NCBI RefSeq assembly: GCF_011316935.1
Contig: NZ_WLYS01000002.1
Span: forward strand, 558,001 to 622,000
DNA: 64,000 nt
Source of the DNA: Sphingobacterium chungjuense
Lineage (GTDB): Bacteria > Bacteroidota > Bacteroidia > Sphingobacteriales > Sphingobacteriaceae
Direction of reading: 5' to 3'
Positions 1 to 64,000 of this stretch are shown in pieces. Below the pieces are notes generated by a model, which was not told the origin of the DNA, did no database searches, and was given only the letters and a program-made list of their open reading frames with translations. The first letter of the stretch is position 1; every line of letters starts with the position of its first letter. Both the position numbers and the translations under genes were made by a program.

Positions 1-168
1 TACAGGTTGCATCCATGCGTGTCCATTCCCGCCGCTGGACAAACTGGTACCATACACGATAATGTGTTGGCTAACGCCATTTTCTAATTTGCTAACCATT
101 TGGGATTGAGCAAAAGAGCTTGTACTGATTAGAAAAGCGGTGAGTAACAGTACTAATTTTGATTTCAT
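1..168 (-). CDS. Secreted SGNH/GDSL-type hydrolase, N-terminal fragment
   Basis: The first 56 residues of a protein that runs off the left edge. Residues 1-20 form a Sec signal peptide ending SSFA before Gln21, so the product is probably periplasmic or exported. The motif YGTSL (39-43), followed by SSGG, resembles the block I serine region of Bacteroidota SGNH esterases, where GTSLT replaces the classical GDSL; Ser42 would be the nucleophile. The start lies 21 bases after the SusD stop on the same strand, so it is probably the last visible gene of the SusC/SusD operon, perhaps a carbohydrate esterase. The remaining SGNH blocks lie outside the window, so the family call is tentative. Confidence 0.6.
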   Translation of the reverse strand, partial: MKSKLVLLLTAFLISTSSFAQSQMVSKLENGVSQHIIVYGTSLSSGGNGHAWMQPV

Positions 169-189
169 CTCGATAGTCGATTCAATGAT

Positions 190-1650
190 TTAATATCCCG
201 GATTTTGGTCTGATTGACTGAGTGCCGGATTACTATTGATTTCGTTTTCTGGGATAGGAAAAAGCAATCTTTCATCCATATACGTCTTGCCGACCGCTTG
301 AAAGGCAGATTTGACTTTTCCGGTACGCTTGAGATCCCACCAACGCTTTGCTTCGAGAATAAACTCATACCCTCGCTCTAGAATTACAACATCTTGAAAT
401 GCGCGTGCATCTGCAGCAGCCGTATAGTCTACCGGAGAAGCGGCGTTCAACGGGTATCCATAAGCACGTCGTTTAATGATATTCAACCTTTCTAAGGCAA
501 GCGGCGTGACGGCATTATTTGCAAGTGCGGCGGCTTCGGCATAGATCAAGAATGCTTCCGCATAGCGTAGGATCGGCAGACTATATACATTCAGTCCCGC
601 CGTGTTCGAGATGAATTTCTTGAATAAAATTGGAGAAGTTGAAGGCAAATTAACTTCGTTGCCATTTCTATCCAGGTGTTTGGTATAGAGGTTGAATGAT
701 TTTCTCATATCATTATTGTCCCAGCTTGAACCAATAAATGAATTGGTCTTTGGAATCCAAGCCCAAAATCCGCGGCTTGAGTAATTGTATGGCGGAGTAT
801 CGCCGCGATGCAAATAAAGTGGAATTTCAGAAAATCGATTTTCAGAATGATGTACTGAAAACACATCTTCGGAAGAGGTTTGCGTGGCGAATATTTTGTA
901 AAAATCATCGGGTTTATCGACCTCTACCAAACTATAAACACCGGACGTAATCACTTCTTCGGCTTTTGTAGCTGCCTTCTCCCACTGGCCCAAGGTGAGG
1001 TAAACATTAGCTAGAAGCAGCTTTGCCGCACCGGCCGAAGCCTTACCTGTTTCCGCACCTACTGAGGTAGGTAAATCGTTTTGCGCTGCTTCCAGATCTT
1101 CCATAATTAAAGTGTACACGCGCTCTTCTGGTTCGCGAGGAGACGACAATGCGCTTAGATCTCTAGCTTCATGCAATCGAATAGGCACTGGCCCCCAAGC
1201 TTTGACTAAGTTATAGTAAGCCATCGCGCGAATAAAGCGAGCCTCCGCAATGATTCTTTTCTTCACATTATCTGACATATTGACAATGCCAGGCACATTA
1301 TCTAGTACGGCGTTTGCCCGGTTAATCGACTGGTACAGCACGGACCAACCGGTAGCAGCTCGACCGATACCTACATTATCCAATACTTGAGCAAAATTCG
1401 AAATCGGTGCTTGTGAACCCCTACCGTCGATGTAATCCCCATGTAACTCCAGCAATAGGTAATAATTAATGTTATAGTAATCTATTCCAAACGAGGAATA
1501 TGCACCCGCAATAGCGCCCAGTGCGTCTGTCTCGTTTTGATAAAAATTTACACGGCTAATAAAGTCTTCCGGCATCTCATCCAAAAGATTGCTACAAGAA
1601 GAGCACCAAGTGGTTGCCAGTATGATAAATGCGATTATGATATGTTTCAT
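190..1650 (-). CDS. SusD/RagB-family nutrient-binding outer membrane lipoprotein
   Basis: A 486-residue surface glycan-binding lipoprotein that should sit as a lid on the SusC barrel encoded just upstream. The signal peptide ends in a lipobox with the lipid-carrying Cys19 (CSSC). The helical SusD core is recognisable from FIRAMAYYNLVKAWGPVP, the usual TPR-like segment, and the C-terminus has the typical LLFPIP and the terminal NPGY. Length is normal for the family (about 450-600). It starts 12 bases after the SusC stop, so the two are translated from one message. The ligand cannot be read from sequence. Confidence 0.95.
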   Translation of the reverse strand: MKHIIIAFIILATTWCSSCSNLLDEMPEDFISRVNFYQNETDALGAIAGAYSSFGIDYYNINYYLLLELHGDYIDGRGSQAPISNFAQVLDNVGIGRAATGWSVLYQSINRANAVLDNVPGIVNMSDNVKKRIIAEARFIRAMAYYNLVKAWGPVPIRLHEARDLSALSSPREPEERVYTLIMEDLEAAQNDLPTSVGAETGKASAGAAKLLLANVYLTLGQWEKAATKAEEVITSGVYSLVEVDKPDDFYKIFATQTSSEDVFSVHHSENRFSEIPLYLHRGDTPPYNYSSRGFWAWIPKTNSFIGSSWDNNDMRKSFNLYTKHLDRNGNEVNLPSTSPILFKKFISNTAGLNVYSLPILRYAEAFLIYAEAAALANNAVTPLALERLNIIKRRAYGYPLNAASPVDYTAAADARAFQDVVILERGYEFILEAKRWWDLKRTGKVKSAFQAVGKTYMDERLLFPIPENEINSNPALSQSDQNPGY

Positions 1651-1662
1651 GATACGGATCTT

Positions 1663-4600
1663 TTAAAATGAAAAATTAATTCCAGCCAGAAACATCTTGG
1701 CTGTTGGATAGGCGGTCTGATCAATTCCCATACGAAGTCGATCGCCTACACCTTGCGAATCCGTTCCTGTGGTATTCACATCGGGATCAATACCCGGATA
1801 ATTCGTAATCGTGAACAAATTCACGCCAGATATATACACCTGTGCACGTTTTAATCTAGAGTTGGTCAACTTTGCTACAGGTATATTGTATGCTAGGCGT
1901 ACCGACTTCAATCGTAGGTAGCTTCCGTCTTCTATGAAGCGGTCGGATACATCCAGCGGTGATGTAGAGCTTACTCTAGGGTATTTGGCATTAGGGTTTG
2001 GATTTTCTGCTGTCCAATAACTGCCTATCAGATCACGAAATTGATTGGAACCGCGCTGAAAAGAATTGAGGTTGTTCCCGGCCGTTGCCCAGAAGATATC
2101 ATTGCCATACACGCCCTCTATAAAGACATTTAACTCGAAACCTTTGTATGCGAAATCGCTGTTGATTCCGTAAATAAAATCTGGATAGGGATTACCGATG
2201 ATCACCCGATCCAATGCGTTAATCTCACCATCTTGGTTTTGGTCCACGTATTTAATCCTACCTTGATCGTCCAAACCATCTTCTACCAGACCGAAAAACA
2301 TACCGAAAGGATACCCTTCTCGCGCGATATTCATACTAGATCTGAAAAGATCGAGCGAACTACTAAAAATATCATTTCCTCCTGCTAGGGTGATGATCTC
2401 ACTTCTGTTCGTTGAAAGACGAACGCCTGCATTCCACTTGAATTCTTTGGTCAAGATATCCGATGATACATTGACCTCAAATCCTTGGTTTCTGATTTCT
2501 CCAATATTTTGCAACATAGAGCCGAAACCAATCGACGGCGGAAGCGGCACAGATGCCAATACGTCTGTGGTTCTTTTGGTGAAGTAATCTGCCGTGACTG
2601 TCAATCTATTATTCCACAAGGTCACATCAAAACCAACGTCAGCTTGCGTTGTGGTCTCCCATCGCAATGCAGGATTTGCAATTCCCGACGGCACATATCC
2701 GATAATCTCCGTGCTATTTCCATAAATGGCACGTACCGGAGAAATACGATCTAGCGATTGATAGGGCGAGAGTGCCGTATTTCCCGTCATACCAATGGAA
2801 GCTCTAACCTTTAATTCATTGATCGCTTCCACCTCTTGGAGAAATGGTTCGTTGCTAGCTCGCCAAGCTACCGCTCCAGATGGAAATGCAGCCCACTTGT
2901 TGTTTTCTCCAAATCTGGATGAACCGTCGGCACGGATACTTGCGGTAAATAAATACTTTTCTGCCAATGAGTAATTGGCTCTGGCCAGCCAGGATGACAT
3001 GGCCCATCGCGAAATTCCGGACGAAGGTGGGTTTATGGTCTCGGCCGCTCCCAAATTAAAATTTGCGGTATTGTTATTAGCAAAACCACTTACACTGATA
3101 TTGGACACGCGATTGAGATCATTCTGATAGGTGAATCCCCCCATGAGATCCAATCGCTGTTGCGTGCCGAATGACTTCGTGTAATTCAAGATGTTTTCAT
3201 TTAAAAAGGAAGTCCGATACGACGTACCTTGGGATGCCGCACCTCTATCATTAGGGTAGATCAGAGGAACAAACAATTCGCTCGCACCATGATGCGTTTC
3301 GAGACCTAGTAAGGTTTTGAAGGTCAACCCTTCTGCCAAGTTCACCGTAAAGCTGGTATTACCAATGACCACATTGGTTAGACTGCGATTTTTGTACGGT
3401 TCGCTAAATACCATGGGGTTAGAGACTTCTGCAAAGGAATAGATCTGGCGAAATTGCGTATACAAGCCATTTTCGTCGGACACCGGTAAAGTTGGAGGTG
3501 CAGAAATCGCTCCCGAATACATGGAATTGCCCGCATTGCCATTATCTACTGGAACTTGGAAGCGTTCTCTTCTAGACAGGTTCACATTAAAATCCATGCT
3601 CAGCCAATCAAAAAGACGGTGATCCATATTCATCCGAACCGATCCACGTTTGGCGCCGGTATTGATGATAATACCATCTTGATCATAATAATTACCAGAT
3701 AGAGAGTACCGTGTTTTTTCTGAACTCCCCGAAATCGTCACGGTATGGTTATGCATCGGTGCTTTTCGCAAGATCTGCCGCTGCCAGTCTGTACCTGGGC
3801 CTTGGATTTCATCCAAATTGAATATCGGCGGCTGATTCGCATTTTTCAACCATTCGTTGGCGACGATCGCATATTCGCGCGCATCCAATACTTCCATTCG
3901 TTTGATATCTTCTTGGATACCAAACTGACTTTGTACATCGATCCGAGTTGGCTGACCCGCTTTTCCTTTTTTAGATGTGATAATTACGACTCCATTCGCG
4001 CCTCGAGCTCCATATATCGCTGTTGCAGAGGCATCTTTCAGGATATCCATTGATTCGATATCGGATGGATTGAGGTAACTGATATCGCCGGTAACGGGAA
4101 AACCATCTACCACATAGAGCGGTTGATTGTCGCCAATCATAGAGTTGGCACCGCGAATCCGCACTTCCATACGCGCACCCGGTGATCCTGAGTTCTGTAC
4201 CACACGCACTCCTGTAGCTCCTGCTTTTAAGGCTTGTTCAATATTATAGACAGGAACTGCTTCGAGCTGTGCGGTTTTGACTTGTGCTACCGCACCCGTC
4301 AAATCGGCTTTGCGCACTGTGCCGTATCCAACCACGACGACCTCTTCAAAATCGTTGACCGAAGGCTGCAAAATGGCTGCAATGACTGATCGAGAGCCTA
4401 CTGTTTCTTCGACTGATCCAAAGCCGATCAATGAAAAAAGCAAAACACTCTGTTCATTGGACATTTGCAGCTGATAGCTGCCGTCAATACCGGTTGTTGT
4501 CGCTAACTCCGTATTTTTTACCCTCACCGTTACGCCTTCCAGTGGATTGCCAAGATTATCTTTTACGGAACCCGTAATTACTCGCTGTTGAGCTCTGTTT

Positions 4601-4986
4601 ACTTCCGACGTGCTCGGCTTTGTGGATCGTGTAGCGGATGGTCTGATCGTGATAATATCATCGTCTAAAGACCATTGTAGATTGTGCCCATCTAATATAA
4701 TGCGCATGGCATCCGCGAATTCTGCATTCTTAACTTGTACATTGACGCGTGTATCCGCAATATGAGCGCCGCGAAACAAGAATGAATAACCTCGCTGCTG
4801 CTGAATATCTTTCATCACATGTCGAAGACTTTTATTCTTGGCCTGCAGTGTGATCTTTTGTGCTACACCCTCGGCTGTGGCCTGAAGAACAAAAATAAAG
4901 GTTAGAAAAAATGCTAGTTTCATAATAAATAGCCACCGGTTCGTAAAAGGCCAATAAGGAGCTTTTACAAGTAGTTTAAAACTCAT
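1663..4986 (-). CDS. SusC/RagA-family TonB-linked outer membrane transporter with STN signalling domain
   Basis: A 1107-residue TonB-dependent outer membrane barrel that imports oligosaccharides captured by its SusD partner. In order: N-terminal membrane signal (about 22-40), STN domain (about 45-117), carboxypeptidase-regulatory-like domain (about 136-210), TonB-box-like EEVVVVGYGT (214-223), plug with PLYVVDGFP and ATAIYGARGANGVVIITSKKG, then the barrel ending in Phe (NFSF). The STN domain is the part of TonB-dependent transducers that contacts a FecR-type anti-sigma factor, and such a gene lies next door with an ECF sigma gene. The locus is therefore probably switched on by transporter occupancy. 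The start at 4986 gives a 21-residue extension before the hydrophobic core; Met22 is an alternative. Confidence 0.95.
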   Translation of the reverse strand: MSFKLLVKAPYWPFTNRWLFIMKLAFFLTFIFVLQATAEGVAQKITLQAKNKSLRHVMKDIQQQRGYSFLFRGAHIADTRVNVQVKNAEFADAMRIILDGHNLQWSLDDDIITIRPSATRSTKPSTSEVNRAQQRVITGSVKDNLGNPLEGVTVRVKNTELATTTGIDGSYQLQMSNEQSVLLFSLIGFGSVEETVGSRSVIAAILQPSVNDFEEVVVVGYGTVRKADLTGAVAQVKTAQLEAVPVYNIEQALKAGATGVRVVQNSGSPGARMEVRIRGANSMIGDNQPLYVVDGFPVTGDISYLNPSDIESMDILKDASATAIYGARGANGVVIITSKKGKAGQPTRIDVQSQFGIQEDIKRMEVLDAREYAIVANEWLKNANQPPIFNLDEIQGPGTDWQRQILRKAPMHNHTVTISGSSEKTRYSLSGNYYDQDGIIINTGAKRGSVRMNMDHRLFDWLSMDFNVNLSRRERFQVPVDNGNAGNSMYSGAISAPPTLPVSDENGLYTQFRQIYSFAEVSNPMVFSEPYKNRSLTNVVIGNTSFTVNLAEGLTFKTLLGLETHHGASELFVPLIYPNDRGAASQGTSYRTSFLNENILNYTKSFGTQQRLDLMGGFTYQNDLNRVSNISVSGFANNNTANFNLGAAETINPPSSGISRWAMSSWLARANYSLAEKYLFTASIRADGSSRFGENNKWAAFPSGAVAWRASNEPFLQEVEAINELKVRASIGMTGNTALSPYQSLDRISPVRAIYGNSTEIIGYVPSGIANPALRWETTTQADVGFDVTLWNNRLTVTADYFTKRTTDVLASVPLPPSIGFGSMLQNIGEIRNQGFEVNVSSDILTKEFKWNAGVRLSTNRSEIITLAGGNDIFSSSLDLFRSSMNIAREGYPFGMFFGLVEDGLDDQGRIKYVDQNQDGEINALDRVIIGNPYPDFIYGINSDFAYKGFELNVFIEGVYGNDIFWATAGNNLNSFQRGSNQFRDLIGSYWTAENPNPNAKYPRVSSTSPLDVSDRFIEDGSYLRLKSVRLAYNIPVAKLTNSRLKRAQVYISGVNLFTITNYPGIDPDVNTTGTDSQGVGDRLRMGIDQTAYPTAKMFLAGINFSF

Positions 4987-5023
4987 AGATTTGTATCGTT
5001 TGGGTTATGTAAAATTGGTTATT

Positions 5024-5137
5024 GACTAGTTGGGATTACTAACTAGTCTATCATATGTTCCAAGCAAAACTTGCGGATGATGTCATCAGCATCATCCGTT
5101 ACTATTTTGGATAGAATTGCTATTGCAATAAATAGCA
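5024..5137. repeat. Three perfect inverted repeats in the fecR-susC gap
   Basis: The 247-base gap between fecR and susC holds three perfect inverted repeats in a row: 8-base arms at 5024-5031/5041-5048 (GACTAGTT, 9-base loop), 9-base arms at 5074-5082/5090-5098 (CGGATGATG, 7-base loop) and 7-base arms at 5118-5124/5131-5137 (TGCTATT, 6-base loop). None is followed by a U-tract on the minus strand, so they do not look like ordinary terminators. They would lie in the untranslated leader or promoter region of susC. Confidence 0.6.
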
Positions 5138-5233
5138 TCATTACGAAGTGTCCATACGAGCCCTCCTAATTTATTGTGTATAATTGGTGCGTCTTTGCCG
5201 CTAAGCCAGTCTTTTGATACCGGCTTTGATAGT

Positions 5234-6403
5234 TTATTTTTCTCCTAGAACAACCAGTGTACGTCGATCCTTAATTTCAAGCAATTTGAATGTAAGACCA
5301 CTTATTTCTAGGGATTTCAGTACGGATTCCAAATTCTTTTGACGATCAATCATGCCAAATATTGGCGCATTCGGTACTGTTGATTCATATTTTACATCAA
5401 TATCATACCATCTCGCCATTTGAGCGAGTGCTACTTGCGTGGGCAAACGGTCAAAATAGAAAAACCCTTCTTTCCAAGCTATAAATTGCTCTACATCGAC
5501 GTTACGTACCTTCGTTTTATTTTTGGATACCACAGCCTGTTGTCCTGGCGACAATAACATGCTATCTGTATTGTTATTTGCAATAATATTCACGCTTCCT
5601 TCCACTAAGGTGGTTTTCGTTTCTTCTTCATCATCGTAATCAGAAACATTAAAACCAGTACCCAATACTTCAACTACTTGTCGCTTGGTCTTCACTAAGA
5701 ATGGAGTCAATAATGCCCGTTTGTCTTTTGCTTTGGATTTTAATGGCTTTACCTCGAAATAGGCTTCTCCTTCGAGTTCCACGATGCGCTTCTGATCATC
5801 AAACTTCACCGGATATTTAAGACTTGATGCCGCATTAAGCCAAACTTTTGAGCCATCGGGCAAGGTGATTTGATACGTACCTCCTTTTGGAGTAGTCAAT
5901 GTGGCATGAGATATAGGCCGGATTCCTGATTTGTCCTTCCGTAAACTACTCCCATCGCGATAGGTAATGCCGCCATCGCTCATCACAATCCCCTGTTGAC
6001 TTTCATCTAATGTTACGCCTTGGCCATCGTCAAACGAAAGCGTAGCTCTATTGCTTCCTGGCAACACCTGCTGAGCATCAACAATTTGTTGCTCCGCCGC
6101 GCTATCCACTGCCATCTTACTTTCTTTTATCTGCCATCTCCAAAATACAAACCCAAGAAACAGGACTATCGCTGCCGCTGCATACGGCAGCATGCGATTA
6201 AGGTGCAATACGGGTTTCTCACTATTTCCAAAAAGATTTCGCTTTATTCGCGTAGAGGCCTCGACGAGTTCTTTGGATGTGCGCAGAGATTCGCTTTGAT
6301 CCATATGCCGATTCAAAGCGGCCTCTACATAGCGCCTTTCCTCTAGCGTAGCATTCCCATTCAAGTACTTCTCGATTAACTCCTGCGAAGGTTTATTTTT
6401 CAT
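5234..6403 (-). CDS. FecR-family anti-sigma factor
   Basis: A 389-residue inner membrane regulator that relays the state of the outer membrane SusC/STN transducer to the cytoplasmic ECF sigma factor. The N-terminal cytoplasmic part (1-70) is followed by one membrane helix (about 72-90), a periplasmic FecR domain with the usual TPKGGTYQITLPDGSKVWLN signature and EGEAYFEV, and a C-terminal DUF4974 region (about 312-389). Length and order are typical of Bacteroidota FecR proteins. It lies 85 bases downstream of the sigma gene and 247 bases upstream of susC on the same strand, the standard arrangement for trans-envelope control. Confidence 0.95.
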   Translation of the reverse strand: MKNKPSQELIEKYLNGNATLEERRYVEAALNRHMDQSESLRTSKELVEASTRIKRNLFGNSEKPVLHLNRMLPYAAAAIVLFLGFVFWRWQIKESKMAVDSAAEQQIVDAQQVLPGSNRATLSFDDGQGVTLDESQQGIVMSDGGITYRDGSSLRKDKSGIRPISHATLTTPKGGTYQITLPDGSKVWLNAASSLKYPVKFDDQKRIVELEGEAYFEVKPLKSKAKDKRALLTPFLVKTKRQVVEVLGTGFNVSDYDDEEETKTTLVEGSVNIIANNNTDSMLLSPGQQAVVSKNKTKVRNVDVEQFIAWKEGFFYFDRLPTQVALAQMARWYDIDVKYESTVPNAPIFGMIDRQKNLESVLKSLEISGLTFKLLEIKDRRTLVVLGEK

Positions 6404-6488
6404 GGTTATTCAGAAGGCTTTTGTGTGCCCCCTTTTATATAGTACACACGTAATGGCAATTTATCCCGATTTATTTTATTTTTCTTTG

Positions 6489-7070
6489 CTAGGAAAGCAA
6501 AATCGCTAAAGCTACTGACAAGCCCAAACGCAATCGGATATTTACAACAGCTTGGCTAAGAAGGTTTTTTACCGTTTTATCAGAGACTTGCAGCGCGACG
6601 GCTATCTCCTCATTGCTATAATTTTCAAAGTGTGTCATCAGAAAAACCTTACCCATCTTGCCGGGAAGGGATCGAGCAATATTTTCCAATCTGCTGATGA
6701 GTTCTTTGTCTAAAAGCTTCTGATCCGCTCCATCGTATCCTTGCGTGAGATAATGTAAAAGTTCTTCCTTAAATGCAGTGCGGTTGTTCTTGGATCTCTC
6801 CTGATTTAAAAATCCATTTCTGACACTCACCTTTAAATAATTAAACAGGCTTCGGGAGGGATCGAATCGTTCTCGTTGCTCCCATACGCGAACAAAAATC
6901 TCTTGAATAAGGTCTTCACTCTCTTGCGTATCGCGTGTAAGCCTATCCGCATAACTCAGCAAAAAATGATTGTATCGATTAAAAATTTCCTTAAAAGCCT
7001 TCCTATCCCCACGAGTCAACAATGGAATTAATTCCTCTTCAAGTAAGGTTTCATAACTGGTAGACTTCAT
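6489..7070 (-). CDS. ECF-type RNA polymerase sigma-70 factor
   Basis: A 193-residue extracytoplasmic-function sigma factor. Region 2 is visible as FNRYNHFLLSYADRLTRDTQ, then EDLIQEIFVRVWEQ; region 4 as FENYSNEEIAVALQVSDKTV with a following DNA-binding helix. There is no other domain, as is usual for the FecI-like group. It is the first gene of the minus-strand fecR-susC-susD cluster and should direct transcription of the downstream transport genes when FecR releases it. The gap to the divergent kup gene is about 200 bases and shows no clear TAnnTTTG element on the minus strand. Confidence 0.95.
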   Translation of the reverse strand: MKSTSYETLLEEELIPLLTRGDRKAFKEIFNRYNHFLLSYADRLTRDTQESEDLIQEIFVRVWEQRERFDPSRSLFNYLKVSVRNGFLNQERSKNNRTAFKEELLHYLTQGYDGADQKLLDKELISRLENIARSLPGKMGKVFLMTHFENYSNEEIAVALQVSDKTVKNLLSQAVVNIRLRLGLSVALAILLS

Positions 7071-7266
7071 AGGTGCTGAAATACTAATTTTGACTAAGCT
7101 ATAAAAATTGAGCGAACTTTTCTAAAACCAGAGATTCACAAACGGCCAAGATCATTCAGATTATGATCATTTTTATTGCAAAATCGGATCTTAGAGAGAA
7201 TGTCAAAACATGGTAAATAAATCCAGAAAATTAATACATTTACCGCGTTATTTACTCATCTGTCTT

Positions 7267-9204
7267 ATGGACAATAAATCGCACTTAAACCGGCTTAGTG
7301 CCGCGGGCTTACTGATCAGTATAGGGATCATTTTCGGAGATATTGGTACTTCTCCATTGTACGTTTTCAAAGCGATTTTTCATCAAGAGATCATTGAAGA
7401 AAGTTTAATTCTAGGTAGCTTATCGTGTATATTCTGGACGCTTACGTTGCAAACTACCATTAAATACGTCATCATCACATTGCGTGCAGACAATAATGGC
7501 GAAGGTGGCATTTTATCTTTGTATTCTTTGGTGCGGCGGAAAAGTAAATGGTTGATTATTCCTGCCATCATAGGTGCTTCGACATTGTTGGCAGATGGCA
7601 TGATTACGCCAGCAATTACCATCTCGTCGGCGGTGGAAGGACTTTCCATGATGAATGCCAATATACCAACCGTGCCGATCGTGGTTTTAATCATCTCTTT
7701 GCTTTTTGTGATCCAACGCTTTGGCACTTCTGTCGTGGGGCGAGTTTTTGGTCCGATTATGCTAATTTGGTTTGTGGTGATCGGAACATTGGGTGTTCTA
7801 CACATCGATCAAGCGCCTTATGTATTGAAAGCGTTTAATCCGTGGTACGCGGTACAAACGATTGTACAACATCCGCATTCGCTATTTATCATCGGTGCTA
7901 TTTTTCTATGTACTACTGGAGCCGAAGCGTTGTATTCAGACATGGGACATTGTGGCAAGTCTAACATTCGAATCAGCTGGATTTTTGTGAAAAGCATGCT
8001 TTTGTTGAATTACCTTGGGCAAGGTGCTTGGTTGCTCACGCATCAAGGTGCACGTTTGGGAGATCTTAATCCATTCTTCGGTATTATGCCTGAATGGTTT
8101 GTCGTACCCGGAATCGTAATCGCCACGATTGCAGCGATAGTAGCCAGTCAAGCTATGATCTCCGGAGCATATACACTGATATCGGAAGCGGTACGATTGA
8201 ACATCTGGCCCAAAGTTTCTATTCGCTATCCTAGTGATCACAAAGGACAATTATATGTACCGTCCATCAACCTGATCTTGTATCTAGGTTGTATCTTGAT
8301 TATCGCTGTATTTCGCAAATCGAGCAACATGGAAGCGGCTTATGGTTTAGCCATCAATTTGACTTTCATTACCACTACGGCGTTGATGTGTTATTATATG
8401 ATGCGAAAACGTGTACCTAAAATCTGGATCGCGCTTTTTGCGCTTGTGTATTTTGTGATTGAGATCGCTTTCCTAGCGGGTAATTTGGTCAAATTCACGC
8501 ATGGCGGATGGTTGACATTGGTACTGGCTTCGGCGATATTTTTTGTGATGTATGCTTGGTACATGGCGCGAAAAATCAAAAATGCGTATATCCGATTCGT
8601 GGACATTCGTGACTACTACGGTATCCTATCCGACTTAAGCTCGGACACGAGCATACAACCATTCGCATCACAGCTCGTATATCTTACCAGTGCTAATAAT
8701 ACGCACGATATTGAGGACAAGATTGTATACTCCATCATTAATAAAAAACCCAAACGCGCCGATGTATATTGGTTTGTGCATGTGGATGTAATGGATACGC
8801 CCCACGCACGCGATTACAAGGTCAAACAATTGATTCCGGGAAAATTGGTGCGAATTGATTTCAAATTAGGATTTCGGGAGGAGCAAAAGATCAGTTTACT
8901 ATTCCGCAAAGTAGTGGAAGATATGGTATCAAAAGGCGAGATCGATATTACCAGCCGCTATGAAACACTCAAAAAGCACCGCATCGCAGGAGATTTCAAC
9001 TTCGTTGTATTAGAAAAAGTATTTTCGAAATCGTCTAGCCTTTCTTGGGGAAATAGAATTATCATGGAAATGTATAAGGTGCTGCGCACCTTTAGCCTAA
9101 GTGAGGAGAAAAGTTTTGGCTTGGACAGCAGCTTCGTGACCTTAGAGCGCGTACCGCTCAACATTCCAGATACGAATGAAGTAAAGCTGAATCGCTTAAA
9201 CTAA
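7267..9204 (+). CDS. kup: KUP/HAK/KT-family potassium uptake protein
   Basis: An inner membrane K+ transporter driven by proton symport. The N-terminus AAGLLISIGIIFGDIGTSPL is the family signature, about a dozen hydrophobic segments follow, and the C-terminal cytoplasmic domain occupies roughly the last 200 residues. I place the start at 7267 (MDNKSHLNRL), because family members begin a few residues before the LSAAGLL segment. An in-frame ATG at 7210 would add 19 residues with no family counterpart (645 versus 664 residues). The gene stands alone, convergent with the acyltransferase pair, with a shared terminator in between. Confidence 0.93.
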   Translation: MDNKSHLNRLSAAGLLISIGIIFGDIGTSPLYVFKAIFHQEIIEESLILGSLSCIFWTLTLQTTIKYVIITLRADNNGEGGILSLYSLVRRKSKWLIIPAIIGASTLLADGMITPAITISSAVEGLSMMNANIPTVPIVVLIISLLFVIQRFGTSVVGRVFGPIMLIWFVVIGTLGVLHIDQAPYVLKAFNPWYAVQTIVQHPHSLFIIGAIFLCTTGAEALYSDMGHCGKSNIRISWIFVKSMLLLNYLGQGAWLLTHQGARLGDLNPFFGIMPEWFVVPGIVIATIAAIVASQAMISGAYTLISEAVRLNIWPKVSIRYPSDHKGQLYVPSINLILYLGCILIIAVFRKSSNMEAAYGLAINLTFITTTALMCYYMMRKRVPKIWIALFALVYFVIEIAFLAGNLVKFTHGGWLTLVLASAIFFVMYAWYMARKIKNAYIRFVDIRDYYGILSDLSSDTSIQPFASQLVYLTSANNTHDIEDKIVYSIINKKPKRADVYWFVHVDVMDTPHARDYKVKQLIPGKLVRIDFKLGFREEQKISLLFRKVVEDMVSKGEIDITSRYETLKKHRIAGDFNFVVLEKVFSKSSSLSWGNRIIMEMYKVLRTFSLSEEKSFGLDSSFVTLERVPLNIPDTNEVKLNRLN

Positions 9205-9238
9205 AAAAACAAAAGAGGCTTAGGCCTCTTTTGTTTTT
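9205..9238. terminator. Bidirectional terminator between kup and the acyltransferase gene
   Basis: A 15-base perfect stem (9205-9219 with 9224-9238, core AAAAGAGGC, 4-base loop) with A-tract and T-tract on opposite sides, so it can act on both strands. The last five codons of the minus-strand acyltransferase gene lie inside the right arm. Confidence 0.85.
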
Positions 9239-10185
9239 ACTCTATCTTGGATCTTGTCCCGTTCGTAAGTCGTCATGTGACGTTCTTTCTTCGTCGGGTA
9301 AATATCATCAATGGTGATCAGAATACCAGTCTCCTCTACCTCGCCAAATTCATCATTTAATGCCGTACCGAAGGTCATCATACTAGGAGACACATTCATG
9401 TACGTATTAATAAGTGGCGGTATGTTTTCGCCCAAGGCGCGCACTTTTGTATTGAGCAACTTGTAGCCTTCTTTGTAAGGCAATCCGTCAAATATGCCGA
9501 TGAATTCCGAAATATCCGTTTTGTAACCTAAGAATAACGATTCGACTGGCTTCGCCAGCTGCTCTCTATCTGGAAAATAACACGCCATAAAGTACATCAA
9601 CAAATCGCGTGCTACCGCATTGTAGTGCGGATACATAGTTACCTTACCAAAAAGATATTTGATTTCTGGATTAATAATAACTACTGCGCCCAAACCATCC
9701 CACAAATTATCTAACGAATAAATGCCTCTGCGATTTTCGCTGGATGGCTGATATTTGGGTTGTACCCACGATCTACCCAACTCGATGGTGTAAGGCAGGT
9801 AATCACGCACAAATTTTTCTGAAATATCGAAATAATGTGCGGTGGATAAGTGAATATGACCTTCACTATCGATGGCTTGATCACAACGAATCACACGATA
9901 TCCAGCTGTAATCTCCTCATCCTCTGGGCTCCAAGCGATCAGCTGATCGTAATTGTGCTCGCAGGTATCATTTTCGTCAATATCAAATGGCAAACCTGTA
10001 CCGCCACCTGCTCCTCGAAACGTTAGCTCTCGCAAACGTCCAATTTCTTGCATGATATTCGGTGCAGTGTGGTAATTCACTAGATACACTTCATTGTTAC
10101 CATTATTCGTATGACGCAGAAAAGCCTCTGCTGTCAGCTCCGCTTTTATTAACGCTCTATCTACTGGTGCAATAATCTCTTGCAT
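9220..10185 (-). CDS. glsB: GNAT-fold N-acyltransferase, probable glycine-lipid synthase subunit GlsB
   Basis: A 321-residue protein of the group often labelled hemolysin-like GNAT acyltransferase, related to OlsB. It has an N-terminal acyl-transfer region with ELTFRGAGGGTG and AGYRVIRCDQ, and ELGRSWVQPKYQ further on. In Bacteroides the homologue GlsB joins a 3-hydroxy fatty acid to glycine, and GlsA adds a second acyl chain, giving glycine lipids. Here the two genes are also adjacent, on one strand, with the O-acyltransferase first and a 20-base gap, which supports the same role. The amino acid used (glycine, ornithine, serine) cannot be read from sequence. Confidence 0.7.
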   Translation of the reverse strand: MQEIIAPVDRALIKAELTAEAFLRHTNNGNNEVYLVNYHTAPNIMQEIGRLRELTFRGAGGGTGLPFDIDENDTCEHNYDQLIAWSPEDEEITAGYRVIRCDQAIDSEGHIHLSTAHYFDISEKFVRDYLPYTIELGRSWVQPKYQPSSENRRGIYSLDNLWDGLGAVVIINPEIKYLFGKVTMYPHYNAVARDLLMYFMACYFPDREQLAKPVESLFLGYKTDISEFIGIFDGLPYKEGYKLLNTKVRALGENIPPLINTYMNVSPSMMTFGTALNDEFGEVEETGILITIDDIYPTKKERHMTTYERDKIQDRVKTKEA

Positions 10186-10205
10186 ACTTAACTATTCTTC
10201 TCTAT

Positions 10206-11036
10206 CTATTTGGTCTGCGCCATGTCGTACACTAAGGTACGCACTTCTTCAGCCCATGCACGTTCATTCTTGGAAGCATCAAAGTCGGTATATGGTATAC
10301 GCTTCCCAATTACAATCTTTACCCGCTTGTTTTTCTGTGAGAACATCTCGTCGGGCAAATACAGCATTTCGATATTGGCTTTGATACCCAACTGCTGTCT
10401 TAATCGCGCCAAGTTGTAAAAAAAGTTGGAATTCTTTCCATCTATATACACTGGCACAATATCTTTTTTATATTTCTTCGCTTTGGATATAAAACTTTTC
10501 TTCCATTCCAAATCCTGTATTTTGCCATCTATCTTGCGGGAGACTAGTCCAGCTGGAAACACCAATAAAGCTTGATCGGAAGCGTAGGCATTCTCGATCG
10601 CCGCGATGCCACTTTTACTTTGACCACCTAGCTTGTTGACCGGGATAAATAGTGGTTCTAGATTCCGAACATTCAACAGAATGTCGTTCACCAAAAATTT
10701 AACATCTTTCCGGTATCGGCCAATAGCCTGCATAAAAGCCACTCCATCCAAACCTCCTAACGGATGGTTGGACGCAAATATGACGCTATCTGTCAATGGA
10801 ATGTGTTCCGCTCCTTCTAGGATAACCTCGACGCCAAGTTCATTAAGCAGTGAATCCACAAAATCCAGACCATAGTCATCCTTATATTCGCGCATGATAT
10901 AATTGATATCATCCTCGTGTATCACACGCTGTAAATAACTAATGAGAGGTTTGGGAATCCACTTGGCTAGTGTTGGGTTTTTTTTATGAATAACGCTCCG
11001 TATCTCTATAAACTTTTCTTGCTCTACTGATTTCAT
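10206..11036 (-). CDS. glsA: PlsC-like lysolipid O-acyltransferase, probable GlsA
   Basis: A 276-residue membrane-associated acyltransferase. The block NHPLGGLDG is the His-Asp acyltransferase motif in the variant form seen in this group, with five residues between His and Asp. FPAGLVSRK corresponds to the FPEG-type substrate motif, and VPVYIDGKNSNFFY to the last conserved block. Together with the downstream GNAT protein it probably completes synthesis of an aminoacyl (glycine) lipid at the inner membrane. A general 1-acylglycerol-phosphate acyltransferase role is the alternative. It is the first gene of the pair; the divergent CBS gene starts about 220 bases away. Confidence 0.7.
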   Translation of the reverse strand: MKSVEQEKFIEIRSVIHKKNPTLAKWIPKPLISYLQRVIHEDDINYIMREYKDDYGLDFVDSLLNELGVEVILEGAEHIPLTDSVIFASNHPLGGLDGVAFMQAIGRYRKDVKFLVNDILLNVRNLEPLFIPVNKLGGQSKSGIAAIENAYASDQALLVFPAGLVSRKIDGKIQDLEWKKSFISKAKKYKKDIVPVYIDGKNSNFFYNLARLRQQLGIKANIEMLYLPDEMFSQKNKRVKIVIGKRIPYTDFDASKNERAWAEEVRTLVYDMAQTK

Positions 11037-11257
11037 AAAGTGATAAATACCCTACTCCTTTGTCGTAAAAATACATAATTTATGACATGTACGAATAACT
11101 TTGAGAAAAAAAGTACAGTCAGAACCCTCCCGATTAGGTATGATCCCCTGAATGTTATTAACTTAGCATAAGTCAAGAAGCTATACAACAAAAATGTGAC
11201 GTATTAAACGTTGGCGCTAATCATAGTCTAACTAGGTAATAAAGAACAAGGAACAGC

Positions 11258-11920
11258 ATGTATATAGGCGAAATAATTTCTAAGTTTTATGCAGAGGTCA
11301 ATCCGAAAGATACGGTGGCTCATGTATTACATCGCATTAATGAATTTCACTTTCATCAGCTACCGATTGTACAGGATGGTGAGTTTATAGGCTTGGTTCG
11401 CGAAGATGATTTGCTGGCAGAAGAAGACGAATCCAAAGCGATTGGCGATATTAAGCGCACGTCACCGCTGGTGTATGTATATGATTACCAACATATTTTT
11501 GATGGTTTGCAGATTATGGCGGTACATGATCACGATATTCTACCCGTACTTACCAAAGATCACAAATATTTAGGTATCATTTCTCAGAAGGATATACTCA
11601 AAGCGCTCAACCATACTTTGGCCAATAACGAAGCTGGCGCTGTGATCGTGCTGGAAATGGATAGCCGCGACTACACACTATCGCAGGTTTCGCATATTAT
11701 CGAGTCTGAAAATACCCGAATACTGAGTATTTCATCTCGGCAACTACCTGATTCCGAACGCATAGAGATGACTATCAAGGTGAATAAATACAATATTGCC
11801 GCAATTGTTGCATCATTATGGCGCTTTGATTACGTGGTGAAAGCAACATTCAATGATGGAAGCGATAAAAATGATATTCAAGATCGGTACAATCTTTTGA
11901 TGAACTACCTAGAATTATAA
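11258..11920 (+). CDS. CBS-domain protein with C-terminal ACT-like domain (AcuB-like)
   Basis: A 220-residue cytoplasmic protein. Two CBS motifs fill about residues 1-125 (HQLPIVQDGEFIGLVREDDL, then HDILPVLTKDHKYLGIISQKD), a pair that usually binds adenine nucleotides. The rest (about 130-220) has an ACT-like pattern starting GAVIVLEMDSRDY. This CBS-CBS-ACT order resembles AcuB, but no acetoin genes are nearby, so a metabolic function should not be assumed. It lies 44 bases upstream of nadK on the same strand, an adjacency common in Bacteroidota, and probably shares its transcript. Confidence 0.85.
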   Translation: MYIGEIISKFYAEVNPKDTVAHVLHRINEFHFHQLPIVQDGEFIGLVREDDLLAEEDESKAIGDIKRTSPLVYVYDYQHIFDGLQIMAVHDHDILPVLTKDHKYLGIISQKDILKALNHTLANNEAGAVIVLEMDSRDYTLSQVSHIIESENTRILSISSRQLPDSERIEMTIKVNKYNIAAIVASLWRFDYVVKATFNDGSDKNDIQDRYNLLMNYLEL

Positions 11921-11964
11921 TGAACAATTATTGCGACATTTGCCCGCTGTAACTATTTGCTCAC

Positions 11965-12855
11965 ATGAAAACAACCATAGCCATCTATGGACGCGAATTT
12001 AATCCTTCAGTCAATTCATACGTAGAAGAGTTATTTCGTTTTCTGGCCGCACGTGATATTGACGTCTATGTTTATGCGCCATTTTTCGCATTTCTGAAAG
12101 ATGAGTCCTATTGTCCGGCGCATTTCAAGACTTTCAACACATTGAAAGACGTCGCTCAGCCGATCGATTTTATGCTTGGATTGGGGGGCGATGGCACGAT
12201 GCTATCGGCAGTATCCCTCATTCGCGATTCGGGCATTCCGATCGTAGGGATCAACTTTGGTCGACTCGGATTTTTGGCCAATATTGCCAAAAATGATATC
12301 CATCAAGCATTGGAAGAAATCCTGAATGGGGAATATACCATACAATCACGCTGCGTGCTTTCGGTTTCTAGCGCGGAAGATGACTTATTCGGAAACGAAA
12401 ACTTCGCGCTAAATGACATTACGGTATTCAAATATGATACTTCAGCCATGATTACGGTCCAGGCAAATTTGGATCAACAATTGCTCAATGATTATTGGGC
12501 AGATGGTTTAATCATTGCGACTCCAACCGGATCTACCGCTTATTCATTGAGTTGCGGTGGCCCCATTATTATGCCCGGTAGTGGCAATTTTGTAATCACT
12601 CCCGTATCTCCCCACAACTTAAATGTGAGACCAATCGTAATTTCGGCAGAATCGGAATTGGATCTAAAGATCGATAGCCGCACGGAAAAATACATCTTGA
12701 GCTGTGATTCTAGGAGCAAGACCTTACCAAGTACCACATCACTACGAATCCGAAAGGCAGATTTCGAAATTAACCTTATTCGGCTTAAAAAAGATCAGTA
12801 TTTTAGCATCTTGCGCGAAAAACTACTATGGGGATTGGACGTACGCAATTATTAG
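11965..12855 (+). CDS. nadK: NAD kinase
   Basis: A 296-residue cytoplasmic enzyme that phosphorylates NAD to NADP. The catalytic GGDGTML loop is present near residue 74, followed by GINFGRLGFLA, the NDI motif and DGLIIATPTGSTAYSLSCGG, which together bind NAD and the phosphate donor. Length is typical. The gene lies between the CBS/ACT protein and uppS in the same orientation; the 148-base gap to uppS may hold a separate promoter. Confidence 0.97.
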   Translation: MKTTIAIYGREFNPSVNSYVEELFRFLAARDIDVYVYAPFFAFLKDESYCPAHFKTFNTLKDVAQPIDFMLGLGGDGTMLSAVSLIRDSGIPIVGINFGRLGFLANIAKNDIHQALEEILNGEYTIQSRCVLSVSSAEDDLFGNENFALNDITVFKYDTSAMITVQANLDQQLLNDYWADGLIIATPTGSTAYSLSCGGPIIMPGSGNFVITPVSPHNLNVRPIVISAESELDLKIDSRTEKYILSCDSRSKTLPSTTSLRIRKADFEINLIRLKKDQYFSILREKLLWGLDVRNY

Positions 12856-13003
12856 ATACACGTCACCAAATATCATAAATCTACCTACTTCAAACCGAGC
12901 TACGATATATTTTATAAAACAGTTACTTGATTGAAAAAAGCTATCTTTACGCCCAGTAGCGTACGGACAGTTAGTAGGTCCTAAAAGCATTTGCACGAAA
13001 AAA

Positions 13004-13741
13004 ATGGATTTCAAAAACATAATCAATAAGGATAACCTACCTCAGCATATTGCAATCATTATGGATGGCAATGGCCGCTGGGCGAGAGAGAAAGGAGAAG
13101 ACCGCGTTTTTGGCCACCAAAATGGCGTGAATTCGGTTCGCGAAACGCTAGAAGGTTGTGTTGAGATTGGCGTGCCCTTCGTCACCCTATATGCTTTCTC
13201 TACCGAGAATTGGAATCGCCCGAAAGAAGAAGTGCAGGCATTAATGGAAATCCTGGTGCATTCACTCTCCACTGAAGTAGAAACCTTCAAAAAAAATCGC
13301 GTGAAGTTGCATGCAGTGGGTAATATTGACGATCTGCCCGCGCACTGCCAACGGACGTTGCAAGAAACCATCGACCAGACCGAAGATCACGCTGTTTGTA
13401 CCTTGACGCTTGCCCTAAGTTATGGCGCGCGCGCAGAGATTTTGCAAGCAACCAAAAAAATCGCGCAACGTGTGCAAAATGGCGAGCTTGCCACAACAGA
13501 TATTACGGAAGAATTGTTTTCCGAAAATTTATATACCACGGGTCTTCCAGATCCTGATTTGATGATACGCACGAGTGGTGAGCAACGTATTAGCAATTTC
13601 ATGCTGTGGCAAATGGCCTATACCGAATTTGCATTTTTACCAATTATGTGGCCCGAATTTACGCGCGACAATCTGTATGAATGCATTTATAACTACCAAA
13701 ACCGAGAAAGAAGATTCGGTAAGATTAGTGAACAGTTGTAA
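13004..13741 (+). CDS. uppS: Isoprenyl transferase (undecaprenyl diphosphate synthase)
   Basis: A 245-residue cis-prenyltransferase that builds the C55 lipid carrier for peptidoglycan and other cell wall sugars. The N-terminal AIIMDGNGRWAREKG contains the catalytic Asp of the family; YAFSTENWNRP, LSYGARAEI and DLMIRTSGEQRISNF are the other conserved blocks. Length is normal. It is followed by bamA in the same direction, the usual Bacteroidota arrangement. Confidence 0.97.
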   Translation: MDFKNIINKDNLPQHIAIIMDGNGRWAREKGEDRVFGHQNGVNSVRETLEGCVEIGVPFVTLYAFSTENWNRPKEEVQALMEILVHSLSTEVETFKKNRVKLHAVGNIDDLPAHCQRTLQETIDQTEDHAVCTLTLALSYGARAEILQATKKIAQRVQNGELATTDITEELFSENLYTTGLPDPDLMIRTSGEQRISNFMLWQMAYTEFAFLPIMWPEFTRDNLYECIYNYQNRERRFGKISEQL

Positions 13742-13749
13742 GATTTGTT

Positions 13750-13757
13750 TACTTTTG
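13750..13757 (+). promoter_or_regulatory. Possible -7 promoter element upstream of bamA
   Basis: TACTTTTG matches the Bacteroidota -7 consensus TAnnTTTG exactly, about 100 bases before bamA. No TTG is found 19-21 bases upstream, so it is only half of a promoter. A one-mismatch copy (TACTTTAG, 13831-13838) lies closer to the start. Confidence 0.35.
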
Positions 13758-13857
13758 ACCCTTTGCCTCGTTTTAACACTTCTTAAAGCTTGCGATCGGT
13801 CTTTTAACATAAATTAACAAGAGATTGGTGTACTTTAGCACCGACAATAATTAGTAG

Positions 13858-16437
13858 ATGAAGCACATATTTGTTAAACTCGCCTTTATAATCTCCGCAC
13901 TTTCCGTTTTTTATTCTGCCCAGGCTCAGACACCTGGAAATCGCCCTATTAACCTGAGCGATCCTGACGAACTTTCGTACTTGAATCAGAAAAATTTCAT
14001 CATTGCCGGAGTGGATGTAAAGGGAGTAGAATACTTGGACAAAGACGTCCTAATCACCATTTCGAAATTAAACGTAGGCCAATACATTGAGGTACCTAGT
14101 GAGCAAACCGCCAATGTCATTAAAGACCTCATGGCGCAGAACCTTTTTGAAGAGGTGCAGCTTTATGCGACGAATATCCAAGGCGAGAATATCTTCCTAG
14201 AGATTCGCGTGGTGGAAAGACCTCGCTTGGCAGGAATTACGGTTGAGGGATTGAAGAAAAGTCAAGCAGAAGAAGTTCGCAAGCGTCTAAATGCTGGTTC
14301 GGGCAAAATTGTAAACGAAAATTTACTTCGTACCACACGTAGTACTATTGAGAAATACCTGCGCGAAAAATCATATCTGTATCCAGACATCACCATCACG
14401 ACCGCTCCAGATTCTATCCAAGCCAACTACGAAACGGTAACGGCTAAGGTAGAAAAGAACAATAAAATTAAAGTTAATAGTGTCAACTTCACGGGCGCTG
14501 AAAACTTCACCAATCGCCAATTGCGTAAGTTTTTGAAAGGCGTAAAACCACGTGCATGGTTTCGCATCTTCGGACCAGGCCGATTCAAAGAAGACAAGTA
14601 CCAAGAAGCTAAAGAGAACCTCATCGCGAAGATGCAAGACAAGGGATACCGTGATGCGGAGATCTTGCGTGATAGTATTTGGCGTTATAATAAAAAACGC
14701 ATCAACATTGACATAGACTTATATGAAGGCCCGCGTTATTATGTGGGCGACATTACTTGGACGGGAAACTCTAAATATCAGGATTCCATCTTAAATCTCA
14801 TATTTGGCATCAATAAAGGTGATGTGTACAGTGAAGAGAAGATTAATGCTAGATTGCAAGGCCCTACCCGCGCCAGCGATGATATAGCGGCTTTATATCA
14901 GAATGACGGTTATCTTACGTTCTCGATTGAACCCATCATTAAACGTATCTCCAAAGACACGATTGATCTGGAAATCCAGATGTTTGAAGGGAAGCAATAC
15001 ACGATCAATAATGTAATTTTGAAAGGTAATGATGTCACAAATGATCGCGTCGTCTTACGTTCTATATTCCTGAAACCAGGGATGAAATATTCTAGAGAGG
15101 CATTAGTAAGTAGTATTCGTGAAATCTCCCAACTTGGTATGTTTGACGAGCAAAAAATCACGCCGAACCCCATGAAAAACCTCAATATGGAGGAAGGTAC
15201 TACTGACTTAGAATTTACGGTAGCAGAGAAAGCTTCTGATCAGGTGGAATTGTCTGGTGGTTACGGTGCTGGACAGGTCATTGGTACCTTAGGGCTAAAC
15301 TTTAACAACTTCTCGACGAGTAACTTCTTTAAGAAAGATTCGTGGAAACCTCTTCCGCGTGGGGATGGACAGAAATTCAGTATCCGCGGGCAAACTTCGG
15401 GTAGAAGGTATCAGTCGTATAATTTCTCTTTCTCTGAACCTTGGTTGGGTGGTAAAAAACCTATTTACTTCGGTCTGAATGCGTACGTATCCAATATGCG
15501 AGAAATGTTTTTCCAAGGATCGCAATGGGTAGAAAGAGAGAATGCACCATTCATCAATATGCACGGGGTCACAGCTACCTTGGGTAAGCGTTTGCAATGG
15601 CCAGATCGTTATTTCCAGATCAATAGCTCACTATCTTTCCAACGTTATGTATTGAATAACTATGCCGGATTATTCCTGTTTGCTGATGGAGATTCATACA
15701 ACATTAACTTTACGCAAGAGATTAGCCGTAATACAGTAGATGCACCTATCTACCCTACATCAGGTTCTAATATTCGTTTGAGTGTTCAATTGACGCCACC
15801 ATACTCATTATGGAACAATGTTGATTACGCTACGGCGCCGGCTAATGAGGTTTACAAATTTGTTGAATATCACAAATGGAAGTTTGACTCACAATGGTAC
15901 ACTACCATCGCTGGCAAATTAGTCTTAAAATCCCAAGCACAATTTGGTTATTTGGGAATGTATGGTGGTGATGCGCCTATTTCACCATTCGAGCGTTTCG
16001 TGTTGGGTGGTGATGGTATGCAAGGATTTGACTTCTTACAAGGTACCGAGATTATCGCGATGCGCGGTTACGCAAATGGTACTGTCATTCCAGAATCTAC
16101 TGGCGGAGGAAGCGCACAAAACATCGCGGTGCGTTCCGGTTCTCCAATCTACGCTAGATATCAATTGGAGCTTCGCCATCCGATTATGTTAAATGAACAG
16201 GCTACGGTATTTGCACTGGCATTTGCTGAAGCTGGTAACACGTGGAATAATTTCCGCGAGTTCAATCCATTTAAAGTACGCCGTACCATGGGTATCGGTG
16301 CTCGTATCTTCTTACCGATCTTCGGTATGTTGGGTATCGACTACGGACACGCTTTCGATCCGATTCCGGGTATGCCAGAAAGTCGTTGGAGACAAAACTT
16401 CACCTTTAGTATTATTCAGAATATGGGTGGTTTCTAG
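13858..16437 (+). CDS. bamA: Outer membrane protein assembly factor BamA
   Basis: An 859-residue Omp85-family protein, the core of the machine that folds barrel proteins into the outer membrane. A signal peptide ends near YSAQAQ, then POTRA repeats fill roughly residues 50-450 (one begins IAGVDVKGVEYLDKDVLI, another INNVILKGNDVTNDRVV). The C-terminal barrel has the Omp85 signature around FVLGGDGMQGFDFLQGTE. The protein ends in Phe (NMGGF), as expected for a barrel. Length fits Bacteroidota BamA. The two skp/ompH genes downstream probably work in the same pathway. Confidence 0.96.
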   Translation: MKHIFVKLAFIISALSVFYSAQAQTPGNRPINLSDPDELSYLNQKNFIIAGVDVKGVEYLDKDVLITISKLNVGQYIEVPSEQTANVIKDLMAQNLFEEVQLYATNIQGENIFLEIRVVERPRLAGITVEGLKKSQAEEVRKRLNAGSGKIVNENLLRTTRSTIEKYLREKSYLYPDITITTAPDSIQANYETVTAKVEKNNKIKVNSVNFTGAENFTNRQLRKFLKGVKPRAWFRIFGPGRFKEDKYQEAKENLIAKMQDKGYRDAEILRDSIWRYNKKRINIDIDLYEGPRYYVGDITWTGNSKYQDSILNLIFGINKGDVYSEEKINARLQGPTRASDDIAALYQNDGYLTFSIEPIIKRISKDTIDLEIQMFEGKQYTINNVILKGNDVTNDRVVLRSIFLKPGMKYSREALVSSIREISQLGMFDEQKITPNPMKNLNMEEGTTDLEFTVAEKASDQVELSGGYGAGQVIGTLGLNFNNFSTSNFFKKDSWKPLPRGDGQKFSIRGQTSGRRYQSYNFSFSEPWLGGKKPIYFGLNAYVSNMREMFFQGSQWVERENAPFINMHGVTATLGKRLQWPDRYFQINSSLSFQRYVLNNYAGLFLFADGDSYNINFTQEISRNTVDAPIYPTSGSNIRLSVQLTPPYSLWNNVDYATAPANEVYKFVEYHKWKFDSQWYTTIAGKLVLKSQAQFGYLGMYGGDAPISPFERFVLGGDGMQGFDFLQGTEIIAMRGYANGTVIPESTGGGSAQNIAVRSGSPIYARYQLELRHPIMLNEQATVFALAFAEAGNTWNNFREFNPFKVRRTMGIGARIFLPIFGMLGIDYGHAFDPIPGMPESRWRQNFTFSIIQNMGGF

Positions 16438-16460
16438 TCAAAATCATCAAGGAAAAATTA

Positions 16461-16498
16461 ACGGAGGTTATCTTTTGCGAGATAACCTCCGTTGTTTT
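16461..16498 (+). terminator. Terminator after bamA
   Basis: A 13-base perfect stem (16461-16473 with 16480-16492, ACGGAGGTTATCT, 6-base loop) followed by TGTTTT, starting 24 bases after the bamA stop. It separates bamA from the ompH pair. Confidence 0.85.
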
Positions 16499-16746
16499 AT
16501 ATGCCTACAGACAAGATGTAGCAGCAGGGCTAGTCCGTTCGTTTAATTTATTGGCACTGATGTCCGTTAAATTTAAGTTAAAAATGGACGACAGTACCTT
16601 TTAAGCATGATTATTTTTTGTTACTTTGCGACGTGACGTCTTTAGAAGTAGACAGTTTACACTTTTTGAAATTTGGATAATTTAAACTTTTTGAAGTTTC
16701 AATTGTCAGAAGAATTATAAACGGGAAAAAATTAAAGCATATATCG
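16499..16746 (+). promoter_or_regulatory. Gap between bamA terminator and ompH pair
   Basis: About 250 bases without a credible gene, holding the probable ompH promoter. GTTACTTTGCG at 16619-16629 is one mismatch from TAnnTTTG. A 14-base string TTAAACTTTTTGAA at 16682-16695 forms a small AAACTT-TTTG-AAGTTT hairpin and recurs twice elsewhere in the window. Confidence 0.35.
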
Positions 16747-17283
16747 ATGAAAAAGATTCTTATGATTACAGCAGTTCTGGCGCTAACAATTAGCGTAGGT
16801 TTTGCACAACAGAAACTAGCTTATGTAAATTCGGAATATGTTTTAAAGCACATTCCAGAATACGCAGCTGCTCAAAAGCAATTGGATGATCTTTCTACCA
16901 AGTGGCAAGAAGAGGTAGATGGAAAATATGCAGAAATCGAGCGCATGTACAAAGCGTATCAAAATGATCAGACATTACTGAACGATGATATGCGTAGACG
17001 CCGCGAAGATGAGATCGTGAATAAAGAACGTGAAGTGAAAGACTTGCAACGTAAGCGTTTTGGTTTTGAGGGCGAATTATTCAAACAACGTGCTCAACTG
17101 ATTCAGCCTATTCAACAACGCTTAACCAAAGCGATCCAAGATATTGCCGCAGCAGAAAGCTTAGATCTAATCTTAGACAGAAGCACGGAGGCTACATTCT
17201 TGTTCGCTAATCCAACACTGGATAAAAGTAACGCGGTGATCACAAAGCTTGGTTACAAACCAGATCCTAAGCTAGCGGATTAA
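16747..17283 (+). CDS. OmpH/Skp-family periplasmic chaperone, first copy
   Basis: A 178-residue periplasmic chaperone that should hold unfolded outer membrane proteins on the way to BamA. A signal peptide ends at GFAQQ; KLAYVNSEYVLKHIPEY is the family start; a charged helical stretch forms the Skp tentacles (about 45-120); the C-terminal strand region is DLILDRSTEATFLFANP. Length is normal. It starts about 310 bases after bamA and 88 bases before a second copy. Confidence 0.92.
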   Translation: MKKILMITAVLALTISVGFAQQKLAYVNSEYVLKHIPEYAAAQKQLDDLSTKWQEEVDGKYAEIERMYKAYQNDQTLLNDDMRRRREDEIVNKEREVKDLQRKRFGFEGELFKQRAQLIQPIQQRLTKAIQDIAAAESLDLILDRSTEATFLFANPTLDKSNAVITKLGYKPDPKLAD

Positions 17284-17371
17284 GTTTTTTTTAGTATAAT
17301 TGCGCAAACTAATAAGATTAACAGAATAAACAAAACAACAAACTTATCGCAGTATAAGATTTTAGATTAAC

Positions 17372-17911
17372 ATGAAAATGATGAAAAATGTATGGAAAGG
17401 TGTAGCTGTAGCAGCGGGATTATTCGTAGCTACACAGGTGACGAATGCTCAGCAGAAAATTGGACACATTAATTCGCAAGAGTTGATGCAAGCTACTCCT
17501 GAATTCAAAACTGCGCAAACTCAAATTCAGACTTTGAGAGAAACAAAGGAGAAAGAGTATCAAGGAATGCTGGAGCTATACCAGAAAAAACAAACGGAAG
17601 CGAACGAAAAAGCGATGAACCGTAGTGAGGCTAATAAGTCTACTTTGGACACGGAGATCCAAGGCTTAGTAGCAGAAATGCGCCAAATGGAAGAGCGTAT
17701 CCAAGCAACTAATGGTCAAGCGCAAGAAGAGCTTCAGAAGAAATACCAGGAGTTGATGAACCCCATCGAAACTAAAGTGATCAATGCGATCAACACGGTA
17801 GCAAAAGACAAAGGCTATGCTTATGTTTTAGATTTGGCTAGCGGAAGTGTATTCTACTTCGATGGTGGTGATGATTTGACACCAGATGTTAAAGCTAAAT
17901 TGGGAATCTAA
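17372..17911 (+). CDS. OmpH/Skp-family periplasmic chaperone, second copy
   Basis: A 179-residue paralogue of the preceding gene. Signal peptide ends near VTNAQQ; KIGHINSQELMQATPEF matches the family start; the middle is a Gln/Glu/Lys-rich coiled coil; GYAYVLDLASGSVFYFDGG is the C-terminal strand region. Tandem ompH genes after bamA are common in Bacteroidota. The two copies differ a good deal, which suggests an old duplication and possibly different clients or hetero-oligomers. Confidence 0.92.
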   Translation: MKMMKNVWKGVAVAAGLFVATQVTNAQQKIGHINSQELMQATPEFKTAQTQIQTLRETKEKEYQGMLELYQKKQTEANEKAMNRSEANKSTLDTEIQGLVAEMRQMEERIQATNGQAQEELQKKYQELMNPIETKVINAINTVAKDKGYAYVLDLASGSVFYFDGGDDLTPDVKAKLGI

Positions 17912-17932
17912 ACTTCCCATTTAAACTTTTTG

Positions 17933-17963
17933 AAAGCCGCTACAAGAACTGTAGCGGCTTTTC
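17933..17963 (+). terminator. Terminator after the ompH pair
   Basis: A 12-base perfect stem (17933-17944 with 17950-17961, AAAGCCGCTACA, 5-base loop), with T residues closing the right arm, starting 22 bases after the stop. Confidence 0.85.
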
Positions 17964-18036
17964 TTTGTTATCTACCCAAGCAATTTTTATTTCTTCTAAA
18001 TAGAATATTATGCACGCATAGTATTCTAGGATTTAA

Positions 18037-18044
18037 TATATTTG
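18037..18044 (+). promoter_or_regulatory. Possible -7 promoter element of the Fe-S gene pair
   Basis: TATATTTG matches TAnnTTTG exactly, 22 bases before the ATG at 18066. No TTG is present at the expected -33 distance. If used, transcription would begin near 18050, which excludes the TTG start at 18042 and supports ATG 18066. Confidence 0.45.
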
Positions 18045-18065
18045 TATTATACTGATTATAAAACG

Positions 18066-19361
18066 ATGATAGCTCAACTCCTATTTGCGATATTATTAGT
18101 TTTTGCGGGATGGTTATTCTACAAAAATTCTTCGAAGATATACCGTAACATTCGTTTAGGTCGATCGGTGAATCGATTCGATTCGCCGGCAGAACGTACC
18201 AAGACTATGTTATTAGTGGCTTTTGGTCAGAAAAAGATGTTCAAAAGGCCGATCCCTGCCCTACTACATCTTTTTGTTTACCTCGGTTTCGTTATTATCA
18301 ATATTGAGATGCTGGAAATCGTGATCGACGGTGTCATCGGGACGCATCGGGTATTTGCCTTCATGGGCGGCTTTTATAACTTTTTAATCTATAGTTTTGA
18401 GTGGTTGGCCCTTTCTGTATTTACGGCTTGTGCGATATTCTTGATACGTCGTAATATTTTACGTGTAAAACGCTTGAATCAGAAAGAGCTCAATAATTGG
18501 CCAAAAACCGACGCAAACCTAATTTTAGTTGCTGAAATTTTGGTGATGGCTGCGTTTCTATTGATGAACGCATCAGATCACAAATTGCAAGGCTTAGGAG
18601 CAGAACATTACACTGTTGCAGGAAGCTTTCCAGTGAGTCAATATCTTACCGGCATCTTACCATCCGACGTGGGTACTTTGATGGTCATGGAGCGTTTCTT
18701 TTGGTGGTTTCATATTATAGGCGTTTTGGCTTTCCTAAACTATCTGCCAATCTCTAAGCACTTACACATTCTACTTGCATTCCCCAATACGTACTTCAGC
18801 AATTTGAAACACAAAGGACAGTTTGATAATATGCCAAGTGTAACCGCGGAGGTAAAAGCGATGTTGGATCCATCATTGCCACCGCCAGACGGTGAAGTCT
18901 CTCGCTTTGGCGTAAAAGATGTGCATGACTTGACTTGGAAAAATTTACTCGATGCCTACACCTGTACAGAATGTGGTCGTTGCACAGCATCATGTCCGGC
19001 AAACATTACGGGCAAGCTGCTTTCCCCACGAAAGATCATGATGGATACACGGGATCGCTTAACGGCTGTCGGCAAAAATATGGATCGCAACAAAGGCGAG
19101 TTTATAGACGATGAACAATCGCTGATTGACACACACATCACTCGCGAAGAGATCTGGGCTTGTACGACCTGTAATGCCTGTGTAGAAGCTTGTCCGGTCA
19201 ATATTGATCCACTACAGATTATTATGGGTTTGCGTCAATACGCTATCATGGAAGAATCCAAAGGGCCTTCCAGCATCAACAACATGCTCGGCAATTTAGA
19301 AAATAATGGTGCACCTTGGAAATATGCACAAGCTGACCGAGCCAACTGGACGAATTCTTAA
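18066..19361 (+). CDS. Membrane-bound iron-sulfur protein (HdrC/GlpC-like, two 4Fe-4S clusters)
   Basis: A 431-residue protein. The N-terminal half has about five hydrophobic segments (starting IAQLLFAILLVFAGWLFY) and histidines typical of a NarI-like quinone/haem domain. The C-terminal half has two 4Fe-4S motifs, CTECGRCTASCP and CTTCNACVEACP. With the CCG-domain protein downstream it probably forms a membrane complex passing electrons between a soluble donor and quinone; donor and product are not evident. I start at ATG 18066 rather than an upstream TTG at 18042. Relatives include the GlpC, LutA/GlcF and HdrC groups. Confidence 0.82.
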   Translation: MIAQLLFAILLVFAGWLFYKNSSKIYRNIRLGRSVNRFDSPAERTKTMLLVAFGQKKMFKRPIPALLHLFVYLGFVIINIEMLEIVIDGVIGTHRVFAFMGGFYNFLIYSFEWLALSVFTACAIFLIRRNILRVKRLNQKELNNWPKTDANLILVAEILVMAAFLLMNASDHKLQGLGAEHYTVAGSFPVSQYLTGILPSDVGTLMVMERFFWWFHIIGVLAFLNYLPISKHLHILLAFPNTYFSNLKHKGQFDNMPSVTAEVKAMLDPSLPPPDGEVSRFGVKDVHDLTWKNLLDAYTCTECGRCTASCPANITGKLLSPRKIMMDTRDRLTAVGKNMDRNKGEFIDDEQSLIDTHITREEIWACTTCNACVEACPVNIDPLQIIMGLRQYAIMEESKGPSSINNMLGNLENNGAPWKYAQADRANWTNS

Positions 19362-19434
19362 TACTAATTCATTAGCGATCATAAAAATAGAAACCGCCTT
19401 AGACGGCTATTCCACCTTTAACGATACAGCATAC

Positions 19435-20229
19435 ATGGAAAATCAACTTCATATACCTACCGCAGCCGAATTACTAGCCAAAGGCGAATCTCCTGACTTA
19501 CTTTTCTGGGTAGGTTGCGCAGGTAGCTTCGATGAACGCGCACAGCGCATTACGCGAGATATCTGTAAAATATTGCATCATGTAGGCATCAAATATGCCA
19601 TATTAGGTACAGAGGAAAGTTGCACTGGTGATCCGGCCAAACGCTCTGGCAATGAGTTTTTATTTCAGATGCAAGCGATGATGAACATTCAAGTGTTGGA
19701 CGGCTATGAGATCAAAAAAATTGTAACGGCTTGTCCGCACTGCTTCAATACGATCAAGAACGAATACCCCGAATTGGGCGGACATTATGAGGTGATTCAT
19801 CATACCCAACTGATTCAATCGCTCATCGATGAGGGGAAACTCAAACCAAATGATGGACATGCTTTTAAAGGCAAGAAGATCACGTACCACGATCCTTGCT
19901 ATTTAGGCCGAGCCAATGAAGTGTATGAAGCTCCGAGAAAAGTATTGGAGACCTTAGATACGGATTTGGTAGAATTAAAGCGATGTCGCAGTAATGGGTT
20001 GTGTTGTGGGGCTGGCGGCGCGCAAATGTTTAAGGAACCAGAAGCGGGCAATAAAGACATCAATTTAGAGCGCATCGAAGATGTAATAGAATCCAAAGCC
20101 GATGTGGTTGCTGCTGCTTGTCCATTCTGTATGACGATGTTGCGCGACGGCGTTAAAATCAAAGAGAAAGAGGATAGCATCCAAGTATTGGATATCGCAG
20201 AAATCACGGTCAAAGCGAACAATATTTAG
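19435..20229 (+). CDS. CCG-domain iron-sulfur protein (HdrB/LutA-like)
   Basis: A 264-residue soluble partner of the preceding membrane protein. Two CCG-type half-modules are visible: WVGCAGSFDE with TACPHCFNTIKNEYPE, then YHDPCYLGRANEVYE with GLCCGAGGAQM and AACPFCMTML. Such modules bind a non-cubane or 4Fe-4S cluster in heterodisulfide reductase and glycolate/lactate oxidases. The ATG at 19435 gives the usual length; longer upstream reading includes 43 residues without family character and overlaps the previous gene. The pair has no HdrA or flavin dehydrogenase neighbour, so the reaction is unknown. Confidence 0.85.
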   Translation: MENQLHIPTAAELLAKGESPDLLFWVGCAGSFDERAQRITRDICKILHHVGIKYAILGTEESCTGDPAKRSGNEFLFQMQAMMNIQVLDGYEIKKIVTACPHCFNTIKNEYPELGGHYEVIHHTQLIQSLIDEGKLKPNDGHAFKGKKITYHDPCYLGRANEVYEAPRKVLETLDTDLVELKRCRSNGLCCGAGGAQMFKEPEAGNKDINLERIEDVIESKADVVAAACPFCMTMLRDGVKIKEKEDSIQVLDIAEITVKANNI

Positions 20230-20320
20230 TTCGAATATTTTTTATGAAGTCCTGTAAGGATATCTTCATTATTATCGCGCTAAAAGACAAGCATTCGGTA
20301 CTATATTAAAAATTTAGCTG

Positions 20321-20328
20321 TAGTTTTG
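20321..20328 (+). promoter_or_regulatory. Possible -7 promoter element of the porin gene
   Basis: TAGTTTTG matches TAnnTTTG exactly, 45 bases upstream of the porin ATG at 20373. No TTG lies at the -33 position. Confidence 0.4.
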
Positions 20329-20372
20329 TACGCTTTACTTATTAAGGCTAGCAGCTTCTATTAGTGGAAATT

Positions 20373-21608
20373 ATGTGGTACCATGCAACCTCTTCTCAAG
20401 GGCGAAAATTTCGCCTCTTATCTCTCTTTATCATTTTTCTCACCAATTTAATAGTACAACCATCAGCTCACGCGCAAGAGCGAGATGACCGTGCAACACT
20501 TGGGAACTTCAAGGGAATCCAGTTCATGAGTCCGGATAGTTTGTTTTATACCAACTTCCGTTTTCGCATGCAAAACAGATTGCGCTATACCAACGTATTG
20601 GATGAGCAAAGTAATAACGAATGGGAAGCGCGCGTGCGCAGGTTGCGATTGCGGATGGATGGCTACATCTATACACCCAAAATATCGTACAGTGTACAAC
20701 TCGCTTTCACACGCGGAGACCAAGATTTTGATGATACTGGAGTGCCTAACATCGTGCGTGACGCTGTGATGTTCTATAATTTTACAGACAATTTCTACGT
20801 TTCCTTCGGACAAAACAAGCTACCCGGAAACCGTCAAAGGGTAAACTCGTCGGGTCAACTACAATTTGCAGAGCGTTCTTTGGTGAATGCTGCCTTTAAT
20901 ATTGATCGTGATTTTAACCTCACGATGCACCTTAATAAGCAGATTAATAATATGCCGGTACACGCCAAGTTTGCGGTTTCGACCGGAGAAGGACGTGTGG
21001 CCGTCACGACCGACGATGGCTTGGCTTATACCGGTCGAGTAGAGTTTTTGCCGTTAGGAGATTTCACCAATGATGGCGACTATTCAGAAGGTGACTTAGA
21101 ACGTGAACCAACGCCGAAATTATCACTTGCTGCCGGATATAGCTACAACGATCGCACCACCAGATCTGGTGGACAAACAGGAAAAATGGTAGTCAACCCG
21201 ATGACGCTAAAAACCGGTTATGCCGATATGATGTTCAAATATACAGGCTGGGCATATATGGCAGAATACATGCGACGCGACGTGGACAATCCACTCAACT
21301 TCTTAGAAAGTGATCCTTTGCAAGCCGTTCACGCTTACAAAGGTTGGGGTATCAATCAGCAACTATCCTACTTGCTGCATCATGGTTATGAGATTGCCAG
21401 CCGATATACGTATGTAAAACCGCATCGCGATATTCAAGCCGTAGAATCACAGACCGAAGTGATTGAACTTGGTCTGACCAAATACTTCAAGGCACACCGA
21501 TTGAAATTCCAAGCAAATGCTTCCTACCTCTTTCGCGATGGCGTGTTCAACAACAGCAACCGCAAAGGAACTTGGGGCGGAACATTTCAAGTCGAGCTGG
21601 GTATCTAA
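20373..21608 (+). CDS. Outer membrane porin, OprO/OprP (phosphate-selective) family
   Basis: A 411-residue barrel protein. Residues 1-36 form a long signal peptide ending QPSAHA before QERDD. The body has alternating strands typical of a porin, with the family-like NEWEARVRRLRLRMDGYIY, then SYSVQLAFTRGDQD and FVSFGQNKLPGNRQRV-type segments. OprO/P relatives take up phosphate or polyphosphate, but substrate cannot be told here, and no pst or phosphatase genes are adjacent. The ATG at 20373 is preferred over an in-frame GTG 9 bases upstream. It follows the Fe-S pair on the same strand with its own likely promoter. Confidence 0.8.
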   Translation: MWYHATSSQGRKFRLLSLFIIFLTNLIVQPSAHAQERDDRATLGNFKGIQFMSPDSLFYTNFRFRMQNRLRYTNVLDEQSNNEWEARVRRLRLRMDGYIYTPKISYSVQLAFTRGDQDFDDTGVPNIVRDAVMFYNFTDNFYVSFGQNKLPGNRQRVNSSGQLQFAERSLVNAAFNIDRDFNLTMHLNKQINNMPVHAKFAVSTGEGRVAVTTDDGLAYTGRVEFLPLGDFTNDGDYSEGDLEREPTPKLSLAAGYSYNDRTTRSGGQTGKMVVNPMTLKTGYADMMFKYTGWAYMAEYMRRDVDNPLNFLESDPLQAVHAYKGWGINQQLSYLLHHGYEIASRYTYVKPHRDIQAVESQTEVIELGLTKYFKAHRLKFQANASYLFRDGVFNNSNRKGTWGGTFQVELGI

Positions 21609-21640
21609 AACGCTAGTGGAAAACGAATGCAGCTAGCTCT

Positions 21641-22963
21641 TTAGTCGGACAATTTATCTATCGAAAGAGATTGCTTTAATTGTCGTAGATCATCGGATGC
21701 TGGTGCTTCAAATACTTCTAAATCGAAGAATTTGATGGCAGCAAACAAATGATCAAAGATATCCGCTAGTGCTTCTTCATAAAATGCCCAACTAGTTCCA
21801 TCCGTAAACATATACAGCTCCAAAGGAAGACCATGTTCCGTAGGTGCAAGTTGGCGAACCATCACCATCGAACTTTGTTGAATACGAGGATGTGCCTTGG
21901 CATAGGCCGAAAGATAAGCGCGAAAAAGACCAATATTCGTCATTCTACGACCATTGACCGGCATACTTTCATCTGGTAAAAACTCCTCATTGTAAGCTTG
22001 GATCTCTCCCAATCGTTGATCAATAAAATCTTGCAATAAGCGAATCTGTCTTAACTGCGCGATTTCTGCATCGTTCACATAGTGAATGGATGAGATTTTA
22101 ACATTTACCGCGCGCTTGATACGTCGACCACCCGATTGCTGCATTCCACGATAATTGGTGAATGACTCGGTGAGCAACGTATGCGTAGGTATAGTCACGA
22201 TCGTGCGGTCGAAATTTCGGATCCGGATATTATTAAGATTGATCTGCAATACATCGCCATCGGCACTATATTTCTTCATTTCGATCCAATCGCCGACGCG
22301 TACCGAATCATTAGCAGAAACCTGAATGCTCGCTACAAAACCGAGGATCGTATCCTTAAATACCAACATCAAAATAGCCGATGCCGCGCCCATTGAGATT
22401 AGAAAATCTCCGGGCGACTTCCCTGTAATCACCGTAAATAAGATCGTTCCACCGATAAAATAAAGTACAATTTGCAAAACCTGTAAATAACTATCCAAAG
22501 GCTTGTCTACAAAACCCGGTCTATCTTTAAATACGTCGCGTCCGGTCTTGAATACTGAGTTAATTAGGCGTAATGCTACAAAGGCTATAATCAGGTTTAG
22601 CGAAGCCTCAAGAAAAGAAAGTGTTGCTGGAAAACCACGAAACACCAAAGGCAAGAAAGCCTGCGTTATCGTTAACAAGATCAATAAACTTAAATTCGAA
22701 AAGAACTTATTTTCCACCAAACGCTCATGCGCCTTTTGTTGCGTGCGCCGCATCATTTTGGAGAAAACTCCTATAATAATATTGCGCACCAAATAGTCCA
22801 CCACAAATAGTACGATGGCCATCGCGATTAATAAAGCGGCGGTAGTAAGAATGTGCGTGAGTTGGCTATTGAGCTGCAAATGAGCTAGCTGTTGGTACGT
22901 CGTATTGTAGATTTGTGTGTTGACCTGTTCGTCAGCCAGAAATTGTTCAATCTTGTCCTTCAT
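21641..22963 (-). CDS. MscS-family mechanosensitive ion channel, YbdG-like
   Basis: A 440-residue inner membrane channel that opens under membrane tension to release solutes after osmotic downshock. About five hydrophobic segments occupy roughly residues 40-220. The MscS core follows: pore helix with MGAASAILMLVFKDTILGFV, then the beta domain with VRVGDWIEMKKYSADGDVLQ. SFTNYRGMQQSGGRRIKRAV is characteristic of the YbdG/MscM subgroup. It is convergent with the porin gene and read in the same direction as the OmpA-like gene, from which a terminator separates it. Confidence 0.92.
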   Translation of the reverse strand: MKDKIEQFLADEQVNTQIYNTTYQQLAHLQLNSQLTHILTTAALLIAMAIVLFVVDYLVRNIIIGVFSKMMRRTQQKAHERLVENKFFSNLSLLILLTITQAFLPLVFRGFPATLSFLEASLNLIIAFVALRLINSVFKTGRDVFKDRPGFVDKPLDSYLQVLQIVLYFIGGTILFTVITGKSPGDFLISMGAASAILMLVFKDTILGFVASIQVSANDSVRVGDWIEMKKYSADGDVLQINLNNIRIRNFDRTIVTIPTHTLLTESFTNYRGMQQSGGRRIKRAVNVKISSIHYVNDAEIAQLRQIRLLQDFIDQRLGEIQAYNEEFLPDESMPVNGRRMTNIGLFRAYLSAYAKAHPRIQQSSMVMVRQLAPTEHGLPLELYMFTDGTSWAFYEEALADIFDHLFAAIKFFDLEVFEAPASDDLRQLKQSLSIDKLSD

Positions 22964-22967
22964 CCTG

Positions 22968-22997
22968 CAAAAATAGGAATCCCAGTCTGGATAACAA
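22968..22997 (-). promoter_or_regulatory. Possible promoter of the mechanosensitive channel gene
   Basis: On the minus strand TTG (22995-22997) is followed by 19 bases and TATTTTTG (22968-22975), a full match to the Bacteroidota TTG-N19-TAnnTTTG pattern. The -7 element ends only 5 bases from the ATG, so the message would be nearly leaderless. The TTG also falls in the U-tract of the neighbouring terminator, so chance is possible. Confidence 0.35.
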
Positions 22998-23039
22998 AAA
23001 ACCCACCATCAAGCCTGTTTTGGCTCGAAGGTGGGTTTC
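22996..23039 (-). terminator. Terminator after the OmpA-family gene
   Basis: On the minus strand AAACCCACC and GGTGGGTTT pair around an inner GAGCC/GGCTT stem, followed by a run of T. It starts 24 bases after the OmpA-like stop. Confidence 0.85.
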
Positions 23040-23063
23040 GTTCATATGATTGAGAGATCTCGC

Positions 23064-23945
23064 TTATTCCTCTCCCGTACTATCTGTTGCTGGAGCTTTG
23101 TCAATCAACTCCATGAACTGATCCAGTTTTGGCGTAATGATAATCTGCGTACGGCGGTTACGTGCTTTACCTTGCGCAGTCGAATTATCAGCGATCGGGT
23201 TATACTCGCCTCGACCACCAGCTGTCATCCGTTTAGGATCTACACCATAGGTGTTTTGTAAAGCTTGCACGACTGATGATGCACGCAATGTACTTAGATC
23301 CCAGTTATTACGAATATTTTTCTGCGTAATAGGATCTGGATCCGTATTACCTTCTATCAATACATCATACTCTCTGTAATCTTGAATGATTTTGGCAATC
23401 TTACTCAAGGTAGCACCTGCTTGATCGGAGATCTCATAACTACCTGAACGATATAACATATTGTCCGCTAGGGAAATATACACAACCCCTTTGAGCACCT
23501 GCACATCGACATCCTTCAATTCTTCTCTGCTCAATGAACGAGTCAAGTTATTCGTCAACACCATGTTAAGCGAGTCGCTCTTGTTTTTGGTGTTTACCAG
23601 ATGCTGAATGTATCGGTTTGAGGCATTGATCTCATCGACCAATTTCGAAATATTAACATTGCCTTGTGTATTTTGGCTAATACTATTATCCAACGTTCCC
23701 TGCAATCTTGCCAACGCTTCTTTCAGCGAAGCATTATTGCGACGCTCTGATTCCAATTGATCTTCTAGACTTTTTACTCGAGCACGCGATTCTGCTAGCT
23801 CAACCTGACTCTGCTGATAACGCTCCCCAAGCGTACGGTGCTCTGCCTCCAATGCGCGATGCACCTTTTTGCTGACTCCACAAGCACTCATCATCATCGT
23901 TCCGATCATTAAGAATGCAAAAGGCCATATCCATTGTTTTTTCAT
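23064..23945 (-). CDS. OmpA/MotB-family peptidoglycan-binding lipoprotein
   Basis: A 293-residue lipoprotein: a hydrophobic signal followed by the lipobox SAC (Cys23, from ATG 23945), a coiled-coil region (about 30-115, rich in Glu/Arg/Gln), then an OmpA C-terminal domain. The domain shows YDVLIEGNTDPD, LSTLRASSVVQAL and RMTAGGRGEYNP with GKARNRRTQI, the peptidoglycan diaminopimelate-binding pattern. It probably tethers the outer membrane to the cell wall. I take ATG 23945; an earlier in-frame start at 23972 adds nine residues that would displace the signal peptide. Confidence 0.9.
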   Translation of the reverse strand: MKKQWIWPFAFLMIGTMMMSACGVSKKVHRALEAEHRTLGERYQQSQVELAESRARVKSLEDQLESERRNNASLKEALARLQGTLDNSISQNTQGNVNISKLVDEINASNRYIQHLVNTKNKSDSLNMVLTNNLTRSLSREELKDVDVQVLKGVVYISLADNMLYRSGSYEISDQAGATLSKIAKIIQDYREYDVLIEGNTDPDPITQKNIRNNWDLSTLRASSVVQALQNTYGVDPKRMTAGGRGEYNPIADNSTAQGKARNRRTQIIITPKLDQFMELIDKAPATDSTGEE

Positions 23946-24121
23946 AGTTGTTTGTTTTAGATCACTTAACACGAATATAGATACTGAGATCGTGCCAAAA
24001 TGCTAAAAAATATTAAATTATTTATCGATCCTAATCCTACGTAAACCGACCTTCCTAGAGTTTTTACCGACAATCCACAGCCATTCACCTAAAAGAACTA
24101 TCAAACATAATGCAGTCGGAG

Positions 24122-24129
24122 TACTTTTG
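24122..24129 (+). promoter_or_regulatory. Possible -7 promoter element of the DUF4342 gene
   Basis: TACTTTTG, an exact TAnnTTTG match, 40 bases before the ATG. No TTG at the -33 position. Confidence 0.4.
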
Positions 24130-24168
24130 ATTATAACAAATAAGTCAACCATTTAAAAAAATACGAAC

Positions 24169-24501
24169 ATGTCTATTAAAGAAACATTTATCATTAACGG
24201 TGAAAACCTATTAAAAAAGATCAAGGATCTGATTGCAGAAGGTAACGTACGCAAGATTTCTATTGCGGATAAGGAAAACAAAGAGATCATCAGCTTTCCG
24301 GTGACCATTGGTGTAGTTGGAATTGTATTAGCACCAATATTTGCCGCAGTGGGTGCCTTAGCAGCGATCCTGACGGAATGTAAAATTACGGTCGAACGCA
24401 CTTCGCCAGCGGAAGAGCCAACATCATCTGCTCCTGCTGAGTCGAGCAGTCCTGTTGAACCAGCGCCTCACACGGACGAACCACAGTCGCCACAGTTTTA
24501 A
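24169..24501 (+). CDS. DUF4342 family protein
   Basis: A 110-residue protein of unknown function. Residues 1-45 resemble the DUF4342 pattern (FIINGENLLKKIKDLIAEGN, then VRKISIADKENKEIISFPV). A hydrophobic, Gly/Ala-rich segment VTIGVVGIVLAPIFAAVGAL follows at about 45-66. The C-terminal 28 residues are a low-complexity tail of Pro, Ser, Glu and Ala. A membrane-interacting role is plausible but unproven. It is a single gene with its own candidate promoter and terminator. Confidence 0.8.
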   Translation: MSIKETFIINGENLLKKIKDLIAEGNVRKISIADKENKEIISFPVTIGVVGIVLAPIFAAVGALAAILTECKITVERTSPAEEPTSSAPAESSSPVEPAPHTDEPQSPQF

Positions 24502-24519
24502 TTTTGACAACTAATTGAG

Positions 24520-24549
24520 AAAAGCCCATGTGTAATACCATGGGCTTTT
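24520..24549 (+). terminator. Terminator after the DUF4342 gene
   Basis: An 11-base perfect stem (24520-24530 with 24539-24549, AAAAGCCCATG, 8-base loop) ending in TTTT. Confidence 0.8.
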
Positions 24550-24583
24550 CCTAATTTCGTACAGATCAAGATCTCAACATGCT

Positions 24584-25162
24584 ATGGATACGACCCTGTA
24601 CATTAAAAATATGGTATGCAATCGCTGTATCATGGTTGTAGAGGAGCACATGAACAAATGGGAATTGCCTGTTTCGCACATTGCGCTTGGCGAAGTCACC
24701 ACGCCAGCTACGATCTCAGCAAGCTTATTAGATACTATTCGCGGCGAATTAGAGGCGTTGGGTTTTGGCCTGATCGACGACAAACGCCAACGAACTGTCG
24801 AGCGTATAAAGACCGCAATCATTGCATTAATTTACCAAAAAGATCTCGACCAGAAGATCAACCTTTCGGCATGGCTTGAGGAAGAAATACATCAGGATTA
24901 CGCGCAATTGTCGGCGTGGTTTTCGGAAAGTGAATCCACTACTATCGAAAAGTTCTTCATTGCACAAAAGATAGAGCGCGTCAAAGAATTACTGCGCTAC
25001 GAAGAACTTACCTTGTCGCAAATCGCCGATCAAATGCATTATTCCAGCGTGGCCTACTTAAGCAATCAATTCAAAAAAGTGACCGGCCTATCCCCTTCTC
25101 AGTACAAACAATCTACCGATAATAGCAGATTGCCACTGGACGCGGTGAAATCTTACAAGTAA
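24584..25162 (+). CDS. AraC-family regulator with N-terminal HMA-like metal-binding domain
   Basis: A 192-residue protein joining a heavy-metal-associated-like domain (about 1-68) to an AraC-type helix-turn-helix domain (about 120-180). The metal site is CNRC at residues 12-15 in the loop after the first strand, exactly where HMA domains hold copper. The HTH part reads LTLSQIADQMHYSSVAYLSN then QFKKVTGLSPSQYKQ. It sits 71 bases upstream of copA on the same strand, so the simplest reading is a copper-responsive activator of copA-copZ that senses metal with its own HMA-like fold. No other sensor domain is present. Copper specificity is inference from the neighbours. Confidence 0.85.
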   Translation: MDTTLYIKNMVCNRCIMVVEEHMNKWELPVSHIALGEVTTPATISASLLDTIRGELEALGFGLIDDKRQRTVERIKTAIIALIYQKDLDQKINLSAWLEEEIHQDYAQLSAWFSESESTTIEKFFIAQKIERVKELLRYEELTLSQIADQMHYSSVAYLSNQFKKVTGLSPSQYKQSTDNSRLPLDAVKSYK

Positions 25163-25233
25163 TAAGCAACAAAACGTAAACTTTCAGCGCCATCTCCTTC
25201 CGATCTTTGTGTAAGCAAACAATCTTTATTGAC

Positions 25234-27663
25234 ATGAAGACGTTAAACAACACATGGAGCAGCATCATTCCTTTAGATAAAAAAAATCTTAAACAAGCGG
25301 ATGAAAAGAATATACAGCAAGCGCTAACACTTGCTGAGATTGCCTCACCTATTAAACTGGACGGCCAAAATCTATTGATTGATAGCGAAGATCGAGATCT
25401 CTTGGTTGAGATTGTTGATCTACTAAAACAAGAAGGCTACGCTCCACATATCCAAAAGCAAGAAATCCCCGTATTGGATATGAACTGTGCATCTTGTGCC
25501 ATCAGCATTCAAAGCATGATGCTGGCGCAACCAGGCGTATTGCAAGCGAGCGTCAATTTTGCCAATACCAGTGCGCAGGTAGAATACCTCCCCAATATGA
25601 TCCAAGAACAAGATCTCCAAAAGGTGATACGATCTATCGGATTTGACCTTCTCTTAGAACCAGCAGCCTCTCGCGAGGAGAAAAAAGACGCCATACAGCA
25701 AGAGCAGTACAGCAAATTAAAACGAAAAACTTTCTTTGCATTAGTACTGGCATTGCCAGTATTCGTATACGGTATGTTTTTCATGCATGCGCCTTACGCC
25801 AATTGGATCATGTTTTCCTTTACAACGCCATTGGTATTTTGGGTAGGTAACGACTTTTTTGTCCACGCTTGGAAACAGGCAAAACATCGTGCGGTCAATA
25901 TGGACACACTGGTGGCATTAAGTACCGGAACGGCTTATGTATTTAGTGTCTTTACCTTATTTTTCCCAGAATTCTGGTTGAAAAGTGGTCTGGAAGCGCA
26001 TGTGTATTTTGAGGCATCGGCAGTAATCATCGCTTTTGTATTGCTAGGGAAGTTATTGGAAGCACGGGCTAAAAGTCACACTTCTGATGCGATCAACAAA
26101 TTGATGAGTATGCAACCCAAGACTGTTATTCGACTAGATGAGCAAGGCGCGCAACAGGAGATCAAGATCGCAGATGTGGTGTTAAATGACCTATTATTAG
26201 TACGTCCAGGAGAAAAGATTCCAGTTGATGGACTCGTGGAGCAAGGCGAATCTTATGTAGATGAAAGTATGCTCAGCGGAGAATCTATTCCCGTATTGAA
26301 AAACAATGGTGAATCTGTGTACGCAGGCACCGTCAATCAGCGTGGTAGTTTTCAGTTTCGAGCTCAAAAAGTGGGTGAAGATACGGTCTTAGCACAAATC
26401 ATTGCGCTCGTACGTAGTGCACAGGGAAGCAAAGCTCCGGTGCAAAAGTTAGTAGACAAAATTGCTGGCATTTTTGTTCCGATCGTCATTGCCATTGCAC
26501 TACTAAGTATGCTAATCTGGTTTGTATTTAGCGGCGAACATTGGTTGACACAAGGCATTATGGCATTTGTAACGGTGTTAGTGATCGCTTGTCCATGCGC
26601 ATTGGGTTTGGCCACACCAACGGCCATTATGGTAGGCGTTGGTCGTGCTGCATCGGCTGGGATTCTGATCAAAGATGCTGAAAGTATGGAACGAGCTAAA
26701 GATTTAGATGTACTGGTTTTTGACAAAACAGGTACACTCACCATGGGTCGTCCACAAGTAACGGATCAATATTGGTTGGAGGAAAATAAAACCCATCAAC
26801 AAGTACTTGTAGCCATGGAACGTCTGTCGGAGCATCCACTAGCTGAAGCGATCGTAAGTGCATGGCCAGAATCACCTCAAATGGCTCTAGAGAATTTTGA
26901 AAGCATTACGGGTAAAGGTATTGTGGCCACGTATGAAGGCAAATCGTACTTCGTGGGAAATCAAAAGCTCATGATCAGCAAAGACGTATCGCTTTCTGAT
27001 ATATTACTAGGAAAATCGGCAGAATACGCGCAATCAGGTCGGACTGTTATTTGGTATGCGAGCGAGCAACAGGTATTGGCCTTGATAGCTGTCGCTGATC
27101 CTATTAAAGAGACAACTCCTGACGCTATTACAGCGCTGCGCTACATGGGGATTAAAACGTATATGTTGACGGGTGATAACGAAGCTACAGCAGCGGCGAT
27201 TGCGCGGCAGGCAGGTATTCAATATTTTGAATCAGAGATGCTACCAGAAGACAAAAGTCAATACATCAAAAAGCTACAAGACGAAGGCAACGTTGTAGGC
27301 ATGGTTGGCGACGGTATCAACGATAGTGCGGCACTGGCACAAGCCGACGTGAGCATCGCGATGGGCAGAGGAAGTGATATCGCGATGGATGTGGCCAAGA
27401 TGACCATCATTTCATCGGATTTACAAAAAGTCCCGGTCGCCATTAGGTTATCACAGCTGACTGTCAAAACTATCCGACAGAATCTATTTTGGGCATTTAT
27501 CTACAATGTGATAGGCATTCCGATTGCGGCAGGCATTTTGTACCCTAGTTTTGGATTCTTGCTGAGCCCGATGATTGCCAGTGCGGCCATGGCGTTGAGT
27601 AGCATATCAGTCGTATCAAATAGTTTACGCCTGAAATGGCGAAAAATGGAACGTGCAGCGTAA
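25234..27663 (+). CDS. copA: Copper-exporting P1B-type ATPase
   Basis: An 809-residue inner membrane pump that exports Cu(I) using ATP. The start at 25234 (MKTLNNTW) is preferred over an in-frame start at 25207. One intact HMA domain has CASC at 85-88. Transmembrane helices follow, the ion-path motif is CPC at 453-455, the phosphorylated Asp is D497 in DKTGTLT, and MLTGDN and [10 protein letters not shown] complete the ATPase core. Residues 25-72 look like a second, degenerate HMA fold that lacks Cys-x-x-Cys. The regulator upstream and the HMA chaperone downstream make a compact copper-resistance unit. Confidence 0.95.
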
Positions 27664-27704
27664 CAATAATTCGAATAAATTCGATCATTTAATAAAATTA
27701 TATC

Positions 27705-27920
27705 ATGGAAAATAACGTATTGACCTTTAAAACCAGCATCAATTGCGGCAGTTGCATCAAAGCCGTGACCCCGTTTTTGGAAAGTATTTCAGGCATCGAA
27801 CAATGGAAAGTAGACACGAACAATCCCGATAAAATCTTGACGGTACAAAGTGCCGGCGCTACGGAAGAAGATGTACTTTCCGCCGTACAAAAGGCAGGTT
27901 TTACCGCGACAGCGCTATAA
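27705..27920 (+). CDS. HMA-domain copper chaperone (CopZ-like)
   Basis: A 71-residue single-domain metallochaperone with the metal motif CGSC at residues 16-19 (INCGSCIKAV) and the HMA strand-helix pattern ending DVLSAVQKAGFTA. It should ferry Cu(I) in the cytoplasm to CopA or to the HMA-bearing regulator. It begins 41 bases after copA on the same strand and is closed by a strong terminator. Confidence 0.9.
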   Translation: MENNVLTFKTSINCGSCIKAVTPFLESISGIEQWKVDTNNPDKILTVQSAGATEEDVLSAVQKAGFTATAL

Positions 27921-27956
27921 GCTTGGTTTCTGTTTTCATGTAACAAAAATGAAAAC

Positions 27957-27992
27957 AAAGCCTCCGTTTCTTTCAAAAAACGGAGGCTTTTT
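27957..27992 (+). terminator. Terminator after the copper operon
   Basis: A 13-base stem (27957-27969 with 27978-27990, AAAGCCTCCGTTT, 8-base loop) followed by TT; the right arm already ends in T residues. Confidence 0.85.
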
Positions 27993-28031
27993 AATTTCTG
28001 CAGCAGCAAGTGCTGTGGTGATCCTTGGCAC

Positions 28032-30200
28032 TTATACTGCCGAAGTAAGTGACTGCACTATATTCACGATACGAGATTCAAATGCTATCAATTCTTTATT
28101 CTGTGAAAGGATAAAACTGTTGTCCGACAATTTGCCAACCACTACTTCCATTTCTTCGTCCGAATTATACAACATTTTGCGGAAGTCGCTTTCGTAATCT
28201 TTGGCTCTTGTGCGCTCGATCTCATCGCGAATCCAGCGCTTTGTTTCCAATGCTTCTTCCATTAATTGTTGTATAAACGAGGCATCCCAAGTCACAGCAG
28301 GTACTCTTGTCAATTCTTGTAGTGCGGCAATACTATGCAGACGTTTTTCGTTCAGATATGCACGGCTTAATTGATGATAACGCTGATGAATCTCCAACCA
28401 AGAATTAAGTTCTCCCGTCTTGATATCAGATACAATTTGTTGCAAATCTTCTTCTGGGATAAGCTGACTTCCAACATTCGTAAAAGACTTCCGTTGTAGC
28501 GGTTGACTTTGTAAAAGTTCCCAAAGCCCCTCTAGCGACTGTGATTCTGTGTAGGCTAGCATTTGTGTAGCCGCATAATAGCGAATCAAACGTTGGAAGA
28601 GATGATACACTTCTTTCGGCTTCTTCAACACGACTTTTCGACGGGAGTTTTCGACGTTAGCAAGCAGTACTTCATATGGAAAATCTGCCGCCGGATCTTT
28701 CAATGCACGTAGCGCTTCTTCACCTAACAGCGCAACAGCTCTTTCGATTTCCGAGAAGGTGTTGAACATTTCGTTGACGGTATCTGGCGCAATCACATCG
28801 TATTCAAAATGTTGATTTTTCAGCTTTCGGTTATCCCGAGCAGTAAATTTGCTGGTATTGCGCATTAGCGCGTACATATTGTACATAAACCAATAGCCTG
28901 GGATTATGACCAGTCGATCTTGGTGTACATCATTGCTGATGAGCGAAAATGGAATCCTAATATCTAGTTCGTGGAGAAAATCTCCTTTGACGATCAGGGA
29001 ATAAGACGCAAAACGCGAATTGTGCTTCAAACTCACACACAGGCCTGGCCAAAAGCCCCGACCCGCCATCAACTCACCGTCCGCTGCGCGGGAATTATGA
29101 TTGGATCCCACCGTTGCGCCAGCCGCCATATTGCTCTGTCCCATGATCAAGGAAGCACAGAGGAAGGAATTATTATGGTGCTGTTCGTGCGCCGGGAATA
29201 GCAAAGAGTTCAATACTTCACAACACGAAATAGTTGAATTATCGCCCAGAAATGAGTTAATCAAGCGCGCACCGTATTTTAATTGCGAAAAAGAAGACAG
29301 GATAAACCGCACCGCTTTCACGCCGTAAAAAATACGACAGCCATAACCCACGATGCCATTGACCAACTCACAACCTTCGCCGATCTGCGTGTAAGCAGAA
29401 GCGATAGAATTTACGGTGACGTTCTTGATTTTGTTGACGCCTTTGATATAGGCATCCGATCCAATCTGTACGTTTTTAATGGTGTGGCAATTCTTGATGA
29501 CCGTGCGATCTCCGATCATGCTATAGTAACCGCGTTTGGATGAAAACTGCAAATCGGTGATTTCGTGCAGTCGACGCTGAAAATCGGCGTCTTCGCGGTG
29601 GCGCGTCCATAGGTAAACATCACCAGCCTGCATGCCATTGAAAGGCAATACGGAGCGACCGCCATTTTCATTGCACAACTCTAAATAGATCCGACTTTCT
29701 GGATCATCACCATCTTTGAGCACACCGTTTCCAAATTTTGCATTGGAACTGGTTTCCATTTCATCAATATTTGTGAGGATGACTTCTTTTCCCACGATGT
29801 AATGCGCCATGTAACGCACGTGGTGAATAGCACAATAATCGCTAATATCCGAACTGATAACCTGCGAATGATAGATACCAGATGCTAAGCGCAGATCGCG
29901 GTATTCTACGTAGATTTCGTCCATCTTTCCGATGCGCACCAAACCGTGGAATTTGGAATGACGGATCTGATCCGGAATAAATCCTGCTTTGCTCACGAGC
30001 ACATCGTTCCAATTGGACGATTCATTGCCTAGCGCCGTTAATTGATCGATTTCGGCTGGCGTTAAGTGACGAAATTGATCGGAAGGAACAGGGTTTTGTT
30101 GAAATCGAAGGTAATATTCATCTTGCTCTGCAGGCAAGTATTCTTTGGGCACGAAATCGTAACCCAAAGAACGAAGTGGTCTCTTATTTATATAGGCCAT
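28032..30200 (-). CDS. DUF4954 family protein with left-handed beta-helix-like repeats
   Basis: A 722-residue protein that I recognise as DUF4954, of unknown function. Its middle (about 220-400) has hexapeptide-style repeats such as MIGDRTVIKNCHTIKNVQIG and YGCRIFYGVKAVRF, as in left-handed beta-helix acyltransferases and sugar nucleotidyltransferases. The C-terminal third (about 480-722) is helical. There is no signal peptide. It starts 6 bases after the glmS stop on the same strand, so the two are almost certainly cotranscribed, which hints at a link to amino-sugar or sugar-nucleotide metabolism. No catalytic residues can be assigned. Confidence 0.85.
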   Translation of the reverse strand: MAYINKRPLRSLGYDFVPKEYLPAEQDEYYLRFQQNPVPSDQFRHLTPAEIDQLTALGNESSNWNDVLVSKAGFIPDQIRHSKFHGLVRIGKMDEIYVEYRDLRLASGIYHSQVISSDISDYCAIHHVRYMAHYIVGKEVILTNIDEMETSSNAKFGNGVLKDGDDPESRIYLELCNENGGRSVLPFNGMQAGDVYLWTRHREDADFQRRLHEITDLQFSSKRGYYSMIGDRTVIKNCHTIKNVQIGSDAYIKGVNKIKNVTVNSIASAYTQIGEGCELVNGIVGYGCRIFYGVKAVRFILSSFSQLKYGARLINSFLGDNSTISCCEVLNSLLFPAHEQHHNNSFLCASLIMGQSNMAAGATVGSNHNSRAADGELMAGRGFWPGLCVSLKHNSRFASYSLIVKGDFLHELDIRIPFSLISNDVHQDRLVIIPGYWFMYNMYALMRNTSKFTARDNRKLKNQHFEYDVIAPDTVNEMFNTFSEIERAVALLGEEALRALKDPAADFPYEVLLANVENSRRKVVLKKPKEVYHLFQRLIRYYAATQMLAYTESQSLEGLWELLQSQPLQRKSFTNVGSQLIPEEDLQQIVSDIKTGELNSWLEIHQRYHQLSRAYLNEKRLHSIAALQELTRVPAVTWDASFIQQLMEEALETKRWIRDEIERTRAKDYESDFRKMLYNSDEEMEVVVGKLSDNSFILSQNKELIAFESRIVNIVQSLTSAV

Positions 30201-30206
30201 AAGCGC

Positions 30207-32048
30207 TTATTCGACGGTCACTGACTTGGCTAGGTTACGCGGTTGATCAACATCTAATCCGCGCTCCACTCCGATATAATAGGCTAATAACTGCAACGGA
30301 ATGGCCGCCAATAATGGCGCAATAATTTCATCACAGTTTGGCACTACCATAATATCATCGGCCAATTCTTCTACTCTATTATCTCCTTCACTGACTATCG
30401 CAATAATTTTTCCTTTTCGGGCTTTGATTTCCTGTATGTTGCTCACGATTTTCTCGTGGTAACTATCTTTTGTAGCCACGAAAATTACCGGCAGCGTTTC
30501 ATCGACTAATGCAATAGGGCCATGTTTCATCTCGGCAGCTGGATAGCCTTCCGCGTGGATGTAAGAAATTTCTTTCAGCTTCAAAGCACCTTCTAACGCA
30601 GTTGGAAAGTTGTATCCACGACCTAAATACAACACGTCGTTAGCCTCGCTGTATTTCTTCGCAATGCGTTGGATTTCTTCCACCTGATTGTCCAGAATCC
30701 ACTGTACTTTCTCTGGCACGGCGTCCAATTGTTGGATGAAGTAGGTGAATTTCTGATCGTCTATCGTACCTTTTAATTTGGCAATTTTCAGGGCGATCAA
30801 CTGTAATACGGCTAATTGTGCGGTATAGGCTTTTGTACTGGCTACGCCGATTTCTGGGCCGGCATGTGTGTACGATCCAGCATTGGATATGCGCGCGATG
30901 GAAGAACCTACCACGTTCACCAATCCGTAGATCGTAGCACCTTGCTCTTTGGCATTTTCCAAAGCGACCAAGGTATCGGCTGTCTCGCCACTTTGCGAAA
31001 TCGCAATGATCACATCTTCGCTGGATATAATAGGGTTCCGATAGCGGAATTCTGATGCATACTCTACTTCCACATTGATACGACACAATTCTTCGATCAC
31101 ATATTCGGCTACTAGAGCCGAGTGCCAACTCGTACCACAGGCAACGATGATGATGCGGCGTGCCGCCATAATTTTATCGGCGATCGCATCGATGCCACTC
31201 AAGGTGATTTGATTTTTCTGGGCATCCATCCGTCCGCGAAGCGAATCAAAAATCGTTTGCGGTTGTTCAAAAATCTCTTTGAGCATAAAGTGATCGTAGC
31301 CATTCTTTTCGATGGCGGCCAACTCCATATCCAACTTCTGAACATATGGGGTGATGATCTCATTGCCCAAATTTTTCAAGATCAGTTCATCGGGCTTTAC
31401 AATGGCTAATTCGTAATCATTAATGTAAACGACTTCTTTGGTGTAGGCCAACATCGGCGACGCATCAGAACCTAAGAAATGTTCATTTTGACCGATACCA
31501 ATCACTAATGGACTACCTTTGCGCGCAGCGATAATCGTATCAGGATAGGCCTGATCAATTAATAAAATCACATAAGCGCCGGTTACACGTTTCAAAGCGA
31601 TGCGAATAGCTTCTTCCAACGAACACTCATTTTTGATTTGAATATCTTCGATGAAGTTCAATAATACCTCTGAATCGGTATCGCTATGAAAAACGTAACC
31701 TTCTTTTAGTAACTCCGTTTTGAGTTGCGCGTAATTCTCAATAATACCATTGTGAATCATGGCGATACGACCCGATCTCGACAAATGTGGATGGGCATTA
31801 CGATCACAAGGCTCGCCGTGTGTAGCCCAACGAGTATGTCCGATTCCGGTATGTGAAGCTACATCGCTCACACCTACATGCGCTTCTAATTTTGCGACCT
31901 TCCCTTCTTTCTTAAATACCGTGACACCGCGATCCTGCAACAAGGCAACACCGGCACTATCATAACCTCGGTATTCTAACTTTTTTAGACCATCAATCAG
32001 AATTGGGTAAGCTTGTTTGCTTCCTGTATAACCAACTATTCCGCACAT
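30207..32048 (-). CDS. glmS: Glutamine-fructose-6-phosphate transaminase (isomerising)
   Basis: A 613-residue enzyme making glucosamine-6-phosphate, the entry step to UDP-GlcNAc for cell wall and lipopolysaccharide. Cys2 (MCGIVGYTG) is the glutamine-amidohydrolase nucleophile; YRGYDSAGVALL and HTRWATHGEP follow. The two SIS domains in the C-terminal half carry CGTSWHSALVAEYV, ISQSGETADT, KEISYIHAEGYPAAEMKHGP and the terminal LAKSVTVE. Length is standard. It precedes the DUF4954 gene in the same transcript. No glmS ribozyme-like element was seen upstream. Confidence 0.97.
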   Translation of the reverse strand: MCGIVGYTGSKQAYPILIDGLKKLEYRGYDSAGVALLQDRGVTVFKKEGKVAKLEAHVGVSDVASHTGIGHTRWATHGEPCDRNAHPHLSRSGRIAMIHNGIIENYAQLKTELLKEGYVFHSDTDSEVLLNFIEDIQIKNECSLEEAIRIALKRVTGAYVILLIDQAYPDTIIAARKGSPLVIGIGQNEHFLGSDASPMLAYTKEVVYINDYELAIVKPDELILKNLGNEIITPYVQKLDMELAAIEKNGYDHFMLKEIFEQPQTIFDSLRGRMDAQKNQITLSGIDAIADKIMAARRIIIVACGTSWHSALVAEYVIEELCRINVEVEYASEFRYRNPIISSEDVIIAISQSGETADTLVALENAKEQGATIYGLVNVVGSSIARISNAGSYTHAGPEIGVASTKAYTAQLAVLQLIALKIAKLKGTIDDQKFTYFIQQLDAVPEKVQWILDNQVEEIQRIAKKYSEANDVLYLGRGYNFPTALEGALKLKEISYIHAEGYPAAEMKHGPIALVDETLPVIFVATKDSYHEKIVSNIQEIKARKGKIIAIVSEGDNRVEELADDIMVVPNCDEIIAPLLAAIPLQLLAYYIGVERGLDVDQPRNLAKSVTVE

Positions 32049-32159
32049 ATATAAAATCGTATAATTAAATTTTTATTCCTAAAAGTGTTAAAATCCGTTC
32101 GAATATATCAATTATAGTAGACAATCCTCCGTCACGTTCTTCCTTTTTTCGCGTAGATC

Positions 32160-32201
32160 AAAAGCAGATCGCCTGCCACTTTTCAGTAGCAGGCGATCTG
32201 C
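32160..32201 (-). terminator. Terminator after the response regulator gene
   Basis: A 13-base perfect stem (32164-32176 with 32189-32201, GCAGATCGCCTGC, 12-base loop) followed on the minus strand by TTTT, starting 27 bases after the stop. It insulates glmS from the upstream gene. Confidence 0.85.
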
Positions 32202-32228
32202 ATAATATTTAAGAAATACTAAAACGTA

Positions 32229-32927
32229 TTAGTTCAATTCAAATTTGTAACCAACTCCTTTAACTGTGGTCACATATAACTCGCCAATTTTCTCACGTAA
32301 CTTACGAATATGAACATCGATGGTACGGTTTGTCACAACGACCGAATCTTCCCATATTGCCTTTAGTATTTGCTCACGTGTAAATACTTTGTTAGGCTTA
32401 GAAGCGAGTAAGTATAAGAGTTCAAACTCCTTCTTAGCTAATACAAATTTCTCATCACCTCTAAATACTAAGAAAGAATCTCTATCGATTACTAAGTCCA
32501 TGATCTCCAATTTATCGGTTTGATCATCACTAGCATCACTGGCATTGCGACGTAGAATGGCATTAATTCGACTAATCAATGCGCGAGGTTTGATCGGCTT
32601 GGCAATGTAATCATCGGCGCCAACATGGAAGCCAGCAATCTCTGAATATTCTTCGCTGCGTGCCGTTAGAAATATAACAAAGGTATTCTTGAATTCAGGC
32701 ATCGATCGCATGAGTCTACAAGCTTCGATCCCATCCATCTCGGGCATCATCACATCCAGAATAATTAAATCTGGATTGACTTCTTTGGCCACTCGGATAG
32801 CTTCTTTACCGTTGTTGGCGGTAGACACCTGAAAGCCTTCTTTGCTTAGGTTATACGATATGATGTCTACAATATCTTGCTCATCATCTACAACCAATAT
32901 TTTTGGTTTGGGATTGCTCATACTCAT
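32229..32927 (-). CDS. OmpR/PhoB-type response regulator
   Basis: A 232-residue two-component regulator. The receiver domain (about 8-125) has the acidic DDE near the start, the phospho-acceptor Asp in LIILDVMMPEMDG and the conserved Lys in IAKPIKPRALI. The winged-helix output domain (about 140-230) ends TNRTIDVHIRKLREKIG and VTTVKGVGYKFE. There is no histidine kinase gene next to it, so its partner must be elsewhere, and the signal is unknown. Confidence 0.95.
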   Translation of the reverse strand: MSMSNPKPKILVVDDEQDIVDIISYNLSKEGFQVSTANNGKEAIRVAKEVNPDLIILDVMMPEMDGIEACRLMRSMPEFKNTFVIFLTARSEEYSEIAGFHVGADDYIAKPIKPRALISRINAILRRNASDASDDQTDKLEIMDLVIDRDSFLVFRGDEKFVLAKKEFELLYLLASKPNKVFTREQILKAIWEDSVVVTNRTIDVHIRKLREKIGELYVTTVKGVGYKFELN

Positions 32928-33023
32928 TTTTTCTACTAAAGTATGTACTTAATGGTAAGCTAAAGTTACACAAATGTTATGATATTGTTAACCCGACAAA
33001 GATCTAATAACATCCTAACAATA

Positions 33024-34133
33024 TTAATTTAAGGTTTTCTTAAGAAAATCTTCAAGCGCTTTGCCACGTAGATTCTTCGCGATGATCTTTCCAGAGGGAT
33101 CTAACAGATATGATGTCGGAATCGCACGTATGCGATAATCAACAATCAGATGTGAGCTCCAAGCCTTCAAGTCCGAGATATTGGTCCAAGTCAAGCCATC
33201 ATCTTCCATCGCACGCATCCAAGATCCGGGATTATCATCCAACGATACCCCCAACACCTCAAATCCTTTGTCTTTAAATGCGGCGTATTGCTTTACAATG
33301 TTTGGATTCTCTTCACGACAAGGCATGCACCAAGAAGCCCAAAAATCCACTAAGGTATATTTCCCTTTAAAATCTGTAATTTTTATTAATTTGTTTTGCG
33401 GCGTGTAGGCTTCGAAGTAAGGCGCTTCTTGCCCGATGGCCAACGCACGTAGTTTATCTACCTCGGCTTTGAATTCGGTCACATAACGATTGTCGGTAAA
33501 CTGATCTTTAATTTGATCGCCGTAGGCGATCAAATCTACCTCCGCTGTTTCAGGCTCCAATGTACTCATCGCGTAGAATCCAGCCAGATTTGGTTGCTCA
33601 TTCGCAAAGGCAACTGCTTGTTGTATGTAACGTCTCATGTGCGGTTCAAAAGCTTGCAACATCTCACTGCGCAGATTCTGAATCTGCTCGGAAGATTTAT
33701 CGATCGTTGCTTTGGAAAACACCTTTTGAAGCGAATCCTGCACAAATTCGATTCGATTTTTAGCTGGCGCAAACGCCTTCAATGTTTCCGAAAGTTCGGA
33801 TCCAGACAATTGGTACTGCTCAGGCTGCTGTAGATCGGTCTCAAACTTTACTGGCTGTCCAGGTTCCAAGATAATAGGATATCTATTATTGCCAACCACC
33901 AAAGTCAGCAAGCGCGGCTGCGTACTACCACGCTCGAAACGAAAACGATTTCCATCGGCAATAAATACGGAATCTAGTTTACGTTCGCCTTCGAAGAAAG
34001 AAACTACTTTCACATTGCCTGGGTTTTCAATTGTACCCGATATCGCAATATTCTCCTTAGAATCGCAAGCTTGTAATGCCACAAAAGACAAAGCCGCGAT
34101 TCCTAGCTGACAGCAGATTTTGATTATTTTCAT
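33024..34133 (-). CDS. TlpA-family thioredoxin-like lipoprotein with DUF4369-type N-terminus
   Basis: A 369-residue exported thiol-disulfide protein. From ATG 34133 the signal reads IAALSFVALQACDSK with the lipid Cys in a lipobox ending QAC. The middle (about 30-220) resembles the DUF4369 region typical of Bacteroidota TlpA proteins (ISGTIENPGNVKVVSFFEG). The C-terminal domain is an AhpC/TlpA thioredoxin fold with WASWCMPCREENP, so the redox motif is CMPC. The frame stays open 58 codons further upstream, but that stretch lies antisense-free inside alaS and has no signal. The start is 1 base from the alaS stop, so coupling with alaS is likely. Confidence 0.9.
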   Translation of the reverse strand: MKIIKICCQLGIAALSFVALQACDSKENIAISGTIENPGNVKVVSFFEGERKLDSVFIADGNRFRFERGSTQPRLLTLVVGNNRYPIILEPGQPVKFETDLQQPEQYQLSGSELSETLKAFAPAKNRIEFVQDSLQKVFSKATIDKSSEQIQNLRSEMLQAFEPHMRRYIQQAVAFANEQPNLAGFYAMSTLEPETAEVDLIAYGDQIKDQFTDNRYVTEFKAEVDKLRALAIGQEAPYFEAYTPQNKLIKITDFKGKYTLVDFWASWCMPCREENPNIVKQYAAFKDKGFEVLGVSLDDNPGSWMRAMEDDGLTWTNISDLKAWSSHLIVDYRIRAIPTSYLLDPSGKIIAKNLRGKALEDFLKKTLN

Positions 34134-34134
34134 A

Positions 34135-36750
34135 TTACACCACAAATTCACGAGCGCGCTCCAAAGCGCGTTCAATTCCATTGACATCTTTACCACCCGC
34201 TGTCGCAAAAAACGGCTGACCGCCGCCACCGCCTTGTACCTCTTTGGCCAATTCACGAATGATAGCTCCAGCGTTCCAACTTTTGGCCTTTGCCAAATCG
34301 TCGGCAATCATGACCAACAAGAAAGGTTTTTCGTCCATCACGGTAGCCAACACTAAGAACAAATTCGGCACCGCATCTCGCAGCGCGTAAGCTAAGCCTT
34401 TCACCGCATCGGCATTTGGAATATCCACGCGGGTAGCTAAATATTGCGCATCGCCAACCGTTTCTACTTGGTTCAATAACTCCGTTTTCAAAGCCAGTGA
34501 ACGATCGTTAATGGCTTGTTGTACTTCTTTCTTCAATGCGCCATTCTCCTCCAACATTTTCGCCAAAGCGCCAACAAAGTCTTTCGGATTATGCAGCAAT
34601 TCCTTCATGTTGCTTACCACCTCAAACTGTTCGCGGATCAATGCGGCAGAGCGACTGCCTGTCACCGCTTCGATACGACGTACACCAGCTGCTACAGCAG
34701 ACTCACTCACAATCTTGAAGAAACCAATTTTCCCTGTTGCAGAAACGTGCGTACCACCGCAGAGTTCTTTAGAGAAATGATCATCAAACGTAATGACGCG
34801 CACGTAATCGCCATATTTCTCCCCAAATAATGCGGTTACACCCGATGCAATAGCTTCTTGATACGGTGTGTTCCGCTCTTCTTTTAGCGCTATATTTGCG
34901 CGTATTTTTGTATTGACTATATCTTCGACCTGTTTGATTTCCTCGTCTGTAATTTTCGAGAAATGCGTGATATCAAAGCGTAGCACGTCTGGTGATACCA
35001 AAGAACCTTTCTGCTGCACATGTGTACCTAGCACATCTCGCAAAGCGGCATGCAGTAAGTGTGTTGCAGAGTGATTCGCTTCTGAATCCGCTCGTTTTTC
35101 TGCATCAACGGTTGCCACGAACTCTCCTTCCAACGAAGCCGGCAATTGATCGACAAAATGTACAATCAGCGCATTCTCTTTTTTCGTTGTGACAATCTGT
35201 ATTTTTTCTTGTGTCGTCGTGTTCACCAATGTTCCCACATCGCCCACTTGGCCACCGCCTTCTGGATAGAATGGCGTTACGTCCAAGATCAATTGATATT
35301 GATCTTTGCCTTTGGCCGTCACCTTACGGTATTTTACAATTTGCGAACTAGCGGTCAGCGTATCGTAACCGACAAATTCGGTTTGTACTTCATCTTGCAA
35401 GACCGTCCAGTCTGACAAATCTAATGTAGTTGCTGCTCTAGATCGTTCTTTTTGGCGATTCAGAGCAGTTTGAAAACCTTCCATATCTACCGTAAGGCCT
35501 TTTTCGCGTGCTAACAACTCGGTTAAGTCAATTGGAAAACCAAACGTATCAAACAGTTCAAACGCAAAATCGCCATCGATCTGCTTAGCCGAAGCGTCAT
35601 AACTTTCAAAGCGCTGTATTCCGGTGGTTAATGTACGTAAGAAAGATAGTTCCTCTTCCAATACTACCTTTTGTACAAACCCTTCTTGATCGCTGAGCAC
35701 ATCAAATACGCCTTTGAATTGCTGCGCTAAAATCGGCACCAATTCGTTTAGAAAAGGTTCTTTGAAACCTAAGAAAGTATAAGCATAACGCACGGCACGA
35801 CGCAAAATCCGACGGATCACATAACCGGCTTTGTTATTCGATGGCAATTGTCCATCTGCGATCGTGAAACTCACGGCGCGAACGTGATCGGCCAATACGC
35901 GCATCGCGATATCCGTTTGCTCGTTTTGGCCATACGGAATGCCCGCACGCTGAGAAGTAAATGAGATTAAAGGCTGAAAAACATCGGTATCGTAATTAGA
36001 AACTTTTCCTTGAATAGCACGCACCAAACGCTCAAATCCCATTCCGGTATCCACATGTTGTGCAGGTAGTGATTCTAGCGCGCCAGATTTCAATCGGTTG
36101 AACTGCATGAACACGAGGTTCCAAATTTCGATAACTTGAGGATCATCCTGATTAACTAAATCGGCACCATTTACCGCTGCGCGTTCGGCATCGGGTCGCA
36201 TATCGTAATGGATTTCGGAACAAGGACCACAAGGACCAGTATCCCCCATTTCCCAGAAATTGTCTTTTTTATTGCCTAATAGAATACGATCTTCGGCGAT
36301 GAAAGCTTTCCAAAAATCGTACGCTTCCATATCTTTCGCCAAACCGTCGCGCGTATCACCTTCAAAGATGGTTACATACAAACGATCCACATCCAGTTTG
36401 TATACTTCTGTCAGCAGTTCCCAAGCCCAAGCAATGGCTTCTTTCTTGAAATAATCTCCGAAAGACCAGTTGCCCAGCATTTCAAATAGGGTATGATGAT
36501 AGGTATCAATACCTACTTCTTCTAAGTCATTGTGCTTACCCGACACGCGCAAACAACGTTGCGTATCGGTGGCGCGGGAATAGCTGGCCGCCCGTTCGCC
36601 TAAAAATAAGTCCTTAAACTGATTCATACCGGCATTGGTAAACATCAGTGTCGGATCATTTTTGACGACAACAGGTGCCGATGGTACAATTTGGTGTCCT
36701 TTTTCTTGAAAAAAGGTTAAGAATGCTTCGCGAATTTCTCTACTAGTCAT
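34135..36750 (-). CDS. alaS: Alanyl-tRNA synthetase
   Basis: An 871-residue class II aminoacyl-tRNA synthetase. The N-terminal catalytic domain starts FLTFFQEKGHQIVPSAPVV, with GMNQFKDLFLGE and the ATP-binding region MGDTGPCGPCSEIHYD. The editing domain has the zinc ligands in HSATHLLHAAL and CGGTHVSATG, and the C-terminal DHHA1 domain ends GGGGGQPFFATAGGK. Length is normal. A tlpA-like gene follows after 1 base. Confidence 0.98.
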   Translation of the reverse strand: MTSREIREAFLTFFQEKGHQIVPSAPVVVKNDPTLMFTNAGMNQFKDLFLGERAASYSRATDTQRCLRVSGKHNDLEEVGIDTYHHTLFEMLGNWSFGDYFKKEAIAWAWELLTEVYKLDVDRLYVTIFEGDTRDGLAKDMEAYDFWKAFIAEDRILLGNKKDNFWEMGDTGPCGPCSEIHYDMRPDAERAAVNGADLVNQDDPQVIEIWNLVFMQFNRLKSGALESLPAQHVDTGMGFERLVRAIQGKVSNYDTDVFQPLISFTSQRAGIPYGQNEQTDIAMRVLADHVRAVSFTIADGQLPSNNKAGYVIRRILRRAVRYAYTFLGFKEPFLNELVPILAQQFKGVFDVLSDQEGFVQKVVLEEELSFLRTLTTGIQRFESYDASAKQIDGDFAFELFDTFGFPIDLTELLAREKGLTVDMEGFQTALNRQKERSRAATTLDLSDWTVLQDEVQTEFVGYDTLTASSQIVKYRKVTAKGKDQYQLILDVTPFYPEGGGQVGDVGTLVNTTTQEKIQIVTTKKENALIVHFVDQLPASLEGEFVATVDAEKRADSEANHSATHLLHAALRDVLGTHVQQKGSLVSPDVLRFDITHFSKITDEEIKQVEDIVNTKIRANIALKEERNTPYQEAIASGVTALFGEKYGDYVRVITFDDHFSKELCGGTHVSATGKIGFFKIVSESAVAAGVRRIEAVTGSRSAALIREQFEVVSNMKELLHNPKDFVGALAKMLEENGALKKEVQQAINDRSLALKTELLNQVETVGDAQYLATRVDIPNADAVKGLAYALRDAVPNLFLVLATVMDEKPFLLVMIADDLAKAKSWNAGAIIRELAKEVQGGGGGQPFFATAGGKDVNGIERALERAREFVV

Positions 36751-36776
36751 TAAAAATGTGCCTAAAATTTGAATCG

Positions 36777-36784
36777 CAAATTTA
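36777..36784 (-). promoter_or_regulatory. Possible -7 promoter element of alaS
   Basis: On the minus strand TAAATTTG, an exact TAnnTTTG match, 26 bases before the alaS ATG. A second copy on the plus strand (36787-36794) faces the divergent stress-protein gene. Neither has a TTG at the right distance. Confidence 0.4.
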
Positions 36785-36888
36785 CTTAAATTTGCTGAGG
36801 AAACGGCGCTAAACGCTTATGTTTTGGATAACAAATCAAATATATTCGCTATATTTAACGAAACAAAGACACGACTATCAGCGATACT

Positions 36889-37752
36889 ATGCGAAATACA
36901 ATTCTGGTTCCCACAGATTTTTCAACGAACTCTCTTACTGCTGTACAATACGCTTGTCAGCTCGCTCAACATAGGGACTACGATTTACATTTACTCCATT
37001 ACTACACTAGTAATACAGCGAGTTTTACTAACGAATCGCAGCAAGAAGCAGATCAGGAAGAAAGTTCGCTATTGAAAGCGGATGTATTAATGCAAAAGCT
37101 AAAGACTGAATTGGCTACAGCATACCCTGAACTGATCATTACAGCAGTATGCGAAAGGGGATTAATTGATGAAAAATTACCTAAAGAAGCAGCTGAAGAT
37201 CAGTATGCGCTCATCGTAATGGGCGCCACAGGCGCTTCTGCCCAGAAATCCATCTATTACGGTAGCACCACCGTCGCAATTACAGCACAATCGCCTATCC
37301 CGGTAGTGGCCGTACCAGAGAGTTATTCTGATTTTGCCTTTCAGCATATCAGCTTATTGACCAAATTCAAAACAGAAGAACTAGAAACTTTACGTGCCTT
37401 TATCGGCCTCATAGGCGAACCACAAAAGCTTTCACTGACGCATGTGTATCGTGAAGAAAGCGATCTTGATGCCATGCAAGAACATTTGCAATCGTGGGCT
37501 TTTAACATTCGGGAAATGAATATTATCCAACAAGTTGATATTGAGAGTGCACCTATTTCGAAAAATGATGTCGACCTTGACACTGTTCCTGAAGTGGTTA
37601 ACAGCTTGATTGAAAAAGGCAATCCTGATATTATATTGGTCACTAAAACACGGAAATCGTTCTTCCAAAGACTTTTTACTGCTTCTGTATCAAAAGCAAT
37701 CGCGTTAGAACTAAGAAAACCAACTTTCTTCGACCGTATCGATCAAGTATAA
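36889..37752 (+). CDS. Universal stress protein with two tandem Usp domains
   Basis: A 287-residue cytoplasmic protein. The first Usp domain (1-142) begins NTILVPTDFSTNSLTAVQYA and contains the nucleotide-binding pattern VMGATGASAQKSIYYGSTT with PIPVVAVPE. The second (about 148-287) is less conserved and has no clear G-x2-G-x9-G-S/T motif. It is divergent from alaS. The role is general stress physiology; the trigger is unknown. Confidence 0.9.
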   Translation: MRNTILVPTDFSTNSLTAVQYACQLAQHRDYDLHLLHYYTSNTASFTNESQQEADQEESSLLKADVLMQKLKTELATAYPELIITAVCERGLIDEKLPKEAAEDQYALIVMGATGASAQKSIYYGSTTVAITAQSPIPVVAVPESYSDFAFQHISLLTKFKTEELETLRAFIGLIGEPQKLSLTHVYREESDLDAMQEHLQSWAFNIREMNIIQQVDIESAPISKNDVDLDTVPEVVNSLIEKGNPDIILVTKTRKSFFQRLFTASVSKAIALELRKPTFFDRIDQV

Positions 37753-37788
37753 AATGATTTGCTTACTTGACTGACGGACTCACAGTTA

Positions 37789-38643
37789 TTAAAAACGATC
37801 GAGTACCAATTGTATGGCTCGCTCCACAACGGCTTGTGGTTGCTCACTAAAGCGTGCATCTACACGACTGGCTACTATAGCGTTGATGGAGATGGCTCTA
37901 TGGCCAAACATATTAGCCAATGCATAGATACCGGCCGTTTCCATTTCTAAATTTGTAATATGGCGACCCTTCAAGTCTAGACGTTCTGCAATTTCAACAA
38001 ACTGCGGCGCTGCCTTTTGCGTCCGCACTTTGCGACCTTGAGGGCCATAAAATCCCGGGGAGGTCACTGTAATTCCTTTAAGTAGATCGTATGCGTATTG
38101 TTCTACTAAAGCTTCATTAGCTTTGCCTACATACGGCCTAACTACAAATTCGGAAAATGCTTCAGTCAAAGCCTCCCTAATTTCGACCTCTTCAGCGGTA
38201 TATTGTTTTTTATAGAATTGCATTAACGAATCGAATCCCACCGCAAATTCGCTCACAATAATCTGATCCATAGCAACTTCAGGATGCATCGATCCACTGG
38301 TGCCAATACGAATTATATCTACAGATTTAATGTCAGGATTAAGAGATTTTGTCTGGAGATCTACGTTGAATAGTGCATCAATCTCATTGATCACAATATC
38401 GATATTATCCGTACCAATACCGGTAGAAACAACTGATATACGCTTCCCGCGCAAATGCCCTGTATGTGTAATAAACTCGCGCTTTCCTTTTTTTATTTCT
38501 ACGCTATCAAAATGCCGCGATACCAATGGCACTCGCTCTTGGTCACCTACGAAAATGATAGTTTCAGCGATATCTTCAGGAAGTAAATTGAGATGGTAAA
38601 CACTGCCATCTTGGTTTAGTATTAGCTCGGAATCATTGATCAT
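37789..38643 (-). CDS. Nucleoside phosphorylase, uridine phosphorylase-like
   Basis: A 284-residue NP-I family enzyme that cleaves nucleosides with phosphate. Characteristic segments are ETIIFVGDQERVPLVSRHFD, VVSTGIGTDN and RIGTSGSMHPEV in the phosphate and ribose site, then NLEMETAGIYALANMFGH, the MExE segment that binds ribose. The uridine phosphorylase subgroup is the best fit, but purine use cannot be excluded. It overlaps the yigZ-like gene upstream by 4 bases on the same strand, so they are translationally coupled. Confidence 0.88.
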   Translation of the reverse strand: MINDSELILNQDGSVYHLNLLPEDIAETIIFVGDQERVPLVSRHFDSVEIKKGKREFITHTGHLRGKRISVVSTGIGTDNIDIVINEIDALFNVDLQTKSLNPDIKSVDIIRIGTSGSMHPEVAMDQIIVSEFAVGFDSLMQFYKKQYTAEEVEIREALTEAFSEFVVRPYVGKANEALVEQYAYDLLKGITVTSPGFYGPQGRKVRTQKAAPQFVEIAERLDLKGRHITNLEMETAGIYALANMFGHRAISINAIVASRVDARFSEQPQAVVERAIQLVLDRF

Positions 38644-39257
38644 ATGGTTTTCAGATAATGAAGTTTTGTGTGCTCTATCTTTTCCAAACGGCCTACAACG
38701 GTATTTACGTTCATCTTGCGAATTGCAATCTGCATGACACAGTCATTGTCAAATTGTTGTTCACGGATTGTAGCATTTTCTTCTTTAATGATACGCATAA
38801 TATCATTCATTTGCAAATATTGAAACCGTAGTTCATAGATATCATCTGTGGTTTTTTCGATCACTTTCGCAGATTCTAGCGCAATTTGCGTGGCGCTTTT
38901 ATAAGCATTTATTAAGCCGGGAACACCGAGCAAAGTTCCACCGAAATAGCGCACCACAACAACTAAGACATTTGTTAGATCTAATGATAACAAAACGTTT
39001 AAAATTGGCCGACCAGCTGTTCCTGATGGTTCACCATCGTCATTAACCCGAAAAATTGAACGATCTGGAGTGAGCCGATACGCATAGCAATGATGTCGTG
39101 CTTTAGGATGTAAAACTTTTAGTTGTGCAATCACATCCTTTAATTTAATTTCATCTTCAAAGGGATAAACGTAAGCGATAAATTTACTGCCCTTGTCCCT
39201 AAATATGCCTTCGTATGTTGCCTCTATCGTACGATAAGTATCTTCAAATAAGCTCAC
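38640..39257 (-). CDS. YigZ/IMPACT family protein
   Basis: A 205-residue protein with the UPF0029/IMPACT N-terminal domain: GSKFIAYVYPFEDE near the start, HHCYAYRL, FRVNDDGEPSGTAGRPIL and VVVRYFGGTLLGVPGLI are its hallmark segments. The C-terminal DUF1949 part is about 140-205. The biological role of this family is poorly defined in bacteria; a regulatory or ribosome-linked role has been suggested for relatives. It is the first gene of a two-gene unit with the nucleoside phosphorylase. Confidence 0.92.
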   Translation of the reverse strand: MSLFEDTYRTIEATYEGIFRDKGSKFIAYVYPFEDEIKLKDVIAQLKVLHPKARHHCYAYRLTPDRSIFRVNDDGEPSGTAGRPILNVLLSLDLTNVLVVVVRYFGGTLLGVPGLINAYKSATQIALESAKVIEKTTDDIYELRFQYLQMNDIMRIIKEENATIREQQFDNDCVMQIAIRKMNVNTVVGRLEKIEHTKLHYLKTI

Positions 39258-39674
39258 AAAAATTGAATGTTTAAACCTGCAAAGAGATTGTAATTTTTAT
39301 ATAAATGACCGTCGACATTAATCGCGTCTGTTACAAGCTGCAAAATTATTATTAATAATAATACTAGCTAATACAAATATCCCAATATCACACAAAGAGT
39401 ATCAAACAAACTCACTTTAAATTAGCACGAAACAACTGTAAGTAAGAATTTTACGCACTACCTGTCGTCATACACATAGCATATATTAATTATCATCAAA
39501 CTGTGTATATTTAGTCTTTGTTACAAAGAAATACCCTTCCATGAATCAAATACTCAAGATTTAAAATAAAATTAATAAATTATATAATTTTACTTTAAAA
39601 CAAAAAAATCTTTCGTAAAATTGCTATAGTTAATTTAAACATAATTATAGTTAAACTTTTTGAACTTAAAGATT
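39258..39674. other. AT-rich gap upstream of the hydrolase array
   Basis: About 417 bases with no credible gene, strongly AT-rich. It ends with TTAAACTTTTTGAA (39651-39664), the 14-base string also found at 16682-16695 and 17921-17934. The promoter of the first hydrolase gene should be here, but I see no exact TTG-N19-TAnnTTTG. Confidence 0.5.
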
Positions 39675-40808
39675 ATGAAAAATTTGAGCGTAATGCTACT
39701 TTTATTCTTTTTTATTTTTTCCTCTTGCGAGAAAAATGATGAAGTATTCGAAGCTGAAATTGTTGATGACTCTGACTTCCTTAATAGCGAGGCTCAAGCC
39801 AAAGGCATAGCAGATTTATTTAGAGTCAACTTTACGACGCAAATCCTAAACCTTGCGTCGCCATTAATCAAGACACAGCCTGTTTTTGGACTTGCTAATG
39901 ACCAATACAATAGACCTGGTCCTTATGCTGTATCAAGGATTAATGCTACCAGACAAAATTGTAGCGGGTTTGTCGGAGCTGTACAAACAGTGCTAGCCGC
40001 TATCAAAGTTGTAGATCCAAATGTTCGTTGTAATGACGCATTTCCGTATGGTTTTGCCGACAGGCGCGTAACTGAAATATCTTACCCTTCCAACATTCAA
40101 TCTCTAGGAAAAGTACCGGTTATCAACTTTGTTGGTGGATTGTTGTCCAATGCCGGCAACTATGATGCATTAATTGATCTGTGGACTAGCTACGGATTTA
40201 TCGTCGTAAATACCAGTAACTTTATCAATTTCAGTCCATCACTTCAAGTTACTGGACTCACAGAATTAGTGGATCAAAATCGTAATCCAGAATCACCCTT
40301 ATATAATAAAGTTGATTTGTCTAAAATTTTAGTCTCTGGTCACTCTGCTGGTGGAGGCGGGGCAATCTTGATCACTGCTTTGCCAGCCAAAGCACTACAG
40401 ACGATTGACCCTGAAATTAGACTTGTAGGATCTTTCCCTTTGCAAGCTAGCTTTAATGCTACTGGCTTAGGCGTGACTGTGCCAACATTAATTCTAACTG
40501 GTGAAATTGATGTCATTGTTCCACCAATTCTACAAGGTCTCAATTGGCAATACAGATTTATTAAAAAAGCTCCAGCATGGTATATCGTGACAAGATATTC
40601 GAATCATGGTACGCCTACCTTAGAGTTGGCTCGAAATGACTATGCAGGTATATCAGTGGCATGGATATTATACCACGGTAAAAATGATGCCGAAGCCGCC
40701 AAATATTTTGTTGGTAAATCGTATTTAGCGACGCAAGACCCAGCGTTTATTCAAGGTGTATTACATCCGCTTAGAGTACGACGGAACAAGTTAGCCGACA
40801 AATTGTAA
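39675..40808 (+). CDS. Secreted alpha/beta-hydrolase lipoprotein, array copy 1
   Basis: A 377-residue lipoprotein whose substrate I cannot name. The signal peptide ends FSSC, followed by EKNDE. The alpha/beta-hydrolase triad is visible: nucleophile Ser224 in GHSAGG, Asp279 in TGEIDVIVPP and His311 in SNHGTP. NRPGPYAVS and FVGGLLSNAGNYDAL, then SYGFIVVNTSNF, recall the order of blocks in cutinase/PETase-type esterases (GPY-V, oxyanion region, SxGFVV, GHSxGG). Two cysteines in NCSGF and VRCND are shared by all four copies. ATG 39675 puts the signal at the terminus; a TTG 15 bases upstream is less likely. Confidence 0.82.
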   Translation: MKNLSVMLLLFFFIFSSCEKNDEVFEAEIVDDSDFLNSEAQAKGIADLFRVNFTTQILNLASPLIKTQPVFGLANDQYNRPGPYAVSRINATRQNCSGFVGAVQTVLAAIKVVDPNVRCNDAFPYGFADRRVTEISYPSNIQSLGKVPVINFVGGLLSNAGNYDALIDLWTSYGFIVVNTSNFINFSPSLQVTGLTELVDQNRNPESPLYNKVDLSKILVSGHSAGGGGAILITALPAKALQTIDPEIRLVGSFPLQASFNATGLGVTVPTLILTGEIDVIVPPILQGLNWQYRFIKKAPAWYIVTRYSNHGTPTLELARNDYAGISVAWILYHGKNDAEAAKYFVGKSYLATQDPAFIQGVLHPLRVRRNKLADKL

Positions 40809-41259
40809 ATAAGTGAGTACAGGAGATTCAAACTCTGCAATTGAAATATATTCAGTAATAGCCCACACAATAATAGGGTCAGTGCAAATTGCCATACATC
40901 ATCATATCTTTTCATTGAGATGTATTTTGTAGATAGCGAACAAGAGTATAGTTTGACAAAAAAGCATGCTCGCATGAGCATGCTTTTCCTTCCACTCAGT
41001 AGTTTCTGATAACACAATTATAGCCTCGATCTAGCAGCAAAATAAAAATCATATTCACAATGAACACTGTTAAATTTTGCTACCAGTTTTCAGCCAACGC
41101 AGATCAATAAGATTATTTGGTCATAACAACAGTGCGAGCGAAGCTTATTTTTTCGAAATCAACGCTTGACGATGATAGTACGTTGACCGTAATTAAATAA
41201 GAACATTTAATAGTATAGATACAACACATTTTTTCAAGATATCATTTAAACTCACCATT
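40809..41259. other. Gap between hydrolase copies 1 and 2
   Basis: About 450 bases. It holds the copy 1 terminator (40960-40987); the rest has no gene, repeat or clear promoter that I can support. Open frames on the minus strand here have no signal, family pattern or neighbours to support them. Confidence 0.5.
40960..40988 (+). terminator. Terminator after hydrolase copy 1
   Basis: A 12-base perfect stem (40960-40971 with 40976-40987, AAAAGCATGCTC, 4-base loop) ending TTTT. It is 151 bases after the stop. Its core AAAGCATGCTC recurs in the terminator of copy 3. Confidence 0.85.
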
Positions 41260-42342
41260 ATGAAAGCTTTAATATTATTAACATGTACACTCCTACTCTT
41301 TTCATGCGCTAAAGATAGCGAGGTGCTACAGAACCAAGCAGCAAATGAACTTACAGCTGCGAATGTATCTTCATTATTTGGCGGTTATCCAGCGATAGGG
41401 ATAGCAAATAATGAATATGCAAAGCCAGGCCCGTACGCTGTCAAGACCACTGCTGTTAGAGGAGATTGTAAACTAGTCAGCGGATTGCTATACGGTTTTG
41501 CCTCATCAACGGGGATCATAGCTCCAGACATACAATGTAATCCACAATTCCCTGCTGGACTCGATTTTCCTGCAGCAACAGAGGTTTGGTATCCTAGCGA
41601 CATTCGGAAATTAGGCAGATTACCTGTCGTAAACCTAGTTGGAGGAATTATATCCAATCTAGGAAACTACGACACCTACGCACGATTGTGGGCAAGTCAT
41701 GGCTTTATCGTGGTTAACACGAACGACTTCATAAACTTAACTCCTTTGATGCATGCGCTAGGTGCAATTGAACTTTCTATCGAAGATAAAAAGACAGGAT
41801 CAGACTTAAAAGATAGAGTTGATTTATCAAAAATGATTCTCGCTGGGCATTCTGCTGGTGCTGGAGCAGCAATTACAGTGTCAAATTTGGCACCGGCTGT
41901 TTTTCAAAAAATTGACCAACGTATAAAAATCATAGCATCGCTACCGATTCAACCATCGATTCTTACATCAAGCTCTTTAGTTGTAAGAACGCCAACCCTG
42001 TACCTTGCCGCTGAAAATGACGAAGTAAATGGCAAATTTGCAACACTAAATTACTATAATTTACATCCACCAACTCAACCTGCATGGTTTGCTACGGCCA
42101 GAGATGCATCTCACTTTAGCCCAGTTAGGGAAATTGAGAAAAATGAATATGCAGGTATTACAACAGCGTGGTTACTCTACCAAGGAAAGAATAATACCGC
42201 AGCAAAGGCATATTTTGTGGGACCAAACTATAGGTTACAGCAAGATCAACAGTTTATTCTCCAAAAATCAAACTTTGCCGATCTCACTCCTATAACCTAT
42301 GGAGTCAAACGTAATTTGGCAGCAAACCTGTTAAGAAATTAG
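41260..42342 (+). CDS. Secreted alpha/beta-hydrolase lipoprotein, array copy 2
   Basis: A 360-residue paralogue and the most divergent of the four. The signal ends LLFSC, followed by AKDSE. Triad: Ser198 in GHSAGA, Asp254 in AAENDEVNG and His285 in ASHFSP. The family blocks KPGPYAVKT, VNLVGGIISNLGNYD and HGFIVVNTNDFIN are kept, and the cysteine pair appears as GDCKL and IQCNP. The oxyanion side differs from its neighbours (GHSAGA not GHSAGG; AAENDE not TGExD), so substrate use may differ. Copy 3 follows 81 bases later with no terminator, so these two probably share a transcript. Confidence 0.82.
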   Translation: MKALILLTCTLLLFSCAKDSEVLQNQAANELTAANVSSLFGGYPAIGIANNEYAKPGPYAVKTTAVRGDCKLVSGLLYGFASSTGIIAPDIQCNPQFPAGLDFPAATEVWYPSDIRKLGRLPVVNLVGGIISNLGNYDTYARLWASHGFIVVNTNDFINLTPLMHALGAIELSIEDKKTGSDLKDRVDLSKMILAGHSAGAGAAITVSNLAPAVFQKIDQRIKIIASLPIQPSILTSSSLVVRTPTLYLAAENDEVNGKFATLNYYNLHPPTQPAWFATARDASHFSPVREIEKNEYAGITTAWLLYQGKNNTAAKAYFVGPNYRLQQDQQFILQKSNFADLTPITYGVKRNLAANLLRN

Positions 42343-42423
42343 CCATTACGAAGATCCACATAAAGGCTTCAGATGAAGTTGAGTTACATTTTATTTATTT
42401 TAAAATTTAATAACCGTATAATT

Positions 42424-43578
42424 ATGAAGAATTTCATCCTACCTTCCATCTGCTTCTTGGTGTTTCTTTACTCTTGTGAGAAAAAACAAGAATTTATAGA
42501 TACTAATACATCCACTGAATCAATCAGTACCGACGCCAAAGGCGCACTCATCACTAAGTTTGATCCCAGTATCGGTTTAGCAAATGATTTGTATAATAGA
42601 CTCGGTCCGCACCAAGTATCTACTACGGGCACCAGACTAGATTGTTCAGGATTTGCTGGAACGATTCAAAGAGTGTTAGCAGCATTACGTTTTATAGACC
42701 CTGGCGTGAGATGTAGCCCTTCATTTCCATATGGGTTTGAGGATAGACGCGTAACGGAAGTTTTTTACCCATCAAACATCCAATCACTAGAGAATGTGCC
42801 TGTGATCAGTTTCGTAGGCGGTCTTGTTTCCAATCAGGGTAATTACGATGCATTAATCAGATTGTGGACCAGTTATGGATTTGTGGTGGTTAATAGCAAC
42901 AATTTTATCAATTTCAATCCGTCGCTACATGTTACTGGTCTTTTAGAAATCGTTGCACAGAACAGCAATCCACAGTCACCTTTATACAACAAACTGGATC
43001 TGTCCAAGGTTCAAGTATCAGGGCATTCGGCCGGAGGATCGGGCGCGTTATCTATTACTTCAAAGACAGAGAAGATAATACAATCTATTCATCCTTCGCT
43101 CAGAATAATTGGATCTTTCCCACTGCAACCTAGCTTTGCCGCCAGTGGTAATAATGTCAATGTACCGACTCTGCTATTAACTGGCCAGTACGACGTGCTT
43201 GTACCACCCACCACATTTCCACTCAAAAATCAGTATCAGAAGATTAGCAGCGCACCTGCGTGGTTCGTATCTACCAAAAACTCCAATCACCTTACACCAA
43301 CTTTAGAACTGGCACGAAACGATTATGCTGGTATAACAGTTGCATGGATATTATACAATGCTAAAAATGATGTTGCTGCATCGCGATTTTTCGTAGGCCC
43401 AGCTTATAGATCTCTTGAAGATCCAGCATTCACCCAAGCAGGAGATTTACCACTGGCAGTTTACAGACCCAGCAAACCATCCGAATACCTGAAGACCGGC
43501 GAACCTTTTGTACTTGTAAAGCCAAACCCAACCCGAGTACAGCGAAACAGTCGTGCTAATGCACTAAAATCGCTTTAA
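42424..43578 (+). CDS. Secreted alpha/beta-hydrolase lipoprotein, array copy 3
   Basis: A 384-residue paralogue closest to copy 1 (both have FPYGF, DRRVTE, YPSNIQSL and SPLYNK blocks). From ATG 42424 the signal ends FLYSC, followed by EKKQE; an in-frame ATG at 42373 would bury the signal behind 17 residues. Triad: Ser202 in GHSAGG, Asp257 in TGQYDVLVPP and His289 in SNHLTP. Conserved cysteines lie in LDCSG and VRCSP. It has about 30 extra C-terminal residues rich in Pro, Arg and Lys that the others lack. Confidence 0.82.
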   Translation: MKNFILPSICFLVFLYSCEKKQEFIDTNTSTESISTDAKGALITKFDPSIGLANDLYNRLGPHQVSTTGTRLDCSGFAGTIQRVLAALRFIDPGVRCSPSFPYGFEDRRVTEVFYPSNIQSLENVPVISFVGGLVSNQGNYDALIRLWTSYGFVVVNSNNFINFNPSLHVTGLLEIVAQNSNPQSPLYNKLDLSKVQVSGHSAGGSGALSITSKTEKIIQSIHPSLRIIGSFPLQPSFAASGNNVNVPTLLLTGQYDVLVPPTTFPLKNQYQKISSAPAWFVSTKNSNHLTPTLELARNDYAGITVAWILYNAKNDVAASRFFVGPAYRSLEDPAFTQAGDLPLAVYRPSKPSEYLKTGEPFVLVKPNPTRVQRNSRANALKSL

Positions 43579-43616
43579 TAAGTTCGCTTAGGTTCGCTAA
43601 AACATACAGTTACTAG

Positions 43617-43658
43617 AAATACATAAAGCATGCTCTCAAGGGCATGCTTTATGTATTT
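43617..43658 (+). terminator. Terminator after hydrolase copy 3
   Basis: A 17-base perfect stem (43617-43633 with 43642-43658, AAATACATAAAGCATGC, 8-base loop). The AAAGCATGCTC core also occurs in the copy 1 terminator. Confidence 0.85.
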
Positions 43659-43822
43659 AATCAAATTATCAAGGTACAAATCCAGCCATAAACACCTAGC
43701 TAAATCACCTATTTCAATACGACATAAATTAACATAATATTATATATTTATTACATTAAAGAATATTTAAACTATTAGCACTATTGTTGGAGTTGATATT
43801 ATATCTCTAAAATAAATATATT

Positions 43823-44866
43823 ATGAAAAATTTAATTTTAATTTTACCACTAGTACTATTCCTTTCTTCTTGCCAGAAAGATGAAGAACCTCTAACCACG
43901 CAAGCGCTAGGCGACAAATCTAAAGCCTCTGCAATAGTGAACGCCTTTGGTCTAGCTAATGCGGAGTACAGCAAATTGGGACCATACGAGGTAGCGACCA
44001 ATGCGGTAAGAGGAGATTGTAGGCAATTAGTCGGTATAGCTTCAAAAGTGTTAGCGAGTCTCAAATTAATTAATCCCGAAGTGCGATGTAGTCCCGCATT
44101 TCCTTATGGTTTCGAACAAAATTTTTCTACCGAAGCATTTTATCCAGCCAATATTCAATCATTAGAAAAAATACCGGTTATCAATTTTGTAGGTGGTATT
44201 CTATCTAATCAGGGACACTATGAAGCATTAGCAACATTATGGGCCAGTTACGGTTTTGTGGTCATTAATTCTAACAATTTTATAAACACGGTACCTACGA
44301 TGCATATTTACGGTGCGATCGAGGCCTCCAAATTAAACGATGACCCCCTATCTCCGCTCTATAATAAGATTGATTTGACAAAGATGATTGTAGCTGGTCA
44401 TTCCGCTGGAGGTGGAGCGAGCATACTTACGTCGAGTTTATCACAAAAAGCATTAGACATCATTGACCCCAGATTAAGAATACTTGGATCATTACCGATA
44501 CAACCCGGCCCGCTTGCCATTGGCACCACTGTTAAACACCCTACATTTATAATCACAGGCGAGCTGGACCTTATTGTTTCACCACTTTTATGGCCCAATC
44601 TATGGCAATCTAATCTCATAAAGAGAGTTCCCTCTTGGATAGCAACAGCAAGATTTGCTACGCATTTTAGTCCGACACTCGACATTCAAAGAAACGAATT
44701 TGCTGGCATTTCGGTCGCGTGGATGCTCTACCAAGGAAAAAATGACGAAAGCGCATCTCGATATTTTGTTGGCACCGATTATTTACTACAATCAGATCCA
44801 CAATTTATCCAAGGTACGTTGAATCCTCTGCGAGTGCAACGGAATAACTTAGCAGATAGATTATAG
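43823..44866 (+). CDS. Secreted alpha/beta-hydrolase lipoprotein, array copy 4
   Basis: A 347-residue paralogue. The signal ends FLSSC and is followed by QKDEE, which fits the lipoprotein export signal (Lys plus acidic residues just after the lipid Cys) defined in Capnocytophaga, so surface display is likely. Triad: Ser194 in GHSAGG, Asp249 in TGELDLIVSP and His281 in THFSP. Family blocks KLGPYEVAT, NFVGGILSNQGHYEAL and SYGFVVINSNNF are intact, with cysteines in GDCRQ and VRCSP. Its own promoter must lie in the 164 bases after the copy 3 terminator. Confidence 0.82.
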   Translation: MKNLILILPLVLFLSSCQKDEEPLTTQALGDKSKASAIVNAFGLANAEYSKLGPYEVATNAVRGDCRQLVGIASKVLASLKLINPEVRCSPAFPYGFEQNFSTEAFYPANIQSLEKIPVINFVGGILSNQGHYEALATLWASYGFVVINSNNFINTVPTMHIYGAIEASKLNDDPLSPLYNKIDLTKMIVAGHSAGGGASILTSSLSQKALDIIDPRLRILGSLPIQPGPLAIGTTVKHPTFIITGELDLIVSPLLWPNLWQSNLIKRVPSWIATARFATHFSPTLDIQRNEFAGISVAWMLYQGKNDESASRYFVGTDYLLQSDPQFIQGTLNPLRVQRNNLADRL

Positions 44867-44952
44867 TATAAGATAAGTTATCGACTCAACGAATAGTTCA
44901 ACTTTTAATTTTAACGTTGAATGATCATGTTGACCGTTTAACTTTCCGAAAC

Positions 44953-44986
44953 GCGTTGAAGCAGTTATTGTTTCAACGCTTATTTT
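44953..44986 (+). terminator. Weak terminator-like hairpin after hydrolase copy 4
   Basis: GCGTTGAA (44953-44960) pairs with TTCAACGC (44972-44979), 11-base loop, followed by TTATTTT. Weaker than the other terminators. Confidence 0.5.
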
Positions 44987-45049
44987 AAAACACTCCATCA
45001 ACTTGACAGACGACCAAATTGCTTTCGCTATAATATCACAAAGATAGAG

Positions 45050-45910
45050 CTACAGATAGGCAATCATCAATACTGCTATAATAGCCAAAGCTATCCCAAC
45101 AACATTTACACGAGATAGCTTTTCCTTGAAAAGCAATACACCCAGCAAAGCTCCTACGCCAATTACACCGATGTTCATTCCAGCAAATACGACAGAAGGA
45201 TTATTGACAAGTGCTTGATGTGCTCGCATATAAAATAAGATATTACCAAAATTCAAAGCACCTAACACTAGCCCCCAATACATAGATTTGGCTGAAAAAT
45301 GCAGCTTATTAAAAATACACTGTACTATAAAGTACATGAAAGCTAAGATAAAAGCACCCGTGAAGATCAACAACAAAGAAGTGGTATACGGCACATGTAT
45401 TTCAAGTGCCACCGTCTTAAACAACACATCAATCGCTCCGTAACCAACAAATACCAAAAGCGGAAAAAGCAAATAGCGCAAACCTTGACTCGGCCTCACA
45501 CCCTTGCGCCAGCCCACCAAAAAAGCAATAGCCAAAAAACCGACGAGAATACCAGCGATACGCCAAGCGCTAAACACTTCTCCAAAAACAAAAGCTGCCG
45601 CCAATAAAGACAATACCAACGAAAGCCGCTGCGCCACCTCGGTCTGCACCAAACCAGCATACCGTAGAGAATAGGATAATAACATAAACAAACCTGGCAA
45701 CAATACAGCAATAGGCAAATATGTGCGCCAAGGAAGCATAGACCAAGCTATCGTATTAAGATCCGGTTGAAATATAAAATAGGTAAAAGCTAATGCTGCT
45801 GGATAATTCCAGACAATCATTTGCCAAGTATCCACCCCACACTGTCTAGCGTATTTCAATAAAACTGCCACGGCTACCGAACAGCATATACTTATGAGCA
45901 CAAAATGCAT
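45050..45910 (-). CDS. EamA/DMT-family transporter
   Basis: A 286-residue inner membrane protein with about ten hydrophobic helices in two repeats, as in drug/metabolite transporters. GRYLLFPLLVFVGYGAIDVL lies in the middle and SVVFAGMNIGVIGVGALLGV, then LFKEKLSRVNVVGIALAIIA near the end are typical of the second EamA repeat. Such proteins export or import metabolites including amino acids, but the substrate is not evident. It is divergent from the aromatic amino acid operon, with about 540 bases between starts. Confidence 0.88.
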   Translation of the reverse strand: MHFVLISICCSVAVAVLLKYARQCGVDTWQMIVWNYPAALAFTYFIFQPDLNTIAWSMLPWRTYLPIAVLLPGLFMLLSYSLRYAGLVQTEVAQRLSLVLSLLAAAFVFGEVFSAWRIAGILVGFLAIAFLVGWRKGVRPSQGLRYLLFPLLVFVGYGAIDVLFKTVALEIHVPYTTSLLLIFTGAFILAFMYFIVQCIFNKLHFSAKSMYWGLVLGALNFGNILFYMRAHQALVNNPSVVFAGMNIGVIGVGALLGVLLFKEKLSRVNVVGIALAIIAVLMIAYL

Positions 45911-45917
45911 GTTAATG

Positions 45918-45925
45918 CAAAATTA
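45918..45925 (-). promoter_or_regulatory. Possible -7 promoter element of the DMT gene
   Basis: On the minus strand TAATTTTG, an exact TAnnTTTG match, 7 bases before the ATG. No TTG at the expected spacing, and the leader would be very short. Confidence 0.3.
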
Positions 45926-46264
45926 GGAAACAAAATTGGAACGCTGAACTAGGAACATCTCCAAAATCAATAAAAAAACAGGCGATTAAACGAGTTAATA
46001 TTTTAAAATTATTTATAAAAAAATAGATGTTATTATAGGAAATTTTTACACTTAAAAATTCGATATTTTTTGAAAAAATACATAGCATAAAACAAACAAA
46101 AAATGATATTCAAGTATATTAAACCACATTTAGTATATTTTTAAGGTTATTTTAATCAAAAATAACATCCAAAAAAACCTCTAAAAATATGCAATTATAG
46201 ACCTAAAAAAACAGCAATAAAAGGTATAAATAAACATCAAATAATATAAAAATTTCAAATTATT
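45926..46264. other. Very AT-rich stretch upstream of the aromatic operon leader
   Basis: About 340 bases with runs of A and T and almost no G or C between 46000 and 46260. No gene or clean repeat is visible. It could act as upstream promoter DNA or bind nucleoid proteins. Confidence 0.5.
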
Positions 46265-46294
46265 TTGCAGTTATCAATTTTTGCATTACTTTTG
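46265..46294 (+). promoter_or_regulatory. Promoter of the aromatic amino acid operon
   Basis: TTG (46265-46267), a spacer of exactly 19 bases, then TACTTTTG (46287-46294). Both elements and the spacing match the Bacteroidota housekeeping promoter. Transcription should start near 46300, some 12 bases before the leader peptide ATG. Confidence 0.8.
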
Positions 46295-46311
46295 GAAACA
46301 GAACGAGACAA

Positions 46312-46365
46312 ATGAACAGATTTTATACACAACCGTATTTTAGCTTTTTTTATTATCACGAATAA
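46312..46365 (+). CDS. Phe/Tyr-rich leader peptide of the aromatic operon
   Basis: A 17-codon reading frame, MNRFYTQPYFSFFYYHE, with four Phe and four Tyr residues. It starts about 12 bases after the predicted transcription start and ends 40 bases before a terminator. This is the layout of an attenuation leader: ribosome stalling at Phe or Tyr codons when charged tRNA is scarce would favour an antiterminator. Comparable to PheL of enterobacteria in logic, not in sequence. The frame is too short for a similarity test here; the composition and position are the evidence. Confidence 0.8.
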   Translation: MNRFYTQPYFSFFYYHE

Positions 46366-46370
46366 TAAGG

Positions 46371-46439
46371 GGGATACTATTGTGTACGTACTATAAAAGT
46401 AAACAGAGGTCCCGAAGCAACACGGGGCCTCTTTTTTTT
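46371..46439 (+). promoter_or_regulatory. Attenuator: terminator and possible antiterminator before pheA
   Basis: A 10-base-pair stem (46405-46414 with 46423-46432, one T-G wobble, 8-base loop) followed by eight T, ending 12 bases before the pheA ATG. It is a terminator placed before the first structural gene, not after a gene. GGGAT (46371-46375), just after the leader stop, can pair with GTCCC (46409-46413) of the 5' arm and would open the terminator; this alternative is weak and inferred. Confidence 0.75.
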
Positions 46440-46451
46440 GACTAAATCCAC

Positions 46452-47285
46452 ATGGAATCAGAAAAATTAAAGATTGCGATACAAGGCGTAAAAGGCTCTT
46501 TTCACGAAGAGGCCGCTTATAAATACTTTGGCAATGATATTGAGACATTGGAGTGTGAATCCTTCAAAAGGACCTGCGAACTGCTCAAACAAGGCAAAGC
46601 GGACTATGTAGTCATGGCCATTGAAAACTCCATTGCTGGAAGCATCCTGCCAAACTACAACCTATTGCGCGATTATCGCTTTCACATTTTAGGCGAAGTA
46701 CACCTGCATATCCAGCAACACTTGCTGGCACTACCAGGTACTAAGTTGGCCGACATTAAATTTGTAGAATCGCATCCTATTGCCATTCGCCAATGCGACG
46801 AATTTTTGAGCGAACACCCAGAGTGGATTGTGAAAGAAGGTATGGACACCGCCTCTAGTGCGCAAAATATCGTTTCTGAAAAGCTAGCCAACACAGCTGC
46901 CATCGCTGGAGAGGCTGCCGCAAAGATCTATGGCCTAGAAATTATCGAACGCCGCATAGAAACGAACAAAAAGAATGCAACACGCTTCTTAATTCTTTCC
47001 AACGACGTGGTCGAACAGAAGAATGCAAACAAAGCATCCCTCTCTTTCCAAACGGGCAATGCCGTCGGTTCATTGGCTATTATCTTACAATGCTTCGCTG
47101 AGCAAAATGTGAATCTCAGCAAGATCCAATCCATGCCAGTCGTGGGCAAGCGGAATGAATACGACTTCTATGTTGATGTAGAATGGAAGAAACAGTCGGA
47201 TTATGACGCAGCGATCCGCAAAGTATTGAAGCACTCCGTGAATTTTAACATCATGGGCGAATACATTAAAAACGAACGCGTTTAA
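46452..47285 (+). CDS. pheA: Prephenate dehydratase
   Basis: A 277-residue enzyme converting prephenate to phenylpyruvate, the last specific step to phenylalanine before transamination. The PDT domain runs about 5-190 with GVKGSFHEEAAYKYF, MAIENSIAGSILPNYN and the TRFLIL motif; the C-terminal ACT domain (about 197-277) contains GSLAIILQCFAEQNVNLSKI and the GKRNEYDFYVDVE block and probably binds Phe for feedback inhibition. There is no chorismate mutase domain here; that activity is fused to the next gene. It is the first gene after the Phe/Tyr attenuator. Confidence 0.96.
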   Translation: MESEKLKIAIQGVKGSFHEEAAYKYFGNDIETLECESFKRTCELLKQGKADYVVMAIENSIAGSILPNYNLLRDYRFHILGEVHLHIQQHLLALPGTKLADIKFVESHPIAIRQCDEFLSEHPEWIVKEGMDTASSAQNIVSEKLANTAAIAGEAAAKIYGLEIIERRIETNKKNATRFLILSNDVVEQKNANKASLSFQTGNAVGSLAIILQCFAEQNVNLSKIQSMPVVGKRNEYDFYVDVEWKKQSDYDAAIRKVLKHSVNFNIMGEYIKNERV

Positions 47286-47321
47286 ATAATTTATCAGAAA
47301 AAAAATAAAAACATATATACG

Positions 47322-48428
47322 ATGAAACATTCATTAGACATCTTGCCATTAAGTTCTTGGATTGATACAGGCGACAAGCCATTGGTAATTGCGGGACCTT
47401 GTAGTGCCGAGACCGAAGAACAAGTAGTATCTACAGCACATTTATTGGCTAACACAGGTAAAGTACACGTGCTACGCGCCGGAATCTGGAAACCACGCAC
47501 TCGTCCAGGAGAATTTGAAGGAATCGGAAGCATTGGTTTGGAGTGGTTGAAAAGAGCGAAAGCAGAAACAGGACTTCCGACAGCGACTGAAGTAGCTACC
47601 GCAAAACATGTGGAAGAAGCTTTAGCAGCAGGTATAGATGTCTTGTGGATTGGCGCGCGTTCTACCGCAAACCCATTCACTGTACAGGAAATTGCCGATG
47701 CATTGCAAGGAGTAGATGTTCCAGTAATTGTCAAAAACCCAGTAAATCCAGATTTATCACTATGGATTGGTGCTTTGGAGCGCGTAAACCGTGCCGGTAT
47801 TAAGAAATTAGCGGCTATCCACCGTGGATTCTCTTCTTTCGAGAAAACCGCTTTCCGTAACGAACCGATGTGGGATATTGCGATCCAATTGAAATCCATC
47901 GCACCAGAATTGCCTATCATCAACGATCCAAGTCATATCTGTGGCAATCGTGAATTGCTACCATACATCTCTCAAAAAGCATTGGATATGGATATGCAAG
48001 GTTTAATCATAGAATCACACATTGATCCGTCGGTAGCTTGGACAGATGCTAAACAGCAATTAACGCCGGGAGCATTAGCAGATATGTTAAGCAATATTGC
48101 AGTTCGTCATGCAGAGTCTAACAACCCTGCATTCGAAGATAAACTATCGGAATTGCGTCAGAACATCGACAAATTGGATAACGACATCATCAAAATGATT
48201 GGCGACCGTATGAAAATCGCAGAAAAAATTGGCGAATACAAACGTGATAACAACGTCACCATCTTACAAGTTAACCGTTGGGACGAAATCGTACAAAAAC
48301 GTGTTCAATTAGCCAAAGCATTGAACATCGGTGAAGACTTCGCGGTGAAATATTTAGAGTTATTGCACAACGAATCTATACGCAAGCAAAACGAGGTAAT
48401 GAACAGCAAAACGATTGCAGAAGCATAA
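47322..48428 (+). CDS. Bifunctional DAHP synthase / chorismate mutase
   Basis: A 368-residue fusion. Residues 1-265 are a 3-deoxy-7-phosphoheptulonate synthase of the short KDO8P-like class: VIAGPCSAETEEQVVST, then RAGIWKPRTRPGEFEGIG and INDPSHICGNRELL. Residues about 270-360 are a type II (AroQ) chorismate mutase: LSELRQNIDKLDNDIIKMIG, RMKIAEKIGEYKRDNN and LELLHNESIRKQNEV. The fusion couples entry into the shikimate pathway to the branch toward prephenate. It follows pheA after 36 bases and its stop shares a base with the aroA start (TAATG). Confidence 0.95.
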   Translation: MKHSLDILPLSSWIDTGDKPLVIAGPCSAETEEQVVSTAHLLANTGKVHVLRAGIWKPRTRPGEFEGIGSIGLEWLKRAKAETGLPTATEVATAKHVEEALAAGIDVLWIGARSTANPFTVQEIADALQGVDVPVIVKNPVNPDLSLWIGALERVNRAGIKKLAAIHRGFSSFEKTAFRNEPMWDIAIQLKSIAPELPIINDPSHICGNRELLPYISQKALDMDMQGLIIESHIDPSVAWTDAKQQLTPGALADMLSNIAVRHAESNNPAFEDKLSELRQNIDKLDNDIIKMIGDRMKIAEKIGEYKRDNNVTILQVNRWDEIVQKRVQLAKALNIGEDFAVKYLELLHNESIRKQNEVMNSKTIAEA

Positions 48429-49687
48429 TGAGCGACCTCCAAAAAGTCTCCTTATCACATGCTAACAAGACAATAAGCGGAACGGTAGTGCTCACGGGTT
48501 CAAAATCCGAGAGCAACCGCGCCCTTATCATTCAAGCCCTTAGTCAAGGTAGTGTTAGCGTGGCTAATCTTTCGGAAGCAGCCGATACCGTCACCATGAG
48601 CGAAGCACTTGCTATCGCAAGCGATTCGTCTGCCACAGGCGATCGTACAAAGATTGACATTGGGCCTGCTGGCACAGCAATGCGATTCCTGACTTCGTTC
48701 TTGAGTTTATCCGCAGGATCATTTGAACTAACGGGCAGCGCACGCATGCAAGAACGCCCAATCAAGTTATTGGTAGATGCTTTGCAAACTATCGGCGCTA
48801 AAATCAGCTACGCAGCAAAAGAAGGTTATCCGCCACTACATATTGATGGAACATTTGAGCAAACGGCGACGAAGGTTTCGATTCCAGGCGACATCAGTAG
48901 TCAATACATTTCCTCGTTGTTGCTTATCGCAGCTGCACTACCAAAAGGATTGAACCTTCAAATAGCAGGTGAGCTCACTTCGAAGCCATATGTGAGCATG
49001 ACACTAGATATGCTGCGCGAATCAGGCATTGAATACCAATGGAATGAGCAAACGATTAGTATTCCGGCGCAATCATTTGGCGCGGCTACACTCTATGTAG
49101 AGCCTGATTGGAGCGCTGCTTCTTATTGGTATGCTATGGTTGCTTTGGCAAAAGAGGGCTCTCTTTTCTTACCAGGCTTGAAGAAAAGCAGTTTACAAGG
49201 AGATATTGCCATTGCTAATATCATGACGCATTTTGGTGTACATACCACCTTTGAAGAAGGTGGTATTACATTACAAAAAAGTACGTTGACTGGCGATCCG
49301 GTTTTTCTAGATTTAAAAGAATGTCCTGATTTGGCACAGACCATTGTCGTCATCGCAGCAGCACTGCGAATCCCGACTACTTTTACGGGACTAGAAACCT
49401 TGAAGATTAAAGAAACAGATCGTATCGCCGCTTTGCAGAACGAAATTGGAAAATTCGGCTGTAAATTGCACGAAGATAATGAGATCTACACATTGGATAC
49501 GGAAGGCTATTTTGCACCTAAAGAGTTAGTGATCGCAACATACGAAGATCATCGTATGGCGATGGCCTTTGCGCCACTTGCCCTTCATTTTCCGCAAGTT
49601 ACGGTAGAAGAGCCAGCGGTAGTCAACAAGTCTTACCCAGACTTTTGGCAACACTTACAGGATCAGCAATTCAACCTAGTTTGGTAA
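48428..49687 (+). CDS. aroA: 3-phosphoshikimate 1-carboxyvinyltransferase (EPSP synthase)
   Basis: A 419-residue shikimate-pathway enzyme joining PEP to shikimate-3-phosphate. Recognisable segments are LTGSKSESNRALIIQALSQG at the N-terminus, GPAGTAMRFLTSFLS (PEP site), IPGDISSQYISSLLL, LKECPDLAQTIVVIAAALRI, then LKIKETDRIAALQNEI and YEDHRMAMAFAPLAL. Length is slightly below the E. coli enzyme. The TAATG overlap with the preceding gene indicates translational coupling. Confidence 0.95.
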   Translation: MSDLQKVSLSHANKTISGTVVLTGSKSESNRALIIQALSQGSVSVANLSEAADTVTMSEALAIASDSSATGDRTKIDIGPAGTAMRFLTSFLSLSAGSFELTGSARMQERPIKLLVDALQTIGAKISYAAKEGYPPLHIDGTFEQTATKVSIPGDISSQYISSLLLIAAALPKGLNLQIAGELTSKPYVSMTLDMLRESGIEYQWNEQTISIPAQSFGAATLYVEPDWSAASYWYAMVALAKEGSLFLPGLKKSSLQGDIAIANIMTHFGVHTTFEEGGITLQKSTLTGDPVFLDLKECPDLAQTIVVIAAALRIPTTFTGLETLKIKETDRIAALQNEIGKFGCKLHEDNEIYTLDTEGYFAPKELVIATYEDHRMAMAFAPLALHFPQVTVEEPAVVNKSYPDFWQHLQDQQFNLVW

Positions 49688-49720
49688 TCATTCCGAAGAT
49701 TACTACCACATCATTATAAA

Positions 49721-49759
49721 TAATTCGGCATCAAAAGTTATATTTTTGATGCCGAATTA
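49721..49759. repeat. Perfect 16-base inverted repeat between aroA and aroC
   Basis: Arms at 49721-49736 and 49744-49759 (TAATTCGGCATCAAAA), 7-base loop. It lies in the 97-base gap between aroA and aroC, 26 bases before the aroC ATG. No T-run follows on the plus strand, so it is not a clear terminator; RNA processing or partial termination are possible. Confidence 0.75.
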
Positions 49760-49784
49760 ATATATTTACAACCTAAACTTAACT

Positions 49785-50876
49785 ATGGCAGGAAATTCTT
49801 TTGGCGATCTGTTCCGCATCACAACATATGGTGAATCTCACGGGAAAGCTATTGGCGTAATTATAGACGGATGTCCGTCGCAGATTGATATTGATGAAGA
49901 ATTCATTCAGTCGGAGTTGGACAAACGTAAACCGGGACAATCTAAAATTACTACACAACGAAAAGAAAGCGATATCGCACAGATCTTGTCGGGTGTATTC
50001 GAAGGAAAATCTACGGGCACTCCCATTGCAATCAATATTCCTAACGAAGATCAGCGATCCAAAGATTACTCGCATATCAAAGATAAGTTTCGCCCTTCGC
50101 ATGCAGATTACACCTATCAGGTGAAATACGGCATTCGCGATTATCGCGGTGGTGGCCGGTCTTCGGCACGCGAAACTGCCGCACGTGTGGCAGCGGGAGC
50201 CATTGCCAAACTATTCTTAAAGCAACATGGCATTGAAATCCTTGCCCATGTTTCTGGTGTAGGCCAATTGGAAGCACCAAACCTCGATGTATCTGATCTG
50301 ACGGAATTAGTCAAACTGCGCGAGAGCAATATCGTGCGATGTGCTGATCCGGCTACCGCCGCAGAAATGATCGAATTTATCGACCAAGTTCGTAAGAATG
50401 GCGACACCGTTGGCGGAAGAATATCTACTGTAATTCGTGGGTTACCAGTCGGACTGGGTGAACCCGTATTCGACAAGCTACATGCCGATTTGGGCAAAGC
50501 TATGCTCAGTATTAATGCGGTGCATGGATTTGAATATGGATCTGGATTTGTCGGTTCTGAAATGCTGGGCTCGGAGCACAATGATATTTTCATCGCCGAA
50601 GAAGGCCAGCCAACTCGCACCAAAACGAATTTTTCTGGCGGTATACAAGGTGGTTTATCCAATGGGATGGACATTACTTTTCGCACTGCTTTTAAACCCG
50701 TGGCCACGATTATGCGTGACCAAGCTACTATCGACGAAAGTGGTAGCGAAACAACTATATCCGGCAAAGGCCGACATGATCCATGTGTGGTACCACGCGC
50801 GGTGATTATCGTAGAAGCGATGGCTGCCTTGGTGATTGCCGATCATTTATTAAAATACCAATCTAATGCGCGATAA
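49785..50876 (+). CDS. aroC: Chorismate synthase
   Basis: A 363-residue flavin-dependent enzyme that makes chorismate from EPSP. The N-terminus [20 protein letters not shown], then [40 protein letters not shown] and the C-terminal [12 protein letters not shown] are the signatures of the family. Length is normal. The ROK kinase downstream overlaps its end by 11 bases, so the two are cotranslated. Confidence 0.97.
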
Positions 50877-51762
50877 TCGCTTTGTTCTGGCCTGTGACAT
50901 TGGCGGAACGCATATAACTGCTGCAATCGTAGATACCGATCACTGGATTATTCTGGAGGATACGATCACGCGTCAGCACGTTGATTCTTCTTCAGATGCT
51001 AAATCGATTTTACAGAATTGGACAGACTGCATGCGTGCTTGTATAGCGAGTAGCAAAGAGGAAATTCGAGAGATTGGAATAGCGATGCCAGGCCCTTTCG
51101 ATTACGAAGAAGGTCGTGCTTTGATGATCGGACAAACCAAATACGACAGCCTTTATCAGATGGTAGTGACACAACCCATCAAAGATAATCTGTCGGGATT
51201 GCCAATCCAAAAAATCTCGTATATCAACGATGCGGCGGCGTTTTTACAAGGTGAAATCTTTGCGCAAGGTCTGGAGCATAAAGATCGGATTTTGGGTATC
51301 ACGCTCGGCACAGGGTTAGGTAGCGCGGTATGGAGCAAAGGTGAAAAAGCATTTGATGCTGCTTTGTGGGAAGCCCCTTTCCGAGGTACTATTTTCGAAG
51401 AATTCCTAGTAACCAGATGGTTTACCAAACGTTTTGAAGAACTTACTGGTATCCAGAAGCCGGGTCTAAAGGAAATTTTGGAACAACACGGCGACCTGTC
51501 AGAAACAACCACTTTGTTAGAAGAATATGTACAGCATTTGTTGGATTTCTTAGCTTATTTTAGTGAAAAACATGAAGCCTACAATTTCATCATTGGAGGT
51601 AATATCACCAAAGCTTGGGACAAGATTTGCATTGGAAAAAAAGCCGCACTTGGGGCTTATAACATCGAACTGGGCAAATATCAAGAACATGCCGCGATCA
51701 TTGGCGCAGCTTCACTATTTAATGTTCCGCAGTCTAAAGCGGCGGTCAGCAAAGCCAGATAG
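50866..51762 (+). CDS. ROK-family sugar kinase lacking the zinc motif
   Basis: A 298-residue protein with the ATP-binding [32 protein letters not shown], the sugar-site [14 protein letters not shown] and the second phosphate loop [12 protein letters not shown]. The usual ROK zinc-binding cluster (CxCGxxGCxE) is absent; the equivalent stretch reads [20 protein letters not shown] glucokinase or related hexose kinase is likely, but the missing metal site leaves this open. It overlaps aroC by 11 bases, an odd partner for an aromatic operon. Confidence 0.88.
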
Positions 51763-51773
51763 TACACATAAAA

Positions 51774-51795
51774 AAGGCAGTCATTCGACTGCCTT
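51774..51795. terminator. Bidirectional terminator between the ROK and E1 genes
   Basis: A 9-base perfect stem (51774-51782 with 51787-51795, AAGGCAGTC, 4-base loop). On the minus strand it is followed by TTTTTTA, on the plus strand by a weaker CTTACTTTC. Confidence 0.8.
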
Positions 51796-51834
51796 CTTAC
51801 TTTCTATTTCTTAGTATACAAAAACATCAGATCG

Positions 51835-54252
51835 CTAATAGATAGCAGGATACTTTTGTGGATTTGTTTCACTGATCATCGCATAGACTGTTTCGATCAC
51901 ATCATCTACCGACGGTTTGGTAAAATAATCACCATCCGAACCATATGGTGGGCGATGCGATTTAGCGGTTAATGTTCGCGGCTGGCTATCCAATAAATAA
52001 TAACCTTGCTGATCTTCCAGAATCTGGCTGAGCAAATACGCAGAAGCACCGCCTGGAAAATCTTCATCTACCACCAATAACTTGTTGGTCTTTTGCAAGG
52101 ACGTGGCACAGATCTTCTCTCGGTCGAACGGCATCAAATACTGTGCATCAACGATCTCTAACGAGATACCCAGCTTTTCTAATTCTAATGCTGCCTCTTG
52201 TACGACGCGTAAGGTAGAACCATAAGACACGACTGTAATGTCGTGTCCTTCGCGCACAATTTCTGCTACGCCAAGAGGAACTGTAAAATCGCTCACGTTT
52301 TGAGGCATTTTTTCTTTGAGACGATAGCCGTTCAGACATTCTACAACCAAAGCTGGTTCATCTGATTTTAGCAACATATTGTACATCCCTGCCGCTTGAG
52401 TCATATTGCGTGGTACACAAAGATGAATACCGCGTAGTGCACCTAACAAAACCGACATGGGCGAACCCGAGTGCCATACACCTTCTAAGCGATGACCACG
52501 CGTACGGATAATTAATGGCGCTTTTTGTCTTCCCTTGGTACGATAACTTAGGCTAGCCAAATCATCGCTCAACACGGGTAACGCATAGATTAAATAATCC
52601 AAGTATTGAATCTCTGCAATTGGCCGAAGGCCACGCATGGCCAACCCTATTCCTTTGCCGATAATAGTCGATTCGCGAATACCTGTATCAAAGATGCGCG
52701 CTTCACCAAATTGCTCTTGCAAGCCGGCAAATCCTTGGTTCACATCCCCTATTTTACCGACATCTTCCCCAAAAGCGATGAGTCGGTCATCTTTAGCGAA
52801 ATGCTCTCGGAAACAAGCATTCAGAATTTCGCGGCCATCGACTACAGGTGATTCTACATCATATTCTGGTTGTACATTTTCTACTAGCGATGGGCTATTG
52901 GTCGTATTGGAAAACAGGAAATCATTGTACCTGTCTTGGTTGATTTTTTGCTGCTTGTTGTACCAATCTAACAAAGCTTCTTTGCCATCTACTGCGTCGC
53001 CGCGCAATTCTCGCAGTGCGCGACGCACATTGCCATAAATTTCATGTAACGCATATTCCGTTAAGGATTGCAAAGTCTTTAAGGGAATTTCTACCCTTTC
53101 GTCATCTATATTACTGAGCAAGGCAACTGCCTGATCAAAGTCTACCTGCAACAGCTGCTGATAGTCTGTCCATGCACGACGTTGTTCTGCGCGCACTTTT
53201 TCTTTACACTCGCGCTCAATGATTAGCAAAGTTTCTTCATCAGCAATCCCAGATTCCAACATCCAATGGCGCATCTTTAAATTGCAATCGTACTCTTCTT
53301 CCCATTTCAAACGATCGCCGGTTTTATACCGCTCATGCGATCCTGATGTAGAATGCCCTTGAGGCTGTGTCATTTCACAGACATGCACGATACAAGGTCC
53401 ATGTTTTTCGCGAGCCAGATCGGCGGCTTTTTCATATACCTCGCATAAGCCCGGATAATCCCAACCACAAACTCTAAAAATTTCGAAACCCACGCCATGT
53501 TCATCTGTCTGAAACCCTTTGAGCACCTGTGAAATATCTGATTTTGTCGTTTGCACATCATTAGGTACTGAAATCCCATATCCATCATCCCAGATAGAAA
53601 CGACTAAAGGCAACTGCTTGACACCAATCGCATTGATTGTTTCCCAAAATATTCCCTCTGAGGTAGAAGCATTGCCAATATTACAGAACACGACTTCATT
53701 ACCATTGTCTGAGAAGTATTTTAAATAGCGAAGCGCTTCATTATCCCGATAATAGGTAGATGCTAATCCCAAACCAACCGCACGAGCCATTTGTCCGCCA
53801 GTAGTGGAAATATCCGATGCGGAATTTTTTTGTTGTGTCTGATTCAACCATTGGCCATCTCCATCCAGCAACTGTGTCGAGAAGTGACAATTCATCTGCC
53901 GACCTCCAGAAGCCGGCTCAATAGCTAAATCTGGCGTGGCATATAGTTGACTAAAAAACTGATAGACATCGGTGAACCCTAATGCCATAGCCATGGTCTG
54001 GTCGCGGTAATATCCCGAACGCCAATCACCATTTCTAAAAGCCTTTGATAATGCTATCTGTGCCAACTCTTTACCATCTCCAAAAATACCAAACTTAGCC
54101 TTACCCGTCAGCACTTCCTTACGCCCTAACAAGCTCACCTGCCGACTTTCTACGGCCAGCCGGTAATCGCTAATTATCAGGTCACGAAACTCTTCGAAAC
54201 TGAGCTTTGATGAATCAAAATCTACGTTGTGGGTCGCGTTTGTATTAGACAT
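51835..54252 (-). CDS. Branched-chain-type 2-oxoacid dehydrogenase, fused E1 alpha/beta
   Basis: An 805-residue thiamine-diphosphate enzyme with both E1 chains in one polypeptide. The alpha part (about 1-380) has GGRQMNCHFSTQLLDGDGQW, GNASTSEGIFWETINAIG and WDDGYGISVP; the beta part (about 475-805) has LIAFGEDVGKIGDVNQGFAG, IGLAMRGLRPIAEIQYLDY and LVVDEDFPGGASAYLLS. It decarboxylates a 2-oxoacid, probably from branched-chain amino acids, and passes the acyl group to an E2. No E2 or E3 gene is in the window. Fused E1 proteins of this type are usual in Bacteroidota. Confidence 0.93.
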   Translation of the reverse strand: MSNTNATHNVDFDSSKLSFEEFRDLIISDYRLAVESRQVSLLGRKEVLTGKAKFGIFGDGKELAQIALSKAFRNGDWRSGYYRDQTMAMALGFTDVYQFFSQLYATPDLAIEPASGGRQMNCHFSTQLLDGDGQWLNQTQQKNSASDISTTGGQMARAVGLGLASTYYRDNEALRYLKYFSDNGNEVVFCNIGNASTSEGIFWETINAIGVKQLPLVVSIWDDGYGISVPNDVQTTKSDISQVLKGFQTDEHGVGFEIFRVCGWDYPGLCEVYEKAADLAREKHGPCIVHVCEMTQPQGHSTSGSHERYKTGDRLKWEEEYDCNLKMRHWMLESGIADEETLLIIERECKEKVRAEQRRAWTDYQQLLQVDFDQAVALLSNIDDERVEIPLKTLQSLTEYALHEIYGNVRRALRELRGDAVDGKEALLDWYNKQQKINQDRYNDFLFSNTTNSPSLVENVQPEYDVESPVVDGREILNACFREHFAKDDRLIAFGEDVGKIGDVNQGFAGLQEQFGEARIFDTGIRESTIIGKGIGLAMRGLRPIAEIQYLDYLIYALPVLSDDLASLSYRTKGRQKAPLIIRTRGHRLEGVWHSGSPMSVLLGALRGIHLCVPRNMTQAAGMYNMLLKSDEPALVVECLNGYRLKEKMPQNVSDFTVPLGVAEIVREGHDITVVSYGSTLRVVQEAALELEKLGISLEIVDAQYLMPFDREKICATSLQKTNKLLVVDEDFPGGASAYLLSQILEDQQGYYLLDSQPRTLTAKSHRPPYGSDGDYFTKPSVDDVIETVYAMISETNPQKYPAIY

Positions 54253-54271
54253 TATTAAATATGGTTTCTAA

Positions 54272-54279
54272 CAAAAATA
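54272..54279 (-). promoter_or_regulatory. Possible -7 promoter element of the E1 gene
   Basis: On the minus strand TATTTTTG, an exact TAnnTTTG match, 19 bases before the ATG. No TTG at the -33 position. Confidence 0.4.
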
Positions 54280-54389
54280 GTAAAATTTTATATCGTTCTA
54301 TGCACGTTCGTCTAATAAAAAACCGTCATATTGACATACTTGAGCCGAAATTCAACAAAGATTCCTTAATTTTAGCATCTTTAAACGCT

Positions 54390-55130
54390 ATGAGTACGAT
54401 TCACTTTTTTGATGCTAATAAAAGTTCTTCCGGTTCCTTGGGAAACCTGGAAAAAACGATCAATCTACAACATCTCTTAGAGATTCCTTTGGGGAGTCGT
54501 GATCCGAAATGGGTCGCAGATTTTCTGGATAATATCGACGAGTGCAATCTACAATTGGCCGAGCCCGAGGTCGCCGTAGCGAATGACAGCTTTGCCTATA
54601 TGAATGCGCGTACTGTAGATCCAGAGACAAATTTTAAAGCATTCGTGATCCGAAATGAGTTGGACAGAATTTTGTCCAATGGCTTTGGATTGGTGATTAA
54701 TGCACACAAGGATCAACCCGATTGGATATTCTCACACGGCGACTTGCTCAACTTGAAGCTTCGTAACGAGTTTTACACCGACGATAGCGCTTTCTCGGAG
54801 CATGGCAAAGATTTCGTCTTGCCAAAAGACGAAAAAGTTTTGGTTGGACAACCATCAGAAGAAATCCTTCCTGCGCAGACACGCACCCATATGAGAGAGT
54901 TCTTAGCTTATTCTGGCCTGAATAATGGCAAGGTCATGTTGATCGCTCGCAATTACGAAGATGATAACACCATGACCCAAGATCTGATCTTTAACATAAC
55001 GCCAAAAATGTTTGCGACGCAAGATGCCTATGTACAAGTGATGAATACCCTCTCTTGGTTTCTACCAAGACACTATTCTATCGCAGGCGTAGATGAATTG
55101 AGTGTAGAATCTGGATTTGAGCAGATATAA
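54390..55130 (+). CDS. Hypothetical protein, possibly SseB-like at the C-terminus
   Basis: A 246-residue cytoplasmic protein I do not firmly recognise. The reading frame is open from 54261, but the upstream 43 codons have no coding character and ATG 54390 (MSTIHFFDANK) follows an AT-rich stretch. The C-terminal third (EKVLVGQPSEEILPAQTRTH, then GKVMLIARNYED, FLPRHYSIAGVDEL) resembles SseB C-terminal domains in outline only. No signal peptide or membrane segment. The Nudix gene follows 26 bases later on the same strand. Confidence 0.7.
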   Translation: MSTIHFFDANKSSSGSLGNLEKTINLQHLLEIPLGSRDPKWVADFLDNIDECNLQLAEPEVAVANDSFAYMNARTVDPETNFKAFVIRNELDRILSNGFGLVINAHKDQPDWIFSHGDLLNLKLRNEFYTDDSAFSEHGKDFVLPKDEKVLVGQPSEEILPAQTRTHMREFLAYSGLNNGKVMLIARNYEDDNTMTQDLIFNITPKMFATQDAYVQVMNTLSWFLPRHYSIAGVDELSVESGFEQI

Positions 55131-55156
55131 TATCAGATCTAAAGTAGAAATCAAGC

Positions 55157-55630
55157 ATGTTCTTATTCAACGTTAGGGTATACGGGATATTGGTGAATCA
55201 GCAGAACGAAGTGCTCATCAGCGATGAGCAAGTTGGCAGTTTTGCCTTCACAAAGTTCCCGGGTGGTGGGCTAGAATACGGAGAAGGATTAATCGATGCG
55301 CTTAAAAGAGAATATCTGGAAGAATGTAATCTGGAAATCGAAGTAATTGAGCATCTATATACCACCGATTTCTTTGAAAAATCGTCGTTCAACGATAGTC
55401 AAATCATATCGATCTACTATCTGATACGACCGAGATATGGAAAAGACTTGACCATAGATCATCCCATGTTTGCACCAGTACCTATGCCTGCGGCTGACAA
55501 TCCAGATAAGGACATCATATTTCGTTTGATTCCTTTGACGCAAGCTCGTGCAGAAATTTTTACATTTAAGACAGATCAGGTGGCCTGGGAGGTGTACTTA
55601 GACACACAGTCCGGCCACATAGACAGATAA
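55157..55630 (+). CDS. Nudix hydrolase with a variant Nudix box
   Basis: A 157-residue protein of the Nudix superfamily, which cleaves nucleoside diphosphate-X compounds. The box reads GGLEYGEGLIDALKREYLEE followed by CNL: it keeps the metal-binding RE and EE residues, but the usual Gly near the end is Asn. FNVRVYGILVNQQNEVLISD is the first strand region. The substrate is unknown. It is the second gene of a pair with the hypothetical protein upstream. Confidence 0.9.
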   Translation: MFLFNVRVYGILVNQQNEVLISDEQVGSFAFTKFPGGGLEYGEGLIDALKREYLEECNLEIEVIEHLYTTDFFEKSSFNDSQIISIYYLIRPRYGKDLTIDHPMFAPVPMPAADNPDKDIIFRLIPLTQARAEIFTFKTDQVAWEVYLDTQSGHIDR

Positions 55631-55638
55631 ATTTCTCC

Positions 55639-55718
55639 AAAAAAAACGTTTATAAAAAATTTAATAATCTGATTATCAATCAATTATTTTAAAAACGCTT
55701 TTTTGTAACGTTTTTTTT
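55639..55718 (+). terminator. Loose terminator-like structure after the Nudix gene
   Basis: AAAAAAAACGTT (55639-55650) and AACGTTTTTTTT (55707-55718) are perfect 12-base complements, 56 bases apart and ending in eight T. The long AT-rich loop makes this a weak candidate. Confidence 0.35.
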
Positions 55719-55763
55719 CCCATTCTATTGCATAATCTATCAATACTATTTATCTTTATCTAT

Positions 55764-55907
55764 CGCTAAACGAAAAGTTGAGGCATAATGCATTGGCGTT
55801 TAACCTCCTACTGTTTAGCCTTTAAGATTCGAAAAACACCTAGTTCCATAGGGTTTTTATTAATAGTTAGTGTGATTATAGGCGATACTCCCCGTATCGC
55901 CTTTTTT
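55764..55907 (+). ncRNA. Candidate small RNA
   Basis: A free-standing region between a promoter-like element (TTG at 55728-55730, 20-base spacer, TATCTTTA at 55751-55758, one mismatch in the -7) and a strong terminator (55881-55907). It also contains a bulged hairpin at 55832-55858 ending in T. The implied transcript is about 145 bases. A 48-codon frame (55788-55934) runs through it but crosses the terminator, has no family pattern and is doubtful. No known RNA family is recognised. Confidence 0.3.
55881..55907 (+). terminator. Terminator of the candidate small RNA
   Basis: An 8-base GC-rich perfect stem (55881-55888 with 55894-55901, GGCGATAC, loop TCCCC) followed by six T. Confidence 0.8.
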
Positions 55908-56090
55908 ATGCTATTGGTCTTAACCTACCTTTAATTTTTTTACCGCTACCAAGAAATAACAACACTCTACCCAATTACTACTACGACAGCTCCTTTAACA
56001 GGACAAAACAATCTATTCTCTTAAGAATTGCCATCTGACTCTACCATGCAAGTCGTTGTGGTATCTTATAAGCATGCATTAAACAAAAAA

Positions 56091-56138
56091 TCCCCTTCAT
56101 AAAGCACGTTCGTTTATGAGTACGCTTTATGAAGGGGA
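56091..56138 (-). terminator. Second hairpin terminator beyond SusD
   Basis: A 15-base perfect stem (56091-56105 with 56124-56138, TCCCCTTCATAAAGC) with an 18-base loop. On the minus strand it is followed by TTTTTTG. The loop carries TTTATGA, which can instead pair with TCATAAA of the left arm, giving two exclusive folds. Confidence 0.7.
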
Positions 56139-56153
56139 ATATTCAGATTTGTT

Positions 56154-56186
56154 AAAAAGCTAGCATTTGGCACTGCTAGCTTTTTT
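56154..56186. terminator. Terminator after the second SusD gene
   Basis: A 12-base perfect stem (56154-56165 with 56174-56185, AAAAAGCTAGCA, 8-base loop), A-tract and T-tract on both sides, 11 bases past the SusD stop on the minus strand. Confidence 0.85.
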
Positions 56187-56197
56187 ATGCAATCAGT

Positions 56198-57649
56198 CTA
56201 ATAATCGCTATTTTGAATGAGCACGCCCCCACTTCGGTCTATCTGACTTTGCGGAATAGGCCACAAATAGAATCTTTGTTGAAAATTGTATTGAATAATA
56301 CCATCTTGGATTGCATTCAATACTTCTTCCGCAATACGCCACCTTTTGAGATCGAAGTACCGTGTCCCTTCAAAAGCGAGTTCCAATCGGCGCTCTGACC
56401 GGATTAAGTCTCTGAATTCTTCTTTTGAAAACGTCGGTTCTAGATTAGTTAATCCGGCTCGCGTTCTGATAGCATTGATCGCAGCATAACATTCGGACGT
56501 TGGGCCAGTAATCTCATTTTCTGCTTCAGCAAAGTTTAGCAACACATCCGCATAGCGAAACATCACCCAATCTTGAGCACTTCTCGTGGAGTAATCATAA
56601 GGGATATTTTCTGGCGTTAAGAACTTTTTGACCCCATAACCAGTAGGCATATTGTTGGATGGCAAATGTGTTTTACCGGTGCCAAAGTCGACCACATTTT
56701 GGAAAATACTCGCCTCTTTGCGCAAATCATCATCTTCAAATAAAGACACGAAACTAGGCAAAGGACTAACACCAACCCAATCGCCATACCATTGATCCAT
56801 AGCGGTAGCATTATTGGGTGCTAGAAATTTGACAGAAAAGATGATCTCCGGATTTCCTTCCTGGCGGTTATCGCGAAATACATCGTGAAATACAGGCGAC
56901 AATTGATAGCCTGTGGCCATGATCTGCTTGGCCAGATCCCGAGCTTGGGTTAGTACTGCTACGTTGGGCGAGCCATCGGTATTATATCCAGTATACATCA
57001 GTACTCGTAATTTGAGAGCCTGAGCAGATGACTTCACCACTCGGCCATTCCCTTGCGCGTAAGTAACCGCAGGAAGGAGCTCAATGGCACGATCTAAATC
57101 GTTGTAAATGAAAGCTAGAATCTCCTCAGCAGATACTTTTGGTTGTACAAAGTTATCAAGATCTAGCGCCTTGTCTACTAGTGGTACATCACCATAACAG
57201 GCATACAGCATGTAGTAATAGTAAGCGCGCATAAATTTGGCCTCTGCCTCGTATGAAAGAATCAAATCCTGAGGGAGAAAGTCTGCATTATATTGCTCTA
57301 GTTGGCCTAAAAAAATATTCACTCTTGCGATGCCTGCGTATGCATTCGAATACACATCCGATATAAAACCGCCTAAGGATGGTGATATCTCCCCAGAAGC
57401 TATATCTCTGGCGCGATTAGAATTGTGTTGACCATAAGCATTGTCGGTGAGTAAATCCCAATCGGGTGATCCATAGGAGAAGATGGGTGTCTGCAACTTG
57501 CCATAAATAGCAGTCATCGCCATATCAAAGTCGCCCTGTGTGTTCCAAAACTGACTGGCAGAATATCTATCTAGTGGATCTCGATCAATACTACAACTTG
57601 CGAGCAGTAAGCCTAGTATTGCTGTAACTATATTTTTGAACTTATACAT
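56198..57649 (-). CDS. SusD/RagB-family nutrient-binding lipoprotein, second locus
   Basis: A 483-residue surface lipoprotein, the lid of the adjacent SusC. The signal peptide ends LLLASC with lipid Cys19. KFMRAYYYYMLYACYGDVPL is the SusD core helix segment, and the C-terminus has WPIPQSQIDRS and a terminal NSDY. It starts 12 bases after the SusC stop. Given the GH95 enzyme upstream in the operon, a fucose-containing oligosaccharide is a reasonable ligand, but this is inference. Confidence 0.95.
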   Translation of the reverse strand: MYKFKNIVTAILGLLLASCSIDRDPLDRYSASQFWNTQGDFDMAMTAIYGKLQTPIFSYGSPDWDLLTDNAYGQHNSNRARDIASGEISPSLGGFISDVYSNAYAGIARVNIFLGQLEQYNADFLPQDLILSYEAEAKFMRAYYYYMLYACYGDVPLVDKALDLDNFVQPKVSAEEILAFIYNDLDRAIELLPAVTYAQGNGRVVKSSAQALKLRVLMYTGYNTDGSPNVAVLTQARDLAKQIMATGYQLSPVFHDVFRDNRQEGNPEIIFSVKFLAPNNATAMDQWYGDWVGVSPLPSFVSLFEDDDLRKEASIFQNVVDFGTGKTHLPSNNMPTGYGVKKFLTPENIPYDYSTRSAQDWVMFRYADVLLNFAEAENEITGPTSECYAAINAIRTRAGLTNLEPTFSKEEFRDLIRSERRLELAFEGTRYFDLKRWRIAEEVLNAIQDGIIQYNFQQRFYLWPIPQSQIDRSGGVLIQNSDY

Positions 57650-57661
57650 GTGTGTACTATT

Positions 57662-60600
57662 TTAAAACTGTAGGTTAACGCCAAATGAATAAATCTTATT
57701 TTGTGGATAAGTCAGAAAGGTACCACTGCCACCGCGCTCCGGATCCAAACCTGGATAATTTGTCCAAGTAATTAAGTTATCTCCAGAAAGAAATACTCTG
57801 AATTTTTCGATTCCAATTTTAGCCAGCGACTCTTGGGAGAATGTGTATCCCAGACTCAGGTTTTTCAAACGGAGGTAACTGGCATTGCGTAGGAAATAAG
57901 AGGATGGTCTTGAAAACTTTTGTGGAGAATCCCAACCAAAATACAGCCTTGGCATCGTGGTGGATGGATTATCTTCTGTCCACCGATCTCTGATATCTGT
58001 GGTTGGCGCTGAACCTTGCACAAAAGGCATGATTCCCCAATTGTTTAAGAAGATATTCCGCCCTTGTACTCCTTGGAATAGCACCGATAAATCAAAGTTT
58101 TTCCATGAAACACTCCCATTTACCGCGTACTGGAATTGTGGAAAAGCACCATCCATGTGTACTCTATCATTATCGTCGATCTTTCCGTCACCATTTTGAT
58201 CTCTATAGATCAAGTCACCTGGCAACGTGTTGTCATTATACTGCTTTGGTGCGGCCGCAATTTCATCTGCATTCTGGAATATGCCTACTACTTCTAGCAT
58301 GTAGAATGTATCCAATGGCCGGTTGTTTTCTTTGATCGTCCATTGTCCAATCTCGGGAGCACCAAAATTCATAACCGTATTTTTGAAATGATCCATGTTT
58401 CCACCGACGCTGTATCTCAGACCTTCAAACAGACCCGATTTGATTTGATTCTGATAGTTGACCGCCACCTCAAAACCTCTATTTCTGACGGTTCCCGAAT
58501 TAATAAAGGGAGCGCCAAGGCCAACTAGATCGGTAAACTGGATATTCCGCAAAATATCACGTGTATCTTTTTGATACCAATCGAACGTAATATCGAGCTT
58601 ATTGAACAGCCTCACATCTAAACCGAGGTCATAGATGGCAGTTTTCTCCCATGAAATCGCCCGGTTAGGTAAGTTACCTTGCGCAACCCCAGGAGACAAT
58701 TCAGAATTATCAAATGAGTAATCACCTGTAAAATCGTACAGATCCTGATATGGGTACGGATAATTACCATTAATATTGATATTTTGATTCCCGAGCAATC
58801 CGTAGGATCCTCGTACCTTTAGCTCATTTAACCATCCAAAGCTCGCGTTGTCGCGTATAAAGGATTCTTGGGATATTCTCCAAGCGCCAGAAAACGAAGG
58901 AAACACACCCCAACGTTGTTCGGAACTAAATCGTGAGGAGCCGTCATAACGGAAATTACCTTCGAATAGATACTTGTCCGCAAAACTATAATTTAAGCGA
59001 CCGAATAAGGATTGTAAAGCCCATTCATACGTAGAGCCATCATTTCTTAAAACAGATAATCCGCCAGCATTTAATTCTCGAAGTGCACCACCATAGAAAT
59101 TCTGCCTATATCCACCTAAAAACTGATTCTGATTGGCCTCATAGCTGTATCCTACTTGCGCACCTATCGTATGAAGATCATGGAAGCGATCCTCGTATTT
59201 TAAGTAAGAGAACATGTTGGTATATCGATTTTCGCGGCGTGTTTTCTGAAGACCTAGCTCGCCAACATCTAAATTGGTGGCAAATTCTCCCGATCGAAAA
59301 TTGTATAATGGAACAGTCGGTCTCCAATCCGATTCGTTGTCAAAATCACCAACGATAGCAGCCTTTCCGTACCAACTTAGGTTTCGAGCTATCTTCGCAT
59401 CAAACCACCCCTGCAGGTTTATTGAGTAATCTCTGTTTTTATAAAAAGTTTCATTATCAATAATAGCCAGCATATTTTTGTTATTCACCTCAAAATCATA
59501 GGCTTTGTGAACAAACCTACCATCAGGCAACTGAGGAGCATATGTTGGAGCTTGGGACAATGCGCCAACAAATGCATCTTCTCCTCCCTGTCTCGGTCTT
59601 TGTGTATTTCCTTGTTTGGCACTTATATTACTTCCTATTTTTAGCCAGTCGTTTATGGTCGAAGTTAAGTTTAACCGCATATTAAAGCGCTCATAGTTGA
59701 ATCCCATAAAAACGCCCGGCTGGTTTACATACCCCATCGATAGATTGTATTGGGTTTTCTCACCACCGCCGTTAACACTAAGATTGTGTTGATGTACAAA
59801 TGCGGGGTTGAAAAAGATATCAAGCCAATCGGTATTGGGGTACTTGGTTAAATCTGTCGCATTACGGTATAACTCAATATCCTCCTGTGAGTATAATCCT
59901 CGATTAATACCGGTATTGAGTTTGGCTTCATTAAAAAGCTCCATATATTCGGCTGAATTAGTGATCAAATCAAACATCTTTGTCGGCGTATGAATCGCTA
60001 AATTATTGCTATATTCTACAAATGTGCGACCGACAGAACCTATTTTCGTGGTGACTAAGATGACACCGTTGGCTGCTCGCGAACCATATATTGATGCCGA
60101 AGCGGCGTCTTTTAAGACAGATACATTGTCGATATCGTTTGGATTCAGATCTGTCAAACTACCTTCAACACCATCGATAAGAACCAAGGGATTATTCCCC
60201 GCTCCACTAAAAGTACCTTGACCACGCATGCGTATCGTCAGATTTTCATTACCCGGCTCCCCACCACCTTGCACAATACTCAATCCTGGAACTTGCCCCT
60301 GAAGCATTGCACCGGCATTGGTCACAGGACGCCGAACCATATCATCACCTTTCACGGTCGCTACAGATCCCGTCAAATTGGCTTTCTTTTGCGTTCCAAA
60401 ACCCACCACCACAATCTGATCTAGCGTTTCGGAAGAGGTCTCTAATACGACATCCATAAAATCTTCTGCGGAAACATTGATTTGCCGATCTTGATATCCG
60501 ACCGATCTGAAGGTGAGTATTTCGCCTGCAGCTGCGGTGATGGAGAACAAACCTTCCGCATCTGTCGCAGTAGCGACTGCGCTTTTTGAAGAGGTAATAG

Positions 60601-60817
60601 AAACACCCTGAATCGCTGTACCATCGGATGTAGTTACTTTTCCCCGAATATTTCTTTGTAATACATCTGTATGAATATCTTCATTCAATACATCTTTTAA
60701 ATGTGCCACATCGTATCCAAGCACCACGCCATAAGGCGTGATTAGGGATAGCAGTACCACGGCAATACCGCGTAGGATTGCCAGCCCCCTTTTCAGGGGG
60801 TATTTTTTTCTCATCAT
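57662..60817 (-). CDS. SusC/RagA-family TonB-linked outer membrane transporter, second locus
   Basis: A 1051-residue TonB-dependent transporter. After a signal segment (about 10-36) comes a carboxypeptidase-regulatory-like domain (about 57-130, IRGKVTTSDGTAIQGVSI), a TonB-box-like QIVVVGFGTQ, the plug (NPLVLIDGVEGSLTDL, ASIYGSRAANGVILVTTK) and a barrel ending GVNLQF. It has no STN domain, unlike the first SusC in the window, so it is not expected to signal to a FecR. It lies between the GH95 gene and susD with gaps of 40 and 12 bases, so the three form one operon. Confidence 0.95.
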   Translation of the reverse strand: MMRKKYPLKRGLAILRGIAVVLLSLITPYGVVLGYDVAHLKDVLNEDIHTDVLQRNIRGKVTTSDGTAIQGVSITSSKSAVATATDAEGLFSITAAAGEILTFRSVGYQDRQINVSAEDFMDVVLETSSETLDQIVVVGFGTQKKANLTGSVATVKGDDMVRRPVTNAGAMLQGQVPGLSIVQGGGEPGNENLTIRMRGQGTFSGAGNNPLVLIDGVEGSLTDLNPNDIDNVSVLKDAASASIYGSRAANGVILVTTKIGSVGRTFVEYSNNLAIHTPTKMFDLITNSAEYMELFNEAKLNTGINRGLYSQEDIELYRNATDLTKYPNTDWLDIFFNPAFVHQHNLSVNGGGEKTQYNLSMGYVNQPGVFMGFNYERFNMRLNLTSTINDWLKIGSNISAKQGNTQRPRQGGEDAFVGALSQAPTYAPQLPDGRFVHKAYDFEVNNKNMLAIIDNETFYKNRDYSINLQGWFDAKIARNLSWYGKAAIVGDFDNESDWRPTVPLYNFRSGEFATNLDVGELGLQKTRRENRYTNMFSYLKYEDRFHDLHTIGAQVGYSYEANQNQFLGGYRQNFYGGALRELNAGGLSVLRNDGSTYEWALQSLFGRLNYSFADKYLFEGNFRYDGSSRFSSEQRWGVFPSFSGAWRISQESFIRDNASFGWLNELKVRGSYGLLGNQNININGNYPYPYQDLYDFTGDYSFDNSELSPGVAQGNLPNRAISWEKTAIYDLGLDVRLFNKLDITFDWYQKDTRDILRNIQFTDLVGLGAPFINSGTVRNRGFEVAVNYQNQIKSGLFEGLRYSVGGNMDHFKNTVMNFGAPEIGQWTIKENNRPLDTFYMLEVVGIFQNADEIAAAPKQYNDNTLPGDLIYRDQNGDGKIDDNDRVHMDGAFPQFQYAVNGSVSWKNFDLSVLFQGVQGRNIFLNNWGIMPFVQGSAPTTDIRDRWTEDNPSTTMPRLYFGWDSPQKFSRPSSYFLRNASYLRLKNLSLGYTFSQESLAKIGIEKFRVFLSGDNLITWTNYPGLDPERGGSGTFLTYPQNKIYSFGVNLQF

Positions 60818-60857
60818 ACTTTTATTTGTTTAGGTTTATATTAGATGCTATTGTATG

Positions 60858-63356
60858 CTAATGCTTACTCTTTTTAATTCGGTAAACTTTCTGAGGAACT
60901 GTTTCAAATTCATACACATAGTAATCTTGATCTTTGCGCATCACGGCATGAGCACCTTTGATCTTGATCGGTGTGGCGGTGCGTAATGTACAAGACTCTC
61001 CCGCCAAAGAGGTTACTTTACCAGAAACGAGATGACCATTGGTCCATACTAGATCTAATTCAAAATTTCCTCTTGCTCTAATACCATTTAAGCTACCAGA
61101 GTTCCAAGCCGCAGGTAGCGCGGGTAGCAAGTGTATTTCTCCTAAATGACTTTGCACGATCATTTCCATCATACCTGCTGAAGCACCAAAATTGCCATCA
61201 ATTTGAAACGGCGGATGTGCATCAAAGAAGTTAGGATAGGTACCGCCGGTACCCTGATCATTTGGGTCGCAATAGCGAAGAATCTCGCGCACCATTTTGT
61301 GCGCATGATCTCCTTCTAATAGTCGCGCAGCGAAATTGATCTTCCAAGCTTTACTCCATCCAGTTCCTTCGTCACCACGAAGTTCAAATGACTTAGATGC
61401 GGCAGCCGCTAAATCTGGTGTGGTGAGTGGAGAAATATCAATACCGGGATGCACGCCATACAATTGCGACAAATGCCGATGATGCGGATCTTCCTCTACA
61501 TATTCCTCAGTCCACTCCAATAATTGACCTTTGCTACCGATTTTGTAAGGATACAATAAGGCGATTTTCTTGGACAGTAGATCTCTAAATTCTTGATCCA
61601 CCTCTAAGATTTCGGTAGCAGCAATTACATTTCGGAATAAATCTCGAATGATAGCCATATCCATGGTAGTACCCTCTGACACCGCAACGCGCTTACCTTC
61701 GTAGATAAATAGATTTTCGGGCGTGGTAGATGGCGATGTGATTAGCAAACCATCTTTCTCAATCATCCAGTCTACACAAAATAATGCGGCCTCCTTCATG
61801 ATTGGATATGCATGATTTTTTAAGAAATCTTTATCCATAGAAAAAGCATATCGCTCCCAAAGGTGTCTGGATAACCAAGCGCCGCCCATGTACCAATTGG
61901 CCCAAAGTGGGTCTCCGGCACCTACATTGCCAACAGCATTACTCAAGGCCCAAATATCAGAGTTATGGTGTGCAACCCAGCCTCTTGTTTTGTAATATTC
62001 TTGAGCAGTCAGTTTTCCATTTACCGATAGATCGGCTATAAATTCAAGCAATGGCGTGTGCAACTCCGACAAATTTCCAACTTCAGCAGGCCAATAGTTC
62101 ATTTGCGTATTGATATTGATGGTAAAATTGGAACTCCATGGCGCTCTCAGCTCTTTATTCCATATTCCTTGCAGATTCGCTGGAGTTCCACCATCTCTAG
62201 AAGAGGAGATCAACAAATAACGACCGTATTGTAGGAAGAAAGCTTCCAATTCCAGATCCTTATTGCCTTCACTATACCGCTTCAGCCTAGCATCAGACGG
62301 CATATTGGCTAGATTATCCTTCGAATTGTCCGCCACAAGGTTAAATGCTAAGCGATCAAAAAGATTGCGGTAATCTTGAATATGCGCTTGCTTTAAAGAT
62401 CCATAGCGTACCCTTAAAGCATCTCTTAGGTATTGAGCTGTTAACGCTTTTTCATCTTTCCCATCACGATCAGGACACTTATCAAATCCATTAAAGCTTG
62501 TCGCAGCTGTAAAATATACAATTACTTCAGATGCATCTACAATCTGTATCCCATCCGCAATTTTAGTCACTTTACCATCTGTAGATGCTACCTGAAGGAG
62601 GCTATTAAAGCGCATTCCATTACATCCATCGGTATCTTCCCATACAATAGGATTCCGCCCTTCTTGATTAAAGTACGATGGATCGACTCTTGCTGGTGCT
62701 CTTCCAGAGTAGGAAATATTATTCCCATCGGTAACAGCTGCTTCGCCTCTAAGCTGACTGGATAATGTGAAATGCAGATTCAACATCTTTGCTTTGTCGG
62801 ATTTGATCCGCAGCGCCAACACATTGGATGGATTGGACACAAAAAGCTCCCGTTGGTAACGTACACCGTTTTTCTTATAGTTTACGGTGGAGATGGCACT
62901 GCCTATATCCAATTTCCTGGAATAGTCTTCGACCTCCCCATTACCATCAAAGTTCTGCTTGACATGCAGATCTCCTAATGGCAAAAAAGACTCGGAATAA
63001 TGTCCTTGCATTTTGCGCGTTAATTCATTCGCCAATTCAAAATTTTTGGCGGCTAGTGCTTCGCGTATCGGCTGTAAATACTGATACGCATCTGGGTTTA
63101 CATTATGCTTTCTAGGGCCACCAGACCATAGTGAACCTTCATTTAGCTGTATAATCTCATCTTGTACTTTTCCAAACACCATAGCGCCAATTTTTCCGTT
63201 TCCAATAGGAAGTGCTTCTACCCAATGTTCTGCAGGTGCGTCATACCACAGCGTATTGGCGGTTTGCGAAAAACCAAGCAAATTCGTTAGCAAGAGAGGA
63301 ATTAGAAAAAAGAGGGATTTTGTGATTCTGGTTTTAGAAAAGCTAGTATGTCTCAT
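60858..63356 (-). CDS. Glycoside hydrolase family 95 (alpha-L-fucosidase type)
   Basis: An 832-residue exported enzyme. The signal peptide ends LLGFSQ. The GH95 N-terminal beta-domain has WYDAPAEHWVEALPIGNGKI and LNEGSLWSGGPRKHN; the catalytic (alpha/alpha)6 barrel has ININTQMNYWPAEVGN, holding the Asn pair of the active site, HHRHLSQLYGVHPG, GDEGTGWSKAWKINFAARLL and QIDGNFGASAGMMEM with the catalytic Asp. GH95 enzymes remove 1,2-linked alpha-L-fucose, or alpha-L-galactose in some cases, by inversion. It would act on glycan taken up by the downstream SusC/SusD pair. Confidence 0.93.
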   Translation of the reverse strand: MRHTSFSKTRITKSLFFLIPLLLTNLLGFSQTANTLWYDAPAEHWVEALPIGNGKIGAMVFGKVQDEIIQLNEGSLWSGGPRKHNVNPDAYQYLQPIREALAAKNFELANELTRKMQGHYSESFLPLGDLHVKQNFDGNGEVEDYSRKLDIGSAISTVNYKKNGVRYQRELFVSNPSNVLALRIKSDKAKMLNLHFTLSSQLRGEAAVTDGNNISYSGRAPARVDPSYFNQEGRNPIVWEDTDGCNGMRFNSLLQVASTDGKVTKIADGIQIVDASEVIVYFTAATSFNGFDKCPDRDGKDEKALTAQYLRDALRVRYGSLKQAHIQDYRNLFDRLAFNLVADNSKDNLANMPSDARLKRYSEGNKDLELEAFFLQYGRYLLISSSRDGGTPANLQGIWNKELRAPWSSNFTININTQMNYWPAEVGNLSELHTPLLEFIADLSVNGKLTAQEYYKTRGWVAHHNSDIWALSNAVGNVGAGDPLWANWYMGGAWLSRHLWERYAFSMDKDFLKNHAYPIMKEAALFCVDWMIEKDGLLITSPSTTPENLFIYEGKRVAVSEGTTMDMAIIRDLFRNVIAATEILEVDQEFRDLLSKKIALLYPYKIGSKGQLLEWTEEYVEEDPHHRHLSQLYGVHPGIDISPLTTPDLAAAASKSFELRGDEGTGWSKAWKINFAARLLEGDHAHKMVREILRYCDPNDQGTGGTYPNFFDAHPPFQIDGNFGASAGMMEMIVQSHLGEIHLLPALPAAWNSGSLNGIRARGNFELDLVWTNGHLVSGKVTSLAGESCTLRTATPIKIKGAHAVMRKDQDYYVYEFETVPQKVYRIKKSKH

Positions 63357-63444
63357 ATTTTCAGATGTTGATGATCTCCATTTACTGCTCAGTATTCGGA
63401 GAATGATTGATGGATTGGTTAGTCTCGGTTTAATTCTATTTTAT

Positions 63445-64000
63445 TTACTGTAGGTACGCTTTTTGATATTGCACGGGAGTCTTCCCTTTAATATTTTTAA
63501 AAAAAGTGTGAAAACTTACAAAATTATTGAAACCCACTTCGTAGCAGATTTCTTTCACGCTTAGATGTCCTTCAATAAGCAGTCGACAAGCATTTCCAAC
63601 GCGTATTTCGTTGATAAATCTGGAATAGGTTTTTCCAGTTTTCGCTTTAAAAAATTTGCAAAACGCACCACGGCTCATCTTGGCGACTTCGGCAATATCA
63701 TCTAAATTGACCCGACTATGGTAGTGGTTTAAGGTGAAATTAAAAATGGCCTGCATACGATCCATTTCAGACTTCACGAGCTGATTACTAAAGCCCTCTG
63801 AAGCTAACGGTTTTTTGACCGCACTTTCGGAGATAAGCAACAGTGCATCCATCAGATTAAGAATCTTCCTACTGTCGGATCCTACAGCAATCGCCTCTAT
63901 TACTTCGGTTAGGCGCCCTTCATTTAGCGTTTCTATTTGTATGCCTCTTTGCGACGCTTCCAGTACACGTTGAAGCGCCCTATTTTCCGGTAATTCTAGA
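63445..64000 (-). CDS. AraC-family transcriptional regulator, truncated by the window edge
   Basis: The C-terminal 184 residues of a regulator whose start lies beyond 64000; the frame stays open to the edge. The two HTH motifs are clear: VNLDDIAEVAKMSRGAFCKF then FKAKTGKTYSRFINEIRV, and LSVKEICYEVGFNNFVSFHT with FFKNIKGKTPVQYQKA. The visible upstream part (ELPENRALQRVLEASQRGIQ) is the linker that follows a cupin sensor domain in this group. It lies 88 bases upstream of the GH95 gene on the same strand and probably activates the locus in response to a sugar. Confidence 0.92.
   Translation of the reverse strand, partial: LELPENRALQRVLEASQRGIQIETLNEGRLTEVIEAIAVGSDSRKILNLMDALLLISESAVKKPLASEGFSNQLVKSEMDRMQAIFNFTLNHYHSRVNLDDIAEVAKMSRGAFCKFFKAKTGKTYSRFINEIRVGNACRLLIEGHLSVKEICYEVGFNNFVSFHTFFKNIKGKTPVQYQKAYLQ

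Follow-up and report, generated by a model that had tools for sequence, protein, structure and literature searches.

To our knowledge, it is unknown for most PETase-like enzymes which substrates they act on in nature. Among the described enzymes, type III PETases are defined by the motif GHSQG, by a subsite I in which Thr, Gln and Tyr are strictly conserved, by two disulfides remote from the active site, one of them C-terminal, and by a five-residue insertion in loop 3 (PMC12442448, PMC13396203). In the PETases PET27 and PET30, which come from Bacteroidetes, a Por sorting domain lies at the C-terminus and the binding residues are Phe-Met-Trp/Tyr (PMC8767016). For lipoprotein polyester hydrolases of Sphingobacterium and for S. 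corticibacter, a literature search returned no paper, and it gave nothing relevant on Sphingobacterium with suberin or on cutinase, suberin and Populus.

We analysed a gene array in a 64,000-nucleotide stretch of the Sphingobacterium chungjuense genome (NZ_WLYS01000002.1:558001-622000). This whole stretch is called the window, and positions are counted from its first letter. The original prediction of tandem paralogous alpha/beta-hydrolase lipoproteins of 347-384 residues was borne out. Four intact open reading frames lie in tandem on the plus strand and span 39675-44866, each with an N-terminal signal peptide and a lipobox Cys:

Positions 39675-40808, plus strand: copy 1 (P0001), a lipoprotein of 377 aa with a PF12740 match, triad S224/D279/H311, GHSAGG, and Gly after the catalytic His.
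Positions 41260-42342, plus strand: copy 2 (P0002), 360 aa, the most divergent of the four, with GHSAGA and Phe after the His.
Positions 42424-43578, plus strand: copy 3 (P0003), 384 aa, with GHSAGG, Leu after the His and an additional C-terminal insert.
Positions 43823-44866, plus strand: copy 4 (P0004), 347 aa, with triad S194/D249/H281 and C-QKDEE after the lipobox; its structure was modelled.

The start of copy 3 was set at 42424, where the lipoprotein signal begins; the open reading frame as listed opens 17 codons earlier, at 42373. The copies are 39-59% identical in pairs, far beyond chance, and align from end to end with a mean column identity of 61%. Constant across all four are GHSAG, an Asp following a Pro-Thr strand, the catalytic His, a C-terminal Asn-x-x-Ala motif and a pair of Cys within the N-terminal third of the protein (C96/C119 in copy 1 and C66/C89 in copy 4). 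GHSAG was also constant in all 11 array sequences. A search of the window genome found no further long-form copies.

All four copies matched the Pfam family PF12740 (PETase), scoring 52.2, 50.9, 60.6 and 47.3 bits for copies 1-4 against a curated gathering cut-off of 28 bits; Chlorophyllase, PAF acetylhydrolase and AXE1 came up as weak secondary hits. With an E-value limit of 1e-5, a profile of the 11 array sequences matched 174 distinct sequences in the PDB, and the best 60 of these mostly bear the names of PETases, cutinases or polyester hydrolases. The top matches were HaloPETase1 (9hl5), dsPETase05 (9k0h) and 9w68, with E values of 4e-21 to 5e-21. Structure prediction with fold comparison, as the original prediction had proposed, was run for copy 4 (mean pLDDT 75, pTM 0.76; mostly 80-97 in the core and below 55 in the N-terminal insert) and revealed a PETase/cutinase fold with Z scores of 27-30. 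The model superposed on dsPETase05 with Z 30.2 and on the P. mendocina lipase/cutinase (2fx5) and HaloPETase1 with Z 29.8 each, with an rmsd of 2.1 over about 236 residues, and on LCC and IsPETase with Z about 27. Foldseek agreed with these PETase/cutinase neighbours, and the model of copy 2 (pLDDT 61) was too weak for a structure search. Serine esterase of the PETase/cutinase type is a well-supported assignment for the array enzymes, as judged from sequence and a predicted model. The earlier statement that the set has no defined function was too strong, since the PF12740 match and the polyesterase and cutinase neighbours provide an enzyme class. Half of what the original prediction had named as its refutation, a match to a characterised family, thus holds: the match gives the class and not the substrate, which does not follow from the family because identity to any characterised enzyme is 19-28% and the known PETase pocket residues are missing.

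The complete Ser-Asp-His triad predicted for each copy was confirmed by alignment to 9hl5, 9k0h and 9w68 and by a residue table. The catalytic residues of the matched PDB enzymes align with S194, D249 and H281 of copy 4, and alignment to solved relatives placed the triad of copy 1 at S224, D279 and H311, with equivalents in copies 2 and 3. The catalytic His is not near the end of the protein as had been described, with some 65-95 residues between it and the C-terminal end. The noted difference between GHSAGG and GHSAGA is real, but GHSAGA is confined to copy 2 and the change does not lie on the oxyanion side: every copy has Ala as the putative oxyanion residue, which immediately follows the Ser, and the Gly/Ala change falls two residues further on. 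Clearer pocket differences were found at the position following the catalytic His (Gly, Phe, Leu and Phe in copies 1-4) and in a Pro-x-Gln-x-x loop, which reads PLQAS, PIQPS, PLQPS and PIQPG, respectively. None of the four copies has a Cys in its C-terminal two thirds, and hence none has a C-terminal disulfide. Aromatic clamp residues were absent from the array copies in both the alignment and the residue table. Without an aromatic clamp or the usual oxyanion residues, these enzymes would not be expected to have strong PET activity.

A lipoprotein surface-export signal, C-X-K-(D/E)2-X, has been defined in Capnocytophaga (PMC5080379), and a literature search found no definition of such a signal for Sphingobacterium itself. 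In copy 4 the lipobox Cys is followed by QKDEE, which matches the Capnocytophaga signal; copies 1-3 read EKNDE, AKDSE and EKKQE and fit it in part, so that the fit is clear for copy 4 only. The Lys at +3 from the lipobox Cys is nearly invariant among the array sequences. Together, the lipobox and this Lys suggest that the array lipoproteins are likely displayed on the cell surface. A Pfam scan found no C-terminal Por secretion sorting domain in copies 1-4, which have short C-terminal tails instead.

The array is bordered by two genes on the opposite strand:

Positions 38640-39257, minus strand: yigZ-like gene, the left border of the insertion site, outside the array; it abuts EamA in array-less relatives.
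Positions 45050-45910, minus strand: EamA-type permease gene, the right border of the insertion site, outside the array.

The original prediction had stated that no transporter sits with the array. An EamA permease gene does adjoin it, but this gene is not part of the array, because in members of the genus without the array it lies next to yigZ. EamA directly abuts yigZ in all 26 array-less Sphingobacterium loci examined besides G057, indicating that the array occupies a site that in other members of the genus is closed. G057 falls within the four-species clade of the carriers but lacks the array; beside yigZ (L072:13639-15078 and L073) it has a gene for a MACPF-domain lipoprotein and a prophage. 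The lipoprotein gene encodes MACPF and DUF5648 domains and is pore-former-like. The yigZ/EamA site may be an insertion hot spot.

Among about 1,390 genomes, the long form was found in three Sphingobacterium species only, always between yigZ and EamA. The carriers are the window genome (four copies), S. corticibacter 2c-3 (L005/G208; four copies) and Sphingobacterium sp. CFCC 11742 (L006/G037; three copies), which we take to be S. populi. There were no others among 399 genomes of the family, 400 of the order and 395 of the phylum, or in a pattern-based scan of 84,980 species; sampling being partial, further carriers may exist. Outside the carriers, the best matches in the family come from single proteins some 300 aa long that lack the N-terminal insert. 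An origin from a phage or plasmid was rejected, as phage and viral collections held no match to the array proteins and the plasmid matches, on Streptomyces plasmids, reached only 27-29%. No partner or glycan-utilisation genes adjoin the array, and the tannase/MHETase-like family PF07519 had no match in the window genome or its relatives, the control likewise giving none. Elsewhere in the window, a SusD-family lipoprotein gene (56198-57649) lies beside an open reading frame of 1051 aa (57662-60817); the two probably form a SusC/SusD pair and have no relation to the array.

A gene tree paired each window copy with one S. corticibacter copy (1 with 1, 2 with 3, 3 with 4 and 4 with 2) at 77-80% identity, and grouped copies 1 and 3 against 2 and 4, with modest support at several forks. 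In window numbering the gene order is 1-2-3-4 in the window and 1-4-2-3 in S. corticibacter, which indicates that the array has been rearranged. The search of other genomes proposed in the original prediction therefore found conservation in part: the copy number is four, four and three, and the order differs between the window and S. corticibacter. The dN/dS between orthologues is 0.04-0.09, similar to that of neighbouring housekeeping genes, although these values are rough because dS is near saturation. The four paralogues are older than the split between the window species and S. corticibacter, and each has been maintained separately. Four one-to-one orthologues with this identity and low dN/dS support a lasting functional division between the copies rather than mere dosage. 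The earlier proposal of different substrates instead of dosage gains indirect support from these orthologues under purifying selection and from the differing pocket residues. Within 36889-45910, synonymous divergence to S. corticibacter (pS) was high (0.64-0.74) from usp to the end of the array. To either side it was lower at 0.34-0.46, in alaS at one end and in EamA, pheA and aroG at the other, a contrast that may come from either recombination or codon bias.

Two array genes outside the window genome are altered. In S. corticibacter copy 1 (L005:8001-9134) the triad Asp is replaced by Asn (codon AAT, against GAT in the window copy) in an otherwise conserved gene, and the middle array gene of CFCC 11742 (L006:8001-9202) has a frameshift about one third along, which could be either an assembly error or decay. 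Not every copy need therefore be active in every species. Hairpins or inverted repeats were found after three of the window copies:

Positions 40961-40986, no strand: probable terminator hairpin AAAGCATGCTCGCATGAGCATGCTTT, following copy 1.
Positions 43617-43658, no strand: inverted repeat after copy 3, with 20-nt arms that are 95% complementary and a core in common with the copy 1 hairpin.
Positions 44953-44979, plus strand: terminator-like hairpin with a T-rich tail, 3' of copy 4; the number of such sites is not above shuffles.

Under the pattern used, the GCATGCTC hairpin was found at only two places in the window genome, behind copies 1 and 3; the S. corticibacter array carries a single one, some 110 bases past its copy 1. 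These placements would fit duplication of a gene together with its terminator. A terminator scan gave a count not above shuffles, and a promoter scan gave little above them.

We hold with moderate confidence that the array encodes four lipid-anchored, probably surface-located serine esterases of the PETase/cutinase type that divide the work between them, likeliest on plant cutin or suberin or on acylated plant material. The enzymes would be exported by Sec, lipidated and transferred to the outer face of the outer membrane, where the Ser, in an open, lid-less catalytic cleft, would attack ester bonds of extracellular acyl esters or natural polyesters. The copies may share out the work between different substrates or chain positions. 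Our leading guess for the natural substrates is plant cutin and suberin esters, with glycan acyl esters second, and plant material is put first since tree bark is the probable source of one or more of the carrier species. The species name S. corticibacter points to bark. According to a title cited in PMC6612551, Sphingobacterium populi was described from poplar bark. It is possible, though doubtful, that the array proteins are instead small-molecule or side-chain acyl esterases acting on acetyl, feruloyl or lipid esters of glycans or membranes, with the PETase fold reused for deacylation of plant or microbial material. The weak Chlorophyllase, PAF acetylhydrolase and AXE1 matches, the annotation of the nearest plasmid relatives as acetylxylan esterases and the absent aromatic clamp are consistent with such a role; however, the best-scoring relatives and the structural neighbours are polyesterases and cutinases, and the array has no adjoining glycan-utilisation genes.

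Repeated tandem duplication in one clade could also have produced a dosage array that is now drifting, with some copies inactive and no division of substrates. We consider this improbable. Copy number and order vary, one orthologue lacks the triad Asp and another is frameshifted, and a gene and its hairpin were seemingly duplicated as one, but the four one-to-one pairs predate the species split with even identity and low dN/dS, and the paralogues have diverged widely and differ in their pocket residues. That some copies are non-catalytic binding or decoy lipoproteins, keeping the fold and losing the chemistry, is suggested by the Asn in S. corticibacter copy 1, a gene still under constraint; given that Ser, Asp and His are kept in all four window copies and that GHSAG is invariant throughout the array sequences, this seems highly improbable. 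A bolder extension of the favoured reading, four surface esterases with divided work, is that the array has a PETase-like pocket of a separate, additional kind (GHSAG, no aromatic clamp, a two-Cys N-terminal insert) and is displayed on the surface, and that its four specialised copies jointly degrade a plant polyester such as suberin in bark-dwelling Sphingobacterium. We put this forward tentatively, as rather unlikely in full.

Type III PETases (HaloPETase1, dsPETase05, the P. mendocina cutinase PmC and R75estA) are closest to the array in both sequence (E 4e-21) and structure (Z about 30). They share with it the His preceding the catalytic Ser, the triad order and the lack of a Tyr/Trp aromatic clamp, and with copies 2 and 4 the Phe after the catalytic His. 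In contrast, the array is at most 28% identical to them, has GHSAG in all copies for GHSQG, with Ala in place of the oxyanion Gln, and has Ile/Leu for T88 and Ser/Gly for Y180 at the aligned positions. It also lacks the loop-3 insertion, seen as a gap in the alignment, and the C-terminal disulfide, and its proteins are lipoproteins with a two-Cys N-terminal insert. The type I/II PETases and bacterial cutinases (LCC, IsPETase, PE-H) have the fold and triad in common with the array (Z about 27, about 20% identity), but the array lacks their oxyanion Met after the Ser (GHSAG, not GxSMG), their clamp Trp (Pro-Leu/Ile-Gln where those have Pro-Trp) and, having no C-terminal Cys, their conserved C-terminal disulfide. 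The bis(hydroxyethyl) terephthalate hydrolase BdeA (NF051441) bears a weak likeness over the hydrolase core; identity with it was rejected at 17.8-37 bits against an equivalog cut-off of 520. As the type III and the type I/II pocket residues are both absent, the array fits no named PETase type and is, on its sequences, a divergent side branch of the known PETase family. PET27 and PET30 share the phylum and the broad enzyme class; the array proteins differ from them in being lipoproteins that lack a Por domain and have Ala for Met. Collectively, the array is real and somewhat unusual, yet a new branch of a known enzyme family, and the weight of the finding depends on the substrate. Its clade-restricted set of four old, separately kept copies offers a natural comparison of pocket diversification, and it may represent a surface-anchored route to plant polyester use in Bacteroidota, the phylum of the described PETases PET27 and PET30, which have Por sorting domains instead.

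Follow-up and report, generated by a model that had tools for sequence, protein, structure and literature searches.

The short stretch of DNA in front of pheA in Sphingobacterium chungjuense raises the question of whether a ribosome translating an aromatic-rich leader peptide decides if the operon behind it is transcribed, how widely such a leader is shared, and why it holds codons for both phenylalanine and tyrosine. On the sequence comparisons and RNA folding models presented here, we consider it very probable that the element is a ribosome-mediated transcription attenuator sensing Phe and Tyr. The window is the whole stretch of 64,000 nucleotides that was analysed, and all coordinates refer to it. 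The operon consists of the following genes:

46452–47285, + strand: pheA, prephenate dehydratase, the first gene of the operon (best NCBIfam match PRK11898 at 198.6 bits, just below the cut-off of 219)
47322–48428, + strand: DAHP synthase/chorismate mutase fusion of the aroG-CM type (its best matches are those models, below the equivalog cut-offs)
48428–49687, + strand: aroA, EPSP synthase (TIGR01356, above cut-off)
49785–50876, + strand: aroC, chorismate synthase (TIGR00033, above cut-off)

Upstream of pheA lie three elements:

46264–46294, + strand: Bacteroidota-type promoter, identified from sequence and pattern, with -33 element TTTG (46264–46267), a 19-nt spacer and -7 element TACTTTTG (46287–46294)
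46312–46365, + strand: leader peptide ORF MNRFYTQPYFSFFYYHE followed by TAA, with 17 codons (46312–46362, four Phe and four Tyr) and the stop at 46363–46365
46405–46439, + strand: intrinsic terminator (segments 3:4), with stem 46405–46414/46423–46432, loop 46415–46422 and eight T at 46432–46439

The initial annotation had described this promoter, a 17-codon peptide with eight Phe or Tyr residues, and a terminator of 10 bp whose eight T end 12 bases before pheA, all of which are present in the sequence. The promoter is an exact match to TTTG-N19-TAnnTTTG, a pattern that by itself occurs at chance level in the 64-kb window (4 seen vs 2.8 expected); a TAnnTTTG box lies at a comparable distance from the leader in nearly all relatives. 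Transcription is predicted to start at ~46298–46301, which would give a 5'UTR of ~11–14 nt. A sigma-70 promoter scan found nothing relevant, because Bacteroidota use a different promoter consensus. The leader stop is directly followed by a second in-frame TAA (46366–46368). When the upstream 500 bp were dinucleotide-shuffled, a short ATG ORF reached the aromatic density of the leader in 0.3% of shuffles (p = 0.003), and the leader is the sole short ATG ORF of such density on either strand of the window. Seven of the 10 bp of the terminator stem are G-C (the terminator search found 1 vs 0.4 expected), and the leader RNA as a whole is more stable than its shuffles (z = -3.5).

The geometry of the locus bears on one alternative, namely that the leader affects the translation of pheA, by reinitiation or coupling, rather than its transcription. 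Short upstream ORFs have been proposed to boost translation via reinitiation in several phyla (PMC4833913). However, the leader stop is 86 bases from the pheA ATG at 46452, against a peak of 11–14 for Bacteroidetes leader genes (PMC4833913), and a terminator sits between the two, which makes a translational role extremely unlikely.

We assembled a close set of 81 sequences, made up of the window and 80 loci with pheA drawn from Sphingobacteriaceae and their relatives (the nearest pheA, that of S. corticibacter, is 97% identical), and aligned a subset of 48. In all 81 an ORF with 7–11 aromatic residues is followed by a terminator and then by pheA. The core of the peptide is of the type T-Y-F-Y-F-x-F-F-Y-F. 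Its penultimate residue is Tyr in 48 of 48 aligned sequences (codon TAT in 32 and TAC in 16), and the remaining aromatic positions swap F and Y and occasionally W. Of the 2714 codon differences in the core that alter the amino acid, 1084 are such F/Y/W swaps, and third positions are the most variable. Judged from these comparisons, the pattern looks like selection for an aromatic codon at each position and not for the protein. This matters for the alternative that the peptide is itself a functional product, such as a membrane micropeptide. Its conservation and hydrophobicity would fit such a role, but what is conserved is the content of aromatic codons, with free exchange among F, Y and W and with variable ends and lengths, and the ORF is located before pheA in the company of a terminator and an antiterminator; we therefore give a functional peptide next to no probability.

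No Shine-Dalgarno motif is evident at the leader starts of the 81 close sequences. An A occupies position -3 in 53 of the 81, and positions -9 to -12 are A-rich, in agreement with the start context described for F. johnsoniae (A-3 and A-12/-13; PMC6847099). Predicted 5'UTRs are ~8–15 nt in the close set and near zero in some families. In six more distant loci (L153, L154, L120, L140, L155 and L119) the leader starts only 4–8 nt past the TAnnTTTG box, and these peptides are predicted to be near-leaderless.

An attenuator of this kind needs an alternative to the terminator, and the leader RNA offers two further sets of pairings, whose parts are as follows:

46326–46332, + strand: outer arm of segment 1, UACACAA, pairing with 46380–46386 (MFE fold; the equivalent helix is double-changed in relatives)
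46350–46365, + strand: inner 1:2 hairpin, in which UUAUU (46350–46354) pairs with AAUAA (46361–46365), made up of the final Tyr codons and the region of the stop (MFE fold)
46371–46387, + strand: segment 2, the 5' side of the antiterminator, with core GGGAU at 46371–46375 (ribosome-stalled pre-terminator folds and aligned-helix covariation)
46380–46386, + strand: UUGUGUA, the 3' partner of segment 1, within segment 2 (MFE fold and double changes)
46405–46414, + strand: segment 3, the 5' arm of the terminator, AGAGGUCCCG, with GUCCC (46409–46413) as the antiterminator partner of segment 2

Pairing and double changes were tallied for each of the three helices on its own in the 48-sequence alignment. 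The terminator is paired in 94% of cells, with 54 double-changed cells; the antiterminator, GCCGGGAUU with AAGUCCCGG, is 86% paired, with 9 double-changed cells in 4 pairs; and the 1:2 structure, ACAUAU with AUAUGU and CUUUUAUU with AAUAAGAG, is likewise 86% paired, with 40 double-changed cells. The aligned inner 1:2 helix (8 bp, 95% paired) includes 14 double changes from U-A to C-G, all at the invariant Tyr codon, whose silent third base changes along with its partner. For each helix, none of 500 shuffles matches the observed pairing or covariation score, in a test that kinship among the sequences inflates, and shifting the partner abolishes the pairing signal of all three. Covariation of 2:3 is the weakest, with few independent changes behind it. 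In S. faecium (L051), segments 2, 3 and 4 have co-changed to GGAAC/GUUCC/GGAAC such that both alternative helices are preserved, and a relative of it (L058) carries the wobble intermediate GGGAC/GUUCC. In the window itself the ungapped 5-bp antiterminator core GGGAU does no better than shuffles (p = 0.56), and its antiterminator, when folded, requires interrupted flanking pairs. The initial annotation had proposed ribosome-mediated Phe/Tyr attenuation on the strength of the peptide and the terminator; both are conserved with covariation, as is an antiterminator that it did not name.

The spacing between peptide and RNA is equally constant. In 81 of 81 sequences the distance from the last aromatic codon of the peptide core, counted from its first base, to the start of the antiterminator core is 12–17 nt, which in the model puts the antiterminator core beyond the leading edge of a ribosome stalled on that codon. 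The antiterminator core also lies at -27 to +8 of the leader stop in all 81, and a ribosome on the stop codon therefore covers the antiterminator. We simulated the folding of the transcript as far as segment 3 while barring the bases under the ribosome from pairing; the footprint was assumed, as in E. coli, to reach 12 nt beyond the first base of the A site. In this simulation segment 3 pairs with upstream RNA with a mean probability of 0.96 for a ribosome on an aromatic codon vs 0.08 for one on the stop; pairing is higher for the stalled ribosome in 81 of 81 sequences, with simulated values for the window of 0.97 vs 0.29. Before segment 4 exists, ribosome-free RNA also prefers 2:3 when simulated (0.79 for the window, 0.90 on average), and the 1:2 protector helix covaries, yet the ribosome-free fold favours 2:3. 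In such folds, the classical branch in which absence of translation means termination is not supported by folding energies alone. At equilibrium the full-length RNA always favours the terminator, and the switch must therefore be kinetic.

The same equilibrium preference, together with a terminator that is strong by itself, is what could be expected if the terminator were constitutive or controlled by a protein or small molecule (a TyrR-like factor, a riboswitch or a T-box) and the ORF were incidental. Against this stand the conservation of the ORF at the codon level, with aromatic positions exchanging mainly aromatics, the fixed 12–17-nt spacing from aromatic codon to antiterminator, and an Rfam scan of the whole window that returned no match at the gathering threshold, T-boxes and riboswitches included. 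Such control of the terminator, with an incidental ORF, is very unlikely.

Under ribosome-mediated attenuation, RNA polymerase would start ~12 nt before the leader ORF with a ribosome trailing behind it. With ample charged tRNA-Phe and tRNA-Tyr, the ribosome would reach the tandem stops and mask segment 2 (GGGAU...), upon which segment 3 would pair with segment 4, the terminator would form, and pheA-aroG/CM-aroA-aroC would be off. If Phe or Tyr were scarce, the ribosome would stall on one of the eight aromatic codons and leave segment 2 free. Segment 2 would then pair with segment 3, through GGGAU/GUCCC and the pairs that flank it, before segment 4 has been transcribed, and this 2:3 antiterminator would let the polymerase read through into the operon. 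We infer that ribosome and polymerase are coupled in this way, that termination actually takes place, and that it responds to Phe or Tyr.

How far does the element extend? A covariance model built from the 48-sequence alignment matches the genome strongly only once, at pheA, with 85.5 bits; the next match scores 31.5 bits, and the weaker matches elsewhere in the genome (L191–L195), which score no higher than that, resemble chance hits. Across the order, the top match scores at least 83 bits and is directly upstream of pheA in 61 of 61 genomes. Other weak matches in relatives, among those inspected (L205–L208), are ordinary terminators with a similar sequence. When 80 pheA upstream regions from 28 families were inspected, 65 had at least five aromatic residues in eight together with a terminator, one of them (L124) borderline; shuffles give an expectation of 3.1% for the ORF feature alone. 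A further region (L153), additional to the 65, has a qualifying aromatic ORF with a GTG start. An aromatic leader and terminator thus precede pheA in ~20 of the 28 sampled Bacteroidota families. The leader is absent where pheA directly follows an apparent aroA (L125, L133), and in one family (f12) none of four pheA upstream regions has an aromatic leader. One genome has a Flavo-1 RNA (RF01705, 78.6 bits) on the opposite strand, at a greater distance upstream of pheA (L126:422–499).

The covariance model reaches many other families at E < 0.001, and these matches in distant families argue for common descent over repeated invention. We somewhat favor a single ancestral attenuator for Phe and Tyr, and in many cases Trp as well, that predates the divergence of most Bacteroidia families and was kept while the operon was rebuilt, with ribosomes loading independently of a Shine-Dalgarno sequence on 5'UTRs of ~0–15 nt. 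If this is true, such an ancestral attenuator implies tight early coupling of transcription and translation in Bacteroidota.

The rebuilding of the operon bears on the mix of Phe and Tyr codons, which the initial annotation had regarded as unusual and which proves to be the rule across the class. The operon is pheA-aroG/CM-aroA-aroC in Sphingobacteriaceae (window 46452–50876) and pheA-aspC-tyrA-aroG/CM in several other families (L174–L189); in the latter, tyrA within the operon accounts for the Tyr codons and makes them natural. For the window's own genome, an explanation by tyrA within the same operon is ruled out, as aspC-tyrA lies on another contig, without an aromatic leader. The mix is best explained by the operons that hold tyrA elsewhere, and its retention in Sphingobacteriaceae plausibly reflects that DAHP synthase and chorismate mutase also feed Tyr. 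Trp is also present in 24 of the 65 leaders from distant regions.

Classical attenuators are known for his, leu, thr, trp, ilv and phe. The enterobacterial phe leader (pheL; Phe_leader, RF01859) shares with the window leader a Phe-rich peptide, alternative pairing, a terminator and a first gene with prephenate dehydratase activity. Unlike pheL, the window leader has as many Tyr as Phe codons, lacks a Shine-Dalgarno sequence and precedes an operon with aroG/CM-aroA-aroC, and it scores 22.8 bits with RF01859 against a gathering threshold of 55 (30–32 bits for the best relatives). Within the same phylum, the Bacteroid-trp leader carries a peptide with Trp codons; the pheA leader has Phe and Tyr instead and precedes different genes. 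Bacteroid-trp (RF01692, threshold 49 bits) has no match in the window, nor does it appear among the E <= 10 matches of the leader region.

The initial annotation had also held that such attenuators are little documented in Bacteroidota. They are sparsely documented, but Bacteroid-trp is an existing cis-regulatory Rfam family of Bacteroidetes (PMC2864571), and a 2021 transcriptome paper reports that pheA and hisG of Flavobacteriaceae are preceded by structured 5' elements that match no Rfam family, and it gives clues of leader-peptide attenuation before amino-acid operons (PMC9723704). As described there, the pheA element of Flavobacterium psychrophilum and other Flavobacteriaceae is very likely homologous to the window leader; the main text of that paper, whose scope is the Flavobacteriaceae, gives no mechanism or peptide specific to pheA (PMC9723704). 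What is new here, at the level of comparative sequence analysis, is the evidence for a mechanism, the antiterminator, the class-wide extent and the history of the operon. A comparative study by Vitreschak et al. in 2004 (FEMS Microbiol Lett) reportedly also touched Bacteroidetes.

The element is a defined RNA that can be searched for with a model, belongs to no Rfam family at threshold and probably controls aromatic amino acid synthesis across Bacteroidia. Leader-peptide attenuation is sparsely documented in this class, and the value of the present case lies in its class-wide conservation together with initiation independent of a Shine-Dalgarno sequence. Since attenuation works only if a ribosome closely follows the polymerase, this element is a ready natural reporter both of transcription-translation coupling and of Shine-Dalgarno-independent initiation in Bacteroidota. 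The swaps of Phe, Tyr and Trp codons among lineages, along with the shifting content of the operon, make it possible to test how the choice of sensed codons follows the organization of the pathway.

The window's genome has a second candidate aromatic attenuator ahead of a trpD-like gene, in which the leader MRNYSTFKAWWWHNG, with three Trp in a row, comes together with a terminator (L198, G000:C10:302455–302582), and the lack of Trp codons in the pheA leader fits this separate Trp leader. It scores 28 bits with Bacteroid-trp, below the threshold of 49, and Rfam therefore misses it. At hisG, thrA and ilvE/D of the same genome no convincing similar attenuator was found; a His-containing ORF precedes hisG without a terminator. 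In genomes of genus g10, from the same family, a Thr/Ile leader, e.g., MNFNTSIITTIIITTGINQRG, precedes thrA (first 300 bases of L199–L204). It has the layout of the pheA leader (a peptide, a segment 2 with GCGGGGCUAAUUUGUUG and a terminator with GCGUCCCG) and scores ~44–52 bits with the pheA covariance model; it differs in its Thr and Ile codons and in its aspartokinase/homoserine dehydrogenase gene. Elsewhere in the window, 42373–43578 and 43823–44866 on the + strand form a tandem pair; the encoded proteins resemble each other, are of a secreted, alpha/beta hydrolase-like type and share a GHSAGG motif.
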